NCBI RefSeq assembly: GCF_010672525.1
Contig: NZ_JAAHGH010000029.1
Location: 1-64,000, forward strand
Length of the DNA: 64,000 bases
From: Okeania sp. SIO2B3
Lineage (GTDB): Bacteria; Cyanobacteriota; Cyanobacteriia; Cyanobacteriales; Microcoleaceae
Direction of reading: 5' to 3'
Shown in pieces: positions 1 through 64,000 of this stretch; within the stretch, counting starts at the first letter, position 1, and every line of letters starts with the position of its first letter. Under the pieces are notes generated by a model. The model made no database searches. It was given only the letters and a program-made list of their open reading frames with translations, and was not told the origin of the DNA. Both the position numbers and the translations under genes were made by a program.

Positions 1-452
1 TGGAAAATGTTTTTCCTACAGATGAGCTGTTCCCTAATATTATTTTAGGGACAAGACTTATACCAAGCGTGATAAATGTTTGTTACAAATGGTAGGGACG
101 TTGCATAAGGGCGTCCCTACGAAAGAAGGAAGAGGGAAGAAGGAAGAAGGGATAAATATTGAAAAAAATGGGAAAACGATATAAATAACTATCTAAAATG
201 AACTGGGGTAGCTATTTTTAAGAATATCCTATTGATATCTACCTTTTTGTAGCAAACTAGGGTATTTCTTAGGAGTCAGCCCACCCCCGCCCCTCCCCAA
301 CCCACCCCCGCCCCTCCCAGGAGGGGAAGTCAGTCCTCAGGAGTCGTATGGGAATGGCTTCTATACCATTTTTAAGTCATAAATTCTCTTTCTTCTCAAA
401 GGGACATCTTCTGCACATATCTTTTAGTCACACCTATTATTCGTAACATTCT
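1..452. other. gene-free start of window
   Basis: I see no gene here. The stretch has purine-rich 'ggaagaagg' iterations near 125-150 and two direct copies of a C-rich 18-mer (about 280-297 and 300-317), followed by 'aggagggg'. That C-rich block recurs near 15956-15990 and 31723-31752, so it is one of the dispersed sequences of this genome. Confidence 0.5.
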
Positions 453-669
453 TTTTTCAAAATGGTATTAGAGATTTTTTCGACAAAAACACTATATATG
501 CCATAGTGCTATAGTTTTTATCTACTAAAATTTGTAATATTATCTTTTCTGTAGCGGGTTTAATACCAAATTCAAAAAAGGTCGCTACAGTATTAATCTC
601 AAGACTCCTACCAACAGAATAAAGCACTGTAACAGTATTTTTTGAAAATGGTATAATACCATTTTGAAA
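453..669. repeat. inverted-repeat element with partial family-A core
   Basis: The ends are inverted copies of about 15 bp: TTCAAAATGGTATTA at the left (about 456-470) and TAATACCATTTTGAA at the right (654-668). Inside, at 484-527, is the core of the family-A repeat (AAACACTATATATGCCATAG and onward), without family-A termini. A 75-codon reading frame on the minus strand exists only because of this repeat, and I do not consider it a gene. The arrangement suggests a small non-autonomous transposon that carries or captured part of another repeat. Confidence 0.5.
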
Positions 670-772
670 TACGAATTTTCCCATCTCCCTATCAATTTTT
701 CTAAGCGTGACAATAAATTGACCCTAGGGAATAGGGGGGATGCCTTCTACCTTCTTCAATGTATCGACTCTA

Positions 773-1588
773 TTATTTTCTTTCATTGACATTATTGATT
801 TGATAAATGCCTAACTCTGTACCACATATTTTACAGAATTTGGCATCTATATCGTGGATAGAAAAACCACAACCACTGCATGATTTTTCTATATTTTTAG
901 TTGTTTTTATCAGTTGTTTAATTAAATCCCCAAGTTGAGAAGGAATTAAACTAATACCTGTTAATATCATTAACACAGTTAATAAACGACCACTTTCTGA
1001 AGTAGGAATTAGATCGCCAAATCCAACAGTTGTCATTGTAACAACCGAAAAATATACAGCATCTAAAAAATTATTAAATGATTCAGGATTTACGCGGTGC
1101 TCTACTTGATAAATCAAGCCAGAAAAGATAAAAATAATTGTAAATAAAGTAAATAATATTCTGGCAAAAATCACTCCATCTTCTGTACTAATCTGAAAAA
1201 TATAAATTTTTAATTTGAGAAATCGAATTAATTTTAGAATTCGGAACCATCTGATAATTCTAATAAAACTCAGTTCTAAAATCCCTGGAAAAATAGGTAA
1301 AATTGCTAGTAAATCAATAATAGAAAAAAAACTAAAAACAAACTTTATTTTTTGTTCTGCACACCAAAATCTCAGTAAATATTCAATGGCAAAAAACACT
1401 AAAATAGCATCATTGATTAGTTCTAGTATGATAAAAATATTCTCTGGAATTGGATAAGTCTCGGCAACAAAGATAGCTGAAGAAAATAAAATCAAAAATA
1501 GCAGAATAAAGTTAATAGCTTTACCGATAGGAGTTTCAATATCTTCCAAATAAAATGCTAGAGTTTTTTTTGTGAATTCAAGTAACAT
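773..1588 (-). CDS. voltage-gated K+ channel with C-terminal zinc ribbon
   Basis: This is a six-transmembrane ion channel of the bacterial voltage-gated potassium channel family. Numbering from the ATG at 1588 (271 aa), helices S1-S3 lie in roughly residues 22-100. S4 carries spaced arginines and lysines (RIIRWFRILKLIRFLK, about 110-125). The pore loop has the selectivity filter TTVGFGD at 187-192 between S5 and S6. After S6 a short cytoplasmic tail holds two CxxC pairs (C237/C240 and C252/C255), a zinc-ribbon knuckle. The frame is open 16 codons further upstream to another ATG at 1636, but that segment runs towards the CAACAGG heptamer repeats and does not resemble a channel start, so I chose 1588. 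The channel call is secure. A metal- or redox-sensing role for the ribbon is inference. Confidence 0.85.
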   Translation of the reverse strand: MLLEFTKKTLAFYLEDIETPIGKAINFILLFLILFSSAIFVAETYPIPENIFIILELINDAILVFFAIEYLLRFWCAEQKIKFVFSFFSIIDLLAILPIFPGILELSFIRIIRWFRILKLIRFLKLKIYIFQISTEDGVIFARILFTLFTIIFIFSGLIYQVEHRVNPESFNNFLDAVYFSVVTMTTVGFGDLIPTSESGRLLTVLMILTGISLIPSQLGDLIKQLIKTTKNIEKSCSGCGFSIHDIDAKFCKICGTELGIYQINNVNERK

Positions 1589-1626
1589 AATTTCTAATCT
1601 TCTGCTTGAGAACAGTATAGCGCTGT

Positions 1627-1939
1627 GGGCAGGCAACAGGCAACAGGCAACAGCGGTCAGACCCCGCGACGACGCCAGCTCGCTTGCGGAATGCTGACCA
1701 AGAGAGGCAACAGAGGGAATAAAAAACCGATAATGTAGGACTTTTAGTTATTGGAAAGTTCTTGTAATTTGTACATAAGCCAGGGCAAATTGCTATAATT
1801 ATCAAACTAAATTGTCATTATAATGTTTTACAATGAATGTGCCAATGTCTCTACAAGTTACAGTACTTTTGAGAATAGTGAGGTACAGTTATAAGACTAT
1901 TTATTCCTATATTCCCTGTTGCCTGTTGCCTGTTGCCTA
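1627..1939. repeat. inverted pair of heptamer (CAACAGG) repeats
   Basis: Three or more copies of GGCAACA stand at about 1629-1652 and the complementary heptamer GTTGCCT is repeated at about 1918-1938. They bracket the gap between the channel and the next gene. A GC-rich insert (GCGGTCAGACCCCGCGACG, about 1650-1668) sits beside the first array. Short tandem heptamers are typical of filamentous cyanobacteria. The same unit recurs at about 55878-55903. Confidence 0.6.
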
Positions 1940-1985
1940 GAACAATAAAACTTTGTACCTCATCCACTAGAAAACTGCTGTAATT

Positions 1986-4223
1986 ATGTCTGACTTAGAA
2001 TCAAATTTATCTGCTCTAGCAGCCAAGGTTTTACAATTGGAAAAACAACAAATTACTCTCAAAAAATATGTTGTTAAGTTGAAATATACTTTAGATGAGC
2101 AAATAGAAAATTTTCATCATCGACCAGAAGCACAAGATATCGAAAATTTACAGGAAAATTTTGTTGCTTTAACTCTACGTTTAGATGAATTATTAGCTTT
2201 CAATAATCTCATAACATCAACTACAGAAACTCAATATCAATCTCCAGATAATTGTCAAAAAACTGGAGAATATCAAAATAAATTAGTATTTGACCGTACC
2301 GATAGTCGTGGTGTATTAATCGAAGCATTAGAAACAGTTAAAGAACGATTAATTATTGTTTGCCCTTGGTTGAACTGTAATAGTATTGATGAAAATTTAC
2401 TGAATAAATTTAAGGATTGTTTAAACCGCAATTGTCAGATAGATATTGGTTGGGGATATTTAGGCGATCGCTTGAATATTGGCAAAGGTTGGAAATATAA
2501 TGCTTTCGTAGATTTACAAGAATTGGAAGAAAGTTATCCTGGTCTATTTCGGTTGAAGTTGTTAGGAACTCACGAAAATTATTTGGTGTGTGATGAGAGG
2601 TTTGCTTTTGTGGGGAGTCATAATTTTTTAGCTTCTGGCAATCAAAGTATGGAACGAGAAGTGGGAATTATGACGAGTGATTCAGAAATTCTTCAGGGAT
2701 TAATTTATCGTTTTGATGATGGTGAAAGTTTGGATGAAGCAGAAATTAATCGTAGATTTGCAGCAAGTGTGAAAAGTTTGGATGAGGTGGAATATTTGCC
2801 TGGAGTTATTGATGAAAGTGAAATGGAGTTTAGGGATTTTTCGATGGTGGTAGATGAAGATGAGAAAGAGGAAGAAGAAATGGAATATTTGCCTAGAGTT
2901 GTTGATGAGAATGAAATGGAATTTCAGGATATTTTGATGATGGTAGATGAAGATGAGGAGGAGGAAGAAGAGGAAGAAGAAAGTCAAGAACCTGTGGTTA
3001 GTGCTGAGGAATTTTTGCGTAGATATAGTGAAGGAGAACGAGATTTTAGTGGGATTAATTTGTCTGGTGTTGATTTGAGTGGTAAGTCTTTTAATGATTC
3101 AAAATTAAATTTGAGTAATGCTAATTTTAATGGTGCAAATTTGAGTGGTGCAATTTTTAACCAAGCTAATTTAACTGGAGCAAAATTTCGAGATACTAAC
3201 CTTTGTGAAACAAAGTTAGAGTCAGCTAATTTAAGTCAAGCTAAATTTATTAATAGCAATTTGAATAAAGCGAACCTTCATGCTACTAAGCTAGAAAGAG
3301 TGAAGTTGAAAAATGTGAATCTCAATGAAACTAATTTAAAAGCTGCAAATTTTACTGGAGCTAACTTGAGGGGAGTTGATTTTAGCAATTCTATACTGTT
3401 CAGTAATACAAACTTCAGTAGTGCAAATATCATCAAAGCAAATTTAAGTGGATTAGATTTGAGGAGTGCGAATTTTACTAATGCAGACTTAAGTCAAGCT
3501 GATTTAAGTAGAACTAATTTATTAAACGCAAATTTTGCAGGAGCAAACCTGCAAATGACTAAAATGAATCAAGCGCTTTATAGTGAAGCAACTGTTTTTC
3601 CTGAAAACCTTAATTGTACTAAATTAGGTGCTTATTTTATTGCTCCTAATGTATCCTTACGAAGGATAAATTTAGCTGGTGCTGATTTAAGTAGAGTAAA
3701 TCTTAATGGGGCAGATTTAAGGGAAGTAAATCTAAATGGAACAAAACTATATAACGCCGATTTAAGGTACACAGATTTAAGTAGAGCTAACTTAAAAGAT
3801 GCTAGCTTGGACGGTACTCAACTAATAACAACAAACTTAACACAAGCCGATATTCGCGGTGCGAGTCTTTCTGGCACACAACTCAAAGGAGCTAACTTAA
3901 ATTTTACCGATTTACGAGCAGCAAAATTATACTCTGTAGACTTATCTGGTGCTGACTTAACTGATGCTAAACTGTCTGGAGCATCAGTGAGAGCTACAAA
4001 TTTGAGAGGAGCTAAATTAAATTCTGCAGATTTACGAGTAGAAAGACTAGAATCTGCAGACTTATCTGGTGCAAATTTAACTAACGCTAAACTAGATGGA
4101 GCAGTCTTGCAATCTGTAGACTTATCTGGTGCAAATTTAACTGATGCTAAACTAGATGGGGCATTATTGAAAAATACAAACCTTACAGGTGCAACAATGC
4201 CAGACGGTTCAACCCACGAATAA
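1986..4223 (+). CDS. PLD-like domain fused to a long pentapeptide-repeat domain
   Basis: This 745-aa protein has four parts. Residues 1-75 form a coiled coil. Residues 95-240 resemble a phospholipase D-like domain, with the strand LIIVCPWL and a degenerate HKD motif H196-x-N198-x4-D203, followed by FVGSHN (208-213). Where the catalytic lysine is expected there is asparagine, so I doubt enzymatic activity. Residues 260-345 are highly acidic and contain a direct duplication with a 31-aa (93-bp) period (EYLPGVIDESEMEF versus EYLPRVVDENEMEF). From about residue 370 to the end the protein is built of pentapeptide repeats of the A(D/N)Lxx type, which fold as a right-handed beta helix. No operon partner is evident. 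The function is unknown; a scaffold or DNA-mimic role would be speculation. Confidence 0.75.
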   Translation: MSDLESNLSALAAKVLQLEKQQITLKKYVVKLKYTLDEQIENFHHRPEAQDIENLQENFVALTLRLDELLAFNNLITSTTETQYQSPDNCQKTGEYQNKLVFDRTDSRGVLIEALETVKERLIIVCPWLNCNSIDENLLNKFKDCLNRNCQIDIGWGYLGDRLNIGKGWKYNAFVDLQELEESYPGLFRLKLLGTHENYLVCDERFAFVGSHNFLASGNQSMEREVGIMTSDSEILQGLIYRFDDGESLDEAEINRRFAASVKSLDEVEYLPGVIDESEMEFRDFSMVVDEDEKEEEEMEYLPRVVDENEMEFQDILMMVDEDEEEEEEEEESQEPVVSAEEFLRRYSEGERDFSGINLSGVDLSGKSFNDSKLNLSNANFNGANLSGAIFNQANLTGAKFRDTNLCETKLESANLSQAKFINSNLNKANLHATKLERVKLKNVNLNETNLKAANFTGANLRGVDFSNSILFSNTNFSSANIIKANLSGLDLRSANFTNADLSQADLSRTNLLNANFAGANLQMTKMNQALYSEATVFPENLNCTKLGAYFIAPNVSLRRINLAGADLSRVNLNGADLREVNLNGTKLYNADLRYTDLSRANLKDASLDGTQLITTNLTQADIRGASLSGTQLKGANLNFTDLRAAKLYSVDLSGADLTDAKLSGASVRATNLRGAKLNSADLRVERLESADLSGANLTNAKLDGAVLQSVDLSGANLTDAKLDGALLKNTNLTGATMPDGSTHE

Positions 4224-4443
4224 TATAAATAGTAGGTTGGGTTGGCAAAGGAAACCCAACTAAAAAATTTGGTCGCCCTCCATAGTAATGTTATATCAAA
4301 TCCGGTAGCATTAGTGTAATTAGATAAAGAGGGTGGGGAGTTTGGAGAGGTGGGTAGATAAAGAAAGATGTAGCAATGGCGCGAGGATGGAAAATTTTTT
4401 TATACCGAACCCGAGGGGACTTGAGATTAGAAATATTATAGAC
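4224..4443. other. gap after pentapeptide gene with GTTGGGTT palindrome
   Basis: Just after the stop is an inverted repeat GTTGGGTT...AACCCAAC (about 4236-4260), part of the cyanobacterial 'gtaggttggg' palindrome type. It has no T-run, so I do not call it a terminator. ATATCAAATCCGGT at about 4293-4306 matches the tip of repeats near 14853. No gene is seen. Confidence 0.5.
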
Positions 4444-4533
4444 AGAACTTACGTATTTTTCCAACAAAAACACTATATGTACCATAGTGCTATAGTTTTT
4501 ATCTACTATATATAGTGCCTTTGCTTAAGTCCT
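4444..4533. repeat. family-A 90-bp palindromic element, copy 1
   Basis: The element starts AGAACTTACG and ends CTTAAGTCCT, degenerate forms of the family-A terminus AGGACTTACGCA. It contains an internal AT-rich core with CACTATATGTACCATAGTGC. It is flanked on both sides by TAGAAATATTA. This copy and the next form a tandem duplication with a 108-bp period, so the flank was duplicated together with the element. Confidence 0.7.
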
Positions 4534-4551
4534 GATAGAAATATTATAGAC

Positions 4552-4641
4552 AGAACTTATGCATTTTTCCAACAAAAACACTATATGTACCATAGTGCTA
4601 TAGTTTTTATCTACTATATATAGTGTCTTTGCTTAAGTCCT
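4552..4641. repeat. family-A 90-bp palindromic element, copy 2
   Basis: Nearly identical to the copy at 4444-4533, offset by exactly 108 bp. A third copy of the TAGAAATATTA flank follows at about 4643. The near identity points to a recent tandem duplication, not to two independent insertions. Confidence 0.7.
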
Positions 4642-4924
4642 GATAGAAATATTACAGCAGTCGCCATTAATATTAGGACATTCTCGCTCCTCTCAAATTT
4701 ACAAATTTATTCCGTGCTGTAAATTTAACTTCAGACTTCAGACTTCAATATAGATGGGAATACTCAACACCTATTCAGGGAGCAAGATGCTCCCACTCTC
4801 ATGCTCCATAACCAAAATAATTACAATGCACTACTAGCAAAAATTTATCTTTTTCTCTTCTCCTGACTCCTGAGGAGTGACTCCTGTACGGGCGAATGCC
4901 ATTCGCCCCTACTGACTTCTGACT

Positions 4925-6538
4925 TCATAACAACCCTCCTCGCTGAATTCTCTGCTGTTGTATAGTCTCCTTCTTAGCAAAAGCAGCATCTAGTTGATCC
5001 AATAACTTCCCAATCTTTTCCTTTGCCTCCTTGCTAGTCTGAGGTTGCCTATTTAACCACGACGTTGCCCTTCTTCGTCCCTTTTGACTCGCCACAATTA
5101 AAGCACCCCAAGCCATCGCATTAGTTTCAGCTTGATTTACCCTTAAAGCTGCATCAACTCGACTACGGAGACGACCAGTATCATTTTGCAGTAATTTACC
5201 AATCTCATAAGTGCTGCTCAAATTATTTTCAAACACACTGAGACTTTCTTGCCAACGACCATCAATTAAACCAGCCAAAACTTTTTGACTTGGACTTGCC
5301 CAAGAAGCGATCGCCTGAGCTTCTGTAATCTTGGCATGAAATTTGATTAAATCAAATTGAGCTTGTGCTTTTTGGGGCCATTGAGATTCATCCATTAAAT
5401 TCTGTCGTAAAGGTTGAATTAAAGCAAAAGCACCAGACCATAAACCATTACGAGCTAATCTGAGAGTATCTCGATAATAACTATCTCCAATAGGAGCTTC
5501 CTCTAGAGAAATTTTCTCTAACTCAATGGGATTAAGTATAAACTTTCGTGGCTGAATCCAATAAATATCAAAATCAGGATCTAATCCCACAGTTTGCTCA
5601 ACCACTAACTCTGGATCTCCTCCTCCAGTCATTTCCTGCCAGATAGGAGCTTGACCAGCAGCACTTTTCCATTCCAACATTGAACTCAAGTAATTTTTTT
5701 TGGGGTTGTAATTTACAATTTGCCCATAAGGAATAGTTTTATTGTTTTGTAATCTTTGACCACTGACACTAAACCAAATTCCAGCAGTGGGAACTTTGCC
5801 TTGAAAACGACGTACCGTTGTTAAAGGTAAAGGTTTATTTGAACCTTGGGGAGCAGAGACAGACTCAATAGTAGATGAAATGACAAAAGATTCAGCAGGA
5901 CCTTGGAGTGGTAAAGTATTAACTAATCGAAAATATGGTTTACTCCCTTCTCGTTGGTTAACAGACAAAATTGATTGATAGACTCGCAACTCTACTAATT
6001 TCCGACAAGGAGTTTCACAGGGTAAAGAAGCTCTAGAATCAATCTGCTTCATTACTGGCACTAATACATCTAAACTAGAATCTCCTGCTGTACTAGGAAG
6101 AGAAAAAGTTTCTCCGCTGCTAAACCCTTCCTCCTTGATACTACCTTTAATCTGCTCAAGAGTTTGCAAAGATTTATTCCCGGATATATAAAATTGAGTC
6201 CACTGTGGCAATAATTGATTAAACCAGACTATAGCATTAGGGTCAGAAATTAACTTTACACTAATCCATGCCCCCATTGCCATCAAACCAGAGCCACCAA
6301 ATAATAAACTTATCCCTACCCATTCAAGCATCCATTTTTTCCAAGGTAAGGATGTTAAAGAAAACTTTTGAGATTTAGATAATTTCCTCTGATGCCTAGA
6401 TTTAGATACAGAAGTTATCCGGCTAATTTGTGGAGTTTTCTTAGTTCTAGGATAATCAGATTTCTGAGCTGTTTTAGCAACTTTAGGAAACTTAGCTTGA
6501 TTGTAACTGGCTTTGGAGTCGTGAATTTTCTTTTTCAT
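4925..6538 (-). CDS. cyanobacterial single-pass membrane protein, function unknown
   Basis: This 537-aa protein begins with about 65 very basic residues rich in Lys, Ser and Arg. One hydrophobic helix follows (EWVGISLLFGGSGLMAMGAW, about residues 73-92). The large remainder is presumably on the trans side. The soluble part has a CETPC pair near residue 178, a beta-rich middle section and an alpha-helical C-terminal half, with Q/K-rich helices at the end. It resembles conserved hypothetical proteins of cyanobacteria; I cannot assign a function. The basic N terminus before the single helix is what expected of a type II signal-anchor protein. The ATG at 6538 is the natural start. The gene stands alone. 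Confidence 0.7.
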   Translation of the reverse strand: MKKKIHDSKASYNQAKFPKVAKTAQKSDYPRTKKTPQISRITSVSKSRHQRKLSKSQKFSLTSLPWKKWMLEWVGISLLFGGSGLMAMGAWISVKLISDPNAIVWFNQLLPQWTQFYISGNKSLQTLEQIKGSIKEEGFSSGETFSLPSTAGDSSLDVLVPVMKQIDSRASLPCETPCRKLVELRVYQSILSVNQREGSKPYFRLVNTLPLQGPAESFVISSTIESVSAPQGSNKPLPLTTVRRFQGKVPTAGIWFSVSGQRLQNNKTIPYGQIVNYNPKKNYLSSMLEWKSAAGQAPIWQEMTGGGDPELVVEQTVGLDPDFDIYWIQPRKFILNPIELEKISLEEAPIGDSYYRDTLRLARNGLWSGAFALIQPLRQNLMDESQWPQKAQAQFDLIKFHAKITEAQAIASWASPSQKVLAGLIDGRWQESLSVFENNLSSTYEIGKLLQNDTGRLRSRVDAALRVNQAETNAMAWGALIVASQKGRRRATSWLNRQPQTSKEAKEKIGKLLDQLDAAFAKKETIQQQRIQRGGLL

Positions 6539-6777
6539 AAAAAACTTTTGGTAAGTGGGAAACTAGCCAGTTGCTTCCTAGGTAGAAGCTACGCTATCAA
6601 CGGTTGGAGGAAAGCGACTCTACGGGTTCAAACCTGTAGTCACGCATATTGCCTATGTTTGATTATTTTACCTTACTGAGTGACAAGCACTTTGAAACTC
6701 TTGTAGGATAAGGATTTCAATAATTAAAGCTTCGTATAAAATCAAGATTTTTCGTTTTTGATAATAATAATCATTTC
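6539..6777. other. gap with a hairpin resembling a T-arm
   Basis: No gene is seen. A hairpin CTACGGG-TTCAAA-CCTGTAG at about 6621-6640 resembles a tRNA T-arm, but no other tRNA arm surrounds it. The string GGTAAGTGGGAAA (about 6550-6562) recurs at about 28769-28781 in another gene-free region, so both may be remains of the same element. Confidence 0.4.
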
Positions 6778-6866
6778 AGGACTTACGCAAAGGCACTATT
6801 TATAGAGATCAAGTACTATTGTCCAATAGTTTTGAACGCTATATATAGCGTATATGCGTAAGTCCT
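6778..6866. repeat. family-A palindromic element with perfect 12-bp ends
   Basis: This is the cleanest copy of family A. AGGACTTACGCA at 6778-6789 is matched by the exact inverse TGCGTAAGTCCT at 6855-6866. The 89-bp interior has further self-complementary blocks (CTATATATAG). It has no coding capacity. The shape is that of a MITE mobilised by a transposase encoded elsewhere. Confidence 0.75.
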
Positions 6867-7037
6867 ACATTTTTATTTTAATTGTTTAAATGATAGCCAG
6901 AAATCACATTTTATGGTAAAAAAAGTTGGTTTAGTGTATAAAATAGGTCGAAAAATATGGACTTAATATCATTATAATGCCACAATTTGTACTTGACCAT
7001 TATTATGCAAGACTACCTATTTTTTAATTCAAGTAAC

Positions 7038-7214
7038 GTAAGCATTCAGCTATTAGCTGTCAGCTCTCAGCAAAAGAAGGGGGTTTTAATGAATATAGAC
7101 TGTTTAGCCAGCTTTTATAGGAACTATAAATTCTGACTCAATTAGTAAAGTAAAGCTTTTATCTCAAACTAAAAGCAATAGCTGATGGCTGATAGCTGAC
7201 GGCTGAATGCTTAC
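7038..7214. repeat. family-B MITE with perfect 8-bp target duplication
   Basis: The left end GTAAGCATTCAGC and right end GCTGAATGCTTAC are inverted copies. The element is flanked by CAAGTAAC at 7030-7037 and again at 7215-7222, a perfect 8-bp target-site duplication that defines the element as exactly 177 bp. The ends are made of iterated AGCTGATAGCTGA-like units. It has no coding capacity. Family B occurs at least seven times in this window. Confidence 0.85.
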
Positions 7215-7308
7215 CAAGTAACTTTGAGTAATACCTTGATCATAGTGTATATTCACTCTTTAATTAAGTTAAAAACTCTCATGATCATTAAAGTCATAGA
7301 AGATAATC

Positions 7309-8018
7309 ATGGCACAAGAAAAAATTTTTTGCATTGGTTTGCCTCGAACAGGAACAACTTCACTCTGTAAATTTTTGAATATGATTGGATGGAACACCAA
7401 GCATTTTCCATTTTAAATCTTTCAAAATACAAATGAAATTATACACTTCTAATTTTCAACATGATTGGATGAAAAACCAAGCATTTGGCATTTCAACTAG
7501 AACTTAACCTCAATAATCTATCTCTGAATAAATATGTGGGTTTTGGTGATAGTCCTATTCCCCTAATATATAAATATTTAGATAGAAAGTTTCCTAATAG
7601 TAAGTTTATATTAACTACAAGGTCTCTTGATTCATGGCTTGACAGTATGCAATGGTTATTGGAACACGGAAAGGTTAAATGGAACTGGTCTATCAAAGTA
7701 CATATATATCATCATATTTTCTTAGGAACTAAGACGTTTAGAAAAAAAATATTAGAACATAAATTTGCTGATTTTCATACAGATGTCTTGAAGTATTTTG
7801 AATCTCGTCCAAAAGATTTACTAATTTTAGATATGGAAAAAGGTTTTGATACTAAAGAAATTTGTGATTTTTTGCAAGTTCCTGCTACTCAAGTAGAGTA
7901 TCCTCATAGCAACAAGAGAACTACTACTACTTTTTATGAAAGAGTATCCTATGAATTTCGTCAGAGAAAAACATTACTAGATTCTTTGACAAAAAAATTA
8001 GGAAAAAATTTAAAATAA
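7309..8018 (+). pseudogene. sulfotransferase, disrupted near its 5' end
   Basis: The first 35 codons (ATG at 7309) encode KIFCIGLPRTGTTSL, the PAPS-binding 5'-phosphosulfate loop of sulfotransferases, and end at a TAA at 7414-7416. The rest of the protein lies in another frame from about 7473 to 8018. It has FILTTRSLDSWLDSM, the 3'-phosphate-binding region, and a normal C terminus. A block coding for MIGW-x-TKH occurs twice, at 7381 and 7461, offset by 80 bp, and in the second copy the Trp codon has become TGA. An 80-bp duplication therefore shifted the frame. The C-terminal 177 codons remain open from a TTG at 7485 but lack the P-loop. The position beside glycosyltransferases suggests it once sulfated surface polysaccharide. 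Confidence 0.7.
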
Positions 8019-8020
8019 TT

Positions 8021-8160
8021 ACCGAATAATTAATAATTAAATAATTCTGGTTTAAAGCTTCCCCTTTTAAAGGGAAAAAAGAAATAATATTTCCTTATAT
8101 TCAATTCCGTAACGGTTTTAACCTTCTTGTAATTATCAATTATCAATTATCAATTAATGA
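8021..8160. repeat. family-D element
   Basis: It begins right after the pseudogene with ACCGAATAATTAATAATTAA and contains GGTTTAAAGCTTCCCCTTTT, TTCCTTATATTCAATTCCGT and an ATCAATT-rich end. Inverted or degenerate copies lie at 31397-31676, 35591-35737, 49757-49923 and 56351-56700. It is AT-rich and has no reading frame. Confidence 0.6.
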
Positions 8161-8295
8161 AAGTGTTTGTCAGCTTAGTATTGTGAATATTGAGCAATAT
8201 TTTTCAAGAATTAATAATTACCTCTTTTTGAAAAGAAGAGGATTGACGAAAAAGGGAATTTTTTTTTCTTGTTTCTCCTTTCAAGGGGAGGTTTT

Positions 8296-8500
8296 ATATA
8301 ATGTTCGGATAATCAGTTATAAATAAAATTTCAGAACTGACAGTACCGAACAAATACTTAAATTATCTTGAAATACTTAAATTATCTTGATTTTTCTCCT
8401 TTCTTCCCTCCTGACTCCTGTACGGGCGATTCGCGAATCGCCCCTACGACTCCTGACTCCTCGCTAAGTTATTTATAAGTATTCAACCGAACATGATATT
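8296..8500. repeat. family-E inverted-repeat element
   Basis: The left end TATAATGTTCGGATAATCAG and the right end TATTCAACCGAACATGATAT are imperfect inverses, each followed inward by TTATAAAT. The same ends bracket 26651-26782. The centre holds 'ctcctgactcctg' iterations and a GGGCGATTCGCGAATCGCCC palindrome near 8422-8443. Confidence 0.55.
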
Positions 8501-8679
8501 AAACCTTAATTATTCGGTAAATCATGCTCAAGGCTATAGACTAATGATTTCCTTACTTTGGGTAGCTATAGAATACCCAACGAATTTACATTTTCTGGTT
8601 CAAATGTGCAGCAACTATTTTTTCTGGGATATCTGTTGAATATGATTTCATAACTTAATCATCAAATTATTCCTGTATC

Positions 8680-8911
8680 GTAAGCATTCAGCCGTCAGCC
8701 ATCAGCTAGCCTCCTCCGGAGGAACTGCGAACTTCAGCTATTGCTTTTAGTTTAGGATAAAAGCTTTATTAATTGTCTTACTACAAAAGTTAGCTCCCTT
8801 ACCCTTAAAGTCAGTTGTTAATTTAAACACTGTCCTATATGAGAGAGTCTTGTTGCGCTCTAGCTGACAGCAAGCTAGCTGTTAGCTCCGCAGTCCGCAG
8901 GAAATGCTTAC
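8680..8911. repeat. family-B MITE with 8-bp target duplication (one mismatch)
   Basis: The ends GTAAGCATTCAGCCGTCAGC and ATGCTTAC are inverse. The flanks CCTGTATC (8672-8679) and CGTGTATC (8912-8919) are a target duplication with one mismatch. Two short GC-rich palindromic modules sit inside: TAGCCTCCTCCGGAGGAACT near 8699 and GCAGTCCGCAGGAAATGC near 8890. Confidence 0.75.
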
Positions 8912-9009
8912 CGTGTATCTAATAACTTAGGAAACTGCTATAATTGAAAAATATTATGTATGAACAAAGATACGATGGCTATTAATCAACAATTTATTAA
9001 TTTATAACT

Positions 9010-9822
9010 ATGAATAATCACGAAATAGGTTATCTTTATATTGCTACTGGAGACAAGTATATCAAAGAAGCTATTGTCTCTGCTACAAGTCTGAAAAAAC
9101 TAAATGAAAGGGCTCATCTTACTTTAGTGACTGATAAAAATATTAACAATTCACTGTTTGATGAAGTCATTATTCATCCTGTAGATGTTAAACATTTTAA
9201 GGAGGGTTTGTTGTATAAAGTAAGGCATATTTATCATTGCTCTCCCTACGAAAAAACCTTGTTTATTGATACAGATACATATTTCTGTGATGATTGTCAA
9301 GAAATATTTGAAACTCTAGATTTTTTTGATATGGCTGTAGCTCCAGATCCTACAGATCCTAATAAAGCAAAATCCCCTAAAACTAACAAAGTATTAACTG
9401 CGTGTGAAGCATATAATACGGGAGTTATTCTATTTAAAAAAAACTCAAATAATGAGTTCTTTTTTCAAAGATGGTTAGAGATATATGAATCAAAAATTAT
9501 CAATCAAACTGTAGGAAAGGAAAACGATCAAACTTCTTTCATGGAAGCTTGGCTAGAGTCTAATTGTAAAATCTACGTTCTATCTCATGCTTGGAATGCA
9601 AGAACTCCCTTCTTTTTCACTTTGAAGGACTCTGCAAAAATTATTCATGGCAGACATAGCAATTATGAAATTATCAAAAACGAACTAAACAGATTACCCG
9701 GTAAACAACATCGATGCTGGCTACCAATAAAAAATAGATGTGTTACAAAGAAACAGGGGTGGGAATATAATTTGAAAGCTACTGCTAAAAAAATCAAGGA
9801 TTATTTTTTACCGAAAAATTGA
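9010..9822 (+). CDS. glycosyltransferase, GT8-like nucleotide-sugar transferase
   Basis: This 270-aa protein has a GT-A fold. The N-terminal strand is YLYIATGDKYIKEAI (8-22), and the metal-binding DxD motif sits in TLFIDTDTYFCDD with D87 and D89. A typical 'YNTGVILFKKN' segment follows near residue 137, then a conserved histidine (HGRHSNYE) towards the end. GT8-type enzymes transfer sugars from nucleotide donors to polysaccharide or lipid acceptors in the cytoplasm. The neighbours are other glycosyltransferases and sulfotransferase-like genes, which fits synthesis of a sulfated surface glycan. The acceptor cannot be read from the sequence. It is transcribed alone, with repeats on both sides. 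Confidence 0.75.
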   Translation: MNNHEIGYLYIATGDKYIKEAIVSATSLKKLNERAHLTLVTDKNINNSLFDEVIIHPVDVKHFKEGLLYKVRHIYHCSPYEKTLFIDTDTYFCDDCQEIFETLDFFDMAVAPDPTDPNKAKSPKTNKVLTACEAYNTGVILFKKNSNNEFFFQRWLEIYESKIINQTVGKENDQTSFMEAWLESNCKIYVLSHAWNARTPFFFTLKDSAKIIHGRHSNYEIIKNELNRLPGKQHRCWLPIKNRCVTKKQGWEYNLKATAKKIKDYFLPKN

Positions 9823-9894
9823 GTTTAAAGCTTCGCCCTACAAGGGCGACTTTTTATTTGAGCATGCAAGTGAATTGAATATATGCTAGAGTAT

Positions 9895-10095
9895 TAGTAG
9901 TTGCCGGGGGGCACGCCTCCTCCGGAGGAGCTACGAATTGCGGAAACTCTAAACGGACGTGGAGGGAAGCGTTAGACTACCGCCAAGGAAGCAGCACCCA
10001 GTGTTAGCGACAGCTATGCGAAGCAAAACGTCAACCCGCCGAGGAGCTACGGCTCAGTAGGAATACCCGCGCCTTTAGGTCGGGGAGGATGTCAA
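9895..10095 (+). mobile_element. 3' remnant of an IS605-type tnpB element with omega-RNA-like tail
   Basis: This stretch has no reading frame. It resembles the 3' tail and right end of a tnpB element. It begins with GGCACGCCTCCTCCGGAGGA, paralleled by the tail of the tnpB pseudogene at 15050. It then has a conserved-looking structured part (GCGTTAGACTACCGCCAAGG) and ends in a hairpin (ACCCGCGCCTTTAGGTCGGGG) followed by GGATGTCAA. In IS200/IS605 elements the right-end hairpin also terminates the guide RNA of TnpB, so a residual omega-RNA is possible. The protein part is gone. Confidence 0.5.
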
Positions 10096-10329
10096 GTTAG
10101 TAGAATATCTTGGTAATTGTAAGGTTTATATTAGACTTGTCGCTTTATAACTTAAAAAATCCCCAAAAACCTTGTTCTATAAGGATTGTAGGCATTGCAG
10201 ACTAAAATACCTTGGAATGTTTACTCTGTCTAGGTTGGAGCGATTTTTTCCCTCTATTTAGCGACAACTCTATTGATTCCAAATATCTTTGGCTATGCTA
10301 TTAATTAAGGGTTAAATTTGACGTGACCC

Positions 10330-10364
10330 TTAAGAATTACCTGGATTTATCCAGGAGAGTGTCA
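10330..10364 (+). mobile_element. IS605-like right-end hairpin abutting a glycosyltransferase gene
   Basis: The hairpin CCTGGATTTATCCAGG (10340-10355) is followed by AGAGTGTCAA. The same arrangement closes 29785-29818 and, inverted, 14904-14930. The TCA at 10362-10364 is the complement of the stop codon of the minus-strand glycosyltransferase, so that gene ends inside the element tip. The stretch between 10096 and this hairpin holds no gene. Confidence 0.5.
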
Positions 10365-11573
10365 ATATCCTAGTAATACTCTTTCATAGCGCTGACCTTG
10401 AACTTCCCAAGTATACTCCGTTTCTATGAGCGATCGCCCATTTTCTGACAAGGTTTGTCTCAACTGCCCATTCTCAAATAAGCGACTAATGGCCTCTACA
10501 TACTCTGCTATTTGGTTTGCTCTTAATGCTCTGAGTGGTGTATTTGCACCATCAACTGCTAGACCTTCTAAACCACGGTCACTGGCCACAACAGGCGTAC
10601 CTGCTGCCATTGCTTCTAAAGTTTTATTTTTAATTCCAAAACCAGTACGCATTGGAATCACACAAACGGTCGCTTGATGTAAATATTCTGCCATGGAAGG
10701 TACGCGACCTGTAACTTTTACTCCTGGGCGAGTTGAAAGTTCCTGCACTTCTGGTACTGGTCTCGCCCCTACCAGAGCTAAAGTTGTATCTGGATAACGC
10801 TCTTGTACCTTGGGTAATATTTCCAAAGTCAGAAAGCGAACCGCATCAATATTAGGAAAATTATCCATAGCTCCCACAAAAATCAATTGATGTCCCCCTG
10901 GGTCGTTACTTCGATAAGGAAACTGAGTAAAATCTACCCCATTAGGAATGACTGATATTTGACTATTGGGGTTAAACTCTTGTAGTTGTTTTCCATCTTC
11001 CTCAGTTGTTGCGACTATACAGGAAAATTTTGAACAGTAGCGTTTTTCATAACGAAGCAGTAAGGGAAGATTCAGTCTATCTCGCAATGGTTTTTCTGCT
11101 GTACCAGTTTCTAACTGCTGCCTACAGGTACCATAGACCGAACTATGGACATTAACTAGAGTTTTTAGTTGTTGTTGCCATTCCGGACGAATATAAATTT
11201 CATTCACACAATGTTCGCAAGTAATGGCCTCACATTTACCTGCTGCTACAAACTCATCTACCCAATTTTGCATTGCTGACGAATATATCGAAAGAACACT
11301 TGGTGGAGTACCTTCTATCAGAAAATTACTAAAACGTCTTAGTTTTACTAATGTTCCCTGATTAGGTTCTTGGGGGCGCGGAAATACGGCCAATTCTTTC
11401 ACATAAGACCGCAATGAGTCTATTTCTGAATCATTGACATCTGGAGACCGTTGTGTTACCAAAGTAACAGAATGTTTTTGACTCAAATATTTGAGTAGAT
11501 TAAAAGTTCTAACTTGAGTGCCACCTCGACTAGGAGGATAGGGAAAGGTGGAGGAAAGCATTAGAATTTGCAT
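10362..11573 (-). CDS. GT4-family glycosyltransferase
   Basis: This 403-aa protein is a GT-B enzyme. The N-terminal domain starts QILMLSSTFPYPPSRGGTQV, with the glycine loop that contacts the acceptor side. The C-terminal domain has the strand LIFVGAMDNFPNIDA (about 229-243) and the donor-binding region FGIKNKTLEAMAAGTPVVAS (about 317-336) with the EX7E-like glutamates. It resembles the sugar transferases found in exopolysaccharide and PEP-CTERM/exosortase gene clusters. It probably transfers a sugar from a nucleotide donor in the cytoplasm. The stop codon lies in a transposon right end, so the last few residues may not be original. The protein reaches normal family length, so it is probably functional. 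Confidence 0.8.
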   Translation of the reverse strand: MQILMLSSTFPYPPSRGGTQVRTFNLLKYLSQKHSVTLVTQRSPDVNDSEIDSLRSYVKELAVFPRPQEPNQGTLVKLRRFSNFLIEGTPPSVLSIYSSAMQNWVDEFVAAGKCEAITCEHCVNEIYIRPEWQQQLKTLVNVHSSVYGTCRQQLETGTAEKPLRDRLNLPLLLRYEKRYCSKFSCIVATTEEDGKQLQEFNPNSQISVIPNGVDFTQFPYRSNDPGGHQLIFVGAMDNFPNIDAVRFLTLEILPKVQERYPDTTLALVGARPVPEVQELSTRPGVKVTGRVPSMAEYLHQATVCVIPMRTGFGIKNKTLEAMAAGTPVVASDRGLEGLAVDGANTPLRALRANQIAEYVEAISRLFENGQLRQTLSENGRSLIETEYTWEVQGQRYERVLLGY

Positions 11574-11693
11574 ACAGTTAGTAAGTTCCTCTAGATTTTT
11601 CTTGATATACAGGTAATTTATTATCTTTAATGACAGTATTATACTATTAATTTTAGTTAGGCTCTGAATATTTTAATTTTACAAATAGATTTT

Positions 11694-12671
11694 ATGCTGG
11701 AAAAATCACAGATATTTAAAGCATTAAAAAAACCTCATTTAGCCTGGAAGAAAAGTAAGGGTTTTTTAGTACATAATGTTGAAGATTTTATCAGGATTAT
11801 TACCCAGCAACACAAACTCTCAGAAATAGTTAATCAAAAGGAAATTCGGGTATTAGGTATGAGGCGCTGCGGGAATCATGCAATTATTAACTGGATTAAA
11901 AGTCAGCAAACTGGTAAATGTCAATTTATAAATGATATCCCGAAAACAAATCCCTATCGCTATAAGTATGAAAATCTCCGAGAAAGATTTCCGCAATATA
12001 AAAAGGAAATAGAGGGTTATCGTCAACAAGCTCAGGGAAATTTTGTAAAAAAAGACTGCTTGATTTACAGTTATGAAGATTATGTTGTGCAGCAGGTAAC
12101 AAATGATTTGATATTTAATGTCAAACATGACTTATATTTTGGAAAAAGTGCTATTAGGTATGATGTAATTATTATTAGAGATCCTTTTAACCTTTTGGCA
12201 AGTAGACTACAGAAGCATAAAAAGTTTTTAGAAGACCCCAATCATCAAGAAAACTATTTATCTGTTTCTCGAAGAAACTATTTATTAGCAAGGTATTCCA
12301 ATAAAACAATGGTTGATTTATGGATTGATTATGCAAAAGAATATTTAGGAGAAACAAATTATCTCAAGCACAACAAAATTTGTGTAAATTATAATCAATG
12401 GTTTGCTGATGTTGAATATCGGCGAAATATTGCTGAGAAACTGCAAATAGAATTTTCTGATGCAGGAATAGACCGGGTAACAAGTTTTGGTGGTGGCAGT
12501 TCATTTGAAGGAAAAGAATTTAATAAAAAAGCAACATCAATGGATGTCTTAAACCGATGGCAAAAAGTATCTGATGACCCTCAATACAAGAAGTTTTTTA
12601 ATCAGGAAATATTTGAATATTCAGAGCGAATATTTGGTCATATTCCCGGTACAGAATCTTTAATTAATTAA
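11694..12671 (+). CDS. sulfotransferase-like P-loop protein (tandem paralogue 1)
   Basis: This 325-aa protein has two sulfotransferase hallmarks. One is a loop after the first strand, IRVLGMRRCGNHAIINWI (51-68), in the place of the PAPS 5'-phosphosulfate loop. The other is YDVIIIRDPFNLLASRL (about 154-170), in the place of the 3'-phosphate-binding motif. The next gene is a paralogue only 41 bp downstream, and the last 110 or so residues are almost identical between the two, while the middle differs. The cofactor assignment is from general fold knowledge. An alternative is a kinase-like P-loop enzyme, since the loop is not a classic Walker A. The context points to modification of a surface glycan. 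Confidence 0.65.
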   Translation: MLEKSQIFKALKKPHLAWKKSKGFLVHNVEDFIRIITQQHKLSEIVNQKEIRVLGMRRCGNHAIINWIKSQQTGKCQFINDIPKTNPYRYKYENLRERFPQYKKEIEGYRQQAQGNFVKKDCLIYSYEDYVVQQVTNDLIFNVKHDLYFGKSAIRYDVIIIRDPFNLLASRLQKHKKFLEDPNHQENYLSVSRRNYLLARYSNKTMVDLWIDYAKEYLGETNYLKHNKICVNYNQWFADVEYRRNIAEKLQIEFSDAGIDRVTSFGGGSSFEGKEFNKKATSMDVLNRWQKVSDDPQYKKFFNQEIFEYSERIFGHIPGTESLIN

Positions 12672-12712
12672 GTAATAACGTTGTTCTTATAACTCTTAGG
12701 ATTATAGATATT

Positions 12713-13642
12713 ATGGTGCAAAAATCACTGATAGTTAAAGCATTAAAAAAACCTCATTTAGCCTGGAAGAAAGGTAAACGTTTTCTCGCACATAATCTTG
12801 AAGATTTTATCAGAATTATTACCCAGCAACACAAACTTTCAGAAATAGTTAATCGAAAGGAAATTCGAGTGGCAGGTATGAAGCGCACTGGGAATCATGC
12901 CATTATTAACTGGGTTAAAAGTCAACAGAATGGTAATGTAGGATTTATTAATAATGTATTAGCTAATCAAAACCCCTACCGTTATAAGTATGAAAATCTT
13001 CAAGATAATTTTCCAGAACATAAATGGGCAATAGAAAATAACCGCCAACAAGCTAAGGGAAATTTTATTAAAAGAGATTGTTTGATTTACAGCTATGAAG
13101 ATTTTCCCCTGGAGCAGATAGCAAGTGATAAATTCGAGCGTAATCACGATCTATACTTAGGAAAAAGTGCTATGAGGTACGATTTACTTATTATTAGAGA
13201 CCCTTTTAATCTGTTTGCAAGTAGACTAAAAGTATCTTCTAAGGCGACACATTTTTTATCAGTAAATTCTCCGAAGAAAACCATGATTGATTTATGGATT
13301 GATTATGCAAAAGAATATTTAGGAGAAACAAATTATCTCAAGCACAACAAAGTTTGTGTCAATTATAATCAATGGTTTGCTGATGTTGAATATCGGCGAA
13401 ACATTGCTGAGAAACTGCAAATAGAATTTTCTGATGCAGGAATAGACCGGGTAACGAGTTTTGGTGAAGGTAGCTCCTTTGAAGGAAAACAATTTAACAA
13501 CAAAGCAACATCAATGGATGTCTTAAACCGATGTCAAAAAGTGGCTGATAATCCTCAATACAAGCAGTTTTTTAATCAGGAAATATTGAAATATTCAGAG
13601 CGAATATTTGGTCATATTCCCGGTACAGAATCTTTAAATTAA
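12713..13642 (+). CDS. sulfotransferase-like P-loop protein (tandem paralogue 2)
   Basis: This 309-aa protein is a tandem duplicate of the preceding gene. The first 60 or so residues and the last 110 or so residues match almost perfectly. The loop here reads IRVAGMKRTGNHAIINWV, closer to a standard sulfotransferase loop because it has Thr instead of Cys. The second motif is YDLLIIRDPFNLFASRLK. The linker before TMIDLWIDYAKEYLGE is about 15 residues shorter than in paralogue 1. The 41-bp spacing suggests one transcript. The two may use different acceptors, since divergence is concentrated in the middle. Confidence 0.65.
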   Translation: MVQKSLIVKALKKPHLAWKKGKRFLAHNLEDFIRIITQQHKLSEIVNRKEIRVAGMKRTGNHAIINWVKSQQNGNVGFINNVLANQNPYRYKYENLQDNFPEHKWAIENNRQQAKGNFIKRDCLIYSYEDFPLEQIASDKFERNHDLYLGKSAMRYDLLIIRDPFNLFASRLKVSSKATHFLSVNSPKKTMIDLWIDYAKEYLGETNYLKHNKVCVNYNQWFADVEYRRNIAEKLQIEFSDAGIDRVTSFGEGSSFEGKQFNNKATSMDVLNRCQKVADNPQYKQFFNQEILKYSERIFGHIPGTESLN

Positions 13643-13733
13643 GTAATAATCAACAGAAAATCAACCATTATTTGTCATTCAATGTCTGGTTAATTATCTA
13701 TGTAAAATTATTTCATAAATTATGTAATTTATC

Positions 13734-14723
13734 ATGACAAAAGTTAGCGTTTGCATTCCCACTTATAACCGAGCGAATTTGCTGCCTTATGCAGTAAATA
13801 GTGTTTTGAATCAAACTTATGATGATTTTGAATTAATCATAACTGATGATGGCTCAAAAGATAATACTGCTGAAGTAGTTAGTCAGTGGAATGACTCTAG
13901 AATTCACTATATTCAGCATCCTCAAAATATTGGACGTAGTAAAAATATGCGTTCTGGTTTTGATGCTGCTAAAGGAGATTATTTCATCAAATTTGATGAT
14001 GATGATGCCCTGACTCCAGAATTTTTAGAGAAAACTGTGGCAGTATTAGATGAGATGCAAAATGTAGATTTTGTCTGTACAAGTCATTGGGTTATTAATG
14101 AAAAAAGTGAACGGGAGGAAGTTGCCACGAAAGAGAATGCAGCTAAGTGGGGAAAGGATAATTTGAAGCAAGGAATTATCCCTAACTTGCTTAAAGAAAC
14201 ATTTCAATACCAAAGTTTGCAGGTGGGTTCAACTTTGTTTCGTCGCTCTTGCCTACAAGAAATTGATTATATGCGGCCTGAAGCAGATGGATGTGAAGAC
14301 TTTGATTTGCTGGTCAGATTAGCAGTAATCGGAAAAGTTGGATATTTTATTCCAGAATATCTTATGGAATATCGTTTTCATAACCGGCAAACCAGTTTAA
14401 AACAAGATATTCACTTTTTATCTGCTAAAACTTTCTGTATTAATAGTTATAAATTTGACGATCAGAAATTGGAAAAATCACGTTTATTTAAGTTAGCAGA
14501 TACGAAACAGAATCTAGGAATTAGATTAATTGAAAAGGGTGAAAGTGTTAAAGGGAGAAAATTATTACAAGAATCAAGCCAAATACTAGGAACTTCATTC
14601 AAGACTAAATTTGCTTTAGTATTATCTTACCTACCCCTAAATTTACGACAATTTGCTTTGCAAAGTTTTAGGAAAATTCGCCCTCAAGACTATGCAGACC
14701 GAGTTAGAAAAGCAACTACTTAA
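13734..14723 (+). CDS. GT2-family glycosyltransferase
   Basis: This 329-aa protein opens with KVSVCIPTYNRANLLPYAV, the standard GT2 N terminus. It has the nucleotide-binding aspartates in LIITDDGSKDNT (D38, D39) and the metal-binding DxD in FIKFDDDDALTP (D88-D91). The acceptor-side region includes a CEDFDLLVRLA segment near residue 187. It lies 91 bp after the sulfotransferase-like pair on the same strand, so the three may be co-transcribed, with a terminator after this gene. It probably adds sugar residues to an extracellular polysaccharide or O-antigen-like chain. Donor and acceptor are unknown. Confidence 0.85.
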   Translation: MTKVSVCIPTYNRANLLPYAVNSVLNQTYDDFELIITDDGSKDNTAEVVSQWNDSRIHYIQHPQNIGRSKNMRSGFDAAKGDYFIKFDDDDALTPEFLEKTVAVLDEMQNVDFVCTSHWVINEKSEREEVATKENAAKWGKDNLKQGIIPNLLKETFQYQSLQVGSTLFRRSCLQEIDYMRPEADGCEDFDLLVRLAVIGKVGYFIPEYLMEYRFHNRQTSLKQDIHFLSAKTFCINSYKFDDQKLEKSRLFKLADTKQNLGIRLIEKGESVKGRKLLQESSQILGTSFKTKFALVLSYLPLNLRQFALQSFRKIRPQDYADRVRKATT

Positions 14724-14798
14724 GTTAGAAATAACTAGGTATAATTTTTTAGCGATCGCCACTTGGTAAATCTTCTTACAAAATAATGATTACTTGAT

Positions 14799-14831
14799 AT
14801 TGGCTTGTTAATAATACAGGCCAATTTTTTT
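14799..14831 (+). terminator. intrinsic terminator after the GT2 gene
   Basis: ATTGGC (14799-14804) pairs with GCCAAT (14820-14825) across a 15-nt loop, and a run of seven T residues follows. It lies about 75 bp past the GT2 stop and would end the 11694-14723 transcript. Confidence 0.6.
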
Positions 14832-14903
14832 GTCCCAAGTCCAGTTAGGACATAATATCAAATCCGGTTAAACAGTTATAGACTGGTTAAGTATTTAGGA
14901 GGA

Positions 14904-15075
14904 TTGACATACTCCCGGCATCAAATCAGAGATTATGGTGCGGGATTCTCATCATTGATGATTCTACGCTCACACAGACAACTTAAATTAGCCATATTGC
15001 TATCGCTAATCCAGAGGTCGGACTCTCCCGTAGCTTTTCCTTCGGAATGCTACGCAAACAGGTTTCCCCCAGGTT
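14904..15075 (-). mobile_element. IS605-type right end of the tnpB element
   Basis: Read on the minus strand, the sequence after the tnpB remnant passes through structured DNA and ends GCCGGGAGTATGTCAATCC, the same form as the right ends at 10095 and 10364. In these elements the right end also carries the 3' part of the TnpB guide RNA, so the flanking bases just below 14904 would be the last guide. A GC-rich module (TTTCCTTCGGAATGCTACGC) is inserted near 15038-15057. Confidence 0.5.
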
Positions 15076-15835
15076 CCGTTAGCGCAGCTCCTCTGTAAGA
15101 GGCGTGCCCCTCGGTATTGTTTACTATTGCTCCTAACATCTCTAAACCTTTAGCCAAAATGTTCCTTGCTGCATTGTGGTCTCTATCAGCAATATAGCCA
15201 CAATGCGGACATTTGTGGGTTCTAACTGATAATGACTTCTTAACAGCTTGACCACAATTTGAACAATTTTGGCTTGTGAAATGTGGAGGTACTGCTATGC
15301 AAGCAATTCCATGCAACTTAGCATAATATTCCAGCCATTCGGTAAACTGAGACCAACTTGCATCAGATATTGATTTGGCTAAATGATGATTTTTAACTAG
15401 ATTAGCAATCTTTAAATCTGCCTTCGGCGCGCCGCTCCGCGTCTACATAAACTACCAAGTCGTTAGATCGGATTAACGCCTGTGCAGTCTTTACTGCATG
15501 GTGCAATACTATTGTCTACTGATTTTGAGATTTGCCCACGCTAATTGAATTCTTGCTTTGTGGTAGTTATTTGACTGAGGTTTCTTACCTTGATCGTGGC
15601 GACTTAATACTCGACCTTGTAGCTTTTTTAGTCGTTTTTCCGACTTTCTCAAATACTTAGGATTTTCTACAGCACTACCATTACTATCAGTATAGAAAGC
15701 GTTTAAACCTAAATCAATTCCTACTACATTGCCTTCAAAATTATGAGTTTCTTTTCTCTCAACATTTACTAAAAATTGACAATAATAGCCATCAGCACGT
15801 CAAATGTCTACTGGATAAACTATTAATATTTGTGT
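15050..15835 (-). pseudogene. degenerate TnpB (IS605 OrfB) gene
   Basis: Three pieces in different frames reconstruct the C-terminal two thirds of a TnpB nuclease. The 5'-most piece reads PVDI-stop-RADGYYCQF and continues to the RuvC-I motif GIDLGLNAF (near 15710) and KYLRKSEKRLKKLQGR. The central piece reads DLKIANLVKNHHLAKSISDA. The last piece (15050-15316) has the zinc ribbon NCSNCG...CPHCG and the RuvC-III motif DRDHNAARN. There is an in-frame TGA near the start, a stop after LKISRQ, and a GC-rich insert of about 21 bp at 15421-15441 that splits the segment V-Y-x-D-L-K. The N-terminal third is missing. It cannot make an active nuclease. Confidence 0.8.
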
Positions 15836-16499
15836 ATGATTATGACATCGTTTGCTTCGCGGTGACAAACGGAAATCATAATTATACACGCATCATTCAT
15901 CCAGGCACGCTCATCTCGCGATGATAGTGCTGGCCTTCTGATGCGTTTAGGTAAACCCACCCCTAACCCCTCCCAACCCAGGAGGGGAGGGGAAGTCAGG
16001 AGGAGAGAGAATCACAAAGATTTAGAGCTGATTGATAAACTTAGTTAAAAGTCTTACATCACCTAGCTTTCAGGAATTTGGGCACTACAGGCTGATAACT
16101 TGTCAAACCTAAGTATAGCAAGAAATTCAGCCTCTTAATATTTACTTGATAAATCAGCTCTTAGTAGTTATGACTATTCGAGAATTTTTTGATGTCCAAT
16201 CAAACAAATTTGATTTAATTGCTAAAGCCAAAGAAACACTACGATAATAAATATCAATGTATTAACTATTGCCATATTATATTGTTGTCATTCAAATCAA
16301 AAATAGTCATAGCAATATAGTCAAAAGTTACTCTTCGTTCCTTTAACAGGTTTTCAAAACAATGATTTAAGCTCTCCGTAAATTGAACAATTATATTAGG
16401 AGGCAGTACCTATTGTGATGAGCAACCTTTGACTTAATTTTTGACGCAGGCTAACTGCCTGCGCTATGTTACACTACTGATACTCAGATTACACTCATT
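15836..16499. other. gene-free stretch downstream of the island
   Basis: No reading frame of note. It holds a GTTTGCTTCGCGGTGACAAAC hairpin-like block near 15848-15868, the C-rich AACCCAGGAGGGGAGGGG block near 15971-15988, and AT-rich sequence up to the 3' end of the ParB-like gene. I see no convincing terminator. Confidence 0.4.
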
Positions 16500-17627
16500 C
16501 TAACTAGCAGCAGCGTCAGCTTCTCGAAGAGCTTTGAGAATTTCAGGACGTTTCATACGCGCATAGCCACGAAGTTTCCGCTCTTGGGCAATTTTCTTCA
16601 ATTGTCTGAGTGATTTGGTATCATAATCATCAAGGGGTTCTTCCGGCTCTACAGGAGCTGCTTGAGCTTTAGTCTTTCTAGCAGTAGTTTTTGTTGTACT
16701 CGCCTTAGACCTCGACGATCCTGTAGAACTTGATTTACTCTTGGTTGTTGTCTTACGTGGTGTCTCAGTTTTAGCTGCAACTTCTTCAGTAGAATCGACT
16801 TCTGGTATTGTCTGTAATTGACGCCGAACAGCTGATACTTGAGTTTTTAAGTCATCTTCAATATCTTGAACTGACTGGGAGAACTGATTAATTGTTTTGA
16901 CAATCCCTTCCAGTTTTTTCTCTATTTGTTTATCGAGATCGTCAAGTTGTTTTGATAATAAGTCCACATTCACTCCTGATAAAGAATTAGATGTTGTTTT
17001 TTTTGTTGTTGAACTTGTAATTTTTCTTGCCAATTTTTCTACCTTATCGTTAACTGAATTTTCTAGATTTGTAATCAAATTTTTGAGCTGTTCAATTTGA
17101 ACAACATCCGTAGCTTGATCCTGCAAAGATTTTACTTGTTTTTTCAGTACCTCCTCATTTTTCTTGATAGACTGATCGATTTTTTTGGTGAGAGAATCTA
17201 CTTTTTTATCGAATGATACCTCAAGTTTTTGCATTAGATGCTCAAAGCTTGGTGTTTCTATAACAGGTGGTTGAGTTAATTGCTCTATCTCTGCCACAGC
17301 TATCTTTGCTTGTTCATCTGTCATTTCATAAATCCAGGCCCATAGTTCCTTGATTTCAGCTTCTTTTGCCACTTGATACCAATCAGCACCACGAACAATT
17401 TCGTACTGCTGCTCGGAATCGTCATTATCTGTCAATCTGACAATTAATGGGATTAAGTTACTGCCTTGTTCAGAAAGACTCTTAACTAGGGCTTCATGTC
17501 TTTCAGCAGGAATATCTCTCATCTGAGAGTCTGGTACAGTAATTTTGGATATGGGAGTCAATTCCAAACTTACTGGTTGTACTGGTAAATCTTCTTGTCG
17601 ATTTTTTCGCTTCGTTGATGAAACCAT
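16500..17627 (-). CDS. ParB-like N-terminal domain, coiled coil and Rho_N-like C terminus
   Basis: Numbered from the ATG at 17627 (375 aa), this protein has three parts. Residues 20-100 match the ParB/Srx fold: ITVPDSQMRDIPAERHEAL, then IPLIVRL and YEIVRGADWYQVAKEA. The GERR box that binds CTP in true ParB is replaced by GADW. Residues 120-265 are a long coiled coil with many K/E heptads. A Ser/Thr/Lys-rich linker follows, and the last 35 residues (SLRQLKKIAQERKLRGYARM and on) resemble the Rho_N/SAP-like helical domain that contacts nucleic acid. An upstream TTG at 17660 is possible, but AAGGAAAG sits 10 nt before the ATG, so I prefer it. It faces away from the winged-helix gene across a 757-bp gap. 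A DNA-organising role is inference. Confidence 0.7.
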   Translation of the reverse strand: MVSSTKRKNRQEDLPVQPVSLELTPISKITVPDSQMRDIPAERHEALVKSLSEQGSNLIPLIVRLTDNDDSEQQYEIVRGADWYQVAKEAEIKELWAWIYEMTDEQAKIAVAEIEQLTQPPVIETPSFEHLMQKLEVSFDKKVDSLTKKIDQSIKKNEEVLKKQVKSLQDQATDVVQIEQLKNLITNLENSVNDKVEKLARKITSSTTKKTTSNSLSGVNVDLLSKQLDDLDKQIEKKLEGIVKTINQFSQSVQDIEDDLKTQVSAVRRQLQTIPEVDSTEEVAAKTETPRKTTTKSKSSSTGSSRSKASTTKTTARKTKAQAAPVEPEEPLDDYDTKSLRQLKKIAQERKLRGYARMKRPEILKALREADAAAS

Positions 17628-18384
17628 TTGCTTACAACTTTCCTTGGTTCCTAAAATCAAATAAAGGTTTTAGGCTAATACTGCCTAGATAGCATTCTCC
17701 CGGTGACATTTTCTTTGTGACTCCTCTTTATCACTTTTGATGATAAATTCAAGATTTTTAGCTATTACAGCTATTGGAAAAATCATAATTTCATCACAGT
17801 TTGATAAAATAGGATTAGGTGGTGGGAGTTCGCAAACTGCTTAGTGCTGCTAAACAGGATTTATGATTATTGCATAATCTGGGAAATTATAATTAATTCT
17901 TAGGCTAGAAATTCATACAGCTATAAGTAAGTACGATCTCCAACATTACTTTTTTAACTTGTTGGTTTTTACTATGCCTTAGTGTATTTTTTTTCTTACC
18001 CAGATTTTACTTTCACAAAGTTACTTTAGCATACTTTCATTTACTATGGAAGACAAATAATTATGATCTTAGTAGCAATTGATTTTTTGCTATGAACTCA
18101 GTAAACACTTACTACCTTTTATTGTAGTTATCACTTTACTACTACAATTTGACTAGGTATTACCCACTTAGGACTGTAGGAATGGCGATCGGCTTAAATT
18201 TCTCTGAACTGAATTAACTGATGGCAGTATATTTTCTGGCCATGTCAGGGAGCGATCGCGTAACTCCATTCAAGTGTCTGAAGTTATTTTTTAACTTTTT
18301 TGCGCAAAATAGTCAAGGGGGTACCTATCTGATTAATAATAATATTAATTGGCTGATTTTTGCAAGTGAGGAACAGACGATCGC
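17628..18384. promoter_or_regulatory. divergent intergenic region of the accessory island
   Basis: This 757-bp gap separates two divergently transcribed genes, so it should contain both promoters. I see no family A-E repeat in it, unlike most large gaps in this window. HIP1-like GCGATCG sites stand at about 18185 and 18252. A low-complexity region with 'tttactatgg', 'ttactacctttta' and 'ctttactactac' (18040-18145) has several AGTA/TACT inverted motifs that could be operator-like. This is a suggestion only. Confidence 0.3.
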
Positions 18385-19206
18385 ATGAATGTTAAAGATT
18401 TAAAATTTCTTTTAAAATTACTGAGCTATCAAAATTATCAAGTATCTTTTGCTAAAATTCAACTAGAGTCTGAAATGAAGGTCTCTGAGAAAAATGAAAT
18501 TTGTTCCAGACTTGGCGGTCTAGGGTTGGTAAAATTTACTAGAGAAGTTACAAAAATTAATATAGCACCTCAAGGAAAATCACTCCTCAATCATAAAAAA
18601 GCTGTTAACTCACTCACCACTGAAGAATTGAAAGTGCTCAAAGCTACTGCTAAGGGTGCTATTTCTCCAGCGGAGACTGGTCTTGATACTAGCTATAGGA
18701 ATGCTGTTATCAAAGACTTACTAGAGCAAGGTTTGATTAAAGTTATCGATCAAAAAATCAAGGATGTCTGGTTGACAGAAAAAGGAAAGCAATTTTTGTG
18801 CCAAGAATATTCTTCTCGCAGCACTGCAAAAGAGATATCCTTAAAAATGTTGAGCGACTATCTTGATTTAATGCGTACCAACTGTTCCCTTTACTTCCCT
18901 AAGCAAGAAAAACAGCAGTTTTCCCAAATGCTTGACAAACCTACTGACTCTCAGGTTTTAGCTGTGATTCGAGATTTAGACCAAAATCTAGGTACAAATA
19001 ACTATCTACCCATTTTTCATCTGCGACACAAATTACAACCTCCTTTATCTAGAGAAGAACTAAATCTAGCACTTTACCGTCTAGAAAAAAGTGACCAAAT
19101 AGAATTAAGTTCCTTACAAGAAGTCAGCTCCTACACTCCAGAAGAATTTGAAGCAGGTATACCTCAAGATATTGGTGGCAGTTTATTTTTTATCATTCCC
19201 TACTAA
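18385..19206 (+). CDS. multi-winged-helix protein of the accessory island
   Basis: The 273-aa protein has no transmembrane segment and no catalytic motif that I recognise. Its pattern is that of repeated winged helices: residues 1-70 (SRLGGLGLVKFTREVTKINI, then APQGKSLL), residues 78-140 (RNAVIKDLLEQGLIKVIDQK, then WLTEKGKQFL) and a third in residues 190-255 (LREELNLALYRLEKSDQIEL-like). Each has a 'turn, helix, then two strands' signature with a terminal '(P/E)xGK' wing. It resembles small DNA-binding adaptor subunits. It lies 297 bp before the ATPase gene on the same strand, which suggests joint function. Family unknown. Confidence 0.5.
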   Translation: MNVKDLKFLLKLLSYQNYQVSFAKIQLESEMKVSEKNEICSRLGGLGLVKFTREVTKINIAPQGKSLLNHKKAVNSLTTEELKVLKATAKGAISPAETGLDTSYRNAVIKDLLEQGLIKVIDQKIKDVWLTEKGKQFLCQEYSSRSTAKEISLKMLSDYLDLMRTNCSLYFPKQEKQQFSQMLDKPTDSQVLAVIRDLDQNLGTNNYLPIFHLRHKLQPPLSREELNLALYRLEKSDQIELSSLQEVSSYTPEEFEAGIPQDIGGSLFFIIPY

Positions 19207-19503
19207 ATTTTTCGGCGTTGGTGATTTGAGGTATGATGTCCTGTGTCCCCTCCGGGGGAGCTACGAATTGCGGATAAGAGCGCGAACAAAAAACTTTCTC
19301 CTTGTGCTACTCTTTCTTCTTTTTTCTTCCCTCCTGACTCTTGAGTCCCCCTCCTGGGAGGGACGGCGTGGGTTGGGTGCGCGGGTGGGTTGACTCCTAA
19401 ATAATTAAGATTAATATCATACACGCGCTTGAGCAACACCAATTTTCCTATATCTGCTATCGTAATTCTCTAACCCTACCAAAAAATATTACCAGTTTAT
19501 ACT
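19207..19503. other. gap with GC-rich palindromic module
   Basis: It contains CCCCTCCGGGGGAGCTACGA (about 19248-19267) followed by ATTGCGG, a copy of the module seen at 9911-9940 and 8699, then pyrimidine-rich 'cttcttttttcttccctcctgactc' text. It separates the winged-helix and ATPase genes, probably by later insertion. Confidence 0.5.
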
Positions 19504-21501
19504 ATGGCATCTATAGATCGGATTATTCAAAGAGAAGTTAATCCTTTTGACCCAGTCAGTCTTTATACTATTAATTTTTGGCAGGAGCAACAAAATCCGA
19601 CCCTAAATGTTGATTCTATCCATCAAAATATTATTTCTGATATAGAAACAGTGCTAGAACAGGTTGCCCAGGAACATCGTCCCCGAACATTGATACTGAC
19701 TGGTGATTCTGGTTCTGGTAAAAGTTATCTTTTGGGGAGAATCAAAAAATTATTCAACACAAAAGCCTTTTTTGTCTATATTGATCCCTGGCCTGATAGT
19801 GATTACATTTGGCGTCATATTTTGCGTCAAACAGTAGATTCTCTGATGAAAACTCCGGAGGGTCAAACAGATTCTCAGTTGTTACTATGGTTAAAGGGTC
19901 TATTGGCTTTCCAGAATGGTAGTTTACTAAAAAAAATTATTGGTGAAAGAAGAGTATTTATTAGAAGTCTCAAAGGTATTTATGCTTCTGGAATTTATAA
20001 TCCTAATGATTTTTTCAGCGCTCTTTATTATCTATTAAATCCAAATTACATATCGATTGCCTGTGAGTGGTTACGGGGGGATGATTTAGACGAAGATGAT
20101 TTAAAATATTTAGGGATTAAAGGTAGTATAGACTCTGAAGATTCTGCTCAGAAAATTATGACTAATTTGGGTATTATTTCGGCTGCATCTCAACCTATTG
20201 TTTTATGTTTTGATAATCTTGATAATATTCCTCGGTTATTAAATGGTTCTTTGGATTTACAAGCTTTATTTAATATTAATTCTAGTATTCATACTCATTA
20301 TCCACAAAATTTCCTGATAATTATTAGTATTATTACGAGTACCTGGAAACAAAATTCTGAATTGATTCAACCTGCAGATAAAGCTAGAGTAAATGCTGGA
20401 TATTTTCATTTAAAGCCGATTACTTTAGCACAAGGAGAATGTTTATTAGCAGCTCGTTTGAGTCCTTTGCATTCTTTGGCTAAACCCCAGCCTAAATCAC
20501 CTATATTTCCTTTGTCAACAGAAATATTAGCAGAAAAGTTTCCTAGAGGTAAAACTCTACCTCGCAATATCTTAGAATTGGGACGTAAGGAATACGATCA
20601 ATATAAAAACAAATTATTAGATGAGCCAGGAAATGTCCAAACTTCAACATCAGAAACAAAATTAGAAACTTTTAAATTAATTTGGCAAGATAAATATCAA
20701 AAAGCTCAGAAAAAAATCAATAAAATTACCGATCTAGCAGCACCAGAATTGATTAGAATGCTACAAGAAGTATTAAATGCTGTAAGATTTAAAGGTGTGA
20801 AAACTAAATTATTAAGTGGGAAATATGCTAGTCATTCTTTGAGTTATAAACAACAAAATAATGAGGAAATAATTGGTGTGATTTGGACAGAAGACCCAAA
20901 TATGAATAGTTTTTATAATACAATGAGTGCTTGTCAGAAAGTGGCGGATAAAAGGTTATGTCAAAGCTTATATTTAGTGAGAGCTGCTGAGGTGGGAAAT
21001 GCCAAAAATATGAGCAATAAAATATATAGAAAAATTTTTAAAGGTAGATTGAAAAATCTTCATATTCAACCAAACCTGGAATCTGTACATTTTTTGGCTA
21101 CATATCATAGTTTAATGAATGCTGCTCTCGCTAATGAATTAATGATAGAAGGTAAGATTATTAGTCTCAAAGAGTTAGAAGAAATAATTTGTGATTCACA
21201 AATTTTAAACAACTGTAGCTTATTACAAGATTTATCTGTAGTCGATCCAGTAGATAATCAAGAACAGCAAAGTGATTCAGATTTAGATGAGGTGAAGGAT
21301 TTTGTGGTAAATTTAATTAAAACACAATGTTTTATGGAGCGTAAAAACATCATTGAAAATACACTAAATAAATTTATTAACATAGAGCAGTCAAAAATTT
21401 ATAAAATTATTGAGGAACTTGAAGGAGAACAGAAAATAAAAAATATTACTCCTACATCAAAATTAGAACGACAATTAGTTTGTTTTATTCCTAGTTACTA
21501 A
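19504..21501 (+). CDS. P-loop ATPase of the accessory island
   Basis: This 665-aa protein begins with a AAA/STAND-type NTPase. Walker A is TLILTGDSGSGKSYLL with K73 and S74. Walker B is PIVLCFDNLDNIP with D237 and D240, followed by a possible sensor strand FLIIISIITST (about 264-274). The central part (about 390-560) is not recognised, with YKQQNNEEIIGVIW and VADKRLCQSLYLVRAAE. The last 75 residues (FVVNLIKTQCFMERKNIIEN and on) look like a C-terminal winged helix. The layout 'ATPase followed by winged helix' recalls Orc1/Cdc6-like and defence-system ATPases. I cannot name the family. It lies between a winged-helix protein and a Cas4-like protein on the same strand. Confidence 0.65.
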   Translation: MASIDRIIQREVNPFDPVSLYTINFWQEQQNPTLNVDSIHQNIISDIETVLEQVAQEHRPRTLILTGDSGSGKSYLLGRIKKLFNTKAFFVYIDPWPDSDYIWRHILRQTVDSLMKTPEGQTDSQLLLWLKGLLAFQNGSLLKKIIGERRVFIRSLKGIYASGIYNPNDFFSALYYLLNPNYISIACEWLRGDDLDEDDLKYLGIKGSIDSEDSAQKIMTNLGIISAASQPIVLCFDNLDNIPRLLNGSLDLQALFNINSSIHTHYPQNFLIIISIITSTWKQNSELIQPADKARVNAGYFHLKPITLAQGECLLAARLSPLHSLAKPQPKSPIFPLSTEILAEKFPRGKTLPRNILELGRKEYDQYKNKLLDEPGNVQTSTSETKLETFKLIWQDKYQKAQKKINKITDLAAPELIRMLQEVLNAVRFKGVKTKLLSGKYASHSLSYKQQNNEEIIGVIWTEDPNMNSFYNTMSACQKVADKRLCQSLYLVRAAEVGNAKNMSNKIYRKIFKGRLKNLHIQPNLESVHFLATYHSLMNAALANELMIEGKIISLKELEEIICDSQILNNCSLLQDLSVVDPVDNQEQQSDSDLDEVKDFVVNLIKTQCFMERKNIIENTLNKFINIEQSKIYKIIEELEGEQKIKNITPTSKLERQLVCFIPSY

Positions 21502-21523
21502 TGAATATATAATAAAAGTTAGG

Positions 21524-22138
21524 GTAAGCATTTCCTGCAGAATGCTGCGAAAACAGCTAGCTCGCAGTCAGCTATTCCTTTGGAATGCGCTCCCATTCAC
21601 CAATTAGTAATGAATAATTAGGGTTTGCGTATGGAAAGTCTTTTTGTTCTTTGTAGGAGACAGGAGACAGGAGAAATGGGAATGTAGAGGAGGTAGGAGT
21701 AAGAATTTTACCAAGATTATTCTGCCCAACTATGTGCATAAAATACGCTCCTTTTTAAGCGTGAAGAGCTGAAAAGCAGGTACTTTTTAAATGCCCCAAA
21801 AAGGCACTTGTCTTTATCTGTCAATGCTTTTAGATTTAATCAGCAAACCCTAATTACTTCTAAGGTTTAGTTTCTCAGGTTTAGTCCGGGAACTTTGGCA
21901 GTAACTTTTTATTCTTTCTCAATTTCAAAGGTTACTTTTACCAAAAAATTGTGGTCTAAATTCTCCCTAAGGGGATAAAAAAAAGAGAATATTCGCCAAG
22001 GTCAAGCCTCCTTATTGCAGAGGTACTGATAACTGAAATGACCTTCCCCAAAATTAATAGCTGAAGTCCGCAGTTCTGATCCAGGAAGCTAGCTAATAGC
22101 TGACGGCTTTTTTGCAGCATTCAGCAGGAAATGCTTGC
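21524..22138. repeat. family-B composite element with perfect 8-bp target duplication
   Basis: It is bounded by AAGTTAGG at 21516-21523 and 22139-22146, a perfect 8-bp duplication. The ends GTAAGCATTTCC and GGAAATGCTTGC are inverse. The 615-bp interior carries a complete family-C element (21615-21856), GC-rich modules near 21533-21590 and 22110-22131, and a block (AACTTTTTATTCTTTCTCAA, about 21903) found inverted in the B copy at 55626. It lies between the ATPase and the Cas4-like gene, so it may have split an operon. Confidence 0.75.
21615..21856. repeat. family-C element nested in a family-B element
   Basis: The ends TAATTAGGGTTTGC and GCAAACCCTAATTA are perfect 14-bp inverted repeats. The interior has AGGAGACAGGAGACAGGAG and other blocks shared with 31671-31949 and 58183-58653. 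It has no significant reading frame. Confidence 0.75.
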
Positions 22139-22242
22139 AAGTTAGGAGCGATAAATCAAAATCAATATTTAGTAGATAAAACTGATAATTTTTGAAAAAT
22201 TTTTAGCGATATTAACTACTTAAAAACCTGGAAAATTTGTCA

Positions 22243-23163
22243 ATGCCAATAATTAATAAACCTCAACTACAGTCTCCCCCATTTAGTGTTACCAATGTTA
22301 AAGTTGCTTTTGAGTGCCCACGTTTATTTTATCTGAAACAACGTTTTGGGGGCGAGCATCTGCTTTTGTCAAAAGATTATATCCAGGAAATTGATAGTGC
22401 TTTTCTTGACTTAGCTAATCAGTTGATGAATATGATTAGACAGGAAGCTAAGATTCAAGCTTTGTTTGAGGGACAGTTTGAGGAGTTGATGGTAGAGGCG
22501 ATCGCTCATCAAATACAACAATTATTTTATGAGTCGATTTTCTTTCCTTATTTAGACACAATAATTACAAAAGATTCTAGTCTAGCAACAGCGTTTTATC
22601 AAATTTGGCAGCTATTAACTAAACTAATTTTAAATATATCTAAAATTATTGTTAAAAATCGACGTTACTGTCAGGAAAATGTTGTAGTTCGTCGCACATT
22701 AATTACAAGGGAAATACTACTAGATTATACTTTTAAAATACCAGATGGTGACAATCAAAAGTTAACGGGAAAAGTTAATAATTTAATTTTTGATTTTGAA
22801 TCTCGTCGTTTATGTGTGGTTAATTATCAGACTTATGAAACTGCAGAAGTATCCTCTCAGTTAATGGCAATTGCTCTCTATAGTTTTTTGCTGAAGCAAA
22901 AGAAAAAAGTACCTGTTGATGCGGTTGTTTATTGGGTTTTGCCTGAGTTGGGAGAGTATTATTATTCGTGGGAAAAGTTAGAGAATGTGGTGGAGAATTT
23001 AGTTCCTGCTAAGTTACAGGAGATGCGAGAGTGGTTAAGGTGGGACGAGTCTCAACCTAACCCACCTCCACGGACGGAGAAAGAGTATTTATGTGATATT
23101 TGTCCTCAGAGGGAAAAGTGTCAGAGTTTTTTTGATGGGGGTGATTCAACAATTAATAATTAA
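22243..23163 (+). CDS. Cas4-like protein, apparently without catalytic residues
   Basis: The 306-aa protein (ATG at 22243) has the layout of Cas4 and AddB-type iron-sulfur nucleases. One early cysteine (C25 in AFECPRLFYLK) and three late ones (C284, C287, C293 in YLCDICPQREKC) would hold a 4Fe-4S cluster. The PD-(D/E)xK core should be GxxD...ExK and then Q. Here the first motif reads GKVNN (N178), the second VVNYQT (N193, Q195), and only the late glutamine (Q205 in SSQLMAIALYSF) is kept. D, E and K all look replaced, so I expect no nuclease activity. A DNA-binding structural role is possible. The preceding TTG (22237) is an alternative start. Confidence 0.65.
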   Translation: MPIINKPQLQSPPFSVTNVKVAFECPRLFYLKQRFGGEHLLLSKDYIQEIDSAFLDLANQLMNMIRQEAKIQALFEGQFEELMVEAIAHQIQQLFYESIFFPYLDTIITKDSSLATAFYQIWQLLTKLILNISKIIVKNRRYCQENVVVRRTLITREILLDYTFKIPDGDNQKLTGKVNNLIFDFESRRLCVVNYQTYETAEVSSQLMAIALYSFLLKQKKKVPVDAVVYWVLPELGEYYYSWEKLENVVENLVPAKLQEMREWLRWDESQPNPPPRTEKEYLCDICPQREKCQSFFDGGDSTINN

Positions 23164-23466
23164 TAATTAATAATTAATAATGAAATTGTTTTTATAATGG
23201 GGATGCTTGAGCAACCCTCCAAAAACATTTCACCTTAAAAGCGGGATTTTAGACTCAATTATTTCGAGAGATAGTAGGTTGGGTAGAAGGAAGTGTTAGC
23301 GGAGCTTATTCGTTAGGATAAACATAACTTGTAGGTAGGATAGATCCAACATATCATCTTGGTACGAGTTGGGTTTATCCTACGGATAAGCTGGCGCTAA
23401 CGTTACCTCAACCTAACCTACGGATACTTGGTATTTTTGGAGGGAAGGATATGCGATCGCTACTGT
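23164..23466. repeat. AT iterations and cyanobacterial palindromes between convergent genes
   Basis: It begins with tandem TAATAAT iterations and then a block GCTTGAGCAACCCTCCAAAA (about 23206-23225) that recurs near 35495-35514. A long imperfect palindrome follows (GTAGGTTGGGTAGAAGG near 23275, inverse CAACCTAACCTACGG near 23409). The genes on both sides converge here, so it may contribute to termination of both, but I see no T-run. Confidence 0.5.
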
Positions 23467-24390
23467 CTATTCTGGTATATATGCTATTTTTCTGAGTTTT
23501 TCGTAGGTTGTTTTCCCAAAACCAATTCCCTTTTTAGTTTGTTTTTTAAGATTTTCCCAAGTTAAGTTTTCTCCAGACTGTTTCCAGTGTTTAATTGCTT
23601 CCCATGTAGCATTTATCATTGTAGTTGTACTTTTAACTCTTGCAAAAGCTTGCTGAATATCTTCTTTTGTTTCTACTGTTAATAAATTAACTTTTTGTAG
23701 CTGATTAGATTCATTTTTTATAGCTTCAAGTTGTCTATTTAGAGCTATTTGAGTTTTTGTCAACAAAGATAAAGCTTCTTGCTTGGAAAGATTACTGATT
23801 TTTTGACGTATAACTTCTAATTGGTTGTTCAGAATTTCCTCAATTTCTGCACTCTTTGTTTTGGGGACTAACTGGTCAATTTTACTTTCGATTTTCTCCA
23901 GTTTTTCCTCTATGTTCTTATTTTCTAGAGGCTGAGAATAAGTAGGAGATGCTATAGTTTTTTGACCTAATTTTGTTATTATTGGTTGCAATTTTTTGTC
24001 TAGTAACTTATCTAACTCACTTAAATTTATTGTACCTTCTTGTATAACTGTAGATTTTTCAGGTACAGGAGAAATACTACTTTTTTTCCTGAACATTTCC
24101 ACCTGTTCTTCTAACACTTCTGTCTTATCACCTTCAATGATAAATGCTCCTATTCTTTCACCATCACGAGGATTTATTTCTTTTGCTCTGACTGCTGCAT
24201 AATACTCAAAATGTCCATCAACTACTTCGTAAGATTCCCAACCAATAGTACGCAAAACTAGAGGTTTAATTGTACCTTCAGCTTTTAAAATTAATTGAGC
24301 AGCTTGTTCTAAATCTGACTCTAAAAATTCGGAACGAGGCACATTGGAAGTAATTTCTTTGACAAGTACAAATTCTGGAGATAATAACAT
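23467..24390 (-). CDS. ParB-like coiled-coil partner of the nuclease-ParA protein
   Basis: The 307-aa protein starts with a ParB/Srx-like domain (about 1-90): LVKEITSNVPRSEF, IKPLVLRTIGWESYEVVDG and GHFEYYAAVRA. The latter holds the place of the GERRxRA box, but the arginines are absent, so CTP binding as in true ParB is doubtful. Residues 120-265 are predominantly coiled coil with regular Leu/Ile heptads. The C terminus (NLKKQTKKGIGFGKTTYEKL) may be a small basic DNA-contact motif. The start codon overlaps the stop of the upstream gene in TAATG, so the two are translationally coupled. Its architecture parallels that of the protein at 16500-17627. A ParB-like role with ParA is likely from context, not shown. 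Confidence 0.7.
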   Translation of the reverse strand: MLLSPEFVLVKEITSNVPRSEFLESDLEQAAQLILKAEGTIKPLVLRTIGWESYEVVDGHFEYYAAVRAKEINPRDGERIGAFIIEGDKTEVLEEQVEMFRKKSSISPVPEKSTVIQEGTINLSELDKLLDKKLQPIITKLGQKTIASPTYSQPLENKNIEEKLEKIESKIDQLVPKTKSAEIEEILNNQLEVIRQKISNLSKQEALSLLTKTQIALNRQLEAIKNESNQLQKVNLLTVETKEDIQQAFARVKSTTTMINATWEAIKHWKQSGENLTWENLKKQTKKGIGFGKTTYEKLRKIAYIPE

Positions 24391-25907
24391 TATTTTAGTC
24401 CGATTTTATTTAATACTTCGTTTGCTAATGACTCAAATTCTTGGCAAGAAGAAGAATCTGGTGCATAGTCAAATATAGAGCTAGGTTCGGGTATTTCCAA
24501 TTCTCCTACTTGGCGAGTTTTATCAATACATTTAGCAAGTTCTTCTCTTTGAAATATAACTGTTTCCATAACATTAAGCTCGTAACGCTGGGAAACTGTT
24601 TGGATTTGTTTTGGTAATGTATATTGTACAAATCTAGAATTAGGATTAATTTTACAAGGTAAGACACCTAATATTTCTATATCTGGTTTATTCATCACTT
24701 GCCTAAAACGATTAATCTCTTCGTGAAGATAATTTTTCACATTTGATAAACCTTGATTTGCAAATGGTTTTAAGTCTGAAGGAATAATCAAATAGTTAGC
24801 ACTAACTAGAGGAATAAACGCATATAAATTGAAAGATGGTGGTGTATCGATCAGAACAACATCATATTTTCCTTCTACTGGTTTCAGTTTCTTTATTAGT
24901 GAAGTTAAACTACTTCTAAGGTTATTAAATTCAGTTTCTGCTTGCATTAAACTTATGTGAGAAGGAATCACATGAACTTCAGGATCATTAAACCTAGAAA
25001 CTCTAGCTACTTCTGGAATACTAGAATGTTCATCGTATCTCAACACATGATAAATATAGGAGTCTTTTATATCATCAAATTGCTCATCATTAAATTTAAT
25101 TAGACCTGTAGCAAATGTTGTATTTGCCTGACTATCTAAGTCTATAACCAAAACTCTATAACCTCTTTTACTTAAGGCAGCAGCTAAATTAACGACAGTT
25201 GTTGTCTTTCCTACTCCGCCTTTATTATGATAGACAGCAATTACTTTCATGGGATTTCTCCTACTTTGATTTATTTGATTTGAATCTATTTCAGGGTTGA
25301 CTAAAATCCTCTGATTTTTCGGCGTATTACTAACAATTTTTCTTGTTTCAGATTGAGGAGCGATCGCCTGATTTTCATTTTCTTCTTTTCCAGATTTTCT
25401 TGTTTCAGAAGTTGACTCCACAGTATTTTCATTAACCTCTTCGTTCATAATTTTGGTTGTCTGGGAATTCCGATTTTGCCCTAAATAATCTCGACCTATT
25501 AATGCTTTTATTTCTTCTATTTTTTCATCAACCTGACTCCCCCAACACTTAAAAATCAACTCAATCTCATTTTCTTCTCTTTGATAAATCCTGATTTCTT
25601 TAGCGTTAGTTAATAAACCATATTTCACATTCATACTTGTTAAATAACGCTTGAGTTTTCGTAGATGGCGGTCTAAATTTTGTCTTGGATGTTTTGCCTC
25701 CATTACTAACGCTAAAGGAGAATCACCATCCAAACGAAAAGGTAGTTCCTGGGCAGCAAATGATAAAAAATCTAAACGGATACTACCCAAGGTTACTTCT
25801 TGATGCCAATGTTCGATACCGTATCCCAATTTTGGCAATAGATAACTAACAATTAGTTTGCTTTCTACTTCACTTTCATTGCGACATAAATCTGGATTAA
25901 AACTCAA
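24390..25907 (-). CDS. HsdR_N-type nuclease domain fused to a ParA ATPase
   Basis: This 505-aa protein joins two domains. Residues 1-135 match the HsdR N-terminal PD-(D/E)xK fold of type I restriction enzymes: an early ESEVESKL helix, D46 in IRLDFLSF, and E70-x-K72 in LALVMEAKHPR, so the catalytic set is present. A 75-residue polar linker follows. From residue 220 the sequence is a complete ParA: deviant Walker A KGGVGKTT (229-236), the A' motif DLDSQANTT with D258, and Walker B YDVVLIDTPPS with D354. Translation starts at TTG 25907 with AAGGAAGAA upstream. Residue 220 is itself an ATG with a strong internal ribosome binding site. The ParB-like gene follows with a 1-bp overlap. I do not know this fusion as a described system. 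A partition function combined with DNA cleavage or DNA end binding is inference. Confidence 0.8.
   Translation of the reverse strand: MSFNPDLCRNESEVESKLIVSYLLPKLGYGIEHWHQEVTLGSIRLDFLSFAAQELPFRLDGDSPLALVMEAKHPRQNLDRHLRKLKRYLTSMNVKYGLLTNAKEIRIYQREENEIELIFKCWGSQVDEKIEEIKALIGRDYLGQNRNSQTTKIMNEEVNENTVESTSETRKSGKEENENQAIAPQSETRKIVSNTPKNQRILVNPEIDSNQINQSRRNPMKVIAVYHNKGGVGKTTTVVNLAAALSKRGYRVLVIDLDSQANTTFATGLIKFNDEQFDDIKDSYIYHVLRYDEHSSIPEVARVSRFNDPEVHVIPSHISLMQAETEFNNLRSSLTSLIKKLKPVEGKYDVVLIDTPPSFNLYAFIPLVSANYLIIPSDLKPFANQGLSNVKNYLHEEINRFRQVMNKPDIEILGVLPCKINPNSRFVQYTLPKQIQTVSQRYELNVMETVIFQREELAKCIDKTRQVGELEIPEPSSIFDYAPDSSSCQEFESLANEVLNKIGLK
25248..25262 (-). promoter_or_regulatory. internal ribosome binding site before the ParA domain
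   Basis: On the minus strand AGGAGA (25257-25262) lies 6 nt before the ATG at 25250-25248, which is in frame and codes Met220, exactly where the ParA domain begins. This is a stronger start signal than the TTG at 25907, so a free 286-aa ParA may be made in addition to the fusion. Confidence 0.6.
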
Positions 25908-26457
25908 GGTTATTCTTCCTTAATTTTAAATTTTTCCCTTGATTCCTAATTGGATTTTATCAAATAGGTTAATTGATGTCTATCTTGACAATTTTGTCTG
26001 ATTATATTAATTTTTTTCTCAGTATTTTTACGGTGTTTTTGATTAATAATCTTTTGGTAGGAGTTATTTTTTTTAGTAGTAATAGCAATTTTAAAAAAGT
26101 ATTTAGACAAGGAAAAGTAAGAAGCAAAAAGTAATAAACTATATCATGTCCGCCCTTGATCATTTGTGTAAACTCAAGGGTGAATATCTACAGGAAATTT
26201 AGGTTTTTTCAAACTTTTAAGCCTTCTTCCTTCTTCCCTCTTCCTTCTTCCTTACCTTCGCGCTTACAATACCGATGCTACCGGAAATGATATGAGATAT
26301 TTTCTAGCTCAATTAGACCGAGAAGTTTTGACAAACACAGAGCAATTATCATCAAAATTATCTATTATCTGTACCTAACATTCATTGCCTCTGGTCTCAG
26401 GTAAACTTTAGATTAAAGCATCGGTATTTCTCAAATAAAAAATGACAATTTATTGAT
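25908..26457. other. gene-free stretch upstream of the nuclease-ParA operon
   Basis: AT-rich. It presumably holds the promoter of the minus-strand operon that starts at 25907. Around 26145 and 26263-26300 it contains TATCATGTCCG-like and 'cttcttcc' repeats. I see no reading frame, and no iterated short direct repeats that would mark a clear parS or iteron array. Confidence 0.35.
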
Positions 26458-26562
26458 ACAGCATATTTCATATCAGTGAGGTAAATTTGTGGCGGACAAG
26501 ATGCCTGCACTACAAAGACTTTATCATTAATATTTCTACCTCATATACCTGAAATATGCTGT
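26458..26562. repeat. 105-bp inverted-repeat element
   Basis: ACAGCATATTTCA at the left and TGAAATATGCTGT at the right are perfect 13-bp inverses. Further inside, GTGAGGTA and TACCTCAT are also inverse. The 105-bp sequence has a short GTGGCGGACAAGATGCCTGC core. It is a likely MITE of another family; I saw no second copy in the window. Confidence 0.6.
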
Positions 26563-26650
26563 AATTTCTGGTTAACTTATTCAGATTTATCTACCATATC
26601 TCAAGACATTTATTGGAGGGATAAAAGTAGGGATTTGGTCTCCAAATCTT

Positions 26651-26782
26651 ATATCATGTCCGGATAATTAGTAATGAAAAAATTTTCTTCTTTTCTTCCT
26701 TCCTCTTTCTTCTTATTCCTTCTTCTTCCCTCCTAACTCCTGACTCCTCTCTCGTCATTTATAACTATTCAACCGGATATAA
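26651..26782. repeat. family-E inverted-repeat element
   Basis: ATATCATGTCCGGATAATTA at the left and ATTCAACCGGATATAAT at the right are imperfect inverses, as in the element at 8296-8500. The interior is pyrimidine-rich (CTTCTTTTCTTCCTTCC and CTCCTGACTCCTC). Confidence 0.5.
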
Positions 26783-26824
26783 TCTTGCTTCACTCTTCAT
26801 TTTACAAAATCAAATACAACCGAC

Positions 26825-26852
26825 AAAAAAATCCGGTCAAAATACCGGATTC
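26825..26852 (-). terminator. intrinsic terminator of desA
   Basis: On the minus strand, AATCCGGT and ACCGGATT form an 8-bp stem with a 6-nt loop, followed directly by a T-run (complement of AAAAAA at 26825-26830). It starts about 88 bp after the desA stop codon. Confidence 0.8.
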
Positions 26853-26939
26853 TATAAATATCAAAGTTTATCAATGAAAAAAGTATAGCCGATCACCATT
26901 TAATTATCAGCCTTCCTTTGTGATTTTTTCTAACTAAAA

Positions 26940-27995
26940 TTACTGGGAAACTTTCTGAGCATCATACTCTTTAAAAGTTAGGTAAAACTTAGTCTTATCA
27001 TAGAGATGACACTTCTCTGTTATATCTTTCATTAAAGACCAAGAAAACTTAGTTTCATAAAGTTTATCTCCCCATTTATCCTTCAAAAATTTATGTGCTT
27101 GCCTCAGATTATATGAAGGAATTCCTGTTGATATATGATGGGGAATATGCACATTAATATCATGGCAAAGAAACTCTACCCACCGGGGATAATCACAATG
27201 TACTGTACCAAATAATTGAGCCTCCGCTTCATCCCACTCTTCTATAGGAGTAAAAGGAATTTCTGGTACTGTATGGTGAACAATAGTAAATGTACTCATC
27301 CAGAAATGGTAAACCAACCAAGGCATTAACCAAAACTTGACCAGACCCCACAGACCAACTGTAGCGATAAGCACAGGAAAGGCGATCGCGCTAAACCCAA
27401 AAACTACTAATGTAGAAAATTTGACATCTTCACTATCCTTACCCTCAAATTTTCTCCAATCAAAATTCACAACTGCCCAGTGAGCAACAGATCCTAACCA
27501 CCAAAATTTGCCACGCATAAACTGATACACTGACTGCATGAAGCTACCTGCATTTCCATAATCTTCTGGATACCAAGGTTGCCAAGCATTATCTTCACCC
27601 ATTTTATTCGTATGTTTGTGGTGATAATTATGGCCTATTCGCCAGCCATGAAACGGATAAATTAAGGGTAAAAAGGCTAAGTGACCGACTAGGTCATTGA
27701 CCCACCGACGGTTAGCAAAAGAACGATGACCGCAGTCATGGCCAATAACAAAAAACCCAGTCAATGCTGTGCCAGTGAAAACCCAAAGTAGGGGCAATAA
27801 AAACCAAGGTGTAATTGTTAGTCCCCAGTAACCTAATACGACCATAAAAATATTGACCGCTACCATTGTCCATGTTTTCCATTTATCTTTGAGAAAAACT
27901 TCACGAGGCAGGGATTTTACAATATCTTTTAGTTGTAGTTGCTCATTTCTAATCTCAGAATTTCCATTAGTAGATTCTGCAATTGATACTGTCAT
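26940..27995 (-). CDS. desA: acyl-lipid Delta12 fatty acid desaturase
   Basis: This 351-aa membrane enzyme introduces a double bond at the Delta12 position of fatty acids bound to membrane lipids, using ferredoxin in cyanobacteria. All three histidine boxes that bind the di-iron centre are present: HDCGH (86-90), HNYHH (122-126) and HIPHH (283-287). Hydrophobic pairs flank them (about 42-80 and 200-235). The length is normal for DesA. The start follows directly from the ATG at 27995, and the gene has its own strong terminator downstream and another terminator upstream, so it is monocistronic. DesA expression is usually cold-inducible, but I see no clear regulatory element here. The distinction from a Delta15 (DesB) enzyme rests on general resemblance. 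Confidence 0.88.
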   Translation of the reverse strand: MTVSIAESTNGNSEIRNEQLQLKDIVKSLPREVFLKDKWKTWTMVAVNIFMVVLGYWGLTITPWFLLPLLWVFTGTALTGFFVIGHDCGHRSFANRRWVNDLVGHLAFLPLIYPFHGWRIGHNYHHKHTNKMGEDNAWQPWYPEDYGNAGSFMQSVYQFMRGKFWWLGSVAHWAVVNFDWRKFEGKDSEDVKFSTLVVFGFSAIAFPVLIATVGLWGLVKFWLMPWLVYHFWMSTFTIVHHTVPEIPFTPIEEWDEAEAQLFGTVHCDYPRWVEFLCHDINVHIPHHISTGIPSYNLRQAHKFLKDKWGDKLYETKFSWSLMKDITEKCHLYDKTKFYLTFKEYDAQKVSQ

Positions 27996-28052
27996 AAATT
28001 ATTTGAGTTCTCCGTATTTTTTTTGTGGTTATGTAGTAGATTTATGATTCCG

Positions 28053-28084
28053 AAAAAAAACGCCAGCGCAAATATTTTGCTGGC
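28053..28084 (-). terminator. intrinsic terminator between the small gene and desA
   Basis: On the minus strand GCCAGC...GCTGGC (28062-28084) forms a hairpin followed by GTTTTTTTT. It lies about 245 bp after the stop of the 79-aa gene and about 60 bp before the desA start, so it insulates desA from upstream transcription. Confidence 0.65.
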
Positions 28085-28329
28085 AGTTTTGACTACAAAA
28101 AGTAGTTGACAACAATTTTTAAGACATACTAGCACTTAGTGAATCTTAGTCAATTTTGTACACAAAAGCAATGTAGCAAAACCTTTTTTGTTATATCACA
28201 GTCTTGTCATTATCAAAGTAAATTAATTGATTTGGTTACTGCTACTATTTGATTTTTTATTCGTTAAGTTTAGCAATCATTTATTTATTCACGATTTTTA
28301 TTGATTGAATTATTTTTCAACCTCTGAGA

Positions 28330-28569
28330 CTAATTTTCTAAGTTTCGTTCTTTTATAGTCCGCAATTCCAACAATAAAGTTTCTACTTCTGCCTCAAGAT
28401 GGAGCAACTTAACTTGTTGATCTGTTTGATACAAAGATTTCATTTTTTCTTGAGTGTAGTTTTGATTGCTTGATACCCCTGAAACATTTACCCTTTTAGA
28501 AGTATCTACAGAAACAGATGCACTGGACAAAGTGGATATGCTGTTAGACATCAGTAACTTACTAGCCAT
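28330..28569 (-). CDS. small conserved cyanobacterial coiled-coil protein
   Basis: The protein is 79 aa. The first 30 residues are rich in Ser, Val and Asn and probably disordered. Residues 38-76 (YTQEKMKSLYQTDQQVKLLH, then LEAEVETLLLELRTI) form an amphipathic helix with regular leucines. I recognise the 'YTQEKMKSLYQTDQQVKLLHL' type as conserved in cyanobacteria, without known function. It is upstream of desA but separated from it by a terminator. No membrane segment. It is short but the conserved core makes it a real gene. Confidence 0.65.
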   Translation of the reverse strand: MASKLLMSNSISTLSSASVSVDTSKRVNVSGVSSNQNYTQEKMKSLYQTDQQVKLLHLEAEVETLLLELRTIKERNLEN

Positions 28570-29040
28570 TTATACTTACTTCACTTAATTTTTCTATTGT
28601 AACCGGAATATTAAGATAAATTACAACAAATTAAACTATTTAACTTCCGGCATTAAAAGTTGGAGTACGATATCCAACACTAAACACTTGGATAATACAA
28701 TAAGATTAGTAAGGTTTAGTATCTTTCTTAACCATAGATTTGATTAAGTTTTCATTGTAAAAATTCGGTAAGTGGGAAAAGTGCCAGTTTGAACGGCTCG
28801 ATGGAAACAACGCGACAGGTAATAAAGCGTAGTCAAAATATGCTATAACTTAAGGTATCTTAACGAAGTCAGAAGTCAGAAGTTAACCCACCTGCTGGCC
28901 CCGACCGTGGAGGGGAAGTAGGGGATTTGAACTTCGCTCCAAAAATATTTCGCCACTTCCCGGCGGGGTTGCGCGACCCTTATGATTTTGATAAAAATTC
29001 AACACAAATATAGTCTTATGTAGTTAAATATAGTCTTTTG
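28570..29040. other. gap with dispersed repeat fragments
   Basis: No gene. It includes GGTAAGTGGGAAAA near 28769 (shared with about 6550), 'gaagtcagaagtcagaag' iterations near 28864, and CCGGCGGGGTTGCGCGACCC (about 28959-28978), which recurs in the repeat near 35530. Confidence 0.4.
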
Positions 29041-29760
29041 TCTCCAGAAATTAGGGCGAATATTGACATAATCTAACAATGTCTGTGATAATAAAAGATT
29101 AAATAGCCTCAAAAGTCAACGATCTGAGTTCAATAGGGTGAAATTCCTGGACTGACACGCTACCTCTAGATACATAAGAACCTACGTCCAAGCCTCTGTA
29201 TTATGACCAAGCAGAAATTGAATCAGGGAGATCATCAAAAAAGAGGAAAAGAATAAAGTAGTCCCAAATTATTTTGGCCATGGGATAGAGAAGCCAGTGC
29301 GTAGGGCGGGTCTCCCGACTTAAAGCAACTGGGATGGTGTTGTAGTGCCTCCTTTCCTAGGTCATGCTGGGCAAACGAAGGAGCTAGGCTAACACGAGCG
29401 TCAGGGTAAAGCCTGCAAAATTTAAAGATATGTCTTATGTGACTATATTTTTATGAACTATAAAGACACAATAACCTTTGAAGCATGGTGAAAGCCCGAT
29501 AGCTAATGGACGCTTCAGTTAAAGGGTGGTTAACAGAAAAGGTAACCCGGTGCTAGCCAGCACTATGTTTCCAGCCGTTAGTCAGCAGGTTATACCTCAA
29601 AGCGAGTGAATCAACCAACAACTTTAAAAGTAGTCTCAATGGTCGAATGACCGGAGAGGGTAGTGGCGATTGGCATCGCCTTGTGAGCTGCCGCTGTATG
29701 CATACTATGGTACGGTAGTGGCAATGTGGCCGTTACGAGCAATGTGAAAATCGCGGATTT
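29041..29760 (+). ncRNA. structured RNA-like element without protein, group II intron- or HEARO-like
   Basis: This stretch is richer in GC than its surroundings and has no reading frame of note on either strand, yet it is full of short complementary blocks and GNRA-like loops. GTGCG at 29297-29301 matches the 5' consensus of group II introns and is followed by GGCGGGTCTCCCGACTTAAA. Near the end a hairpin with TGCCGCT and AGTGGCA arms (about 29688-29724) is in the place of a domain-V-like hairpin but is not canonical. The element is followed by an IS605-like right end (29785-29818), which instead suggests an ORF-less HEARO/IscB-type omega RNA. I can only say that it is structured and mobile-element related. 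Confidence 0.4.
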
Positions 29761-29784
29761 ATCCCGATAAAAAACTCCTAATCA

Positions 29785-29818
29785 CGAATCCACGCGGATT
29801 TATCCAGTGGAGTGTCAA
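29785..29818 (+). mobile_element. IS605-like right end
   Basis: AATCC-ACGC-GGATT forms a small hairpin (29787-29800), followed by TATCCAGTGGAGTGTCAA. The form is the same as at 10340-10364. It marks the right boundary of the structured element, about 90 bp before thrC. Confidence 0.5.
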
Positions 29819-29909
29819 CCTTACTAAAAATTGACCAAAAAGTTATTTATAGCTTTGGCCTAAGGTAAAAAAAACTCAAACTTTACAGTAAAAAATTAAA
29901 AACTTAAAA

Positions 29910-31001
29910 ATGACCTTAACACGGCCCTTTTCTCAGTCAAAATTACAAGGCTGGCCTGGTTTGATTGAAGCATATAGATCCTATCTACCAGTGACAGAAG
30001 AAACTCCTGTAATCACATTGCATGAAGGTAATACTCCTCTCATACCTGTGCCAGCGATCGCCCATCAAATAGGCAGCCAAGTAGAAGTCTTTGTCAAATA
30101 TGATGGCCTTAATCCCACAGGTAGTTTCAAAGATAGGGGCATGACTTTAGCCATATCCAAAGCCAAAGAGGAAGGGGCAAAAGCAGTAATCTGTGCTAGC
30201 ACAGGCAATACCTCAGCTGCCGCTGCTGCTTATGCTAGAAGAGGTGGGATGCGAGCATTTGTCATAATCCCAGATGGTTATGTAGCCCTAGGAAAATTAG
30301 CCCAAGCCTTGTTGTATGGCGCAGAAGTCTTAGCCATCAAGGGAAATTTTGACCAAGCCTTAGAAATTGTCCGAGATGTGGCCGCTAAATATCCTGTCAC
30401 TTTAGTTAACTCAGTTAATCCCTATCGTCTAGAAGGCCAAAAAACGGGAGCTTTTGAGGTAGTGGACACTTTGGGGGATGCCCCAGATTGGTTATGTATT
30501 CCTGTGGGGAATGCCGGGAATATCACAGCATATTGGATGGGATTTTGTCAATACCATCAAATCGGAAAATGCGATCGCCTTCCGCAAATGATGGGTTTTC
30601 AGGCCGCAGGGGCAGCACCCATTGTTCAAGGTCATCCTGTAGTCCAACCGGAAACAGTGGCCAGCGCCATTAGAATTGGCAATCCTGCTAGCTGGGAAAA
30701 AGCTGTAGCAGCTCAACAAGCTAGTCAAGGAAGTTTTACGGCGGTTACCGATGAAGAAATATTAGAGGCTTATCGTTTATTGGCGTCCAATGAAGGAATT
30801 TTTTGCGAGCCGGCGAGTGCTGCTTCTGTTGCGGGTTTATTGAAAGTCAAAGACCAAGTTCCCAGAGGAGCAAAAGTAGTTTGTGTACTTACTGGTCATG
30901 GTCTCAAAGACCCAGATGTGGCGATTAAACATAGCAATAATCAGTTTCGGCAGGGAATAGAGCCGAATATAGAGGCAGTAGCTGAAGTTATGGGGTTTTA
31001 A
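29910..31001 (+). CDS. thrC: threonine synthase
   Basis: The 363-aa enzyme converts O-phospho-L-homoserine to threonine in the cytoplasm using pyridoxal phosphate. The PLP lysine is K74 in [16 protein letters not shown], the phosphate-binding loop is [15 protein letters not shown] (about 94-108), and a second glycine-rich loop VGNAGNI lies near residue 200. [12 protein letters not shown] near the C terminus is typical of this family. The length is normal for the short (ThrC-type) form. The gene begins 90 bp after a transposon right end and has no obvious operon partner or T-box-like leader. Confidence 0.93.
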
Positions 31002-31396
31002 AGGTAGGAAAAAGGAAAATATTTTTGGTTCCACTTTTAAGATTTTCTCTCTAATCTTTACTACTGGGTAAGCGGGGCAATGGCTTTTCAGTGACTTTCT
31101 CCCTCTTTAAGCTAGGGCTATAACGAGGGCTTCCCTACCTCACGGAAAAGGGCTTCCTGCTTCCAAAGTTGAGCATCCTCGCGCGCGTCCACAGGGAGCA
31201 ACGATGAGACCCATCGCAGTTTTGTACTGTCCAGTTCTGTACTCACCTAGCTACCTTCTGTGATTTTACCGACAAATCGGAAATTACGCTTGACTTCACC
31301 AGTTGAAGCCCATATCTTGAGTTGTCTCGGTTCTGCAATCAGGCGTGTATTACCGCTACTGTTTGGACATTAATTATAGCAGCCATTCTTGTTACT
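31002..31396. other. gap after thrC
   Basis: No gene and no clear terminator are seen. It contains moderately GC-rich sequence (TCCTCGCGCGCGTCCACAGG near 31169) without coding potential. Confidence 0.4.
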
Positions 31397-31676
31397 TTAC
31401 CGAATAATTAAGGTTTGAAGTCTCTCCTTATATAAGGAGAAAAAAGCGGTCGTTTGCGGAGCATTCCGTTAGGATGGGATGGCGAGGTCTCGGAGCTGGC
31501 CGATCATCGACCAAGAGAATAGGACTTAGGCAAAGGCACTACATACAGTAGGTAAAAACTATAGCACTATGGTACATATAGCGTTTTTGTCGGAAAAATG
31601 CGTAAGTCCTGGAGAAGAAAAAATTTTTCCTACCGCGTCAATCTTATCCTTGAAAAGAAGAGGTAATTATTAATTA
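31397..31676. repeat. family-D element carrying a GC-rich module and a family-A element
   Basis: It begins TTACCGAATAATTAAGGTTT and ends GAAAAGAAGAGGTAATTATT, the two ends of family D. Between them is a GC-rich module (GTTTGCGGAGCATTCCGTTA near 31450) and, at 31521-31610, a complete family-A element. The order of events must be D first, then the inserts. Confidence 0.6.
31521..31610. repeat. family-A element nested in family D
   Basis: AGGACTTAGGCA at the left and TGCGTAAGTCCT at the right are inverse with one mismatch. The core ACTATAGCACTATGGTACAT is the inverse of the core in the 4444 and 4552 copies, so it is inserted in the other orientation. Confidence 0.75.
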
Positions 31677-31949
31677 GGGTTTGCGCTTCACTAGTCTTAT
31701 GGGTGAAGGTAGGAGACAGGAGACAACCCACCCCTCGCCCCTCCCCCTCCGAGGAGGGGGATAGGATAAATGGGAATTTGCAGGAGGTAGGAGCGGGCGT
31801 TTTGTCCCAAGATTGTTCTCCCCAACTCTTAACCAAAATCCTGAATTTTTGAACCATTACCACCTAAAACCTCGCACTTTTTCAATACCTAAAAAGGCTA
31901 AAACTAATATCAGTCAATGCTTTCATATTTAATCAGCAAGCCCTAATTA
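31671..31949. repeat. family-C element
   Basis: TAATTAGGGTTTGC at the left and GCAAGCCCTAATTA at the right are inverse with one mismatch. The interior has AGGAGACAGGAGACAAC, a C-rich/GGAGGGGG block and CAATGCTTTCATATTTAATC as in other family-C copies. A 77-codon minus-strand frame inside is a product of the repeat. Confidence 0.7.
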
Positions 31950-32256
31950 TTAATTTTTGAATGTAGAGATGAGTTTTTTGGCAGGTCGCGCCCTCCCCTA
32001 CCATTAAATCCTATGCTTTACCCATAAGTCTTGAAACTCTTTTCTGACGGGGAGATGGGGAGATAGGGGGGACAAAGAAAGCAAAATTACGAAAAAGCCT
32101 CTAATTAAATACATTTTAAATACATTTACTCTTACGAAATATCCATTTTATGGTAAGTTCATAACTTCTCTGTTTTGTCAAGTTTTATGTTAATAAATAT
32201 GTGGGTAATGGATAGCTCTTAAATCGGAGATGATAACGGCAAACCCCTCGCGACAT
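31950..32256. other. gap before the coiled-coil gene
   Basis: No gene or terminator was identified. AT-rich with a G-rich strip (GGGGAGATGGGGAGATAGGG near 32050). Confidence 0.35.
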
Positions 32257-32844
32257 TTAGTTGGGCGGTAACTTAGCAGCATTGGGGGAGAAGCTTTCCT
32301 CTAGTGGGATTTGATTTTGAGCTTGAATATTGGCTTCTGTTTTTGACTGAATATCAGGAGTAATTTCCGATTTTTGTTGTTTGTTTGCTTTTGCTTTGGC
32401 CAGAATATCTACTGCATCTGCCAAAGCATTTGTTAAACTGGTACGAGTATTTGTATGATTGACTTGCTCTTGTTCTAGGGCTTCAGTTAATTTTTGGACT
32501 TGTGCAAAAGCACGGTCGCGTTCTTGGACTACTTTAATTATTTGGGCCTTAAATTCAGCCAAAGTTTGTAAATTTTCGATTTGCTGTTCAATAGTTGTTG
32601 CACTTTCATCTATACTCTCTTCAACAGATGGAAAACCTTGTAATTTCTGAGCCTGGGCTTTTAAAGTCTGAATAGTTTCTTGAGCCAGTTGAGTTTCTGT
32701 TCGTCGTTGTTGAGCTTCAGTATTGTAGAGTTGACGCCACTTAGAGGCACTATCCTGGGCGACATTTAATTCTGTTTGAAGTTTTACTATTTTCTCTTGA
32801 AGAGCTTTAATTTCATTTAACCATGGGGTTATATCCTGAGTCAT
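32257..32844 (-). CDS. cytoplasmic coiled-coil protein, function unknown
   Basis: The 195-aa protein is almost entirely alpha-helical. Two coiled-coil stretches (about 8-72 and 82-150) are separated by a short acidic loop (PSVEESIDES). Heptads are rich in Leu, Gln and Ala. The C-terminal 40 residues are polar and low in complexity (KANKQQKSEITPDIQ and on). There is no signal peptide or membrane segment. I recognise it only as a type of cyanobacterial conserved hypothetical protein. It lies next to a TnpB pseudogene on the same strand but has no functional link to it. Confidence 0.6.
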   Translation of the reverse strand: MTQDITPWLNEIKALQEKIVKLQTELNVAQDSASKWRQLYNTEAQQRRTETQLAQETIQTLKAQAQKLQGFPSVEESIDESATTIEQQIENLQTLAEFKAQIIKVVQERDRAFAQVQKLTEALEQEQVNHTNTRTSLTNALADAVDILAKAKANKQQKSEITPDIQSKTEANIQAQNQIPLEESFSPNAAKLPPN

Positions 32845-32881
32845 ATCATACTTTAGATTATAGAGTGTTCATGTGACTTAC

Positions 32882-33830
32882 CTACACCGACGCATCTGCT
32901 TTCTGTGTAGGCTTCTGATGCCTTTTAAAGACGGTCAGAACTTCCTGGGAAACAGAAGCGGTTTTAGATTTAGCTATAACCACTCTGTTTTGACGGCGGT
33001 TTATGGTCGGGAACAAGTCCAGCCCGACTCGTTTCAAATTGATGGCAGCATTTATGTCTCTATCAATTTTCAACTGTAATTCTTCATCAAAATATTCTCT
33101 GATACTGCAATCTGTAAACACTATTTAATCTCTATAACAAAGCAATTGAGATGTATAATTTGGTTTAACTTCAACAACACTGACGTTTGCTTTTGCGGCT
33201 ACATGACCCAGCACTTCAAGAAATTGATAAGTTGCAGCATCTAGCCAGGATTTATTTAATCCAGACTTGGACGATTGACCATTAGGTAAATACTTTCCAT
33301 TTTCATCTTGTTTGGCTTTATTTATACCAGTTAATCCTGCTAGATTTAACTTTTCTATGAAAAATATCTTTTTACCTGTCCGAGTTAATTTGTGAGCTTT
33401 TTTATACTGAAAATCTTTACGACTTCTAGCTATTTTTTGATGAACTTTACTTTCGCGTTTTGCTAGTTTTAGTCTGTTTTTACTACCATGTTTACGTTTG
33501 TTCTTGCGTTGGGATACTTTAGTTAGTTGTTTTTTATTTGTTCTTAAAGGTTTGAGAGAAGGTAATTTTTTCCCTTCTGATGTGGCTAGATAAATATCTT
33601 TATCTAGGACAGCATCTAAACCTATTGAGTTTTCCCATGTAGGTTGAATCTTGTCAGTTTTCAACTCAGGGATTGACTTATCCCCTAAGCTTAAATTTAT
33701 CCACCAACCATCAGCTTTGTTGATTAGTGAAACTTGTTTGATTTTACCTCCATCAGGTATTGGTCTGTGGGTTCTGACCTTAATTACACCTACTTTAGGG
33801 ATTGAAATATATAACCACTTACTTAAGGCC
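32882..33830 (-). pseudogene. TnpB (IS605 OrfB), N-terminally truncated with one internal stop
   Basis: One frame reads from about 33830 to 32882, with a single TAA at 33127-33125. It starts ALSKWLYISIPKVGVIKVRT and continues through RuvC-I (SIGLDAVLDK, with Asp), KKLPSLKPLRTNKK and the bridge region to YTSQLLCYRD-stop-IVFTDCSIREYF. It then reaches RuvC-III (KIDRDINAAINLKRVG). In relatives I recall the stop position is Glu (GAA to TAA by one change). The zinc-ribbon cysteines are largely absent, as in one cyanobacterial TnpB lineage. The N-terminal portion before ALSKW is missing, so the product would be incomplete even with read-through. Confidence 0.8.
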
Positions 33831-34323
33831 GGGATTCATCCCACCCTCCCCGTTACCTTTACCTAGGTCATGCTTCCCTACGGGATGCTACGCAAACGCA
33901 AACGGCATGGGACTTCTCCCGGGAGAAGCTAAAATTATCATTCTTAAGTAAAATATATTAATTTTAAACTCCTAGAGATAAATCTAGGAACATATTTTTT
34001 ACTTTTACATTACATTAAAGGAGTAGCTGATACCAATTAAGTCAATAGTTGCTAAAAATATCTATATAAAAATGTTATAGATTTTTGATGTTTGGATTGG
34101 AAAAATTTTGTCTCTGTACGACTTTTATGTTTATTTCTTTTAGCAAAATTTTTTCTATAATAGATTACTATTTAATTTTGATTTTCGCCCTAAATCAAGT
34201 AATTTATTTGAGTGCATTTTCCGAAATTTATAAAATTCTAATTGTTGTTTTTAAGTTTTTGTTATTTGACAAATTATTCTCTACTACAAGTAACTCAGAT
34301 AATCTTTTTGGCCTAAAAGCCCT
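33831..34323. other. left flank of tnpB and leader of the YihY gene
   Basis: It holds a GC-rich module (ACCTAGGTCATGCTTCCC, then GGGATGCTACGCAAACGC, about 33861-33897), likely at the left end of the tnpB element. AT-rich sequence follows. An 80-codon hydrophobic frame from 34088 overlaps the next start in ATGA, but it has poor codon use and no ribosome binding site, so I left it out. Confidence 0.45.
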
Positions 34324-35472
34324 ATGAGCTTTCTCCATTTTTTACGTCACTTTAATTCTGTCACATTGCGAGAGGTTTTAAACCACTCCAATAGACAACG
34401 ATTTTTAAACTTATTAACTCCAATTGCTAAACGTGGTTATGGCATGATCTTGACGATATTAAAAGCAATCGTCAAGCATATACTGAAGCGAATTATTCGC
34501 TTTTTTCAGTTCATCCTCCATCTAAATTTTAATACTATTAAACAAGTATGTATTTGTGCTGGCAAAAGCAGATTATCAGGCTTATCAGCCGAGATGGCCT
34601 ATAATGCTATGCTCGCTTTATTTCCGGGATTATTAACAATAATTTCAGCAATTGGATTATTTGAATCTTTGCGATCGCCTCTATTACAAATGGGTAGTTT
34701 ACTAACAGATATAGTACCTAATCAAGTAAGATTTTTAATTAGCAGTGCTGTTGATGAAATTCTGAAAACCCCCAACAGAGAAATATTTTCTTTCAGTTTT
34801 ATTGGATCAATATGGATATTTTCTAGCGTACTGAGTTCTGGGATGGCAGCTCTCGATGAAATTCATCAAGTTCCTGTTGAGAAAAAACGACCTTTTTGGA
34901 AAGCAAAGTTAGTTTCTTTAGGACTAACTATTGGTACTCTCATACTATTAATTATTGCTTCTGGATTAGTATTAGTTAGTGACTTAATTGTAGATATGAT
35001 TGCTCGGCAAAGTTGCTTATTAGAAACTCTACCAAATTGTCCGCCAGACCAGGTTGCTAGTTGTTTATTTCAAGAACCAGTTGATAATTGTGTGTTGAAG
35101 TCACAATTATTAGAAACTTGGGGTCAATTAAGATGGCCGATTACTTTAGGAATAGTTTCTACAGCTTTTGCTTTTGTTTATCGTTTTGGTCCGAGTCGTA
35201 GACGGAAAAGTACACCTATTATGCCTGGTGCAATTATATCAGCATTAATGTGGGCAGGAGCTTCTAATTTATTTCGTTTATACGTTTTTCATTTTGGTTT
35301 TTTCAACTATAACCGAACTTATGGAACTATTGGTACTTTTATTATTTTATTGTTGTGGTTATATATTAGTTCATTGGTGGTATTAATTGGGGCACAATTA
35401 AATGTAACAGTAGGGGAAGCAATGGCACGGGATAATGAAGTCAGAAGTCAGAATTCAGAAGTCAGAAGTTAG
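34324..35472 (+). CDS. YihY/BrkB-family membrane protein
   Basis: This 382-aa protein belongs to the YihY (BrkB; formerly misnamed RNase BN) family of inner-membrane proteins. After about 75 basic residues, the family core starts AGKSRLSGLSAEMAYNAMLA. Six transmembrane helices follow (for instance ALFPGLLTIISAIGLFESL, FSFIGSIWIFSSVLSSGMAA, and the last pair near 325-365 with GTIGTFIILLLWLYISSLVV and IGAQLN). Its transport or structural role is unknown for the family. The C-terminal tail (about 10 residues, RSQNSEVRS) is made from a 'gaagtcagaa' iteration, so the coding end has been extended by a repeat. The gene is monocistronic. Confidence 0.85.
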   Translation: MSFLHFLRHFNSVTLREVLNHSNRQRFLNLLTPIAKRGYGMILTILKAIVKHILKRIIRFFQFILHLNFNTIKQVCICAGKSRLSGLSAEMAYNAMLALFPGLLTIISAIGLFESLRSPLLQMGSLLTDIVPNQVRFLISSAVDEILKTPNREIFSFSFIGSIWIFSSVLSSGMAALDEIHQVPVEKKRPFWKAKLVSLGLTIGTLILLIIASGLVLVSDLIVDMIARQSCLLETLPNCPPDQVASCLFQEPVDNCVLKSQLLETWGQLRWPITLGIVSTAFAFVYRFGPSRRRKSTPIMPGAIISALMWAGASNLFRLYVFHFGFFNYNRTYGTIGTFIILLLWLYISSLVVLIGAQLNVTVGEAMARDNEVRSQNSEVRS

Positions 35473-35750
35473 AAGTTGTTTTTGTAACGGGGATTTGAGC
35501 AACCCTCCAAAAACATCTCGTCTTAAAAGGCGGGGTTGCGCGACCCAATCCTGTTTGATAATGCTCCACATCTGCTACAGGAACGTTCAACAATTAATAA
35601 TTAATAATTAACAATTACCTCTCCTTGGAAAGAAGAGGATTGACTCAAAGGAAATTTTTTTCTTGTTTCTCCTTGTAGAGCGACAGCTCGTGGCGCAGCC
35701 AAGGAAAGGCTTTAAAACTTAATTATTAGGTAAGTTATAGAAGGAGGAAA
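35473..35750. repeat. repeat field with family-D element
   Basis: It starts with 'agaagttagaagtt' iterations, then GCAACCCTCCAAAAACATCT and AAGGCGGGGTTGCGCGACCC (also at 23206 and 28959). A family-D element follows (about 35591-35737, TAATTAACAATTACCTCTCC to TTAATTATTAGGTAA), with a GC-rich module near 35677-35708. Confidence 0.55.
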
Positions 35751-35756
35751 AAGTAT

Positions 35757-35780
35757 TATAAAAAACGGCTAAAAAAGCCT
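35757..35780 (-). terminator. weak intrinsic terminator of the 63-aa gene
   Basis: On the minus strand GGCT and AGCC form a short stem (35767-35779) followed by GTTTTTTA. It is located directly after the stop codon at 35784. The stem is short, so confidence is modest. Confidence 0.4.
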
Positions 35781-35783
35781 GAA

Positions 35784-35975
35784 TTAATGTGGTCGTTGTA
35801 AAAGGCTAATCACACCAGTTGTTATGGATAAGAAAATTAGAAATAAAATCACTCCTCCTGGTAAAAATGCCAGAATTTTGAAGCCTCTGAGAAGCCATAC
35901 TAATAGAGTTATAATTGTGAGAATGCCACAAATATAAGAAAATTGAGGAATTGGAAAGTTAGAATTTTTACTCAT
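35784..35975 (-). CDS. small two-helix membrane protein
   Basis: This 63-aa protein has two hydrophobic segments: YICGILTIITLLVWLLRGF (14-32) and LAFLPGGVILFLIFLSITTG (35-54). Short polar ends flank them. Similar small hypothetical proteins occur in cyanobacteria. The function is not known. The ATG is at 35975. It is followed by a weak terminator. Confidence 0.6.
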   Translation of the reverse strand: MSKNSNFPIPQFSYICGILTIITLLVWLLRGFKILAFLPGGVILFLIFLSITTGVISLLQRPH

Positions 35976-36280
35976 GGAGTTTAGCTCTGTGAATATAGGG
36001 ATAATTAGATTATGTCAAATTTATGAGGAAATAGCAGATAACTTTTAAGTATTACCTATTTCACTCCTGACAAACGAAATTAATTTTGATATCTTAATTG
36101 TATTAACTGAATATTTATATATAGGGTTTAGCTATAGTTTATGATCTTGGCAATGGTTCAGAAGCATAACTAAGGCTATGTGAAAGTAAGTCATTTTTGC
36201 TCAATCATTTTTTTATCTTGAAAGAACTCGACATTTAATAGTTAATTTACTATATCACTCTAAAATTTTTAGGCATCAAA
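35976..36280. other. divergent promoter region
   Basis: 305 bp between two divergent genes with no repeats of the A-E families, so both promoters should be here. I can see AT-rich stretches (TTTATATATAGGG near 36114) but no confident -35/-10 pair. Confidence 0.35.
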
Positions 36281-38998
36281 ATGGGATTTCTTTTTTTTCA
36301 CTCAGCACAAACTGATAAGAATGCGAATTATTACAAAGGCAAGCTCTTTGAAGACCTTCTTGCTAAATATTTAGAAGCTACTGGTTACGATATTAAAACT
36401 AGAATAAAAAAAGAGGGACTAGAATATGATTTAGAAGGAATTCATCGAGTAAGTAGACATGAAGTAATTGGTGAAGCAAAAGCATTTAGTAAAAGAATAG
36501 AAGCTGAAAAGTTTAATGCTTTTTGTGGAAAGTTTATCCCTTTGTGGCTAGAAAATAAAAGTCGTCTTGGTCTTTTTATTTCTACAGAAACACTGACACC
36601 AGACGCTGAAAATTTTTATCAAGAAAAGTTAGTAAAACAAGAAATAAATGTCGAAGTATTTTCTGGGGAAGAATTACTTGAAAAAATTAGCCAAGAATTA
36701 AAATTACCAAATCCAGAATCCTTGAAAAAGCAGATTCAGTCTAGGAGTTTAAATCCTTTATCTTATCATCTGCTCACTACAGATCATGGTATATTTTTTG
36801 TATATATAATAGGATCATCTGAATCTGCTACTCCATCATCATTTGCTATTTTTCGAGATGATAGTAGTTGGCTTAACGATAAAAATTATCTTGACTTAGT
36901 TAAACAAAAAGTTCAAGAATTACAAGGTTTAGAACCAATTATAGGAGAGAAGTCATTCCATCATTCTACTATTAATCGGATAATAAAGCAGGGTTTAGAA
37001 GTAGGTAAAGGTTGGTTTGACTATAAAGCTCCTGCAGCTCCAGAATATTTTATTGGTAGACATGAATTAATTGAAAAGATAAAAAAGCATATTAGTTTAG
37101 GGGAAGAACCACAAAACACTTTGCAAGTCAAAAGTCGTTCTGGTGTAGGAAAAAGTTCTTTGCTCGCAAATCTAAATAGGTGTTTTAAAAAGGAAGGATA
37201 TTTGACAGAGTTACATGATGCAAGAGATGTAAAAAATACTTTTGACCTTTATTATTTGGTTCAAAGATTTACAAAATCAAAATGGCAAGCATCTGACCAC
37301 AAAGGGATTGAAAAACAACTACAAGAGTTAAGAAATAGACTCAAGAAAAATCAACGTGGGATTTTTATGGTCGATCAGTTTGAATCAATGTTTAATAATG
37401 ATGAATTATTTAATAGCTATGAAAGTTTAATTTCTATTTTTAATGATTTCAAACCAAAGCTTTTTATTGTGATAGGACGGAAAGATGACTTACTAACTTA
37501 CCATGATAATAAAATATCTCTTGATAAAATCAACCAACTTTCTAAAATTTATCCGCTGCATGACTTTTCTGTAGTAGAGGCAAAAGAACTAATAAATAAA
37601 ATTAATGAAACATCAATCAAAAAAATTAACAATGAGGTGAAGTCATTTATATATGAATTTTCTAGTGGCTTTCCTTGGTTAATTAAGCGAACTATAACTC
37701 ATTTAATTTCCTATTATAAAAAACATCAACAAATCCAAGGAGACTTATTTGATACTGGTCTAGGTTTAAAAGAGCTTTTTGATGAAGAACTAGAAGAATT
37801 GAATCAATTAGAAAAAGGTTTTCTTTTCAGAATAGCACCTAAACTACCTGCAACTGCTTCTGAGCTTCATAAAGAATATGACGAAGATCCATTACTACCA
37901 AATATTCTTTATAAATTAACAAAAAGTAAAATATTAAGATTGTCTGGAGATACATACGATACATATAATGATGTCTTCAAAGAGTATCTAGGCGGAAAGC
38001 TACCAAAAATTTATGAAGCATTTACATACCGTCTTCACCCAAAAGGAGTTCTTGATTTTTTCTATAATTTAATTCAAAGTCATAAGGCTCAGTATAGCGA
38101 ATTACGTTTTTCAAATGAGCAAATTAAAGACTTCTACTTAAAACAAAAACCTCAAGGTAATAATCACACCGTTAATCATCTTAAATACGATTTAAAACAT
38201 ATAGGTTTGCTGGAACAAGATGGTGATGAATTAGTAATTTATCATAGTATTATCGATATTTATCAGCGTGGTGAATTAGGTCAGTATGTGCAACATAAGT
38301 TAAAAAATAATGCTCTTATTAAAGAGTTGTTAGATAAAGTTAAACAAGAAGGTGATTTTTCATATTCAAATTTACCAAAATACTTAAAAGATAAACTTAT
38401 TTTTAGAGAAGCTGGACAAGATACTTGGTCTTCTCATGCAAAAAATCTGAAAGCATGGTTAACAGATTTTATGATTTTGATAGAAGACAAAAAAAGCAAG
38501 AGATTTATTTTACCCACAGCCAGATATAGTAGTGAGGAAATCGCAGAACATTTAGCTAATATTGAGGAGATGTTTACTGATAGAAAAAACAATACCTCTC
38601 AAAGAGAAATTTTCCTACCTAAAGTCAATTGGGAATATATAGAAAAATTAGCTGAATATTTGTTAGAGGATAAACAAATACCTCAAAATAAAGAAGGTAA
38701 AAAATTGCAGCAAGCCAAAAATGACTTAACTGCTATATCTTTAGTAAATAGTCAAACTAATAAATTAAATTTTGACTCTATCGAAGAGCTTAAAAATAAA
38801 ATTAAAGGTACGTTAGAGAAAACTCCTTACAATCGAGTATGGAAAGCAGCAGTTAGAGGTGAAAAACCTATACAAGTTATGCGACATCTTCTAAAAAATA
38901 AATACAGTGATAGTACGGTAAAAAGTCGTTTAAGTGTAATGCTGAACTGGGGACAAAATCTAGAAATAATACCAAAAAAAAGATATCGTCATGGGTAA
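36281..38998 (+). CDS. Mrr-like nuclease/P-loop NTPase protein, probable defence gene
   Basis: This 905-aa protein combines an N-terminal restriction-endonuclease-like domain with an NTPase. Residues 15-135 have the PD-(D/E)xK pattern of Mrr/Cap4-type nucleases: GKLFEDLLAKYL (E24), EYDLEG (D50) and VIGEAKAF (E65-x-K67). After a linker comes EYFIGRHELIEKI (255-267), the usual entry to STAND-type NTPases, with Walker A SRSGVGKSSLL (K291) and Walker B GIFMVDQFESM (D365). Residues about 560-905 look helical, with winged-helix-like parts, and have a basic end (KRYRHG). The layout 'nuclease, STAND NTPase, C-terminal sensor' is that of several antiphage proteins such as the Avs type. No partner gene adjoins it. 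Confidence 0.7.
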   Translation: MGFLFFHSAQTDKNANYYKGKLFEDLLAKYLEATGYDIKTRIKKEGLEYDLEGIHRVSRHEVIGEAKAFSKRIEAEKFNAFCGKFIPLWLENKSRLGLFISTETLTPDAENFYQEKLVKQEINVEVFSGEELLEKISQELKLPNPESLKKQIQSRSLNPLSYHLLTTDHGIFFVYIIGSSESATPSSFAIFRDDSSWLNDKNYLDLVKQKVQELQGLEPIIGEKSFHHSTINRIIKQGLEVGKGWFDYKAPAAPEYFIGRHELIEKIKKHISLGEEPQNTLQVKSRSGVGKSSLLANLNRCFKKEGYLTELHDARDVKNTFDLYYLVQRFTKSKWQASDHKGIEKQLQELRNRLKKNQRGIFMVDQFESMFNNDELFNSYESLISIFNDFKPKLFIVIGRKDDLLTYHDNKISLDKINQLSKIYPLHDFSVVEAKELINKINETSIKKINNEVKSFIYEFSSGFPWLIKRTITHLISYYKKHQQIQGDLFDTGLGLKELFDEELEELNQLEKGFLFRIAPKLPATASELHKEYDEDPLLPNILYKLTKSKILRLSGDTYDTYNDVFKEYLGGKLPKIYEAFTYRLHPKGVLDFFYNLIQSHKAQYSELRFSNEQIKDFYLKQKPQGNNHTVNHLKYDLKHIGLLEQDGDELVIYHSIIDIYQRGELGQYVQHKLKNNALIKELLDKVKQEGDFSYSNLPKYLKDKLIFREAGQDTWSSHAKNLKAWLTDFMILIEDKKSKRFILPTARYSSEEIAEHLANIEEMFTDRKNNTSQREIFLPKVNWEYIEKLAEYLLEDKQIPQNKEGKKLQQAKNDLTAISLVNSQTNKLNFDSIEELKNKIKGTLEKTPYNRVWKAAVRGEKPIQVMRHLLKNKYSDSTVKSRLSVMLNWGQNLEIIPKKRYRHG

Positions 38999-39284
38999 AT
39001 TTACTTCAAAAGTTTTTTGAAGTTGATGGCTAGATTTCGATGATTATCAAGCGCTTTAGCCTGGGCGTTCGCCTGAAAAAGAAGATGATTTTAAACAATG
39101 CTATAATCACAACGATTACCAATAAATTAAACTACTATAAATTCAGATTTGAATAACCATTATCTCAATCTATATAATGATAGTTTAAAACTTTTAATCT
39201 ATCCGATTAACAGCAAGCGATGTAGCTAAAGCTAGGCTTCGCCAACGCTCAAACATCAACAAATTTAATATCTCTCAAAATCTC
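38999..39284. other. gap without visible features
   Basis: No gene, family repeat or terminator of strength is seen. A short GCTAAAGCTAGGCTTCGCCAA module stands near 39224-39244. Confidence 0.35.
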
Positions 39285-40481
39285 ATGGTTAAATCAAAAT
39301 CAATTTACCGAACCATCGCCCTAATACTAATTGCAATTTTTACCACAATTACATTAATATTAGCCTCTAATCAAATTAGCAAAACCACACAAAAAACAGA
39401 AATTCGTGGCGTTTGGATAACTAATATTGATAGTGATGTTTTATTTTCCAGTACAGCCACAAAATCAGCAATAAACCGTTTAGCAAAACTCAACTTCAAC
39501 ACACTATATCCCACCGTTTGGCAAGGCGGTTATACTCTATATCCTAGTCAAGTAGCACAACAAGTATTTGGTAAATCATTAGACCCAACTCCTGGTTTAC
39601 AAGGGCGAGACGTTTTACAAGAAATTATTACTGAAGCACATGAAAAAGGTTTAACAATTATTCCTTGGTTTGAATTTGGTTTCATGGCACCAGCAGATTC
39701 AGAATTAGCAAAATTACATCCTAATTGGTTAACTAAACGACTGGATGGAACTACTATTAAAATGGAAGGTGAATATCCCCGAGTTTGGCTTAATCCTTTT
39801 CATCCAGAAGTACAACAATTTATCTTAGATTTAATTATAGAAATTGTTACTAAATACGATATAGATGGGATTCAATTTGACGATCATTTTGGCTTACCAG
39901 CAGAATTTGGTTATGACGATTTTACAGTTAAATTATATGAAAAAGAACTTCCTGGTTTATCCCCTTCTGAAAATCATCAAGAAACTTTTTGGGTTCGTTG
40001 GCGAGCAGATAAAATTAATAACTTTATGGAGCGGGTTTCTGAAGAAATAAAAGCGATAAAACCAGACTGTATTATTTCTGTATCTCCTAATCCTTTCCAT
40101 TTTGCTTTACCTGCTTATTTGCAAGACTGGTTTACTTGGGAAAGAGAAAAATGGATTGATGAAATTGTTTTACAGGTTTATCGTCCAGACATTAAACGTT
40201 TTACTAAAGAATTAGAACGAACAGAAGTCGAATTAGCTAAAAATCATATTCCTTTTGCCATTGGAATTTTGACTGGTTTGAAAAATAATTCAACTCCTAT
40301 AACGACAATTGAAGAACAAGTAGAAGCTCTGCGGAAGAGAAATTTTGCCGGAGTATCATTCTTTTTCTATGAAAGTTTATGGAAGTGGGGAAAGGAGTCA
40401 GAAAATATCAGAAATGAAGCTTTGGAAAAAATATTTCAGGGAAAGATTTCAAGACCACATATCTCTAGTTCAAATAAATAA
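39285..40481 (+). CDS. GHL10-type glycoside hydrolase-like protein
   Basis: This 398-aa protein has an N-terminal hydrophobic segment (TIALILIAIFTTITLILASN, 10-29), a signal anchor or signal peptide. The core belongs to the GHL10/DUF187 (YngK-like) group: EIRGVWITNIDSDVLF, then NFNTLYPTVWQGGYTLYPS, then EAHEKGLTIIPWFEFGFMAP and GIQFDDHFGLPAEFG. These fit a TIM barrel with acidic residues at strand ends (D198, D199 region). The substrate is unknown; relatives are thought to act on cell-wall or extracellular polysaccharide, which fits an exported protein in a glycan-rich cyanobacterium. The length is normal for the family. Start ATG at 39285. Confidence 0.8.
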   Translation: MVKSKSIYRTIALILIAIFTTITLILASNQISKTTQKTEIRGVWITNIDSDVLFSSTATKSAINRLAKLNFNTLYPTVWQGGYTLYPSQVAQQVFGKSLDPTPGLQGRDVLQEIITEAHEKGLTIIPWFEFGFMAPADSELAKLHPNWLTKRLDGTTIKMEGEYPRVWLNPFHPEVQQFILDLIIEIVTKYDIDGIQFDDHFGLPAEFGYDDFTVKLYEKELPGLSPSENHQETFWVRWRADKINNFMERVSEEIKAIKPDCIISVSPNPFHFALPAYLQDWFTWEREKWIDEIVLQVYRPDIKRFTKELERTEVELAKNHIPFAIGILTGLKNNSTPITTIEEQVEALRKRNFAGVSFFFYESLWKWGKESENIRNEALEKIFQGKISRPHISSSNK

Positions 40482-40499
40482 GGAAAACCATGGAGGTCA

Positions 40500-41065
40500 T
40501 AAATTTTTCTCTTTCAAACTTTCTCCTAGACACAGAACTCAAGCAAACAAATTTTTTCCTCTCAGATAAATAGTAGAGGGGAAAGGTAGGAAATTTTTCT
40601 GACTAGGGGGAGGGAAGAGACTAGAAGTGGTAAATTTTTCCCTCTCCAGTAAATAGTAGAAGGGAAAAGTTAGAAATTTTTCTGACTAGGGGGAGGAAAG
40701 AGACTAGAAGTGGTAAATTTTTCCCTATCAGGTAAACACTAGAGCCGAAAAGATAGAAATTTTCTCTAACTTTATCCTAGACACAGAACTCCAGCAAGCA
40801 AATTTTTTCCTCTCAGATAAATAGTAGAGGGAAAAGGTAAGAAATTTTTCTGACTAGGGGGAGGGAAGAGACTAGAAGTGGTAAATTTTTCCCTCTCCAG
40901 TAAATAGTAGAAGGGAAAAGTTAGAAATTTTTCTGACTAGGGGGAGGAAAGAGACTAGAAGTGACAAATTTTTCCCTCTCCAGTAAATAGTAGAAGGGAA
41001 AAGGTAGGAAATTTTTCTGACTTGGGTGAGGAAAGAAACTAGAGGTGGCAAATTTTTTCATTGCG
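40500..41065. repeat. 83-bp tandem repeat field with ~250-bp higher-order unit
   Basis: About seven degenerate copies of an 83-bp unit follow each other. Each has GTGGTAAATTTTTCCCTCTC, AGTAAATAGTAGAAGGGAAA and AAATTTTTCTGACTAGGGGG. The unit at 40621 repeats at 40704 (period 83), and the whole block from about 40549 repeats at 40800 (period 251, three units). The array sits between convergent genes and has no coding frame. It may act as a termination or structural region. Confidence 0.75.
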
Positions 41066-41083
41066 ACAAACAACTAATATCTA

Positions 41084-41581
41084 TTAATTTAATACCCTAA
41101 TTTCATAAACTTTAAATCCTGCACCTCTAGGTAAAGGTCTGCCATCCATTCCCATTGGATAAGACTCATAAGCACTCTTCGGTTGATATGTTTTACTATC
41201 AACATATTCTCCTTTTGCTTCAACTTTTTTCCCGACATATTCGGCAAAACTTTCAAAAGCGATCGCCTCTGAAGCACGCATAATTATACTTTCTTCAGCA
41301 GAACGTTTTTCTATTTCTAAATCTCCCACATCTAAGACATAATAATTACTATCTCCTGCTATCCAAGATTCAGTGGTTTTACTCCAAGGTTTTTCAATAA
41401 CTGTACCTGTTAAATATATTAGAGAATTACTTTTTTGAACTTCCATAGTTATAGATGGAGTTTGAGATATTTGAGATTTAGTAAATAGATAACCGCTCAT
41501 AGCACTCACAACTCCCACAAATATTGATAATACTATCGAAAATATTCTCCAATTTGTCAAATTTACTTGTATCATTTCCAT
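41084..41581 (-). CDS. membrane-anchored protein of unknown function
   Basis: The 165-aa protein has an N-terminal hydrophobic helix (IFSIVLSIFVGVVSAMSGYL, 13-32), so it is probably anchored in the plasma membrane or exported. The rest has a beta-rich pattern with alternating hydrophobics: LIYLTGTVIEKPW, YYVLDVGDLEIEK, then GKKVEAKGEYVDSKTYQP. This recalls an OB-type barrel. The C terminus repeats the strand FKVYEIRVLN. I do not know the family. The start ATG at 41581 is also preceded by nothing better. It ends next to the 83-bp repeat field. Confidence 0.6.
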   Translation of the reverse strand: MEMIQVNLTNWRIFSIVLSIFVGVVSAMSGYLFTKSQISQTPSITMEVQKSNSLIYLTGTVIEKPWSKTTESWIAGDSNYYVLDVGDLEIEKRSAEESIIMRASEAIAFESFAEYVGKKVEAKGEYVDSKTYQPKSAYESYPMGMDGRPLPRGAGFKVYEIRVLN

Positions 41582-41875
41582 CTCTAATTTAAAAAATCAT
41601 TTAATTGCTATTACATTTAATCTACAGCGTTAGCCACAAAAATTCCGGGAGTTAAAGTGCGGATCATTTAGTCTAAGTATTAATAGATAATACAGCTTTG
41701 AAAAAAAAATGCTATAAAACAATACAGTTTAGTTAATATTTTTTTAAGTAAGGAACAAGGAAGGTAGATGAATCTATAGCTCAATACAGTTAACTTAAGG
41801 ATTTTTTCTGGTAGTTCTGTAATATTAAAAGCCATCCTAATTGTTCCATGCTTTATAGTTTTTTTCCTATATGAA

Positions 41876-42059
41876 GTAAGTATTCAGCTATTAGCGGTCA
41901 GCTTTTAGCTGTTTCATAGATAATGTATATACACTGCTAATGTCAAGGTCAGTTTTTTTCAAAACTTTATAATTATCCTTGAAATTTTTAATACTAATTC
42001 CTGCTCTCAAGGCAATGAATGAATAACTGATAGCTGATAGCTGACGGCTGAATGCTTAC
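41876..42059. repeat. family-B element upstream of cobN
   Basis: GTAAGTATTCAGCTATTAGC at the left and GCTGACGGCTGAATGCTTAC at the right are imperfect inverses. I do not see a clean 8-bp target duplication, so this copy is older than those at 7038 and 21524. It leaves about 200 bp before cobN. I looked for a cobalamin riboswitch there and found no B12-box. Confidence 0.65.
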
Positions 42060-42266
42060 TTATTAAGCTATAAAAAGTGTATCTCGATCGCACATGCTTA
42101 AAAAGAGATGTTCTAATTCATTGTAGACAGCTATCTCTATTATTTTTCCCTTTTTTTCAATATTTACTCCTTCTCTCCTAGATAACTAAATTTTTCTTCT
42201 TTCTTCCTTGGTATAAAAAATCAAGTTTATGGTAAAATTATTAGGTTTTTTAAACAAGACAAATAT

Positions 42267-45200
42267 ATGCACCGAATAGCAGCTACTCCTGGTGGTTGGA
42301 ACCCTCAAGCAGAAGGGGTAATTTTTATCGAACAAACTCCCGCACCAATAATATTTTTAACAGCAGCAGATACGGATATTCAAACTTTAGCAGCAGCAGT
42401 TAATAAGTTACCTTTTGATTTTCCACAACTGCGAGTTGCTAATTTACTTCACTTACAACAACAGTTAACTATTGATACTTATGCTGATGATATTTTATCC
42501 AAGGCAAAAGTAATTATTGTTCGACTTTTAGGGGGGCGCTCCTATTGGTCTTATGGTTTGGAAGTCTTGCTAGAAGTGATAGAAAAAGAAGGGGCAAAAC
42601 TAATAGTAATTCCTGGAGATGACCGTCCAGATCCAGATTTAATTAGTCATTCTAATGTTTCAATTTCTCTAGTTAATCAATTCTGGCAATATTTAATAGA
42701 AGGTGGGGTAGATAATTTTGTTAATGGTCTCAAGTTTATCGCTAATATTTGTCTGGGAAAAGATTATGATTTTGCCTTACCTATACCAGTGCCGCGAGTC
42801 GGAATTTATCCTTGGCAAAAAGAAGAGCAAACCACAAAAGCAAAAGTCGGAATATTATTCTATCGCGCTCATTATTTGTCTGGAAATGTTGCTCCTATAG
42901 ATGGTCTTTGCCAAGCTTTAATAGAAAAAAATTTAGAACCCGTACCAGTCTTTGTTTCTTCTCCTAGAGATGTAGAAGTACAGGGAGAAATATTGGAATA
43001 TTTTCAACCTGAAAATGCTGAAGCAATTCAATTATTGTTAAACACAACAAGTTTTGCTGTTTCTGTTGTGACTGAAGAAGGAAGAAGGAAAAAGTGGATG
43101 GGGACTCAAACCCCAACCAATTGTCAACACCGTATAGACGGCGGGGTATTAAACCCAAAAGAAAAAGATAATCAAGATTCAGAATTAGAAAATTTGTCTT
43201 TTCCTCCCTTGTTAAGAAATGGGAAAAATTTAGATATTCCAGTTTTACAAGTAATTTTTAGTGGTGGAAATTTTGAGCAGTGGGAAAGTCAATATCAAGG
43301 TCTTTCGCCACGGGATGTGGCAATGAATATTGCACTACCAGAAGTAGATGGAAATATTATTAGTCGGGCAATTTCTTTTAAGGCAGTTCAAACTTGGAAT
43401 TCCGGTCTAGAAACAGATGTAGTAAGTTATTTTCCGGTTCAAGATAGGATTGAATTTGTGTCAGAATTGGCTGCTAATTGGATTAAGTTACGACAAACTC
43501 CAGCATCTCAACGTCGCATCGCATTAATATTAGCAAATTATCCTAATCGTGACGGTCGTCTTGCTAATGGAGTAGGGTTAGATACCCCTGCTAGTTGTGT
43601 AGAAATTCTTCAAGCTTTACAACAAGCTGGTTATTATTTGGAAAATCTTCCTGAAACAGGTGATGAATTAATTAAACGTCTTACTTCTGGAGTAACAAAT
43701 GATTTAGAAAGTCGTGAATTACGTCCTATTTTCCAGTCTTTATCCTTAGCAGAATTTGAAACATATTTTGCTAGTTTGCCAGAAGTTGTACGAGAAAAAA
43801 TTATTCAGAGATGGGGAAGAAGCAATGACACAGATTTTGCCTCGGATGTACGGATTAATTCCACAAAAATTTCACCATCTTTTTCCCAAGATATTTCTGG
43901 CAATCTTTCTGAAATTCAGAAAGATATAGACACAGATTTTGCCACGGATGTAGGGATTAATTATACAAAAAATTCCTCATCTTTTCCTAAAGATGTTTAT
44001 AGTAATTTTGCAGAATTTGAGAAAGATAATGATGGAAATTTTCCCACAGTTACAGACACGAATTTTGCCAAAGATGTACGGATTGATTCTACGATAATTT
44101 CTTCATCTTTTTCCCAATATGTTTCTAGTGATTTTTCAGAGCTTGAGAAAGATAAAGAAACTGATAATTTTCCCATTCCAGGCATTCAGTTAGGAAATAT
44201 TTTTGTAGGTATTCAACCTTCGCGGGGTTACGATATTGACCCCAGTTTAAATTATCATGCTCCAGATTTAGAACCTACACCTAATTATTTAGCTTTCTAT
44301 TATTGGTTGAGAGAAAAATTTCAAATAGATGCAATTATTCATGTGGGAAAACATGGAAATTTAGAATGGTTGCCCGGTAAAAGTGTCGGTTTATCTCAAG
44401 AATGTTTTCCAGAAATAGCTCTTGGAGCTTTGCCACATTTTTATCCATTTATTGTTAACGATCCAGGGGAAGGTTCTCAAGCTAAACGGAGGTCGCAAGC
44501 TGTCATTATCGATCATTTAACTCCACCTATGACTCGTGCTGAAATTTATGGAGCTTTACAACAGTTAGAAACTTTAATTGATGAATATTATGAAGCACAA
44601 AATTTAGACCCATCTCGGTTATCTGTAATTCGAGAGCGGATAATTAATCTCATAGAAAAAGAAGGTTTAGATAAAGATTTATCATTTTTAGGAAAAGACT
44701 CAGAAAGCACAAATTTTGCCACGGATGTACGGATTAATTCTACTAATTTTTCAGAAATAGAAGATGTAACTTCCAACTTCTCTAGTTCCGAAAAAGACTC
44801 AGACTTCCTCTCGCCTTCTGAGCAAAATGAGCAGAAATTTTCTACAGAAATAGAAGATGTAACTTCCAACTTCTCTAGTTCCGAAAAAGACTCAGACTTC
44901 CTCTCGCCTTCTGAGCAAAATGAGCAGAAATTTTCTACAGAAATAGAAGATGTAACTTCCAACTTCTCTAGTTCCGAAAAAGACTCAGACTTCCTCTCGC
45001 CTTCTGAGCAAAATGAGCAGAAATTTTCTACAGAAACAGAAGGTGTCACTTTCGACTTCTCTAGTTCTGAAAAAGACTCAGACTTCCTCTCGCCTTCTGA
45101 GCAAAATCAGGAGAAATTTTCTACAGAAACAGAAGGTGTCACTTTCGACTTCTCTAGTTCTGAAAAAGACTCAAACTTCCTCTGGTATTCTGAGCAAAAT

Positions 45201-47825
45201 CAGGAGAAATTTGTCATAGAAATAGAAAGTTTGTTTCCCAACTCCTCCAGTTCCGAAAAAGACTCAAACTTCCTCTGGTATTCTGAGCAAAATCAGGAGA
45301 AATTTGTCATAGAAATAGAAAGTTTGTTTCCCAACTCCTCCAGTTCCGAAAAAGACTCAAACTTTCTCTGGTATTCTGAGAAAAATAGGGAGAAATTTGT
45401 CACAGAAATAGAAGATGTCACTTCCGACTCCTCCAGTTCCGAAAAAGACTCAAACTTCCTCTGGTATTCTGAGCAAAATCAGGAGAAATTTGTCATAGAA
45501 ATAGAAAGTTTGTTTCCCAACTCCTCCAGTTCCGAAAAAGACTCAAATTTTCTCTGGTATTCTGAGAAAAATAGGGAGAAATTTGTCACAGAAATAGAAG
45601 ATGTCACTTCCGACTCCTCCAGTTCCGAAAAAGACTCAAACTTTCTCTGGTATTCTGAGAAAAATAGGGAGCAATTTGTCACAGAAATAGAAAGTTTGTT
45701 TCCCAACTCCTCCAGTTCCGAAAAAGACTCAAACTTTCTCTGGTATTCTGAGAAAAATAGGGAGAAATTTGTCATAGAAATAGAAAGTTTGTTTCCCAAC
45801 TCCTCCAGTTCCGAAAAAGACTTAGATTTCCTATCGTCTTCTGAGAAAAATAGGGAGCAATTTGTCACAGAAATAGAAAGTTTGTTTCCCAACTCCTCCA
45901 GTTCCGAAAAAGACTTAGATTTCCTATCGTCTTCTGAGAAAAATAGGGGGCAATTTGTCACAGAAATAGAAGGTGTAACTTTCGACTTCTCCAGTACAGA
46001 AAAAGATTTATTGACATCCTCGCCCCATTTAAAAAGAGGAGAGAAATTTGAAAATGATGAAAATGCTAGATTTGCCAAATTAATTACTAATGTAGATGGT
46101 TATCTCTGCGAATTAAAAGAAGCACAAATTCGCGATGGTTTACATATATTTGGACAATGTCCTCAAGGTCAACAATTACGAGATTTGATTGTAGCGATCG
46201 CTCGTCATCCTAGTACTACTCGTTTGGGTTTAACTCGTGCTTTAGCTGAAGATTTAAACTTAGACTTTGATCCTCTCACCGACGATTTTTCTACAATTAT
46301 TAATCAGAACTTATTTATAGATGGAAAATCTTGTCGCACCCTGGGTGATGCTGTTGAGTTAATCGAACAAAAAGTAGCTAATTTAGTCGAAAATTTAATT
46401 AACCAAAATCTGATTAACTCTCCCTTCTCACAGACAAACAAAGAATTAGAATGGATTCGCCAAAATCTTCTACCTTCTCTGCAAAAAACTAATCAAGAAA
46501 TTATCAACTTATTAATAGGATTAGATGGCAAATATATCCCTAGTGGTTCCTCTGGCGCTCCGACAAGAGGTAGACCAGACGTTTTACCCACAGGTCGGAA
46601 TTTTTACTCTGTAGATATTCGCGCTATTCCTACAGAAACTGCTTGGAGAATAGGGCAATTAGCAGCAGAAAATTTAATTGAAAGATACACTCAAGAAAAT
46701 GGTGAATATCCTCAAACTTTAGGGTTATCAGTATGGGGAACTTCTACGATGCGAACTGGTGGAGATGATATTGCTGAAGCACTTGCTTTATTAGGTGTAA
46801 AACCAGTCTGGGATAGACCTTCTCGAAGAGTTATTGACTTTGAAATTTTACCAATTTCAATATTAGGAAGACCTCGTGTAGATGTAACTTTAAGAATTTC
46901 TGGTTTCTTTAGAGATGCTTTTCCTAATATTATCGATTTATTCGACCAAGCTGTTATTGCTGTGGCTAATTTAGATGAGTCTCCAACAGAAAATCCTTTA
47001 GCTGCTCAAGTCAAAAAAGAAGTCAAATATTGGCAAGAATTAGGATTAACTGAAATTCAGGCAAAAGCACGTTCTCAATATAGAATATTTGGTTCTAAAC
47101 CAGGAGCTTATGGTGCTGGTTTACAGGGTTTAATCGAATCTCAAAATTGGCAAGATGACCAAGATTTAGCCAGAGCTTATATTAATTGGAGTAGCTATGC
47201 TTATACAGGAATTAATAATAGTTATAACCAGGAAGCAAGGGCGATAAATTCTCCCGAAGCATTTTCCCAACGTCTCCAACAAATGCAAATAGTTTTGCAT
47301 AATCAAGACAATAGAGAACACGATTTATTAGACTCTGATGATTATTATCAATTTCAAGGGGGAATGACTGTAGCAGTTCGTGCTTTAACTGGCAAAAATC
47401 CTGATACTTATTTTGGAGATAATTCCATGCCAGAAAACCCTAAAATTCGACAATTAAAAGAACAAATTGCTAGGGTTTATCGTTCCAGAGTAGTTAATCC
47501 TAAATGGATAGCTGGAGTAATGCGTCATGGTTATAAAGGAGCTTTTGAAATGGCAGCCACAATAGATTATTTATTTGCCTACGATGCTACAGCAAAATGT
47601 GTAGAAGATTTGATGTATCAAGGAGTAGCAGAAACTTATCTTTTTGATGAAAATGTACAATCATTTATACAAGCAAAAAATCCTTGGGCATTGCGAGATA
47701 TGGCAGAAAGATTATTAGAAGCAAATCAACGAGGTTTATGGGATTCAGCTAATAAAAAAACCTTAGATAAGTTACGGGTGATCGCTCTAGAAGCAGAAGG
47801 AATAATTGAGAATTTAGAATTCTGA
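42267..47825 (+). CDS. cobN: CobN-type cobaltochelatase large subunit with repeat insertions
   Basis: CobN/ChlH-family proteins insert a metal (cobalt for CobN) into a tetrapyrrole with an ATP-driven partner. Family motifs present include DAIIHVGKHGNLEWLPGKSV (about 690-710), PHFYPFIVNDPGEGSQAKRR, then RDGLHIFGQCPQGQQLRDLI (about 1290) and RPRVDVTLRISGFFRDAFPN (about 1535). At 1852 aa the protein is roughly 500 aa longer than usual. The excess is two insertions. One (about residues 525-635) has three degenerate repeats of the TDFATDVRINST kind. The other (about 830-1260) has thirteen full 31-aa repeats (44754-46048). Both lie in linkers, so the enzyme could still fold. The 3' end has been copied several times downstream. 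The CobN versus ChlH choice is from the overall resemblance. Confidence 0.85.
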   Translation: MHRIAATPGGWNPQAEGVIFIEQTPAPIIFLTAADTDIQTLAAAVNKLPFDFPQLRVANLLHLQQQLTIDTYADDILSKAKVIIVRLLGGRSYWSYGLEVLLEVIEKEGAKLIVIPGDDRPDPDLISHSNVSISLVNQFWQYLIEGGVDNFVNGLKFIANICLGKDYDFALPIPVPRVGIYPWQKEEQTTKAKVGILFYRAHYLSGNVAPIDGLCQALIEKNLEPVPVFVSSPRDVEVQGEILEYFQPENAEAIQLLLNTTSFAVSVVTEEGRRKKWMGTQTPTNCQHRIDGGVLNPKEKDNQDSELENLSFPPLLRNGKNLDIPVLQVIFSGGNFEQWESQYQGLSPRDVAMNIALPEVDGNIISRAISFKAVQTWNSGLETDVVSYFPVQDRIEFVSELAANWIKLRQTPASQRRIALILANYPNRDGRLANGVGLDTPASCVEILQALQQAGYYLENLPETGDELIKRLTSGVTNDLESRELRPIFQSLSLAEFETYFASLPEVVREKIIQRWGRSNDTDFASDVRINSTKISPSFSQDISGNLSEIQKDIDTDFATDVGINYTKNSSSFPKDVYSNFAEFEKDNDGNFPTVTDTNFAKDVRIDSTIISSSFSQYVSSDFSELEKDKETDNFPIPGIQLGNIFVGIQPSRGYDIDPSLNYHAPDLEPTPNYLAFYYWLREKFQIDAIIHVGKHGNLEWLPGKSVGLSQECFPEIALGALPHFYPFIVNDPGEGSQAKRRSQAVIIDHLTPPMTRAEIYGALQQLETLIDEYYEAQNLDPSRLSVIRERIINLIEKEGLDKDLSFLGKDSESTNFATDVRINSTNFSEIEDVTSNFSSSEKDSDFLSPSEQNEQKFSTEIEDVTSNFSSSEKDSDFLSPSEQNEQKFSTEIEDVTSNFSSSEKDSDFLSPSEQNEQKFSTETEGVTFDFSSSEKDSDFLSPSEQNQEKFSTETEGVTFDFSSSEKDSNFLWYSEQNQEKFVIEIESLFPNSSSSEKDSNFLWYSEQNQEKFVIEIESLFPNSSSSEKDSNFLWYSEKNREKFVTEIEDVTSDSSSSEKDSNFLWYSEQNQEKFVIEIESLFPNSSSSEKDSNFLWYSEKNREKFVTEIEDVTSDSSSSEKDSNFLWYSEKNREQFVTEIESLFPNSSSSEKDSNFLWYSEKNREKFVIEIESLFPNSSSSEKDLDFLSSSEKNREQFVTEIESLFPNSSSSEKDLDFLSSSEKNRGQFVTEIEGVTFDFSSTEKDLLTSSPHLKRGEKFENDENARFAKLITNVDGYLCELKEAQIRDGLHIFGQCPQGQQLRDLIVAIARHPSTTRLGLTRALAEDLNLDFDPLTDDFSTIINQNLFIDGKSCRTLGDAVELIEQKVANLVENLINQNLINSPFSQTNKELEWIRQNLLPSLQKTNQEIINLLIGLDGKYIPSGSSGAPTRGRPDVLPTGRNFYSVDIRAIPTETAWRIGQLAAENLIERYTQENGEYPQTLGLSVWGTSTMRTGGDDIAEALALLGVKPVWDRPSRRVIDFEILPISILGRPRVDVTLRISGFFRDAFPNIIDLFDQAVIAVANLDESPTENPLAAQVKKEVKYWQELGLTEIQAKARSQYRIFGSKPGAYGAGLQGLIESQNWQDDQDLARAYINWSSYAYTGINNSYNQEARAINSPEAFSQRLQQMQIVLHNQDNREHDLLDSDDYYQFQGGMTVAVRALTGKNPDTYFGDNSMPENPKIRQLKEQIARVYRSRVVNPKWIAGVMRHGYKGAFEMAATIDYLFAYDATAKCVEDLMYQGVAETYLFDENVQSFIQAKNPWALRDMAERLLEANQRGLWDSANKKTLDKLRVIALEAEGIIENLEF
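44754..46048 (+). repeat. 93-bp in-frame tandem repeat inside cobN
   Basis: Thirteen complete 93-bp units and one partial unit, all in frame, encode variants of EIEDVTSNFSSSEKD followed by SDFLSPSEQNEQKFST. Units 1-3 are nearly identical, and later units alternate between DVTSDS and SLFPNS blocks, which suggests repeated unequal exchange. The peptide is Ser/Glu/Asn-rich and likely disordered. The opposite strand is also open over most of the array, a by-product of the period being a multiple of three. Confidence 0.9.
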
Positions 47826-49061
47826 ATTGAGAATTCTGAATTGAGAATAGAGAAGTAATTTGTATCCACAAATAGTTGATGATTTTATGAGAAAGTCAAG
47901 TCATATTTTGTCATTTTTACCCAACCTTTTGATTCAAAAAATTCTTGGGGATTACGGGATATGGCAGAAAGATTATTAGAGGTAAATCAACGAGGTTTAT
48001 GGCAGTCAGTTAATCAAAAAATGTTGGAAAAATTTAAGGCGATCGCTCTTGAAGCTGAAGGAATAATTGAGAATTTAGAATTCTGAATTGAGAATTCAGA
48101 ATTGAGAATAGAGAAGTAATTTGTACCCACAAATAGTTGATGATTTTATGAGAAAGTCAAGTCATATTTTGTCATTTTTACCCAACCTTTTGATTCAAAA
48201 AATTCTTGGGGATTACGGGATATGACAGAAAGATTATTAGAGGTAAATCAACGAGGTTTATGGCAGTCAGTTAATCAAAAAATGTTGGAAAAATTTCAGG
48301 CGATCGCTCTAGAACCAGAAGGAATAATTGAGAATTTATAATTCAGAATTTAGAAGGAATAATTTAAAATTCTGAATTATAAATTCTGAATGTAGAAGGA
48401 ATAATTGAGAATTTATAATTCAGAATTTAGAAGTAATTTGTACCCAGAAATAGTGAAAAATTTTATGAGAAAGTCAAGTCAGATTTTGTCAAGTCAAATT
48501 TTGTGGTAGTCAGCTAATCAAAAAATCTTAGATAAATTTCAGGCGATCGCTCTAGAACCAGAAGGAATAATTGAGAATTTATAATTCAGAATTTAGAAGT
48601 AATTTGTACCCAGAAATAGTGAAAAATTTTATGAGAAAGTCAAGTCAAATTTTGTCATTTTTACCCAACCTTTTGATTCAAAAAATCCTTGGGTATTACA
48701 GGATATGGCAGAAAGATTATTAGAGGTAAATCAACGAATTTTATGCCAGTCAGCTAATCAAAAAATGTTGGAAAAATTTCAGGCGATCGCTCTAGAACCA
48801 GAAGGAATAATTGAGAATTTATAATTCAGAATTTAGAAGGAATAATTGAGAATTGAGAAGTACTTTGTACCCACAAATAGTTGATGATTTTATGAGAAAG
48901 TCAAGTCAGAAAATCCTTGGGCATTACGGGATATGGCAGAAAAATTATTAGAAGTAAATCAACTAAGTTTATGGCAGTCAGCTAATCAAAAAATGTTGGA
49001 AAAATTTCAGGCGATCGCTCTAGAAGCAGAAGGGATAATTGAAGAAAAAGGAATAACTTGA
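47826..49061 (+). repeat. cobN: five degenerate copies of the cobN 3' end
   Basis: After the cobN stop, the last 150 bp or so of the gene recur with about 240-260-bp spacing: 47936-48086, 48195-48341, 48503-48583 (shortened), 48675-48823 and 48909-49061. Each reads GATATGGCAGAAAGATTATT, AATCAACGAGGTTTATGGCA and GCGATCGCTCTAGAA with changes. The spacers share 'gagaaagtcaagtca' and GAATTCTGAATTGAG units. The copies match each other better than cobN (for instance CAGTCAGCTAATCAAAAAAT), so they were amplified after the first duplication. Confidence 0.85.
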
Positions 49062-49121
49062 AAAGGGAATTTAAAGTGTTATTTTTAAATTATTACTTAG
49101 TATATTTAACTTGGAAATACT

Positions 49122-49733
49122 ATGAAAATAGATTGGAACTTTCCTGAACCACGCTTGGGTATTAAAGGTGGTTTTGACAAATTTTGTGGCCCCGGAGCTA
49201 CTCGTCTAGAGATGATTCTACAGTCAGTTGTACCGATATTTGCAGGTTTTGTTGCTGCATATTATGGGTATTTAGGTGAATTTGGATGGTCAGTAACACA
49301 ATACTTGATTTGTTTTGTCATTGGGTTTGATATCATGGGCGGGATAATCACTAACTCAACATCAAGTGGGAAGCGTTGGTATCACCGTGCTGGTCAAGGT
49401 TTCACAGAACATATGTCTTTCATTTTGCTTCATTTTGTCCAAATTACTACGATCGCTTGCTTGTACATGGACTTCGATTTTATCTGGATCTTTACGGTGG
49501 GTGGCTATCTGGTTGTGGCTTCTACAGTAATTCTGATAATACCACTATATCTTCAACGTCCTGTTGCACTGACTCTGTATAGTATAGCCATTGTATTGTC
49601 GATTTATCTGTTAGAAACACCTGTAGGACTTGAATGGTTTCTTCCTTTATTCTATCTAAAACTATTAGTTAGTCATATATTACGAGAAGAACCTTACAGA
49701 CCAAATAATGAGACTAAAAGGGATAATGCCTAG
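49122..49733 (+). CDS. multi-spanning membrane protein, function unknown
   Basis: The 203-aa protein has about five hydrophobic helices: MILQSVVPIFAGFVAAYYGYL (31-51), VTQYLICFVIGFDIMGGIIT (58-77), MSFILLHFVQITTIACLYMD (98-117), FIWIFTVGGYLVVASTVILI (120-139) and ALTLYSIAIVLSIYLLETPV (149-168). A polar motif KRWYHRAGQGFTEHM (84-98) with two histidines lies in a loop and might bind a metal or cofactor. I do not recognise the family. It stands alone after the cobN repeat field. Confidence 0.65.
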   Translation: MKIDWNFPEPRLGIKGGFDKFCGPGATRLEMILQSVVPIFAGFVAAYYGYLGEFGWSVTQYLICFVIGFDIMGGIITNSTSSGKRWYHRAGQGFTEHMSFILLHFVQITTIACLYMDFDFIWIFTVGGYLVVASTVILIIPLYLQRPVALTLYSIAIVLSIYLLETPVGLEWFLPLFYLKLLVSHILREEPYRPNNETKRDNA

Positions 49734-49756
49734 TCTTTTTAGTAAAGAATAAGGAA

Positions 49757-49923
49757 GAATTCATTAATTGATAATGGATAATGGATAATGGATAATTGAT
49801 AATTACCTCTGGTTAAAACCGTTACGGAATTGAATATAAGGAATATTTTCTTTTTTTTCCCCTTAAAAGGGGAGGCTTCAAGGCGCGACTTATTTAATTA
49901 TTAATTATTAATTATTCGGTAAT
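49757..49923. repeat. family-D element, inverted
   Basis: AATTCATTAATTGATAATGG to TTAATTATTCGGTAATAAAG. It carries AACCGTTACGGAATTGAATA, AAGGGGAGGCTTCAAG and the terminal TTATTCGGTAA in inverse order relative to the copy at 8021. Confidence 0.65.
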
Positions 49924-50518
49924 AAAGTAATAAAAAAAGTATATGAGTCTGTATCTTAATACATTTAAAGATAAGTTTTAGTCTTATTTTTACCGTATTT
50001 ACCTATAATTTTTATCTAAATAAAAATATTTATTTTCAGATAGTAGGCTATTAATTCCTGATAACTATAGCCATCCTATTTCAATTGTAATATTTTTGTG
50101 GTAGTTACGAGTCAGGAGTCAGAATTTTCAAGATTTTTCTCAATCTTAACTATTAGAAAAATTCTCACAAATCATTTAGAATTACTATATCAAAATAATA
50201 CTAGCTACTACATTTGCTATTAACCATAAAAGTTCATTAATTGATAATGAATAATGGATAATGGATAATTATTTTTGTTTTGCTGGCGCATAACTTTGTT
50301 TTTCATGTTCCGTTTGCGTAGCATTCCGCAGGAAAGGAAAGCTTTCCGCAATTATCAATTATTAATTATTAATTATTAAGAGAGGCTTTAAACATAATTG
50401 ATGAATTATCAATTATCCATTGGTAAGGTACTGTTTTGTTCTGATTTTATGTTGCCTAAAACAAATGAATTTTACACCTTATTAGTACGAAAATTGCTAT
50501 ATTCAAATTCAACCAAAT
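49924..50518. repeat. second family-D element and flanking AT-rich DNA
   Basis: At about 50225-50405, TTCATTAATTGATAATGAAT to ATCAATTATCCATTGGTAAG is another family-D copy, with the GC-rich module GTTTGCGTAGCATTCCGCAG (50309-50328) inserted. The remaining sequence (49924-50224) has no gene. Confidence 0.55.
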
Positions 50519-51295
50519 TTATAACCTTTTTAAAATAGGTATTAATTTTTCATTCAACGCCTTATATCCTGCGCGATTAAGATGAAGGAAATCTCTACTA
50601 TATTCTTCCCTAACTTTCCCTTGTTCATTCGCCAAAATCTCTTTTGTATCGAAAATTATCACATCCTTTTTTTCCAAAGAATAAATAAAATCATTTACTT
50701 CCTTAATTCCTGTAACTACTATATCTGGCGACCAAAAAAGTTTTCTCTCAAGTGGCACTTCAGCAATAGGAAAAATAGTTGTCAGAATAACAACAGCACC
50801 AAGCTGACGAGATTGCCTGACAATTTCTTTTATATTCGATTTACACTCAGAAATAATTGTCTCTTTATTCTCAGGAAATATTGGAATTCTGTATAAATCA
50901 TTTACACCTACTTGAACTATTATAATATCCGCAGATAAAGGTTTAATATGTTGATTCAATCTTCCTAAAACTTGCGCTGTAGTTTGCCCATAAATTCCCC
51001 TATTTATAAAATTAAAGTTATCAAAATCTTTGGGTGAATTCCAACCACGGGCACGAGAATCTCAAAAAAAAACTACATTTTTTTGATTGGGATTTTTAGT
51101 CTTTTTTGGATTAGTATCAACAGGATAAAATTTTATGGCAAGTGGATTTAATTGTAGGGAGTTTAATTGTAAATAAAATTTTCTACTTCTGTTAAAAAAT
51201 AGGAAATTCAGCCCTACTGAAACTAATATAATTATTGATAAGCAGATAATTATCAATTTGTTTTTGTTCATAATCGAAAAGTCCTCAAACTGCAA
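50519..51295 (-). pseudogene. SGNH/GDSL hydrolase with one stop in the catalytic block
   Basis: One continuous frame reads from ATG 51295 to the stop at 50519, broken only by a TGA at 51064-51062. The N terminus has a signal anchor (LIIICLSIIILVSVGLNFLF). Block I reads VVFF-stop-DSRARGWNSP, where SGNH enzymes have Gly-Asp-Ser; GGA to TGA is a single change. Block III is VGVNDLYR, and block V is DFLHLNRAGY with the catalytic Asp and His. Everything else is intact. Such anchored hydrolases deacylate lipids or polysaccharides. The two pieces would not give an active enzyme, unless the TGA is read through or is a sequencing error. Confidence 0.75.
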
Positions 51296-52027
51296 GTAAA
51301 ATTAATACTATCAAAAAAAATATGAGTTATTAACTCATTATCTTGGAAGGAGAAATTAATATCCGGAAAGAGCTAAAAGTTATAAAAATTTTCATAAAAT
51401 TGTTATCAACTAACCTTAGTATTTTTTGATTTTTTAAAAAGCTATTTGTGTAGCATTCTACAGGAAAAACTGAATGCTTATAAACTAAATACTAGCAATA
51501 ATTACTAGGAGGCAAAAATGATAATAATCTTACCTAGAGAAAAAAAGACAATTTCTATCCTCTCCTAGAAAATGGAGATCGCCTTACCTCGCAATGAAAT
51601 CCTTAAGAGAACGCCACATCTCCATAATTGGCATCTATTCCACAAAATAAGTAATTTTATTTAAACCACTGCATAGAATTATAAGTCAAAGTCACTAAAA
51701 TTTTTTCTACCTTTTTCCTAAAAATATCTTCCCTGTTATACCAATTCCCGAAAGTAATGCTATGCTTCAGTTCTACTTCAACAGTCAAATATTTACCAAG
51801 ATTTAAAGTCTTTTTTTGACAATTATTAGTCGGTTAGTATAGATTTTTCCTACTTTCAACCCTCCCCCCCACCTCCCACACTTCCCCACCCAATGATACA
51901 TAGCATTCTTGCGTGAGAAATGGTATTACTTGTTGCCTACTCTGAAAAAAACTCTATATCTTTTTCTCCAGATGTTTAATTGTAGTAAAGTTAAGTTTGA
52001 CATTAATCATAGTAGAGTGCTTTTTTC
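51296..52027. promoter_or_regulatory. leader region of urtA
   Basis: No gene and no family A-E repeat, though a GC-poor version of the palindromic module (TTTGTGTAGCATTCTACAGG, about 51447-51466) is present. The urtA promoter must lie here. In other cyanobacteria urt genes are under NtcA nitrogen control, but I could not find a proper GTA-N8-TAC site. The nearest fits have spacers of 11 or 12. Confidence 0.4.
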
Positions 52028-53302
52028 ATGGGTAAAGGATTAGAACGCAGGAAATTTTTAATTTATAGTTCGGCTGCTCTAGGTACGAGTATTTTTCTCA
52101 AAGCTTGTGGTGGTGCTAATAACACTACATCTGAGACTGACACAATTAAAGTGGGTATTCTCCATTCCCTCAGTGGCACAATGGCAATTAGCGAAACTAC
52201 GGTAGTTGAAGCGGAAAAGTTAGCTATTGAGGAAATAAATGCTGCTGGTGGTGTATTAGGTAAGCAAATAGAAGCAATTGTAGAGGATGGTGCTTCTGAC
52301 TGGCCTACTTTTGCCGAGAAGGCAAATAAACTTATTGAGCAAGACCAGGTAGTTACTGTTTTTGGTTGTTGGACTTCTGCTTCTCGGAAGTCTGTTTTGC
52401 CTGTTTTTGAATCTAAGAATCATATGCTTTGGTATCCGGTGCAATATGAGGGTCAAGAATGCTCGAAAAATATTTTTTATACGGGTGCTACTCCTAATCA
52501 ACAAATTGAACCTGCTGTAGATTGGTTGTTAGAAAATAAGGGAAAGGAATTTTTCCTGGTTGGTTCTGATTATGTTTTTCCTCGCACTGCAAATACGATT
52601 ATTAAGGAGCAGTTAAAGGCTAAGGGTGGTACTACTGTTGGTGAAGATTATTTACCTTTAGGAAATACAGAAGTTACTCCAATTATTACTAAGATTAAAC
52701 AGGCTTTACCTAATGGTGGAGTTATTTTTAATAGTCTGAATGGCGATAGTAATGTTGCCTTTTTTAAACAGTTGAAAGGTGCTGGTATTACTCCGGAAGA
52801 ATATCCGGTCATGTCGGTGAGTATTGCTGAAGAGGAAGTTAGACAAATTGGTAAAGAGTTTCTTGTAGGTCATTATGCTGCTTGGAATTATTTCCAAACT
52901 GTTGAGACAGAAGCTAATAAAAAATGGGTGGCAGATTTTAAGGCAAAATATGGTGCAGATCGAGTAACAAATGACCCGATGGAAGCTGCTTATATTATGG
53001 TTTATCTTTGGAAACAAGCAGTGGAAAAAGCTGGTTCTGCTGATGATTTAGAAGCGGTAAGAATGGCGGCTATCGGACAAACTTTTGATGCTCCAGAAGG
53101 TTTAGTTACTATGAATGCTAATCATCATATTTCTAAGACTGTGAGAATAGGTCAAGTTCGTGATGATGGTTTATTTAATATAGTTTGGTCTACTGAAGGA
53201 GCTATTAAACCTATACCTTGGAATCAATTTGTTCCAGCAACTAAGGGGTTTGCTTGTGACTGGAGTGACCCTAATAAAGGTGGTAAATATAAAGTCAGTT
53301 AA
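52028..53302 (+). CDS. urtA: urea ABC transporter substrate-binding lipoprotein
   Basis: UrtA captures urea in the periplasm for the UrtBCDE transporter. The N terminus has a twin-arginine-like ERRKFL and then a hydrophobic stretch ending in the lipobox LKAC, so Cys27 is probably lipidated. The mature part matches the branched-chain amino-acid/urea binding-protein fold: [37 protein letters not shown], and [20 protein letters not shown], which are specific for UrtA-type proteins. The length of 424 aa is normal. It is the first gene of the urt set but is separated from urtB by more than 1 kb of repeats. Confidence 0.93.
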
Positions 53303-53693
53303 CAGTTATCAGTTATCAGTTATCAGCTATTACTTTTAATGTAAGTATTCAGCCGTCAGCTATCAGTTATCAGCTATGAATTATTAGCTCATGATCAGCT
53401 CAAAAGAGGAATTAGTCTCCAAGGAGAATTAAAACTTATAAAAAAAATGTCTTCAGCTAACCTTAATAATTTCTTGAATATGTTCATGCATCTGTTTGCG
53501 CAGCATTCTGTAGGAAATGCTGAATGCTGATACCTGAATGCTTACTTTTTAATTTAGGATAAAAGCTTTATTAATTGTCTTACTAAAAAAGTTGGCTCCC
53601 TTGTCTTTAATAAAGTTAGTTGTTAATTTAAACACTGTCCTATATGAGAGAGTCTTGTTGCTGATAGCTGACAGCTAATAGTGGAATGCTTAC
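53295..53693. repeat. family-B element interrupted by another family-B element
   Basis: The outer copy starts as 'cagttatcagttatcag' near 53295, reaches CAGCTATTACTTTTAAT, and resumes after the insert with TTTAGGATAAAAGCTTTATT through to GTGGAATGCTTAC at 53693. The joined sequence follows the continuous copy at 8680-8911 (CTATTGCTTTTAGTTTAGGA). This shows where the inner element entered. Confidence 0.6.
53341..53545. repeat. inner family-B element with 8-bp target duplication (one mismatch)
   Basis: GTAAGTATTCAGCCGTCAGC at the left and CCTGAATGCTTAC at the right are inverse. The flanks CTTTTAAT (53333-53340) and TTTTTAAT (53546-53553) match in 7 of 8 positions. A GC-rich module (GTTTGCGCAGCATTCTGTAG, about 53493-53512) lies inside. 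Confidence 0.65.
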
Positions 53694-53838
53694 GTCATAA
53701 ATTAGAGTAGAATTTTGTACGAGTGGTAGATAAATATGTAGGTTTAATGTTTCTATAAAATTTCTGATTTTGTGTGCTGTAATTAGTTGGTTTAAATAGC
53801 TCACTAATTACAGCGCTTTTTCAGATGGTCATTTCAGT

Positions 53839-54300
53839 TTCCTAATTCTGGAGTAATTATCAGAACGGAAAAAAATAAAGGCTGGAATTTCTGCCTAGAG
53901 GTGGCTCCGTTTTATTTGATAACTGACCTGTCTCTATCATTATTTCCCGAATATTTTTCTTCCTAATTCTGGAGTAATTATCAAAAAGAACGGAAAAAAA
54001 GAAAAACTAGAAATTTTTGCCTAGAAGTAGTTGTGTCTCATCCGAAAACTTACCTGTCTCTGGGTGCATCTCAGTTTTGAAGAAAGCCAAAAATTTATCG
54101 CTCTGAGGGAATAGGGAACAGGGAATAGGAAAAAAGTATTTTTGTAAATATGAGATGCACCCCTGTCTCTTATCATTATTTCCCTTGATTTATTATTCCT
54201 AATTCTGGAGTAATTATTAAAAAGAACGAAAAAAAAGAAAAGCTGGAAATTTCTGCCTAGAGGTGACTCCATTTTATCTAATAACTGACTAATCTCTTGT
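53839..54300. repeat. ~120-bp tandem repeat in three copies upstream of urtB
   Basis: The block CCTAATTCTGGAGTAATTAT followed by GAACGGAAAAAA and TTTCTGCCTAGAGGT occurs near 53841, 53963 and 54198. The second block is interrupted by a 101-bp element. Pyrimidine-rich 'cttcttcc' runs follow to about 54357. No gene lies in the gap; the frame at 54021-54272 on the minus strand is a by-product. Confidence 0.7.
54062..54162. mobile_element. 101-bp MITE with 8-bp target duplication and visible empty site
   Basis: GGGTGCATCTCA at the left and TGAGATGCACCC at the right are perfect 12-bp inverses. CTGTCTCT stands on both sides (54054-54061 and 54163-54170). The neighbouring tandem copy (near 53927-53945) shows the same sequence, CTGTCTCTATCATTATTTCC, without the element, so the insertion point is proved within the window. 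Confidence 0.85.
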
Positions 54301-54367
54301 CATTATTTCCCTTCTTCCTTCTTCCTTCTTCCCTCTTCCCTCTTCCCTCTTCCTTACCTTAATTAAA

Positions 54368-55528
54368 ATGCAAGAATTATTAATCGCCATATTTAACGGT
54401 ATAAGTATTGGTTCAGTTTTATTAATTGTCGCTCTAGGATTAGCTATTATTTTTGGATTAATGGGAGTAATTAACTTAGCTCATGGTGAATTAATGATGT
54501 TAGGTGCTTATACTACTTTCGTAGTTCAAAATATTTGTAATGGCATGGGTGAACCTATTTCTAATATTTATATTTTTTTCGCCATTCCTATTGCCTTTAT
54601 AGTTGTAGCGATCGCTGGTTTAATTTTAGAAAAAGGGGTGATACGTTTTCTCTATGGCAGACCTTTAGAAACTCTATTAGCAACTTGGGGAGTTAGTCTG
54701 ATTTTGCGTCAATTTGTCCGCAGTGTAAATGGAGTATTAATTATCGGAATAACAGTTTTTTGTCTGTTTTATTTTGGCAGTGTTTACTTCCTCAAAAAAC
54801 GTCGCTCTGATTGGGAAAAAATTAAAAATTTAGCAATAGCAATTATTTGTTTTCTGTCTTTAGCGATCGCCACTACCTCGGGATTTTTATTGACAAGTCC
54901 TACCTTAACGAAACCTTGGTTTAGTTCTAGAAATGTTGATGTTACTGCCCCTGTTTGGTTACAAGGTGGATTACCTATTGGTGAGTTTCAATTACCATAT
55001 TCTCGGATTTTTATCATTATATTAACTGCTATAAGTTTGCTAGGTATTTACTTATTTTTGAATAAATCAAATTGGGGTTTAAGAATTAAAGCTGTTACCC
55101 AAAATAGAAGTATGAGTGCTTGTTTGGGTATCTCAACAGACCTGGTTGATGCTATTACATTCTCTTTAGGTTCGGGGTTAGCTGGAATTGCTGGTTGTGC
55201 AATTACATTATTAGGTTCAGTCGGTCCGAATACAGGGCAAAATTATATAGTAGATGCTTTTATGGTGGTGGTAGTTGGTGGGGTAGGTAATTTATTTGGT
55301 ACTGTTATTGCTGCTATGGGAATTGGCATTACAAATTATTTGATTGGTTCAGGAACTATAGCTTTAATTTTGGGAAATACAGAAAGTCTAAAATTTTTGA
55401 CTGACTTATTCAATTTCTTGGCAACTACCAGCATGGCAAAAGTAACAGTATTTGCTTTAATTATTGTCTTTTTACAAGTTAAACCAGCAGGTCTATTTCC
55501 GCAAAAAGGTCGAGGAGTAGAATTATAA
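54368..55528 (+). CDS. urtB: urea ABC transporter permease, LivH-like
   Basis: UrtB is one of the two membrane subunits of the urea importer. The 386-aa protein begins LLIAIFNGISIGSVLLIVAL, the typical LivH-like opening, with ALGLAIIFGLMGVINLAHGE as the family signature. About eight to nine hydrophobic helices follow, and a periplasmic loop around 170-205. The cytoplasmic coupling region is RIKAVTQNRSMSACLGIST (about 240-258), the EAA-like contact for UrtD/E. The last helix is followed by LQVKPAGLFPQKGRGVEL, a classic permease end. The distance to the next urt gene (urtC) is 1.5 kb because of repeats and one opposite-strand gene. Confidence 0.92.
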   Translation: MQELLIAIFNGISIGSVLLIVALGLAIIFGLMGVINLAHGELMMLGAYTTFVVQNICNGMGEPISNIYIFFAIPIAFIVVAIAGLILEKGVIRFLYGRPLETLLATWGVSLILRQFVRSVNGVLIIGITVFCLFYFGSVYFLKKRRSDWEKIKNLAIAIICFLSLAIATTSGFLLTSPTLTKPWFSSRNVDVTAPVWLQGGLPIGEFQLPYSRIFIIILTAISLLGIYLFLNKSNWGLRIKAVTQNRSMSACLGISTDLVDAITFSLGSGLAGIAGCAITLLGSVGPNTGQNYIVDAFMVVVVGGVGNLFGTVIAAMGIGITNYLIGSGTIALILGNTESLKFLTDLFNFLATTSMAKVTVFALIIVFLQVKPAGLFPQKGRGVEL

Positions 55529-55625
55529 AGTCAAAAGTCAAAAGTAAAAAGTCAAAAATATGGAGCTATAAAGTTAAAAATCAAAAGTTAAAAATATGGA
55601 ACTATAAAGTCAAAAGTCAAAAATT

Positions 55626-56031
55626 TAAGCATTTAGCCGTCAGCTATTAGCTAGCTTCCTAGGTCGGAACTGCGCAATTCAGCTATTAATTTTGGGGAAG
55701 GTAAAAGCAACCTTTGAAATTGAGAAAGAATAAAAAGTTGGGGTTTTAATGAATATAGACTGTTTTAGCCAGATTTTATAGTTAAGTATAAATTCTGCCT
55801 CAATTAGTCAAGCTTTTATCTAAAACTAAAAGCAATATAGCAATATGATTTGAGTTGTGAAATATTGGAAACTTTTAGGCAACAGGCAACAGGCAACAGG
55901 CAAAAGAGAAGAAGAAAAAAACGTATCATCTGAATATAATAATTGCTATATTCTTTACTTTTAAGGAATACTTCAATTCTCACAACTGATTCCTGATTGC
56001 TATAGCTGATAGCTGATGGTTGAATGCTTAC
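55626..56031. repeat. family-B composite element with heptamer array
   Basis: TTAAGCATTTAGCCGTCAGC at the left and GGTTGAATGCTTAC at the right are family-B ends. The interior has the block inverse to that in 21524-22138 (TTGAGAAAGAATAAAAAGTT, about 55720), CAACAGG heptamers (55878-55903) and a CTAGGTCGGAACTGCGCAAT module. Before it (55529-55625) are 'aaagtcaaaagt' iterations. No gene. Confidence 0.6.
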
Positions 56032-56049
56032 AAAACCAAAACAAAAAAA

Positions 56050-56253
56050 TCAAGTATTTTTCCAAAAATTCTTCCTGGAATACTGACGCATTTGTTCAAT
56101 AAACTCAGGAAATTTATCCAAATATTCTAATGATTTTAAAGGCAGATAAACTACTCTATCTTTCCTTTCATTTACTTGATAAACATAAACATAAAAAGCC
56201 TCATCATCATCTCGATGAGATAAAACATAACTTTTTAACTCTTGAGAAGTCAT
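56050..56253 (-). CDS. small DUF6887-like protein
   Basis: This 67-aa protein reads MTSQELKSYVLSHRDDDEAF and continues with VYLPLKSLEYLDKFPEFIEQ. From memory it resembles the small DUF6887 family that is common in cyanobacteria, often next to a second small gene. A 19-codon frame just upstream (about 56271-56333, encoding MLIEEDIEIQIKPNGEWSQ) might be the remains of a partner gene. Its place between urtB and urtC in the opposite direction shows an insertion, not a functional link. The domain assignment is tentative. Confidence 0.55.
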   Translation of the reverse strand: MTSQELKSYVLSHRDDDEAFYVYVYQVNERKDRVVYLPLKSLEYLDKFPEFIEQMRQYSRKNFWKNT

Positions 56254-56350
56254 AGTTTTAAAATCAGGTTTTTTTATTCATTGGCTCCATTCACCATTAG
56301 GTTTAATTTGAATCTCAATATCTTCCTCAATTAACATAAATGTATTCTCA

Positions 56351-56700
56351 CCGAATTATTAATAATTAATAATTAATAATTAAATAATTTTGGTTTAAAG
56401 CCTCCCCTTTTAAGGGGAAAAAAGCGGTTGAGGGATGGCGAGGTCTCCTCGCCATATCCAATCAACCAAGACAGCGGTCGTTTTGCTTCGCATAACTACG
56501 TTAACGGCTGTCGCCGACATGTTTGCGCAGCATGACCTAGGAAAAAGCGGAGCGCACCCGTTCGGTGGGATGGATGGGTTTCCTAACCATATCCAATCGA
56601 CCAAGAGAAGAAATAATATTTCCTTATATTCAATTCCGTAGCGGTTAAAACCCGAGGTAATTATCAATTATCCATTATCAATTATCAATTAATGAATACC
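56351..56700. repeat. family-D element with GC-rich inserts
   Basis: ATTCTCACCGAATTATTAAT to TTATCAATTATCAATTAATG has family-D ends, with TTAAAGCCTCCCCTTTTAAG inside. Between 56425 and 56610 it carries a GC-rich block with GGCGAGGTCTCCTCGCCA and GTTTGCGCAGCATGACCTAG modules. The remaining gap to urtC (56701-57039) has no gene apart from short frames. Confidence 0.6.
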
Positions 56701-57039
56701 CTTATCTAATCTGATCGAGTTAATTGGTAAATAAAATCTTTTTCCCCAACAAAATTAGGATATAACATTGTAAGAGTTGTGCTTGTTTAGGAATAATTTT
56801 TCCTCCAAAAATTGAACAAATAATACAGCAGGTTCCAGACTAATGTGGTACAACTAACAGGGTGATTTTTTTTGCTTATTCCCTATTCTACTCAACTAAA
56901 ACATCTAAAATCGTGGATTACAACCGGTTGTTAAATACCTTTCACATTCTAAATTTTAGCATTAAATATTCATCTCATAAATTCTGCTACCCATATTACT
57001 ATTTCCCATTCCCTACTCCCTACTCCCTACTCCCTAATT

Positions 57040-58185
57040 ATGAATATGATCCAAAATAAACATCAGAAATTATTAACTCAAATCGGCATAATAACAACAA
57101 TAATTTTAATCTTTGCCATCATAATGCCATTAACTTTACCAGGATTTAGACTAAAATTATTAGGGCGTTTTCTCTCTCTAGCAATTGTGGCTTTAGGTAT
57201 AGATTTAATCTGGGGTTATACTGGCTTATTAAGTTTAGGTCATGGCATATTTTTTGCATTAGGAGGTTATGCTTTAGCAATGTACCTCAAACTACAATTG
57301 CCAGAAGGAGAATTACCAGAATTTTTCACTCTTTATGGTGTCGAAAAACTTCCCCTATTTTGGCAGCCTTTTCACTCTTTTCCTCTCACAATTTTAGCAA
57401 TTATAATTATCCCTGCTATTGTGGCAGCAATTCTCGGTTATCTAGTATTTAAAAATCGAATTAAAGGAGTCTACTTTTCTATCCTTACTCAAGCAGCTTT
57501 ACTGGTATTTTTTAACTTTTTCAACGGTCAACAAAAATTAATCAACGGTACAAACGGTTTAAAAACAGACACAGAAAAATTTTTCGGTATTTTAGCAGGC
57601 TCAGACCAAGCACAATTAATATTTTATGAAGTAACAATTATTAGTCTTGTCGCCACTTATTTAATTTGTCGTTGGTTAACAAGTGGTAGATTTGGTCGTC
57701 TATTAATTGCCATTAGAGACGATGAAACTAGAGTAAGATTTTCTGGATATAATCCTACAGAATTTAAAGTTTTAGTATTTGCTATTTCTGGAGCCATTGC
57801 CGGAATTTCTGGAGCATTATATACAGTTCAAAGCGGCATTGTTACTCCTAGTTATATGGAAGTAGCTTTTTCAATTGAAATGGTTATTTGGGTAGCAGTA
57901 GGAGGTAGAGGAACTTTAGTTGGCGCAATTATTGGTACATTATTAGTTAATTTCGGACGAACTTTTTTAAGCGAACAATTTCCTCAAATCTGGTTATTTT
58001 TTCAAGGTGCGTTATTTTTATTAGTCGTGACAATATTACCTAATGGAATAGTCGGTTGGTGGCAAGAATATGCTTGGCTAAAGTTGCGATCGCTCCTGGG
58101 TTTATCGCAGCCACTTATGACTTATCCTAATGTAGATGAAAATCCAGAAGTTCAGCTAGAAAAGGAAAAAATAGAAAAAGAATAA
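57040..58185 (+). CDS. urtC: urea ABC transporter permease, LivM-like
   Basis: UrtC is the second membrane subunit of the importer. The 381-aa protein begins with a helix (IGIITTIILIFAIIMPLTLP, 12-31), followed by ALGIDLIWGYTGLLSLGHGI, the LivM/UrtC signature. It includes the UrtC-type PEGELPEFFTLYG loop and, near residue 225, RLLIAIRDDETRVRFSGYNP for contact with the ATPases. About nine membrane segments. The last residues EKEKIEKE are highly charged. The stop codon TAA is also the first three bases of a family-C element, so the original 3' end may have been changed by the insertion. It probably worked as one operon with urtB and urtD originally. Confidence 0.92.
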   Translation: MNMIQNKHQKLLTQIGIITTIILIFAIIMPLTLPGFRLKLLGRFLSLAIVALGIDLIWGYTGLLSLGHGIFFALGGYALAMYLKLQLPEGELPEFFTLYGVEKLPLFWQPFHSFPLTILAIIIIPAIVAAILGYLVFKNRIKGVYFSILTQAALLVFFNFFNGQQKLINGTNGLKTDTEKFFGILAGSDQAQLIFYEVTIISLVATYLICRWLTSGRFGRLLIAIRDDETRVRFSGYNPTEFKVLVFAISGAIAGISGALYTVQSGIVTPSYMEVAFSIEMVIWVAVGGRGTLVGAIIGTLLVNFGRTFLSEQFPQIWLFFQGALFLLVVTILPNGIVGWWQEYAWLKLRSLLGLSQPLMTYPNVDENPEVQLEKEKIEKE

Positions 58186-58653
58186 TTAGGGTTTGCTTAT
58201 GGAAGTCTTTTTGTAGGGGTAGGAGACAGGAGACAGGAGACAGGAGAAATGGCTTGGGAGCGAGGAGGTAGGAGCGGGCGTTTTGTCTCTCAATTTTTCT
58301 GCCATAATCATTCCAAGATACTAGCTTTTTGAGCTTTTTACACCGAAAAGCTGGTACTTTTTTCAACTCTCAAACGCTAAAACCAATATCATTCAATATT
58401 TTGATAATTAGGGCTTGCTGATTAAATCTAATACAGATAAAAGTTTTAGCCTTTTTAAGTATCAAAAAGTGCAAGGTTTTAGGTGGTAATGGTTCAAAAA
58501 TGAGCGGATTTTGCTCAAGAGTTGGGCAGAAAAATTAAGGGACGATTCTTCCGACTATCTCCTCTATAATTCCCCCTTCCTCCTGTCTCCTGTCTCCTAT
58601 TCCTACTAAAAGAGTTTTTCAGCCAACCCTAATTAATCAGCAAGCCCTAATTA
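58183..58653. repeat. family-C element split by an inverted family-C element
   Basis: The outer copy begins TAATTAGGGTTTGC at 58183, which includes the urtC stop, and its last part AATCAGCAAGCCCTAATTAG is at about 58635-58654. Between them a second C element lies in inverse order. The break TTTTGAT followed by AATCAGCAAG is continuous in the copy at 31671-31949 (ATATTTAATCAGCAAG). Confidence 0.7.
58406..58634. repeat. inner, inverted family-C element
   Basis: AATTAGGGCTTGCTGATTAA at the left and CAACCCTAATT at the right. The interior is the complement of family C: AGTGCAAGGTTTTAGGTGGT and TCCTGTCTCCTGTCTCC. It has no coding frame. Confidence 0.65.
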
Positions 58654-58673
58654 GATTCAGATGAGGTGAAAAA

Positions 58674-59423
58674 ATGGTAGAAAATATTTTAGAAATTCAA
58701 AATTTAACAGTTAGTTTTGATAGTTTTAAGGCTCTAAATAACCTTAATTTTACGATGGATTTTGGTGAATTGCGAGTTATTATTGGTCCCAATGGAGCTG
58801 GAAAGACTACTTTTTTAGATGTGATTACTGGCAAAGTTCAACCAACAACAGGAAAAGTATTATTTGGAGGTGAGAATTTAATGAAAATTCCCGAACATAA
58901 AATAGCTTGTATGGGAATTGGGCGTAAATTTCAAACACCAAGGATTTATTTGAATTTAACTGTCAAAGAAAATTTAGATTTAGTTATGAATCGCCATAAA
59001 GGAGTAATTGCTACTTTATTTCGTAAGGTTCCTTCAGCAGAAACTAGAAGTGTGGCTGGTTTATTAGAAACTATAAATTTAGTAGGAAAAGCAAATATTA
59101 AAGCAGCTTTTTTATCTCATGGAGAAAAACAACGTTTAGAAATAGGTATGTTAGTTGCTCAATCTCCCGACCTATTATTAGTAGATGAACCCGTAGCTGG
59201 TTTAACTGATGAGGAAACAGAAAATATAGGTTCTCTTTTGTTAAACTTGGCTGCTAGTCATTCAATTATTGTCATTGAACATGACATGGAATTTGTGCGT
59301 CAAATAGCCAAAAAAGTAACTGTTTTACATCAAGGTTCTGTACTTTGTGAAGGAACTATGGATGAGGTGCAGAATGATGCAAGAGTTATAGAAGTTTATT
59401 TAGGAGCTGTTGAAAAAATTTGA
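58674..59423 (+). CDS. urtD: urea ABC transporter ATP-binding protein (LivG-like)
   Basis: UrtD is one of two ATPases that power the importer on the cytoplasmic face. In the 249-aa protein Walker A is IGPNGAGKTTFLD (about 38-50), the ABC signature is LSHGEKQRLEIGM (about 147-159, with the UrtD-type LSHGEKQ in place of LSGGQ), and Walker B is PDLLLVDEPVAGL (about 163-175). The C terminus has the LivG-like ending (EVQNDARVIEVYLGAVEKI). A good ribosome binding site, GAGGTG, precedes the ATG by 6 nt. It follows a family-C insertion that separates it from urtC by 488 bp. Confidence 0.93.
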   Translation: MVENILEIQNLTVSFDSFKALNNLNFTMDFGELRVIIGPNGAGKTTFLDVITGKVQPTTGKVLFGGENLMKIPEHKIACMGIGRKFQTPRIYLNLTVKENLDLVMNRHKGVIATLFRKVPSAETRSVAGLLETINLVGKANIKAAFLSHGEKQRLEIGMLVAQSPDLLLVDEPVAGLTDEETENIGSLLLNLAASHSIIVIEHDMEFVRQIAKKVTVLHQGSVLCEGTMDEVQNDARVIEVYLGAVEKI

Positions 59424-59842
59424 GGTATGATAATATGCTAACGAAAAGCTATTTTTCCGTTTTCAAACCTAATTTTTTATACCAAATTAAAAAAAGGTAG
59501 TTGCATCTTAATTGGTAATTTATTCCTACAATAAAAAATAATCAATTCCATAAATTATAAAAATTAAACATTTTTTCCTCTTTTTTATAATACTTTTCTT
59601 TCCCTAGTCCCTATATTTTGACTTTAGTAATATTTTATGAAATTGGTATTATTGGTATTACTATTTTATTTATTTTTCATCCGTTGGATTATTTTGATAG
59701 TATAAAAATTGATCGCTCATACTATGCTCGAAAAAATAATGTGACAAAGCTATGCTTACAGGCAAAAAGCAACAGAAATTTTTACCAAACATTTTATCGC
59801 GCTTGGTTTTACTGAAAACTTGAAATGTTTAAAGTTGAAATA
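59424..59842. other. gap between urtD and the opposite-strand HTH gene
   Basis: AT-rich, without a named repeat, gene or strong terminator. A frame at 59618-59815 has no features of a real protein. Confidence 0.35.
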
Positions 59843-60337
59843 TCAGGTATATCTATAAGGTCGCCTTGCTTTTGAAGGATTAAACTTAGTATCAACAAAT
59901 TGCACCGGAGAATAAGTTTCTATCCACAAAGTTGCCCCGCAGGATAGAGGATTGTAAGGCTGATATACTATACGGCACTCACCATGAATTTCCATTTGAT
60001 AACCCAAATCATTATGCTCTCCTTGTTTCATGGTAATTACTGGTACCAGTTGTTCAGGAGTCATCAAAGGATCGTTTTTGATTCTCTTACCATTAGCTTT
60101 AATTTTCCTTTGATTTACATGAATCCTTGTTGGTGCTTGTCGTAGCCCCTTACACCAAACACCTTGAGGACCTCTTTTACCTGGTATAACAACAGGCATC
60201 CTATTATATAGAGGAATCCGCCAGAATCCTTTATGTTTGTAAGCCCCTTTGATTCTACCTTGAGCAAGAAGGACTCTAACTCGTTGACAACAAATACCTA
60301 ACAAAAAAGCTGCTTCTCTGGTTCCAATGATAGTCAT
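59843..60337 (-). CDS. HTH-domain protein of unknown function
   Basis: The 164-aa protein begins with an excisionase/MerR-like helix-turn-helix (TREAAFLLGICCQRVRVLLA, then QGRIKGAYKHKGFWRIPLYN), as found in helix-turn-helix type 17 domains. The remaining 120 residues (IPGKRGPQGVWCKGLRQAPT, then GECRIVYQPYNPLSCGATLW) resemble no enzyme I know. It occurs in cyanobacteria as a hypothetical protein. It lies between urtD and urtE in the opposite direction, with just 63 bp between its start and the urtE start. So the urtE promoter, if any, is shared with it, and it could regulate urtE. That is inference. Confidence 0.6.
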   Translation of the reverse strand: MTIIGTREAAFLLGICCQRVRVLLAQGRIKGAYKHKGFWRIPLYNRMPVVIPGKRGPQGVWCKGLRQAPTRIHVNQRKIKANGKRIKNDPLMTPEQLVPVITMKQGEHNDLGYQMEIHGECRIVYQPYNPLSCGATLWIETYSPVQFVDTKFNPSKARRPYRYT

Positions 60338-60400
60338 TTTTACTCTAGCACTATAGTTTTTACTAAATTAAAATAGAAAATCAAAAAACATCAAAAAATT
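60338..60400. promoter_or_regulatory. short divergent region before urtE
   Basis: These 63 bp between divergently oriented genes include CACTATAGTTTTTAC (about 60350-60364), a fragment of the family-A core. If urtE has its own promoter, it must be within or just upstream of this stretch. Confidence 0.4.
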
Positions 60401-61153
60401 ATGAATTTTAATCTACCCAATCAAGCTGGACAAAATCAAATAAATCATACCACCTTACAAGTATCTAATATAAATGTATTTTATGGAGAAAGTCATATTT
60501 TGCGCAATGTTGATTTAAGGGTGAAACCTGGAGAAATGGTATGTTTAATCGGTAGAAATGGAGTGGGCAAAACAACATTACTAAAAACAGTAATGGGACT
60601 ACTCAGACCACGGACAGGAAAAATTAATTTATGGGGTCAAGCGATCGCTACTCTGCGACCAGACCAACGCGCTCGTCTAGGTATTGGTTATGTACCCCAA
60701 GGTAGAGAAATTATACCCAGATTAACAGTAAAAGAAAATTTATTGCTTGGTCTAGAAGCAAGAAAAGAAAATAGAAAAGGAAAAAATGAAATACTCGAAG
60801 AAATATTTGAGTTATTTCCTGTTCTAAAAACAATGTTATCTAGAATGGGAGGAAATTTGAGTGGTGGTCAACAACAACAATTAGCGATCGCTCGTGCATT
60901 GATGGGTAAGCCCAATTTACTTTTGTTAGATGAACCAACCGAGGGTATTCAACCTTCTATTATTTTAGAGATAGAAACAGCGGTGAGAAATATTATTAAA
61001 AGTAGAGGTATTTCTGTTTTATTAGTAGAACAACATCTCCATTTCGTGCGTAAAGCAGACCGATATTATGCAATGCAAAAAGGAGGAATTGTGGCATCAG
61101 GAAATACTACAGATTTAAGTCAAGAAGTAATCCAAAGATTTTTAGCAGTTTAA
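60401..61153 (+). CDS. urtE: urea ABC transporter ATP-binding protein (LivF-like)
   Basis: UrtE is the second ATPase. In the 250-aa protein Walker A is IGRNGVGKTTLLKT (about 51-64), the ABC signature is LSGGQQQQLAIARAL (about 151-165), and Walker B is NLLLLDEPTEGIQP (about 170-183), with the typical LivF/UrtE switch region (SVLLVEQHLHFVRKADRYYA). The first 20 residues are an unusual extension before the ABC core (TLQVSNINVFYGESHILRNV). It stands 1 kb from urtD with a divergent gene between, so it is probably transcribed separately from the rest of the set. Confidence 0.93.
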   Translation: MNFNLPNQAGQNQINHTTLQVSNINVFYGESHILRNVDLRVKPGEMVCLIGRNGVGKTTLLKTVMGLLRPRTGKINLWGQAIATLRPDQRARLGIGYVPQGREIIPRLTVKENLLLGLEARKENRKGKNEILEEIFELFPVLKTMLSRMGGNLSGGQQQQLAIARALMGKPNLLLLDEPTEGIQPSIILEIETAVRNIIKSRGISVLLVEQHLHFVRKADRYYAMQKGGIVASGNTTDLSQEVIQRFLAV

Positions 61154-61160
61154 TATCAAA

Positions 61161-61356
61161 GTAAGCATTCAGCCGTCAGCACTTCAGCAATCAGCTATTG
61201 CTTTTAGTTGTAGATAAAAACTTTACTAATTGAGGCAGATTTTATACTTAACTATAAAAGCTGGCTAAAACAGTCTCTTTTCATTAAAACCCCTTTATGA
61301 TAGCTGAGAGCTAACAGATAATAGCTGTTTGTGCAGCAGTCCGCATAAAATGCTTA
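61161..61356. repeat. family-B element after urtE
   Basis: GTAAGCATTCAGCCGTCAGC at the left and GCATAAAATGCTTAT at the right, with TTGAGGCAGATTTTATACTT and the module GTTTGTGCAGCAGTCCGCAT inside. I do not see a clear target duplication. It starts 8 bp after the urtE stop. Confidence 0.65.
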
Positions 61357-61753
61357 TACCATTTATCCATGAATTTGCACTTAATATAAAGATGAGAATA
61401 GTCAGTTTAATAAGGTCTGAGCAAGAATTATTAAGCGCATTGTTACAGAGAAATGGTATTACCTTTTTTCTCCTTTAAAGGAGAGGCTTTCAACCTTAAT
61501 TATTCGGTAAAATAAAAAGCATTTTTATATAACTGCTAAAGCTATTCAACCTTCCATTCTTATCAAGACATATAGTAATCCTAAATCTTATATATAAAAA
61601 AATTATTCTTTCCTAAAAAGAAGCTAAAAACCCTTGCCCTAGTTAAGCTTTAGCCTATTACCTGTTTCCAGCTTCCTTTTGACAAATAAACTTGCCGAAA
61701 AAGGTATTATAATCTACCACAAATATTACATATAAATTTGGAGAGGAATTTAG
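61357..61753. other. gap with partial family-D sequence
   Basis: TTTTCTCCTTTAAAGGAGAG and AACCTTAATTATTCGGTAAA (about 61467-61512) are the end of a family-D element. The rest is AT-rich. GAGAGGAATTTAG just before 61754 provides the ribosome binding site of the next gene. Confidence 0.45.
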
Positions 61754-63502
61754 GTGACTAAAATCCATTCATCCGACGCCACTCTTGAACGTAGTTGGCA
61801 ACAAAATATAGAAAATAAATTCCATAATGCTAGACTTTCATCTAGCTTACTTAAATCTTTGACGGCAACTATTTTGCTAACCCTAACTGTTGGATGTATT
61901 CCCACTCAACAGTTTCAAAGCAAAATATCTCCTACTTCAGAGAAAAATCTTATATCAGTCAATAACTGTGATTTAACTTCCGCCAAAGAATATAACTCAC
62001 AAATTTCTCTAGTTTCTCAAAATTCCAATGCTACTCAATGTGCTTCTGTAGACCCATTTAGTCAAGCAGTTAGGTTTGCCACAAAAGCCTCACAGTTAGC
62101 TCAGTCCGCGAGAACTAAACAACAGTGGGATAAGGTCGCCCAAGAATGGGTACAGGCAGTAGCTTGGATGCAAGCTGTACCCCCAGGAAACCCCAGACGT
62201 GCTTTTGCCGAGAAAAAAGTTGTTGAGTATATGAGAAATTTAGCCTACTCTCAAAAACAAGCAGCTTCTGCACGTTCTCAGTATAATCCTGTTTCCTTCA
62301 ATAGTGATGTTCTCGACACCCAGTTAGAGCTTTATATGTCTTTCGTTGCTACTGTTGGTCCGCCAGATGTTTTAATTGTAGGCAGTTCCCGCGCTTTATA
62401 TGGGGTCGATCCGCAACAACTACAACAATATTTAGTAGCTAAAGGCTATCGTCCGTTAAACATATTTAACTTTAGCATTAATGGGGCAACTGCTAGAGTA
62501 GTAGACTTTCAACTGCGTCAACTTTTGAGCAATAATCAACTGCCAAAATTAATTATCTGGGCGGATGGAGTACGAGCTTTTAATAGTGGACGGGTAGATC
62601 GAACTTATAATTCAATTGTTGCTTCTGAGGGAAAAAGAAAATTACTTTCTGGTGTTCGTCCCCAGTTACCTCAAGGTCAGTCTAACCTTGCTTCTACCTG
62701 TTATCAATTTCCCAAACCTTATAACGTATTTGCACCTCCCTACTCTCCTTTTGAGATATCGCGAGGAGAAGCAATGGAAATTAATTATAGGGAAAAGGTA
62801 ACAACGGTGCGACCCCACGTCGATGACAGACTCAAGCTGTCGGAACCAGGTGAGGAAACCTTGCTATGGGAACGCGCAGCAACAGAAGGAACACCCAGTA
62901 ACAGAGGAAATACCGGAGTAGGGAATAGTTCTAATACTCTTTATCCTGACTATTTTAAGACTACCCAATATTCTTATAAACCTTCATCCCAAAACTACTC
63001 GAACCTAACATCCCATCCTCAATATTCTACTCAACTTGTACAAGCAGTAGCGATCGCCGATGTTGCCAATGCTATTGATGCGAATGGGTTTCTGCCAATG
63101 GATGGGCGATTTAATCCTTCCTATTATTATCAGCGACGACCTTATGTCGCAGGGCTTTATGATGGCGACTATGCTAGTTTTTATCTTGGGGGTACTCAGG
63201 CTACAGCATTAACTTCTGTTGTTAATTTTACTAAATCTCGCAATATTCCTTTAGTTTTTGTTAATTTACCTCTTTCTGATAGTTATTTAGATTCTGTGCG
63301 TTGGTCTGCTGAAGAAGACTTTCATCGATGGATGCTAAGTCGGGCAAGAGAAAATAACTTTACATTCCTAAATTTCAATTTATATCAGCCTCAACTAGCC
63401 AAAAATGAATATTTTTTTGACCCCAGTCACCTAAACCGTTATGGTGCTGCTGCTGTAGCTCGTTATATTGCTGCTAGTACTAGAATTTCTTGGCCACGTT
63501 GA
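61754..63502 (+). CDS. DUF1574-like SGNH-fold lipoprotein
   Basis: This 582-aa protein starts with GTG after GAGAGG. Residues 33-50 form a hydrophobic segment ending in a lipobox (LTATILLTLTVGC), so it is likely a membrane-anchored lipoprotein although the N-terminal lead is long. A helical segment follows (about 95-165: AVRFATKASQLAQSARTKQQ and on). The SGNH core reads VLIVGSSRALYGVDPQ (about 205-220, block I-like), IFNFSINGATARVVDFQLRQ, and near the C terminus YFFDPSHLNRYGAA (block V with Asp and His). Proteins of this kind in cyanobacteria are annotated as DUF1574. The reaction is not known. A Pro/Ser/Tyr-rich insertion lies around residues 395-425. Confidence 0.75.
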   Translation: MTKIHSSDATLERSWQQNIENKFHNARLSSSLLKSLTATILLTLTVGCIPTQQFQSKISPTSEKNLISVNNCDLTSAKEYNSQISLVSQNSNATQCASVDPFSQAVRFATKASQLAQSARTKQQWDKVAQEWVQAVAWMQAVPPGNPRRAFAEKKVVEYMRNLAYSQKQAASARSQYNPVSFNSDVLDTQLELYMSFVATVGPPDVLIVGSSRALYGVDPQQLQQYLVAKGYRPLNIFNFSINGATARVVDFQLRQLLSNNQLPKLIIWADGVRAFNSGRVDRTYNSIVASEGKRKLLSGVRPQLPQGQSNLASTCYQFPKPYNVFAPPYSPFEISRGEAMEINYREKVTTVRPHVDDRLKLSEPGEETLLWERAATEGTPSNRGNTGVGNSSNTLYPDYFKTTQYSYKPSSQNYSNLTSHPQYSTQLVQAVAIADVANAIDANGFLPMDGRFNPSYYYQRRPYVAGLYDGDYASFYLGGTQATALTSVVNFTKSRNIPLVFVNLPLSDSYLDSVRWSAEEDFHRWMLSRARENNFTFLNFNLYQPQLAKNEYFFDPSHLNRYGAAAVARYIAASTRISWPR

Positions 63503-64000
63503 AGTAGGTGTTCAACAATTAATAATTAATAATTAATAATTAATAATTAATAATTAATCTGGAGAGTACAAAGTTCTCCCAAAAAACGGTTTATTTTGAA
63601 GACTGAAAGTATTACTGGCAAAGGCTTACAGTACTTACAGCTGTGAATGAAATTTTTTTAACCTTTAGATCGCTGAAAGCCTTAGCTAGCAATAGTTATT
63701 CCAAGAACTTTGCACTGTCTAGTAATTAATAATTGCTGAAAAAATTGGTTGGTGGGGGTAGGACACGGGGACACACCAGACGCGGAGACGGGTCGATTTG
63801 TGGGGGAACAGGCAACAGTTTCGGCCATTTTATGTGAAGAAATTTTCTTGAATTTCAGCAGAGAATTTCAGTAAATTGATGCCAATAAGAGCAAATAACT
63901 AGGAGAAAAACTGAATATAAAAAGCTCAATTACCTTAGCCATCTTGACTTTTGGCTTTATTCAGCAAGCCCTAATTAGTGATGAAAAAACTTATTTTCTG
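63503..64000. other. gap at the end of the window
   Basis: It begins with TAATTAATAATTAATAATTA iterations, then AT-rich DNA with no gene. A family-C end (TTCAGCAAGCCCTAATTAG, about 63960-63978) lies close to the window edge. Confidence 0.45.

Follow-up and report, generated by a model that had tools for sequence, protein, structure and literature searches.

ATPases of the ParA and MinD type are known as positioning motors. A deviant Walker A motif and conserved aspartate motifs are the hallmarks of ParA, and the arginine box of ParB (GERR) binds CTP. Cyanobacteria position carboxysomes with McdAB, in which a ParA-type ATPase is paired with a small coiled-coil partner. ParB contacts ParA through an unstructured N-terminal motif that precedes its Srx domain, as described previously (PMC12462528), and ParA partners in general make contact through a charged N terminus (PMC10241942). 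ParB/Srx domains are also found in restriction: GmrSD pairs such a domain with an HNH domain, and assembly from domains of distant lineages is reported for such proteins (PMC4619093). Here we analysed a stretch of 64,000 nucleotides (the window) from the cyanobacterium Okeania sp. SIO2B3, which lies in a contig of 72,384 bases (C172) of a 10.0-Mb draft genome, and describe an operon in which a ParA ATPase is joined to a predicted PD-(D/E)xK nuclease domain and followed by a gene for a ParB-like partner (genes A and B; Table 1). Mosaic evolution of this operon is the main new result. We found no description of an HsdR_N–ParA fusion in search listings from a library of open-licence PMC papers, and a comparison of five window proteins with PADLOC 2.0.0 (2023) gave fragment matches only, the best of which (PDC-M28B) covers 51 residues of ParA.

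Table 1. Positions of the operon, its domains and associated features in the window
Feature	Position in window	Strand	Residues	Description
Gene A	24390..25907	minus		505 aa, TTG start; HSDR_N-type PD-(D/E)xK + linker + ParA
A, nuclease domain (predicted)	25473..25907	minus	~1–145	triad D46, E70, K72
A, linker			146–218	variable
A, ParA domain (AAA_31 ATPase)	24390..25253	minus	219–505	KGGVGKTT
Gene B	23467..24390	minus		307 aa, ATG start; ParB_N/Srx-like domain + putative coiled coil + tail
B, N-domain (B_N)			~8–100	ParB_N/Srx-like; GHFE in place of GERR
B, C-terminal tail			~230–307	type labelled WENL here
Sigma-70-like promoter site (candidate)	25954..25982	minus		TAGACA-17-TAAAAT, 10 of 12
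Second ParB_N-like gene	16500..17660	minus		386 aa, SAP/Rho_N tail; subfamily-2 partner type

Both halves of A are recognized by Pfam. AAA_31 matches residues 219–399 (E 1.3e-51) and HSDR_N_2 matches residues 16–112 (E 5.4e-5), the latter at 23.7 bits for the whole protein, just below the 25-bit cut-off, and at 26.4 bits in a second scan, above it. Among 23 relatives that were scanned, all match HSDR_N_2 and 18 match HSDR_N (E 0.01 or better). D46, E70 and K72 are jointly present in 54 of 55 full-length A proteins; Walker A (KGGVGKTT) is invariant in all 55, as are D256, D258, Q260 and D354 of ParA. In the sole exception to the triad (L037, also numbered L063), ParA is fused to a different N-terminal domain, namely the C-terminal portion of an AAA_12 helicase (E 2.5e-43). 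Given this retention of triad and Walker A across relatives, the nuclease motif is under constraint, and A may cut DNA. An AlphaFold model of A, built from seven sequences, is poor (mean pLDDT of 51.9); residues 1–100 have a pLDDT of about 30–50 and are largely helical, with no PD-(D/E)xK fold visible in this poor model, so the proposed nuclease fold is supported by sequence profiles and by the conserved motif. The Foldseek matches listed for the model are ParA-type ATPases, and the best matches of A in the PDB by sequence are Soj/ParA-type chains (E 1e-22 to 1e-15); a profile search of the PDB with the nuclease domain gave two matches, neither of them a nuclease. Five distant relatives (L086–L090, 25–28% identical), which we term subfamily 2, keep both the nuclease and the ParA domain.

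In B, the ParB_N match (26.1 bits) falls just short of the Pfam cut-off of 26.3. We built a profile from 22 B-type proteins, namely 21 partners plus the second ParB-like gene in the window; it matched solved chains of ParB, Spo0J and Noc at E 1.3e-7 to 1.9e-4, interspersed with some coiled-coil chains and others that look like chance hits. ParB_N is recognized in 20 of these 22 proteins; on the basis of both results, the N-domain of B is ParB/Srx-like. By structure, B resembles Noc, ParB and SbnI only weakly (best E 0.021), and we read the predicted helices of B as a putative coiled coil. The GERR box reads GHFE in the window, and its RR pair is found in none of 62 B rows (up to seven of which are gapped at this point), with a single R at the position in two (L092 and L093). 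The domain is preceded by 5–11 residues in 56 of 67 rows, by none in 3 and by 15–39 in 8, a count that includes a few non-B genes; B thus appears mostly to lack the usual N-terminal stretch for ParA binding. No helix–turn–helix (HTH) family was detected for B of the window, nor among 25 of the 47 families listed for the 22 B-type proteins, in which HHH_3 (five proteins), Rho_N (three) and SAP (two) were found. With tail profiles made in this analysis and seeded with some of the classed sequences, 40 tails were assigned to HhH, 14 to WENL and 7, including that of the second ParB-like gene, to a SAP-like class; of the 68 rows, 7 that are fragments or wrong genes were left unclassed. The WENL tail of the window has no Pfam match above the cut-off. 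WENL and SAP-like tails are common to partners in subfamily 1 and subfamily 2, which indicates that tails move between subfamilies.

The stop codon of A and the start codon of B share one base (TAATG). The candidate promoter site is the best-scoring of 17 sites in its region (shuffled sequences average 12.0 sites), its sequence can be aligned in most of the five relatives compared, and it may drive transcription of the operon. The closest named relative of A is in Okeania sp. SIO2C9 (90% identity over A). Across 386 sampled genomes of Cyanobacteriota, A was matched in 62 (E 1e-30 or better, a set that includes ParA-only and distant forms) and B in 56 (E 1e-4); 55 genomes are on both lists, 7 have A alone and 1 has B alone, matching only the B tail (G060). 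The host family has A in 50 of its 61 genomes. Full-length A genes (440 aa or more) account for 54 of 68 distinct loci, the other 14 being shorter because they are ParA-only, broken or cut by contig ends. In all but one of the 54, the next gene lies on the same strand at −74 to +33 nt; 49 of these 53 neighbours match B at E 1e-3. In the other four loci, the neighbour is the front half of a disrupted B (L038) or a subfamily-2 partner with no blastp link to B (L086, L087 and L090). In L064, a piece of B lies further away from A. As fused gene and partner recur across families, they are a real family and not a chance arrangement. ParA and B without the nuclease domain are found at five loci (L029, L030, L084, L092 and L093). 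Two others (L082 and L083) were considered as separate nuclease and ParA genes and rejected, their overlapping open reading frames having the look of disrupted frames. Broken copies of the operon in some relatives (drafts and metagenome-assembled genomes (MAGs)) suggest that it is dispensable.

The original prediction, made from the window alone, had described an HsdR_N–ParA fusion with intact motifs, coupled through TAATG to a ParB/Srx-like, coiled-coil partner with GHFE for GERR, and did not know the fusion as a described system. These points are borne out by the Pfam and ParB profile matches, by the conservation of triad and KGGVGKTT, by the absence of RR in B, by the shared base between the genes and by our literature search, and the partner that it saw once is present on the same strand in 53 of 54 full-length cases. 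A single window could not reveal that the tails of B are exchangeable, that ParA-only and helicase–ParA versions exist or that evolution has been mosaic.

Replacement is seen between close strains. DNA of the window and of L045 (Okeania sp. SIO1I7, a MAG) is 98% identical in the desaturase gene, 97% in PDDEXK_1, 97% in KAP and 99% in wHTH genes near the operon; identity is 88% in the nuclease domain and 67% in ParA, B_N is matched over 22% only and the rest of B has no match. A control strain (L038) is 86–98% identical to the window in all ten stretches, with the nuclease domain at 89%. The nuclease domain of L045 (88%) is below its flanks (97–99%), yet about as in the control. In L043 (a MAG), ParA (70%) and B_N (79% over 13%) differ from the window, but 78% of the middle of B can still be matched, at 82%. 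A similar pattern was found in a genus of another family (g19), in which G068 has outer flanks 95–96% identical on both sides to those of G376 and G167, a nearest upstream gene at 87–89% and a nuclease domain at 90–91%, with ParA at 63–64% and B_N at 58–61%. Among these three genomes, identities are 87–90% for the nearest upstream gene and 90–93% for the nuclease domain, compared with 77% or 63–64% for ParA and 68% or 58–61% for B_N. Exceptions to joint exchange are G376 versus G125 (ParA 77%, B_N 91%) and G068 versus G042 (ParA 87%, B_N 65%). In pairs with the same allele, identities of the nuclease domain and ParA are similar (89% and 93% for L038; 85% and 84% for L039), so ParA is not simply faster evolving. 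Chimeric assembly is possible for the MAGs; G068, G125 and G167 sit on contigs of 6.5–7.1 Mb. 

Distance correlations, whose points come from related genomes and are not independent, point the same way. For 47 A–B pairs, r was 0.82 between ParA and B_N and 0.51 between the nuclease domain and ParA; the pairs derive from 69 distinct A proteins after removal of the 14 shorter than 440 aa, subfamily 2, L037, L064 and L038 (the last owing to its broken B). The partial correlation of ParA and B_N given the nuclease domain was 0.65 (0 of 500 permutations as high), and that of the nuclease domain and ParA given B_N was −0.12. The nuclease domain and B_N retain a partial correlation of 0.54 given ParA, which indicates that their linkage is not fully broken. 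We observed that the nuclease domain and ParA correlate less than ParA and B_N do, although the former two are one polypeptide. In a single genus (g2; 24 genomes), r was 0.62 between the desaturase flank and the nuclease domain, 0.16 between the nuclease domain and ParA (61 of 2,000 permutations as high) and 0.73 between ParA and B_N (0 of 2,000); the B tail was nearly free (r of 0.22 with ParA and 0.32 with B_N). In the ParA tree, members of the host family do not form one group. From these patterns, the nuclease domain follows the upstream flank, whereas ParA and B_N tend to be replaced together.

The operon occupies a conserved place. Upstream genes in the host family encode a fatty acid desaturase and a PLP-dependent enzyme that reads as threonine-synthase-like; other families have a divergent 294-aa Soj-like ParA, glycosyltransferases and what we take, from its sequence, to be an isoleucyl-tRNA synthetase. 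The 294-aa ParA was considered as McdA and rejected, as it matched no McdA structure at E 1e-10. Ten further neighbour proteins comprise transporters, peptidases, a glycosidase, an exonuclease, a Uma2 nuclease and others. On the opposite strand near the operon, we found a KAP ATPase in 6, a wHTH protein in 6 and PDDEXK_1 in 5 of 29 neighbourhoods; none of these is counted as part of the operon. The second ParB_N-like gene lies on the same strand downstream of B in 9 of the 29 and is possibly a further part of the system. Overall, the surroundings are mostly metabolic and transport genes with a few nuclease and NTPase genes, and there is no evident defence island among the neighbours examined.

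Its conserved location and broad distribution within one family would also suit a positioning or partition function, in which ParA and B move or space a cargo over the nucleoid (part of the chromosome, an element or a protein body) and the PD-(D/E)xK domain is an accessory for holding or trimming DNA. ParA and B are the constant core of the operon, several lineages lack the nuclease domain, the ParA motifs are fully kept and partners of ParA/MinD ATPases are very diverse in general (PMC10241942). Against this stand the triad, kept wherever the nuclease domain is present among the 55 full-length A proteins, and the state of B, which has no arginine box and mostly no N-terminal ParA-binding stretch. 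Moreover, the operon is placed at random relative to dnaN, a stand-in for the origin (mean distance of 0.247 of the contig, 1 of 14 genomes within 0.05, KS p of 0.64; 14 of 16 genomes used, with contigs assumed to be circular), a separate canonical ParB is encoded elsewhere in the host genome (C241, 112.7 bits) and no repeat array (iteron or parS) is common to the six upstream regions compared, a comparison that single sites escape. We consider a positioning role unlikely, although it is a serious contender.

Searches of mobile elements yielded ParA proteins only. No record covered at least 80% of the fusion among the best 5,000 plasmid records, a second set of 3,124 or 142 phage records; 25 loci on viral contigs match A only from residue 188 on, and a second viral search gave no match. 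On these records, a plasmid or phage origin of the fusion was rejected. Together with the placement relative to dnaN and the lack of a shared array, these searches weaken the suggestion in the original prediction that the operon is a plasmid-type partition system. Alternatively, the operon might be the remnant of a plasmid ParAB captured by the chromosome and fused by accident to an unrelated nuclease gene beside it: ParA and B do resemble partition proteins and some copies are broken. However, the fusion is found in many families with its triad in 54 of 55 proteins, and no plasmid record among the best ones reported covers 80% of it; the conservation of fusion and triad makes an accidental remnant very improbable.

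We tentatively propose, with a confidence somewhat short of even, that the operon is a chromosomal, recombining system for guarding DNA, in which an adaptor derived from ParB would aim a ParA-borne nuclease. Through its ParA domain, A would bind nucleoid DNA under the control of ATP, carrying the N-terminal nuclease. B would be the adaptor, lacking the arginine box and in most cases the stretch by which ParB normally binds ParA; it may dimerize through its coiled coil, contact ParA through its ParB-like N-domain and touch DNA or other cargo with its C-terminal module (HhH, SAP-like or WENL). B might then recruit or switch on the nuclease at the sites that its tail occupies, such as on incoming DNA, and A could cut foreign DNA while positioning itself along the nucleoid, as originally suggested. 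Joint replacement of ParA and B_N would be expected of a physical specificity pair, and a nuclease domain that remains with the local lineage is suggestive of a generic nuclease. Recurrent exchange at one fixed location resembles, by analogy, the exchange of specificity in conflict systems; HsdS allele replacement in restriction systems is comparable in logic, with different parts. Cassette replacement favours a role in conflict.

The guarding proposal draws on the conserved triad (54/55) and invariant ParA motifs, the coupling of A and B (53/54), the correlations, the strain swaps, the helicase part at the N terminus in one lineage, the modular tails and the broken copies. Several observations count against it: the operon is not in an evident defence island and, unlike most mobile defence systems, has a conserved place and is wide in one family (50/61 genomes); there are nuclease-free lineages and only fragment matches in PADLOC; ParA and B_N are sometimes exchanged apart; the nuclease domain is itself below the flanks in identity; the poor AlphaFold model did not show the nuclease fold; and high recombination alone could account for the mosaic. 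The HhH and SAP-like tails would also fit repair or recombination, with the tail of B recognizing junctions or breaks and ParA delivering an end-processing nuclease or part of a helicase. The AAA_12 helicase part fused to ParA in L037, the housekeeping-like surroundings and an exonuclease-like gene beside B on the opposite strand in L056 (Pfam), as well as a gene in L052 that belongs to that cluster, are consistent with this. ParA–B replacement between near-identical strains would be odd for a repair factor, however, and 324 of the 386 sampled genomes have no match to A at E 1e-30; we regard a repair role as improbable. If the guarding reading is correct, the operon may represent a new class of genome guarding in cyanobacteria by a nuclease that would patrol the nucleoid on ParA, with ParA and B_N as an exchangeable specificity cassette and the tail as a second exchangeable part, a possibility that we put forward with more doubt than confidence.

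With an intact nuclease motif on its ParA and a degenerate ParB as partner, the operon would be evidence that this kind of motor can also carry enzymes to DNA. Natural swaps supply ready-made chimeras, which predict which ParA works with which B_N and that the nuclease domain is interchangeable. If the operon is a defence system, it is one that is widespread in a single cyanobacterial family and unmatched by the PADLOC catalogue used here.

Among the closest known systems is ParABS (Soj/Spo0J and ParA/ParB), with which the operon shares a ParA with a deviant Walker A and an adjacent ParB/Srx-like partner; in the PDB, sequence comparison of A and fold comparison of its ParA part both give Soj/ParA-type chains as best matches, and ParB, Spo0J and Noc are those of B. 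It is not a canonical ParABS system: its ParA carries a nuclease domain, B has neither the arginine box nor, mostly, the N-terminal ParA-binding stretch, a tail of the HhH, SAP-like or WENL type is present with no HTH detected, and the operon is not near dnaN and shows no shared parS-like array in six upstream regions. As in McdAB, a ParA-type ATPase is combined with a coiled-coil partner in cyanobacteria, but with A the McdA structures (6non, 6noo and 6nop) give E values of only 7.5e-8 to 1e-6, much weaker than those of Soj/ParA chains, and B is ParB-like. With HsdR of type I restriction, A shares the Pfam families (HSDR_N and HSDR_N_2) and the D...ExK triad; the nuclease of A is joined to ParA instead of a helicase motor, and no HsdM or HsdS family was found among the 23 window proteins scanned, out of 37 open reading frames of at least 100 aa (limits of E 1, 0.01 and 1e-6). 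GmrSD differs in its HNH partner domain and has no ParA in the available part of its description (PMC4619093); what it and other ParB/Srx restriction proteins have in common with the operon is a ParB/Srx fold, which they use in DNA conflict.

Among the 29 compared neighbourhoods of the HsdR_N-ParA fusion gene and its ParB_N/Srx-like partner, genes for a wHTH protein (6), a KAP-type ATPase (6) and a PDDEXK_1 protein (5) recur close to the pair and on the opposite strand. The Cas4 matches of the PDDEXK_1 protein from the window are weak. The second ParB_N-like gene of the window has relatives in 10 neighbourhoods; its product is kin to the partners of the distant subfamily-2 HsdR_N-ParA fusions, and it lacks an adjoining ParA gene of that fusion type. 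At L046, the locus of one relative, a second ParB-like gene is directly followed by a gene for a Uma2-type putative nuclease, with same-cluster genes in 4 of the 29 neighbourhoods. Uma2 genes are frequent in cyanobacteria.

Features in the window and at two related loci
Feature	Location	Strand	Domain match
Pentapeptide-repeat protein (extended region), 745 aa	window 1986-4223	+	
Neighbouring genes, 325 and 309 aa	window 11694-12671, 12713-13642	+	
Second ParB_N-like gene, SAP/Rho_N tail	window 16500-17660	-	
wHTH, KAP-type ATPase and PDDEXK_1 genes	window 18385-23163	+	
STAND NTPase-domain protein, 905 aa	window 36281-38998	+	nSTAND1, E 9.6e-10
Uma2-type putative nuclease gene	L046 12403-13236		
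Helicase-part-ParA fusion with its partner; nearby disrupted HsdR_N-ParA copy	L063 9774-11345, 13732-15152		

Elsewhere in the window, the 325- and 309-aa proteins, encoded amid glycosyltransferase genes, had no Pfam match at 0.01.

At L063, the locus of another relative, a fusion of part of a helicase to ParA, with its ParB_N/Srx-like partner, neighbours a frame-disrupted second HsdR_N-ParA copy and a gene resembling the second ParB_N-like gene of the window. This locus is a pair of related systems, adjacent to each other.
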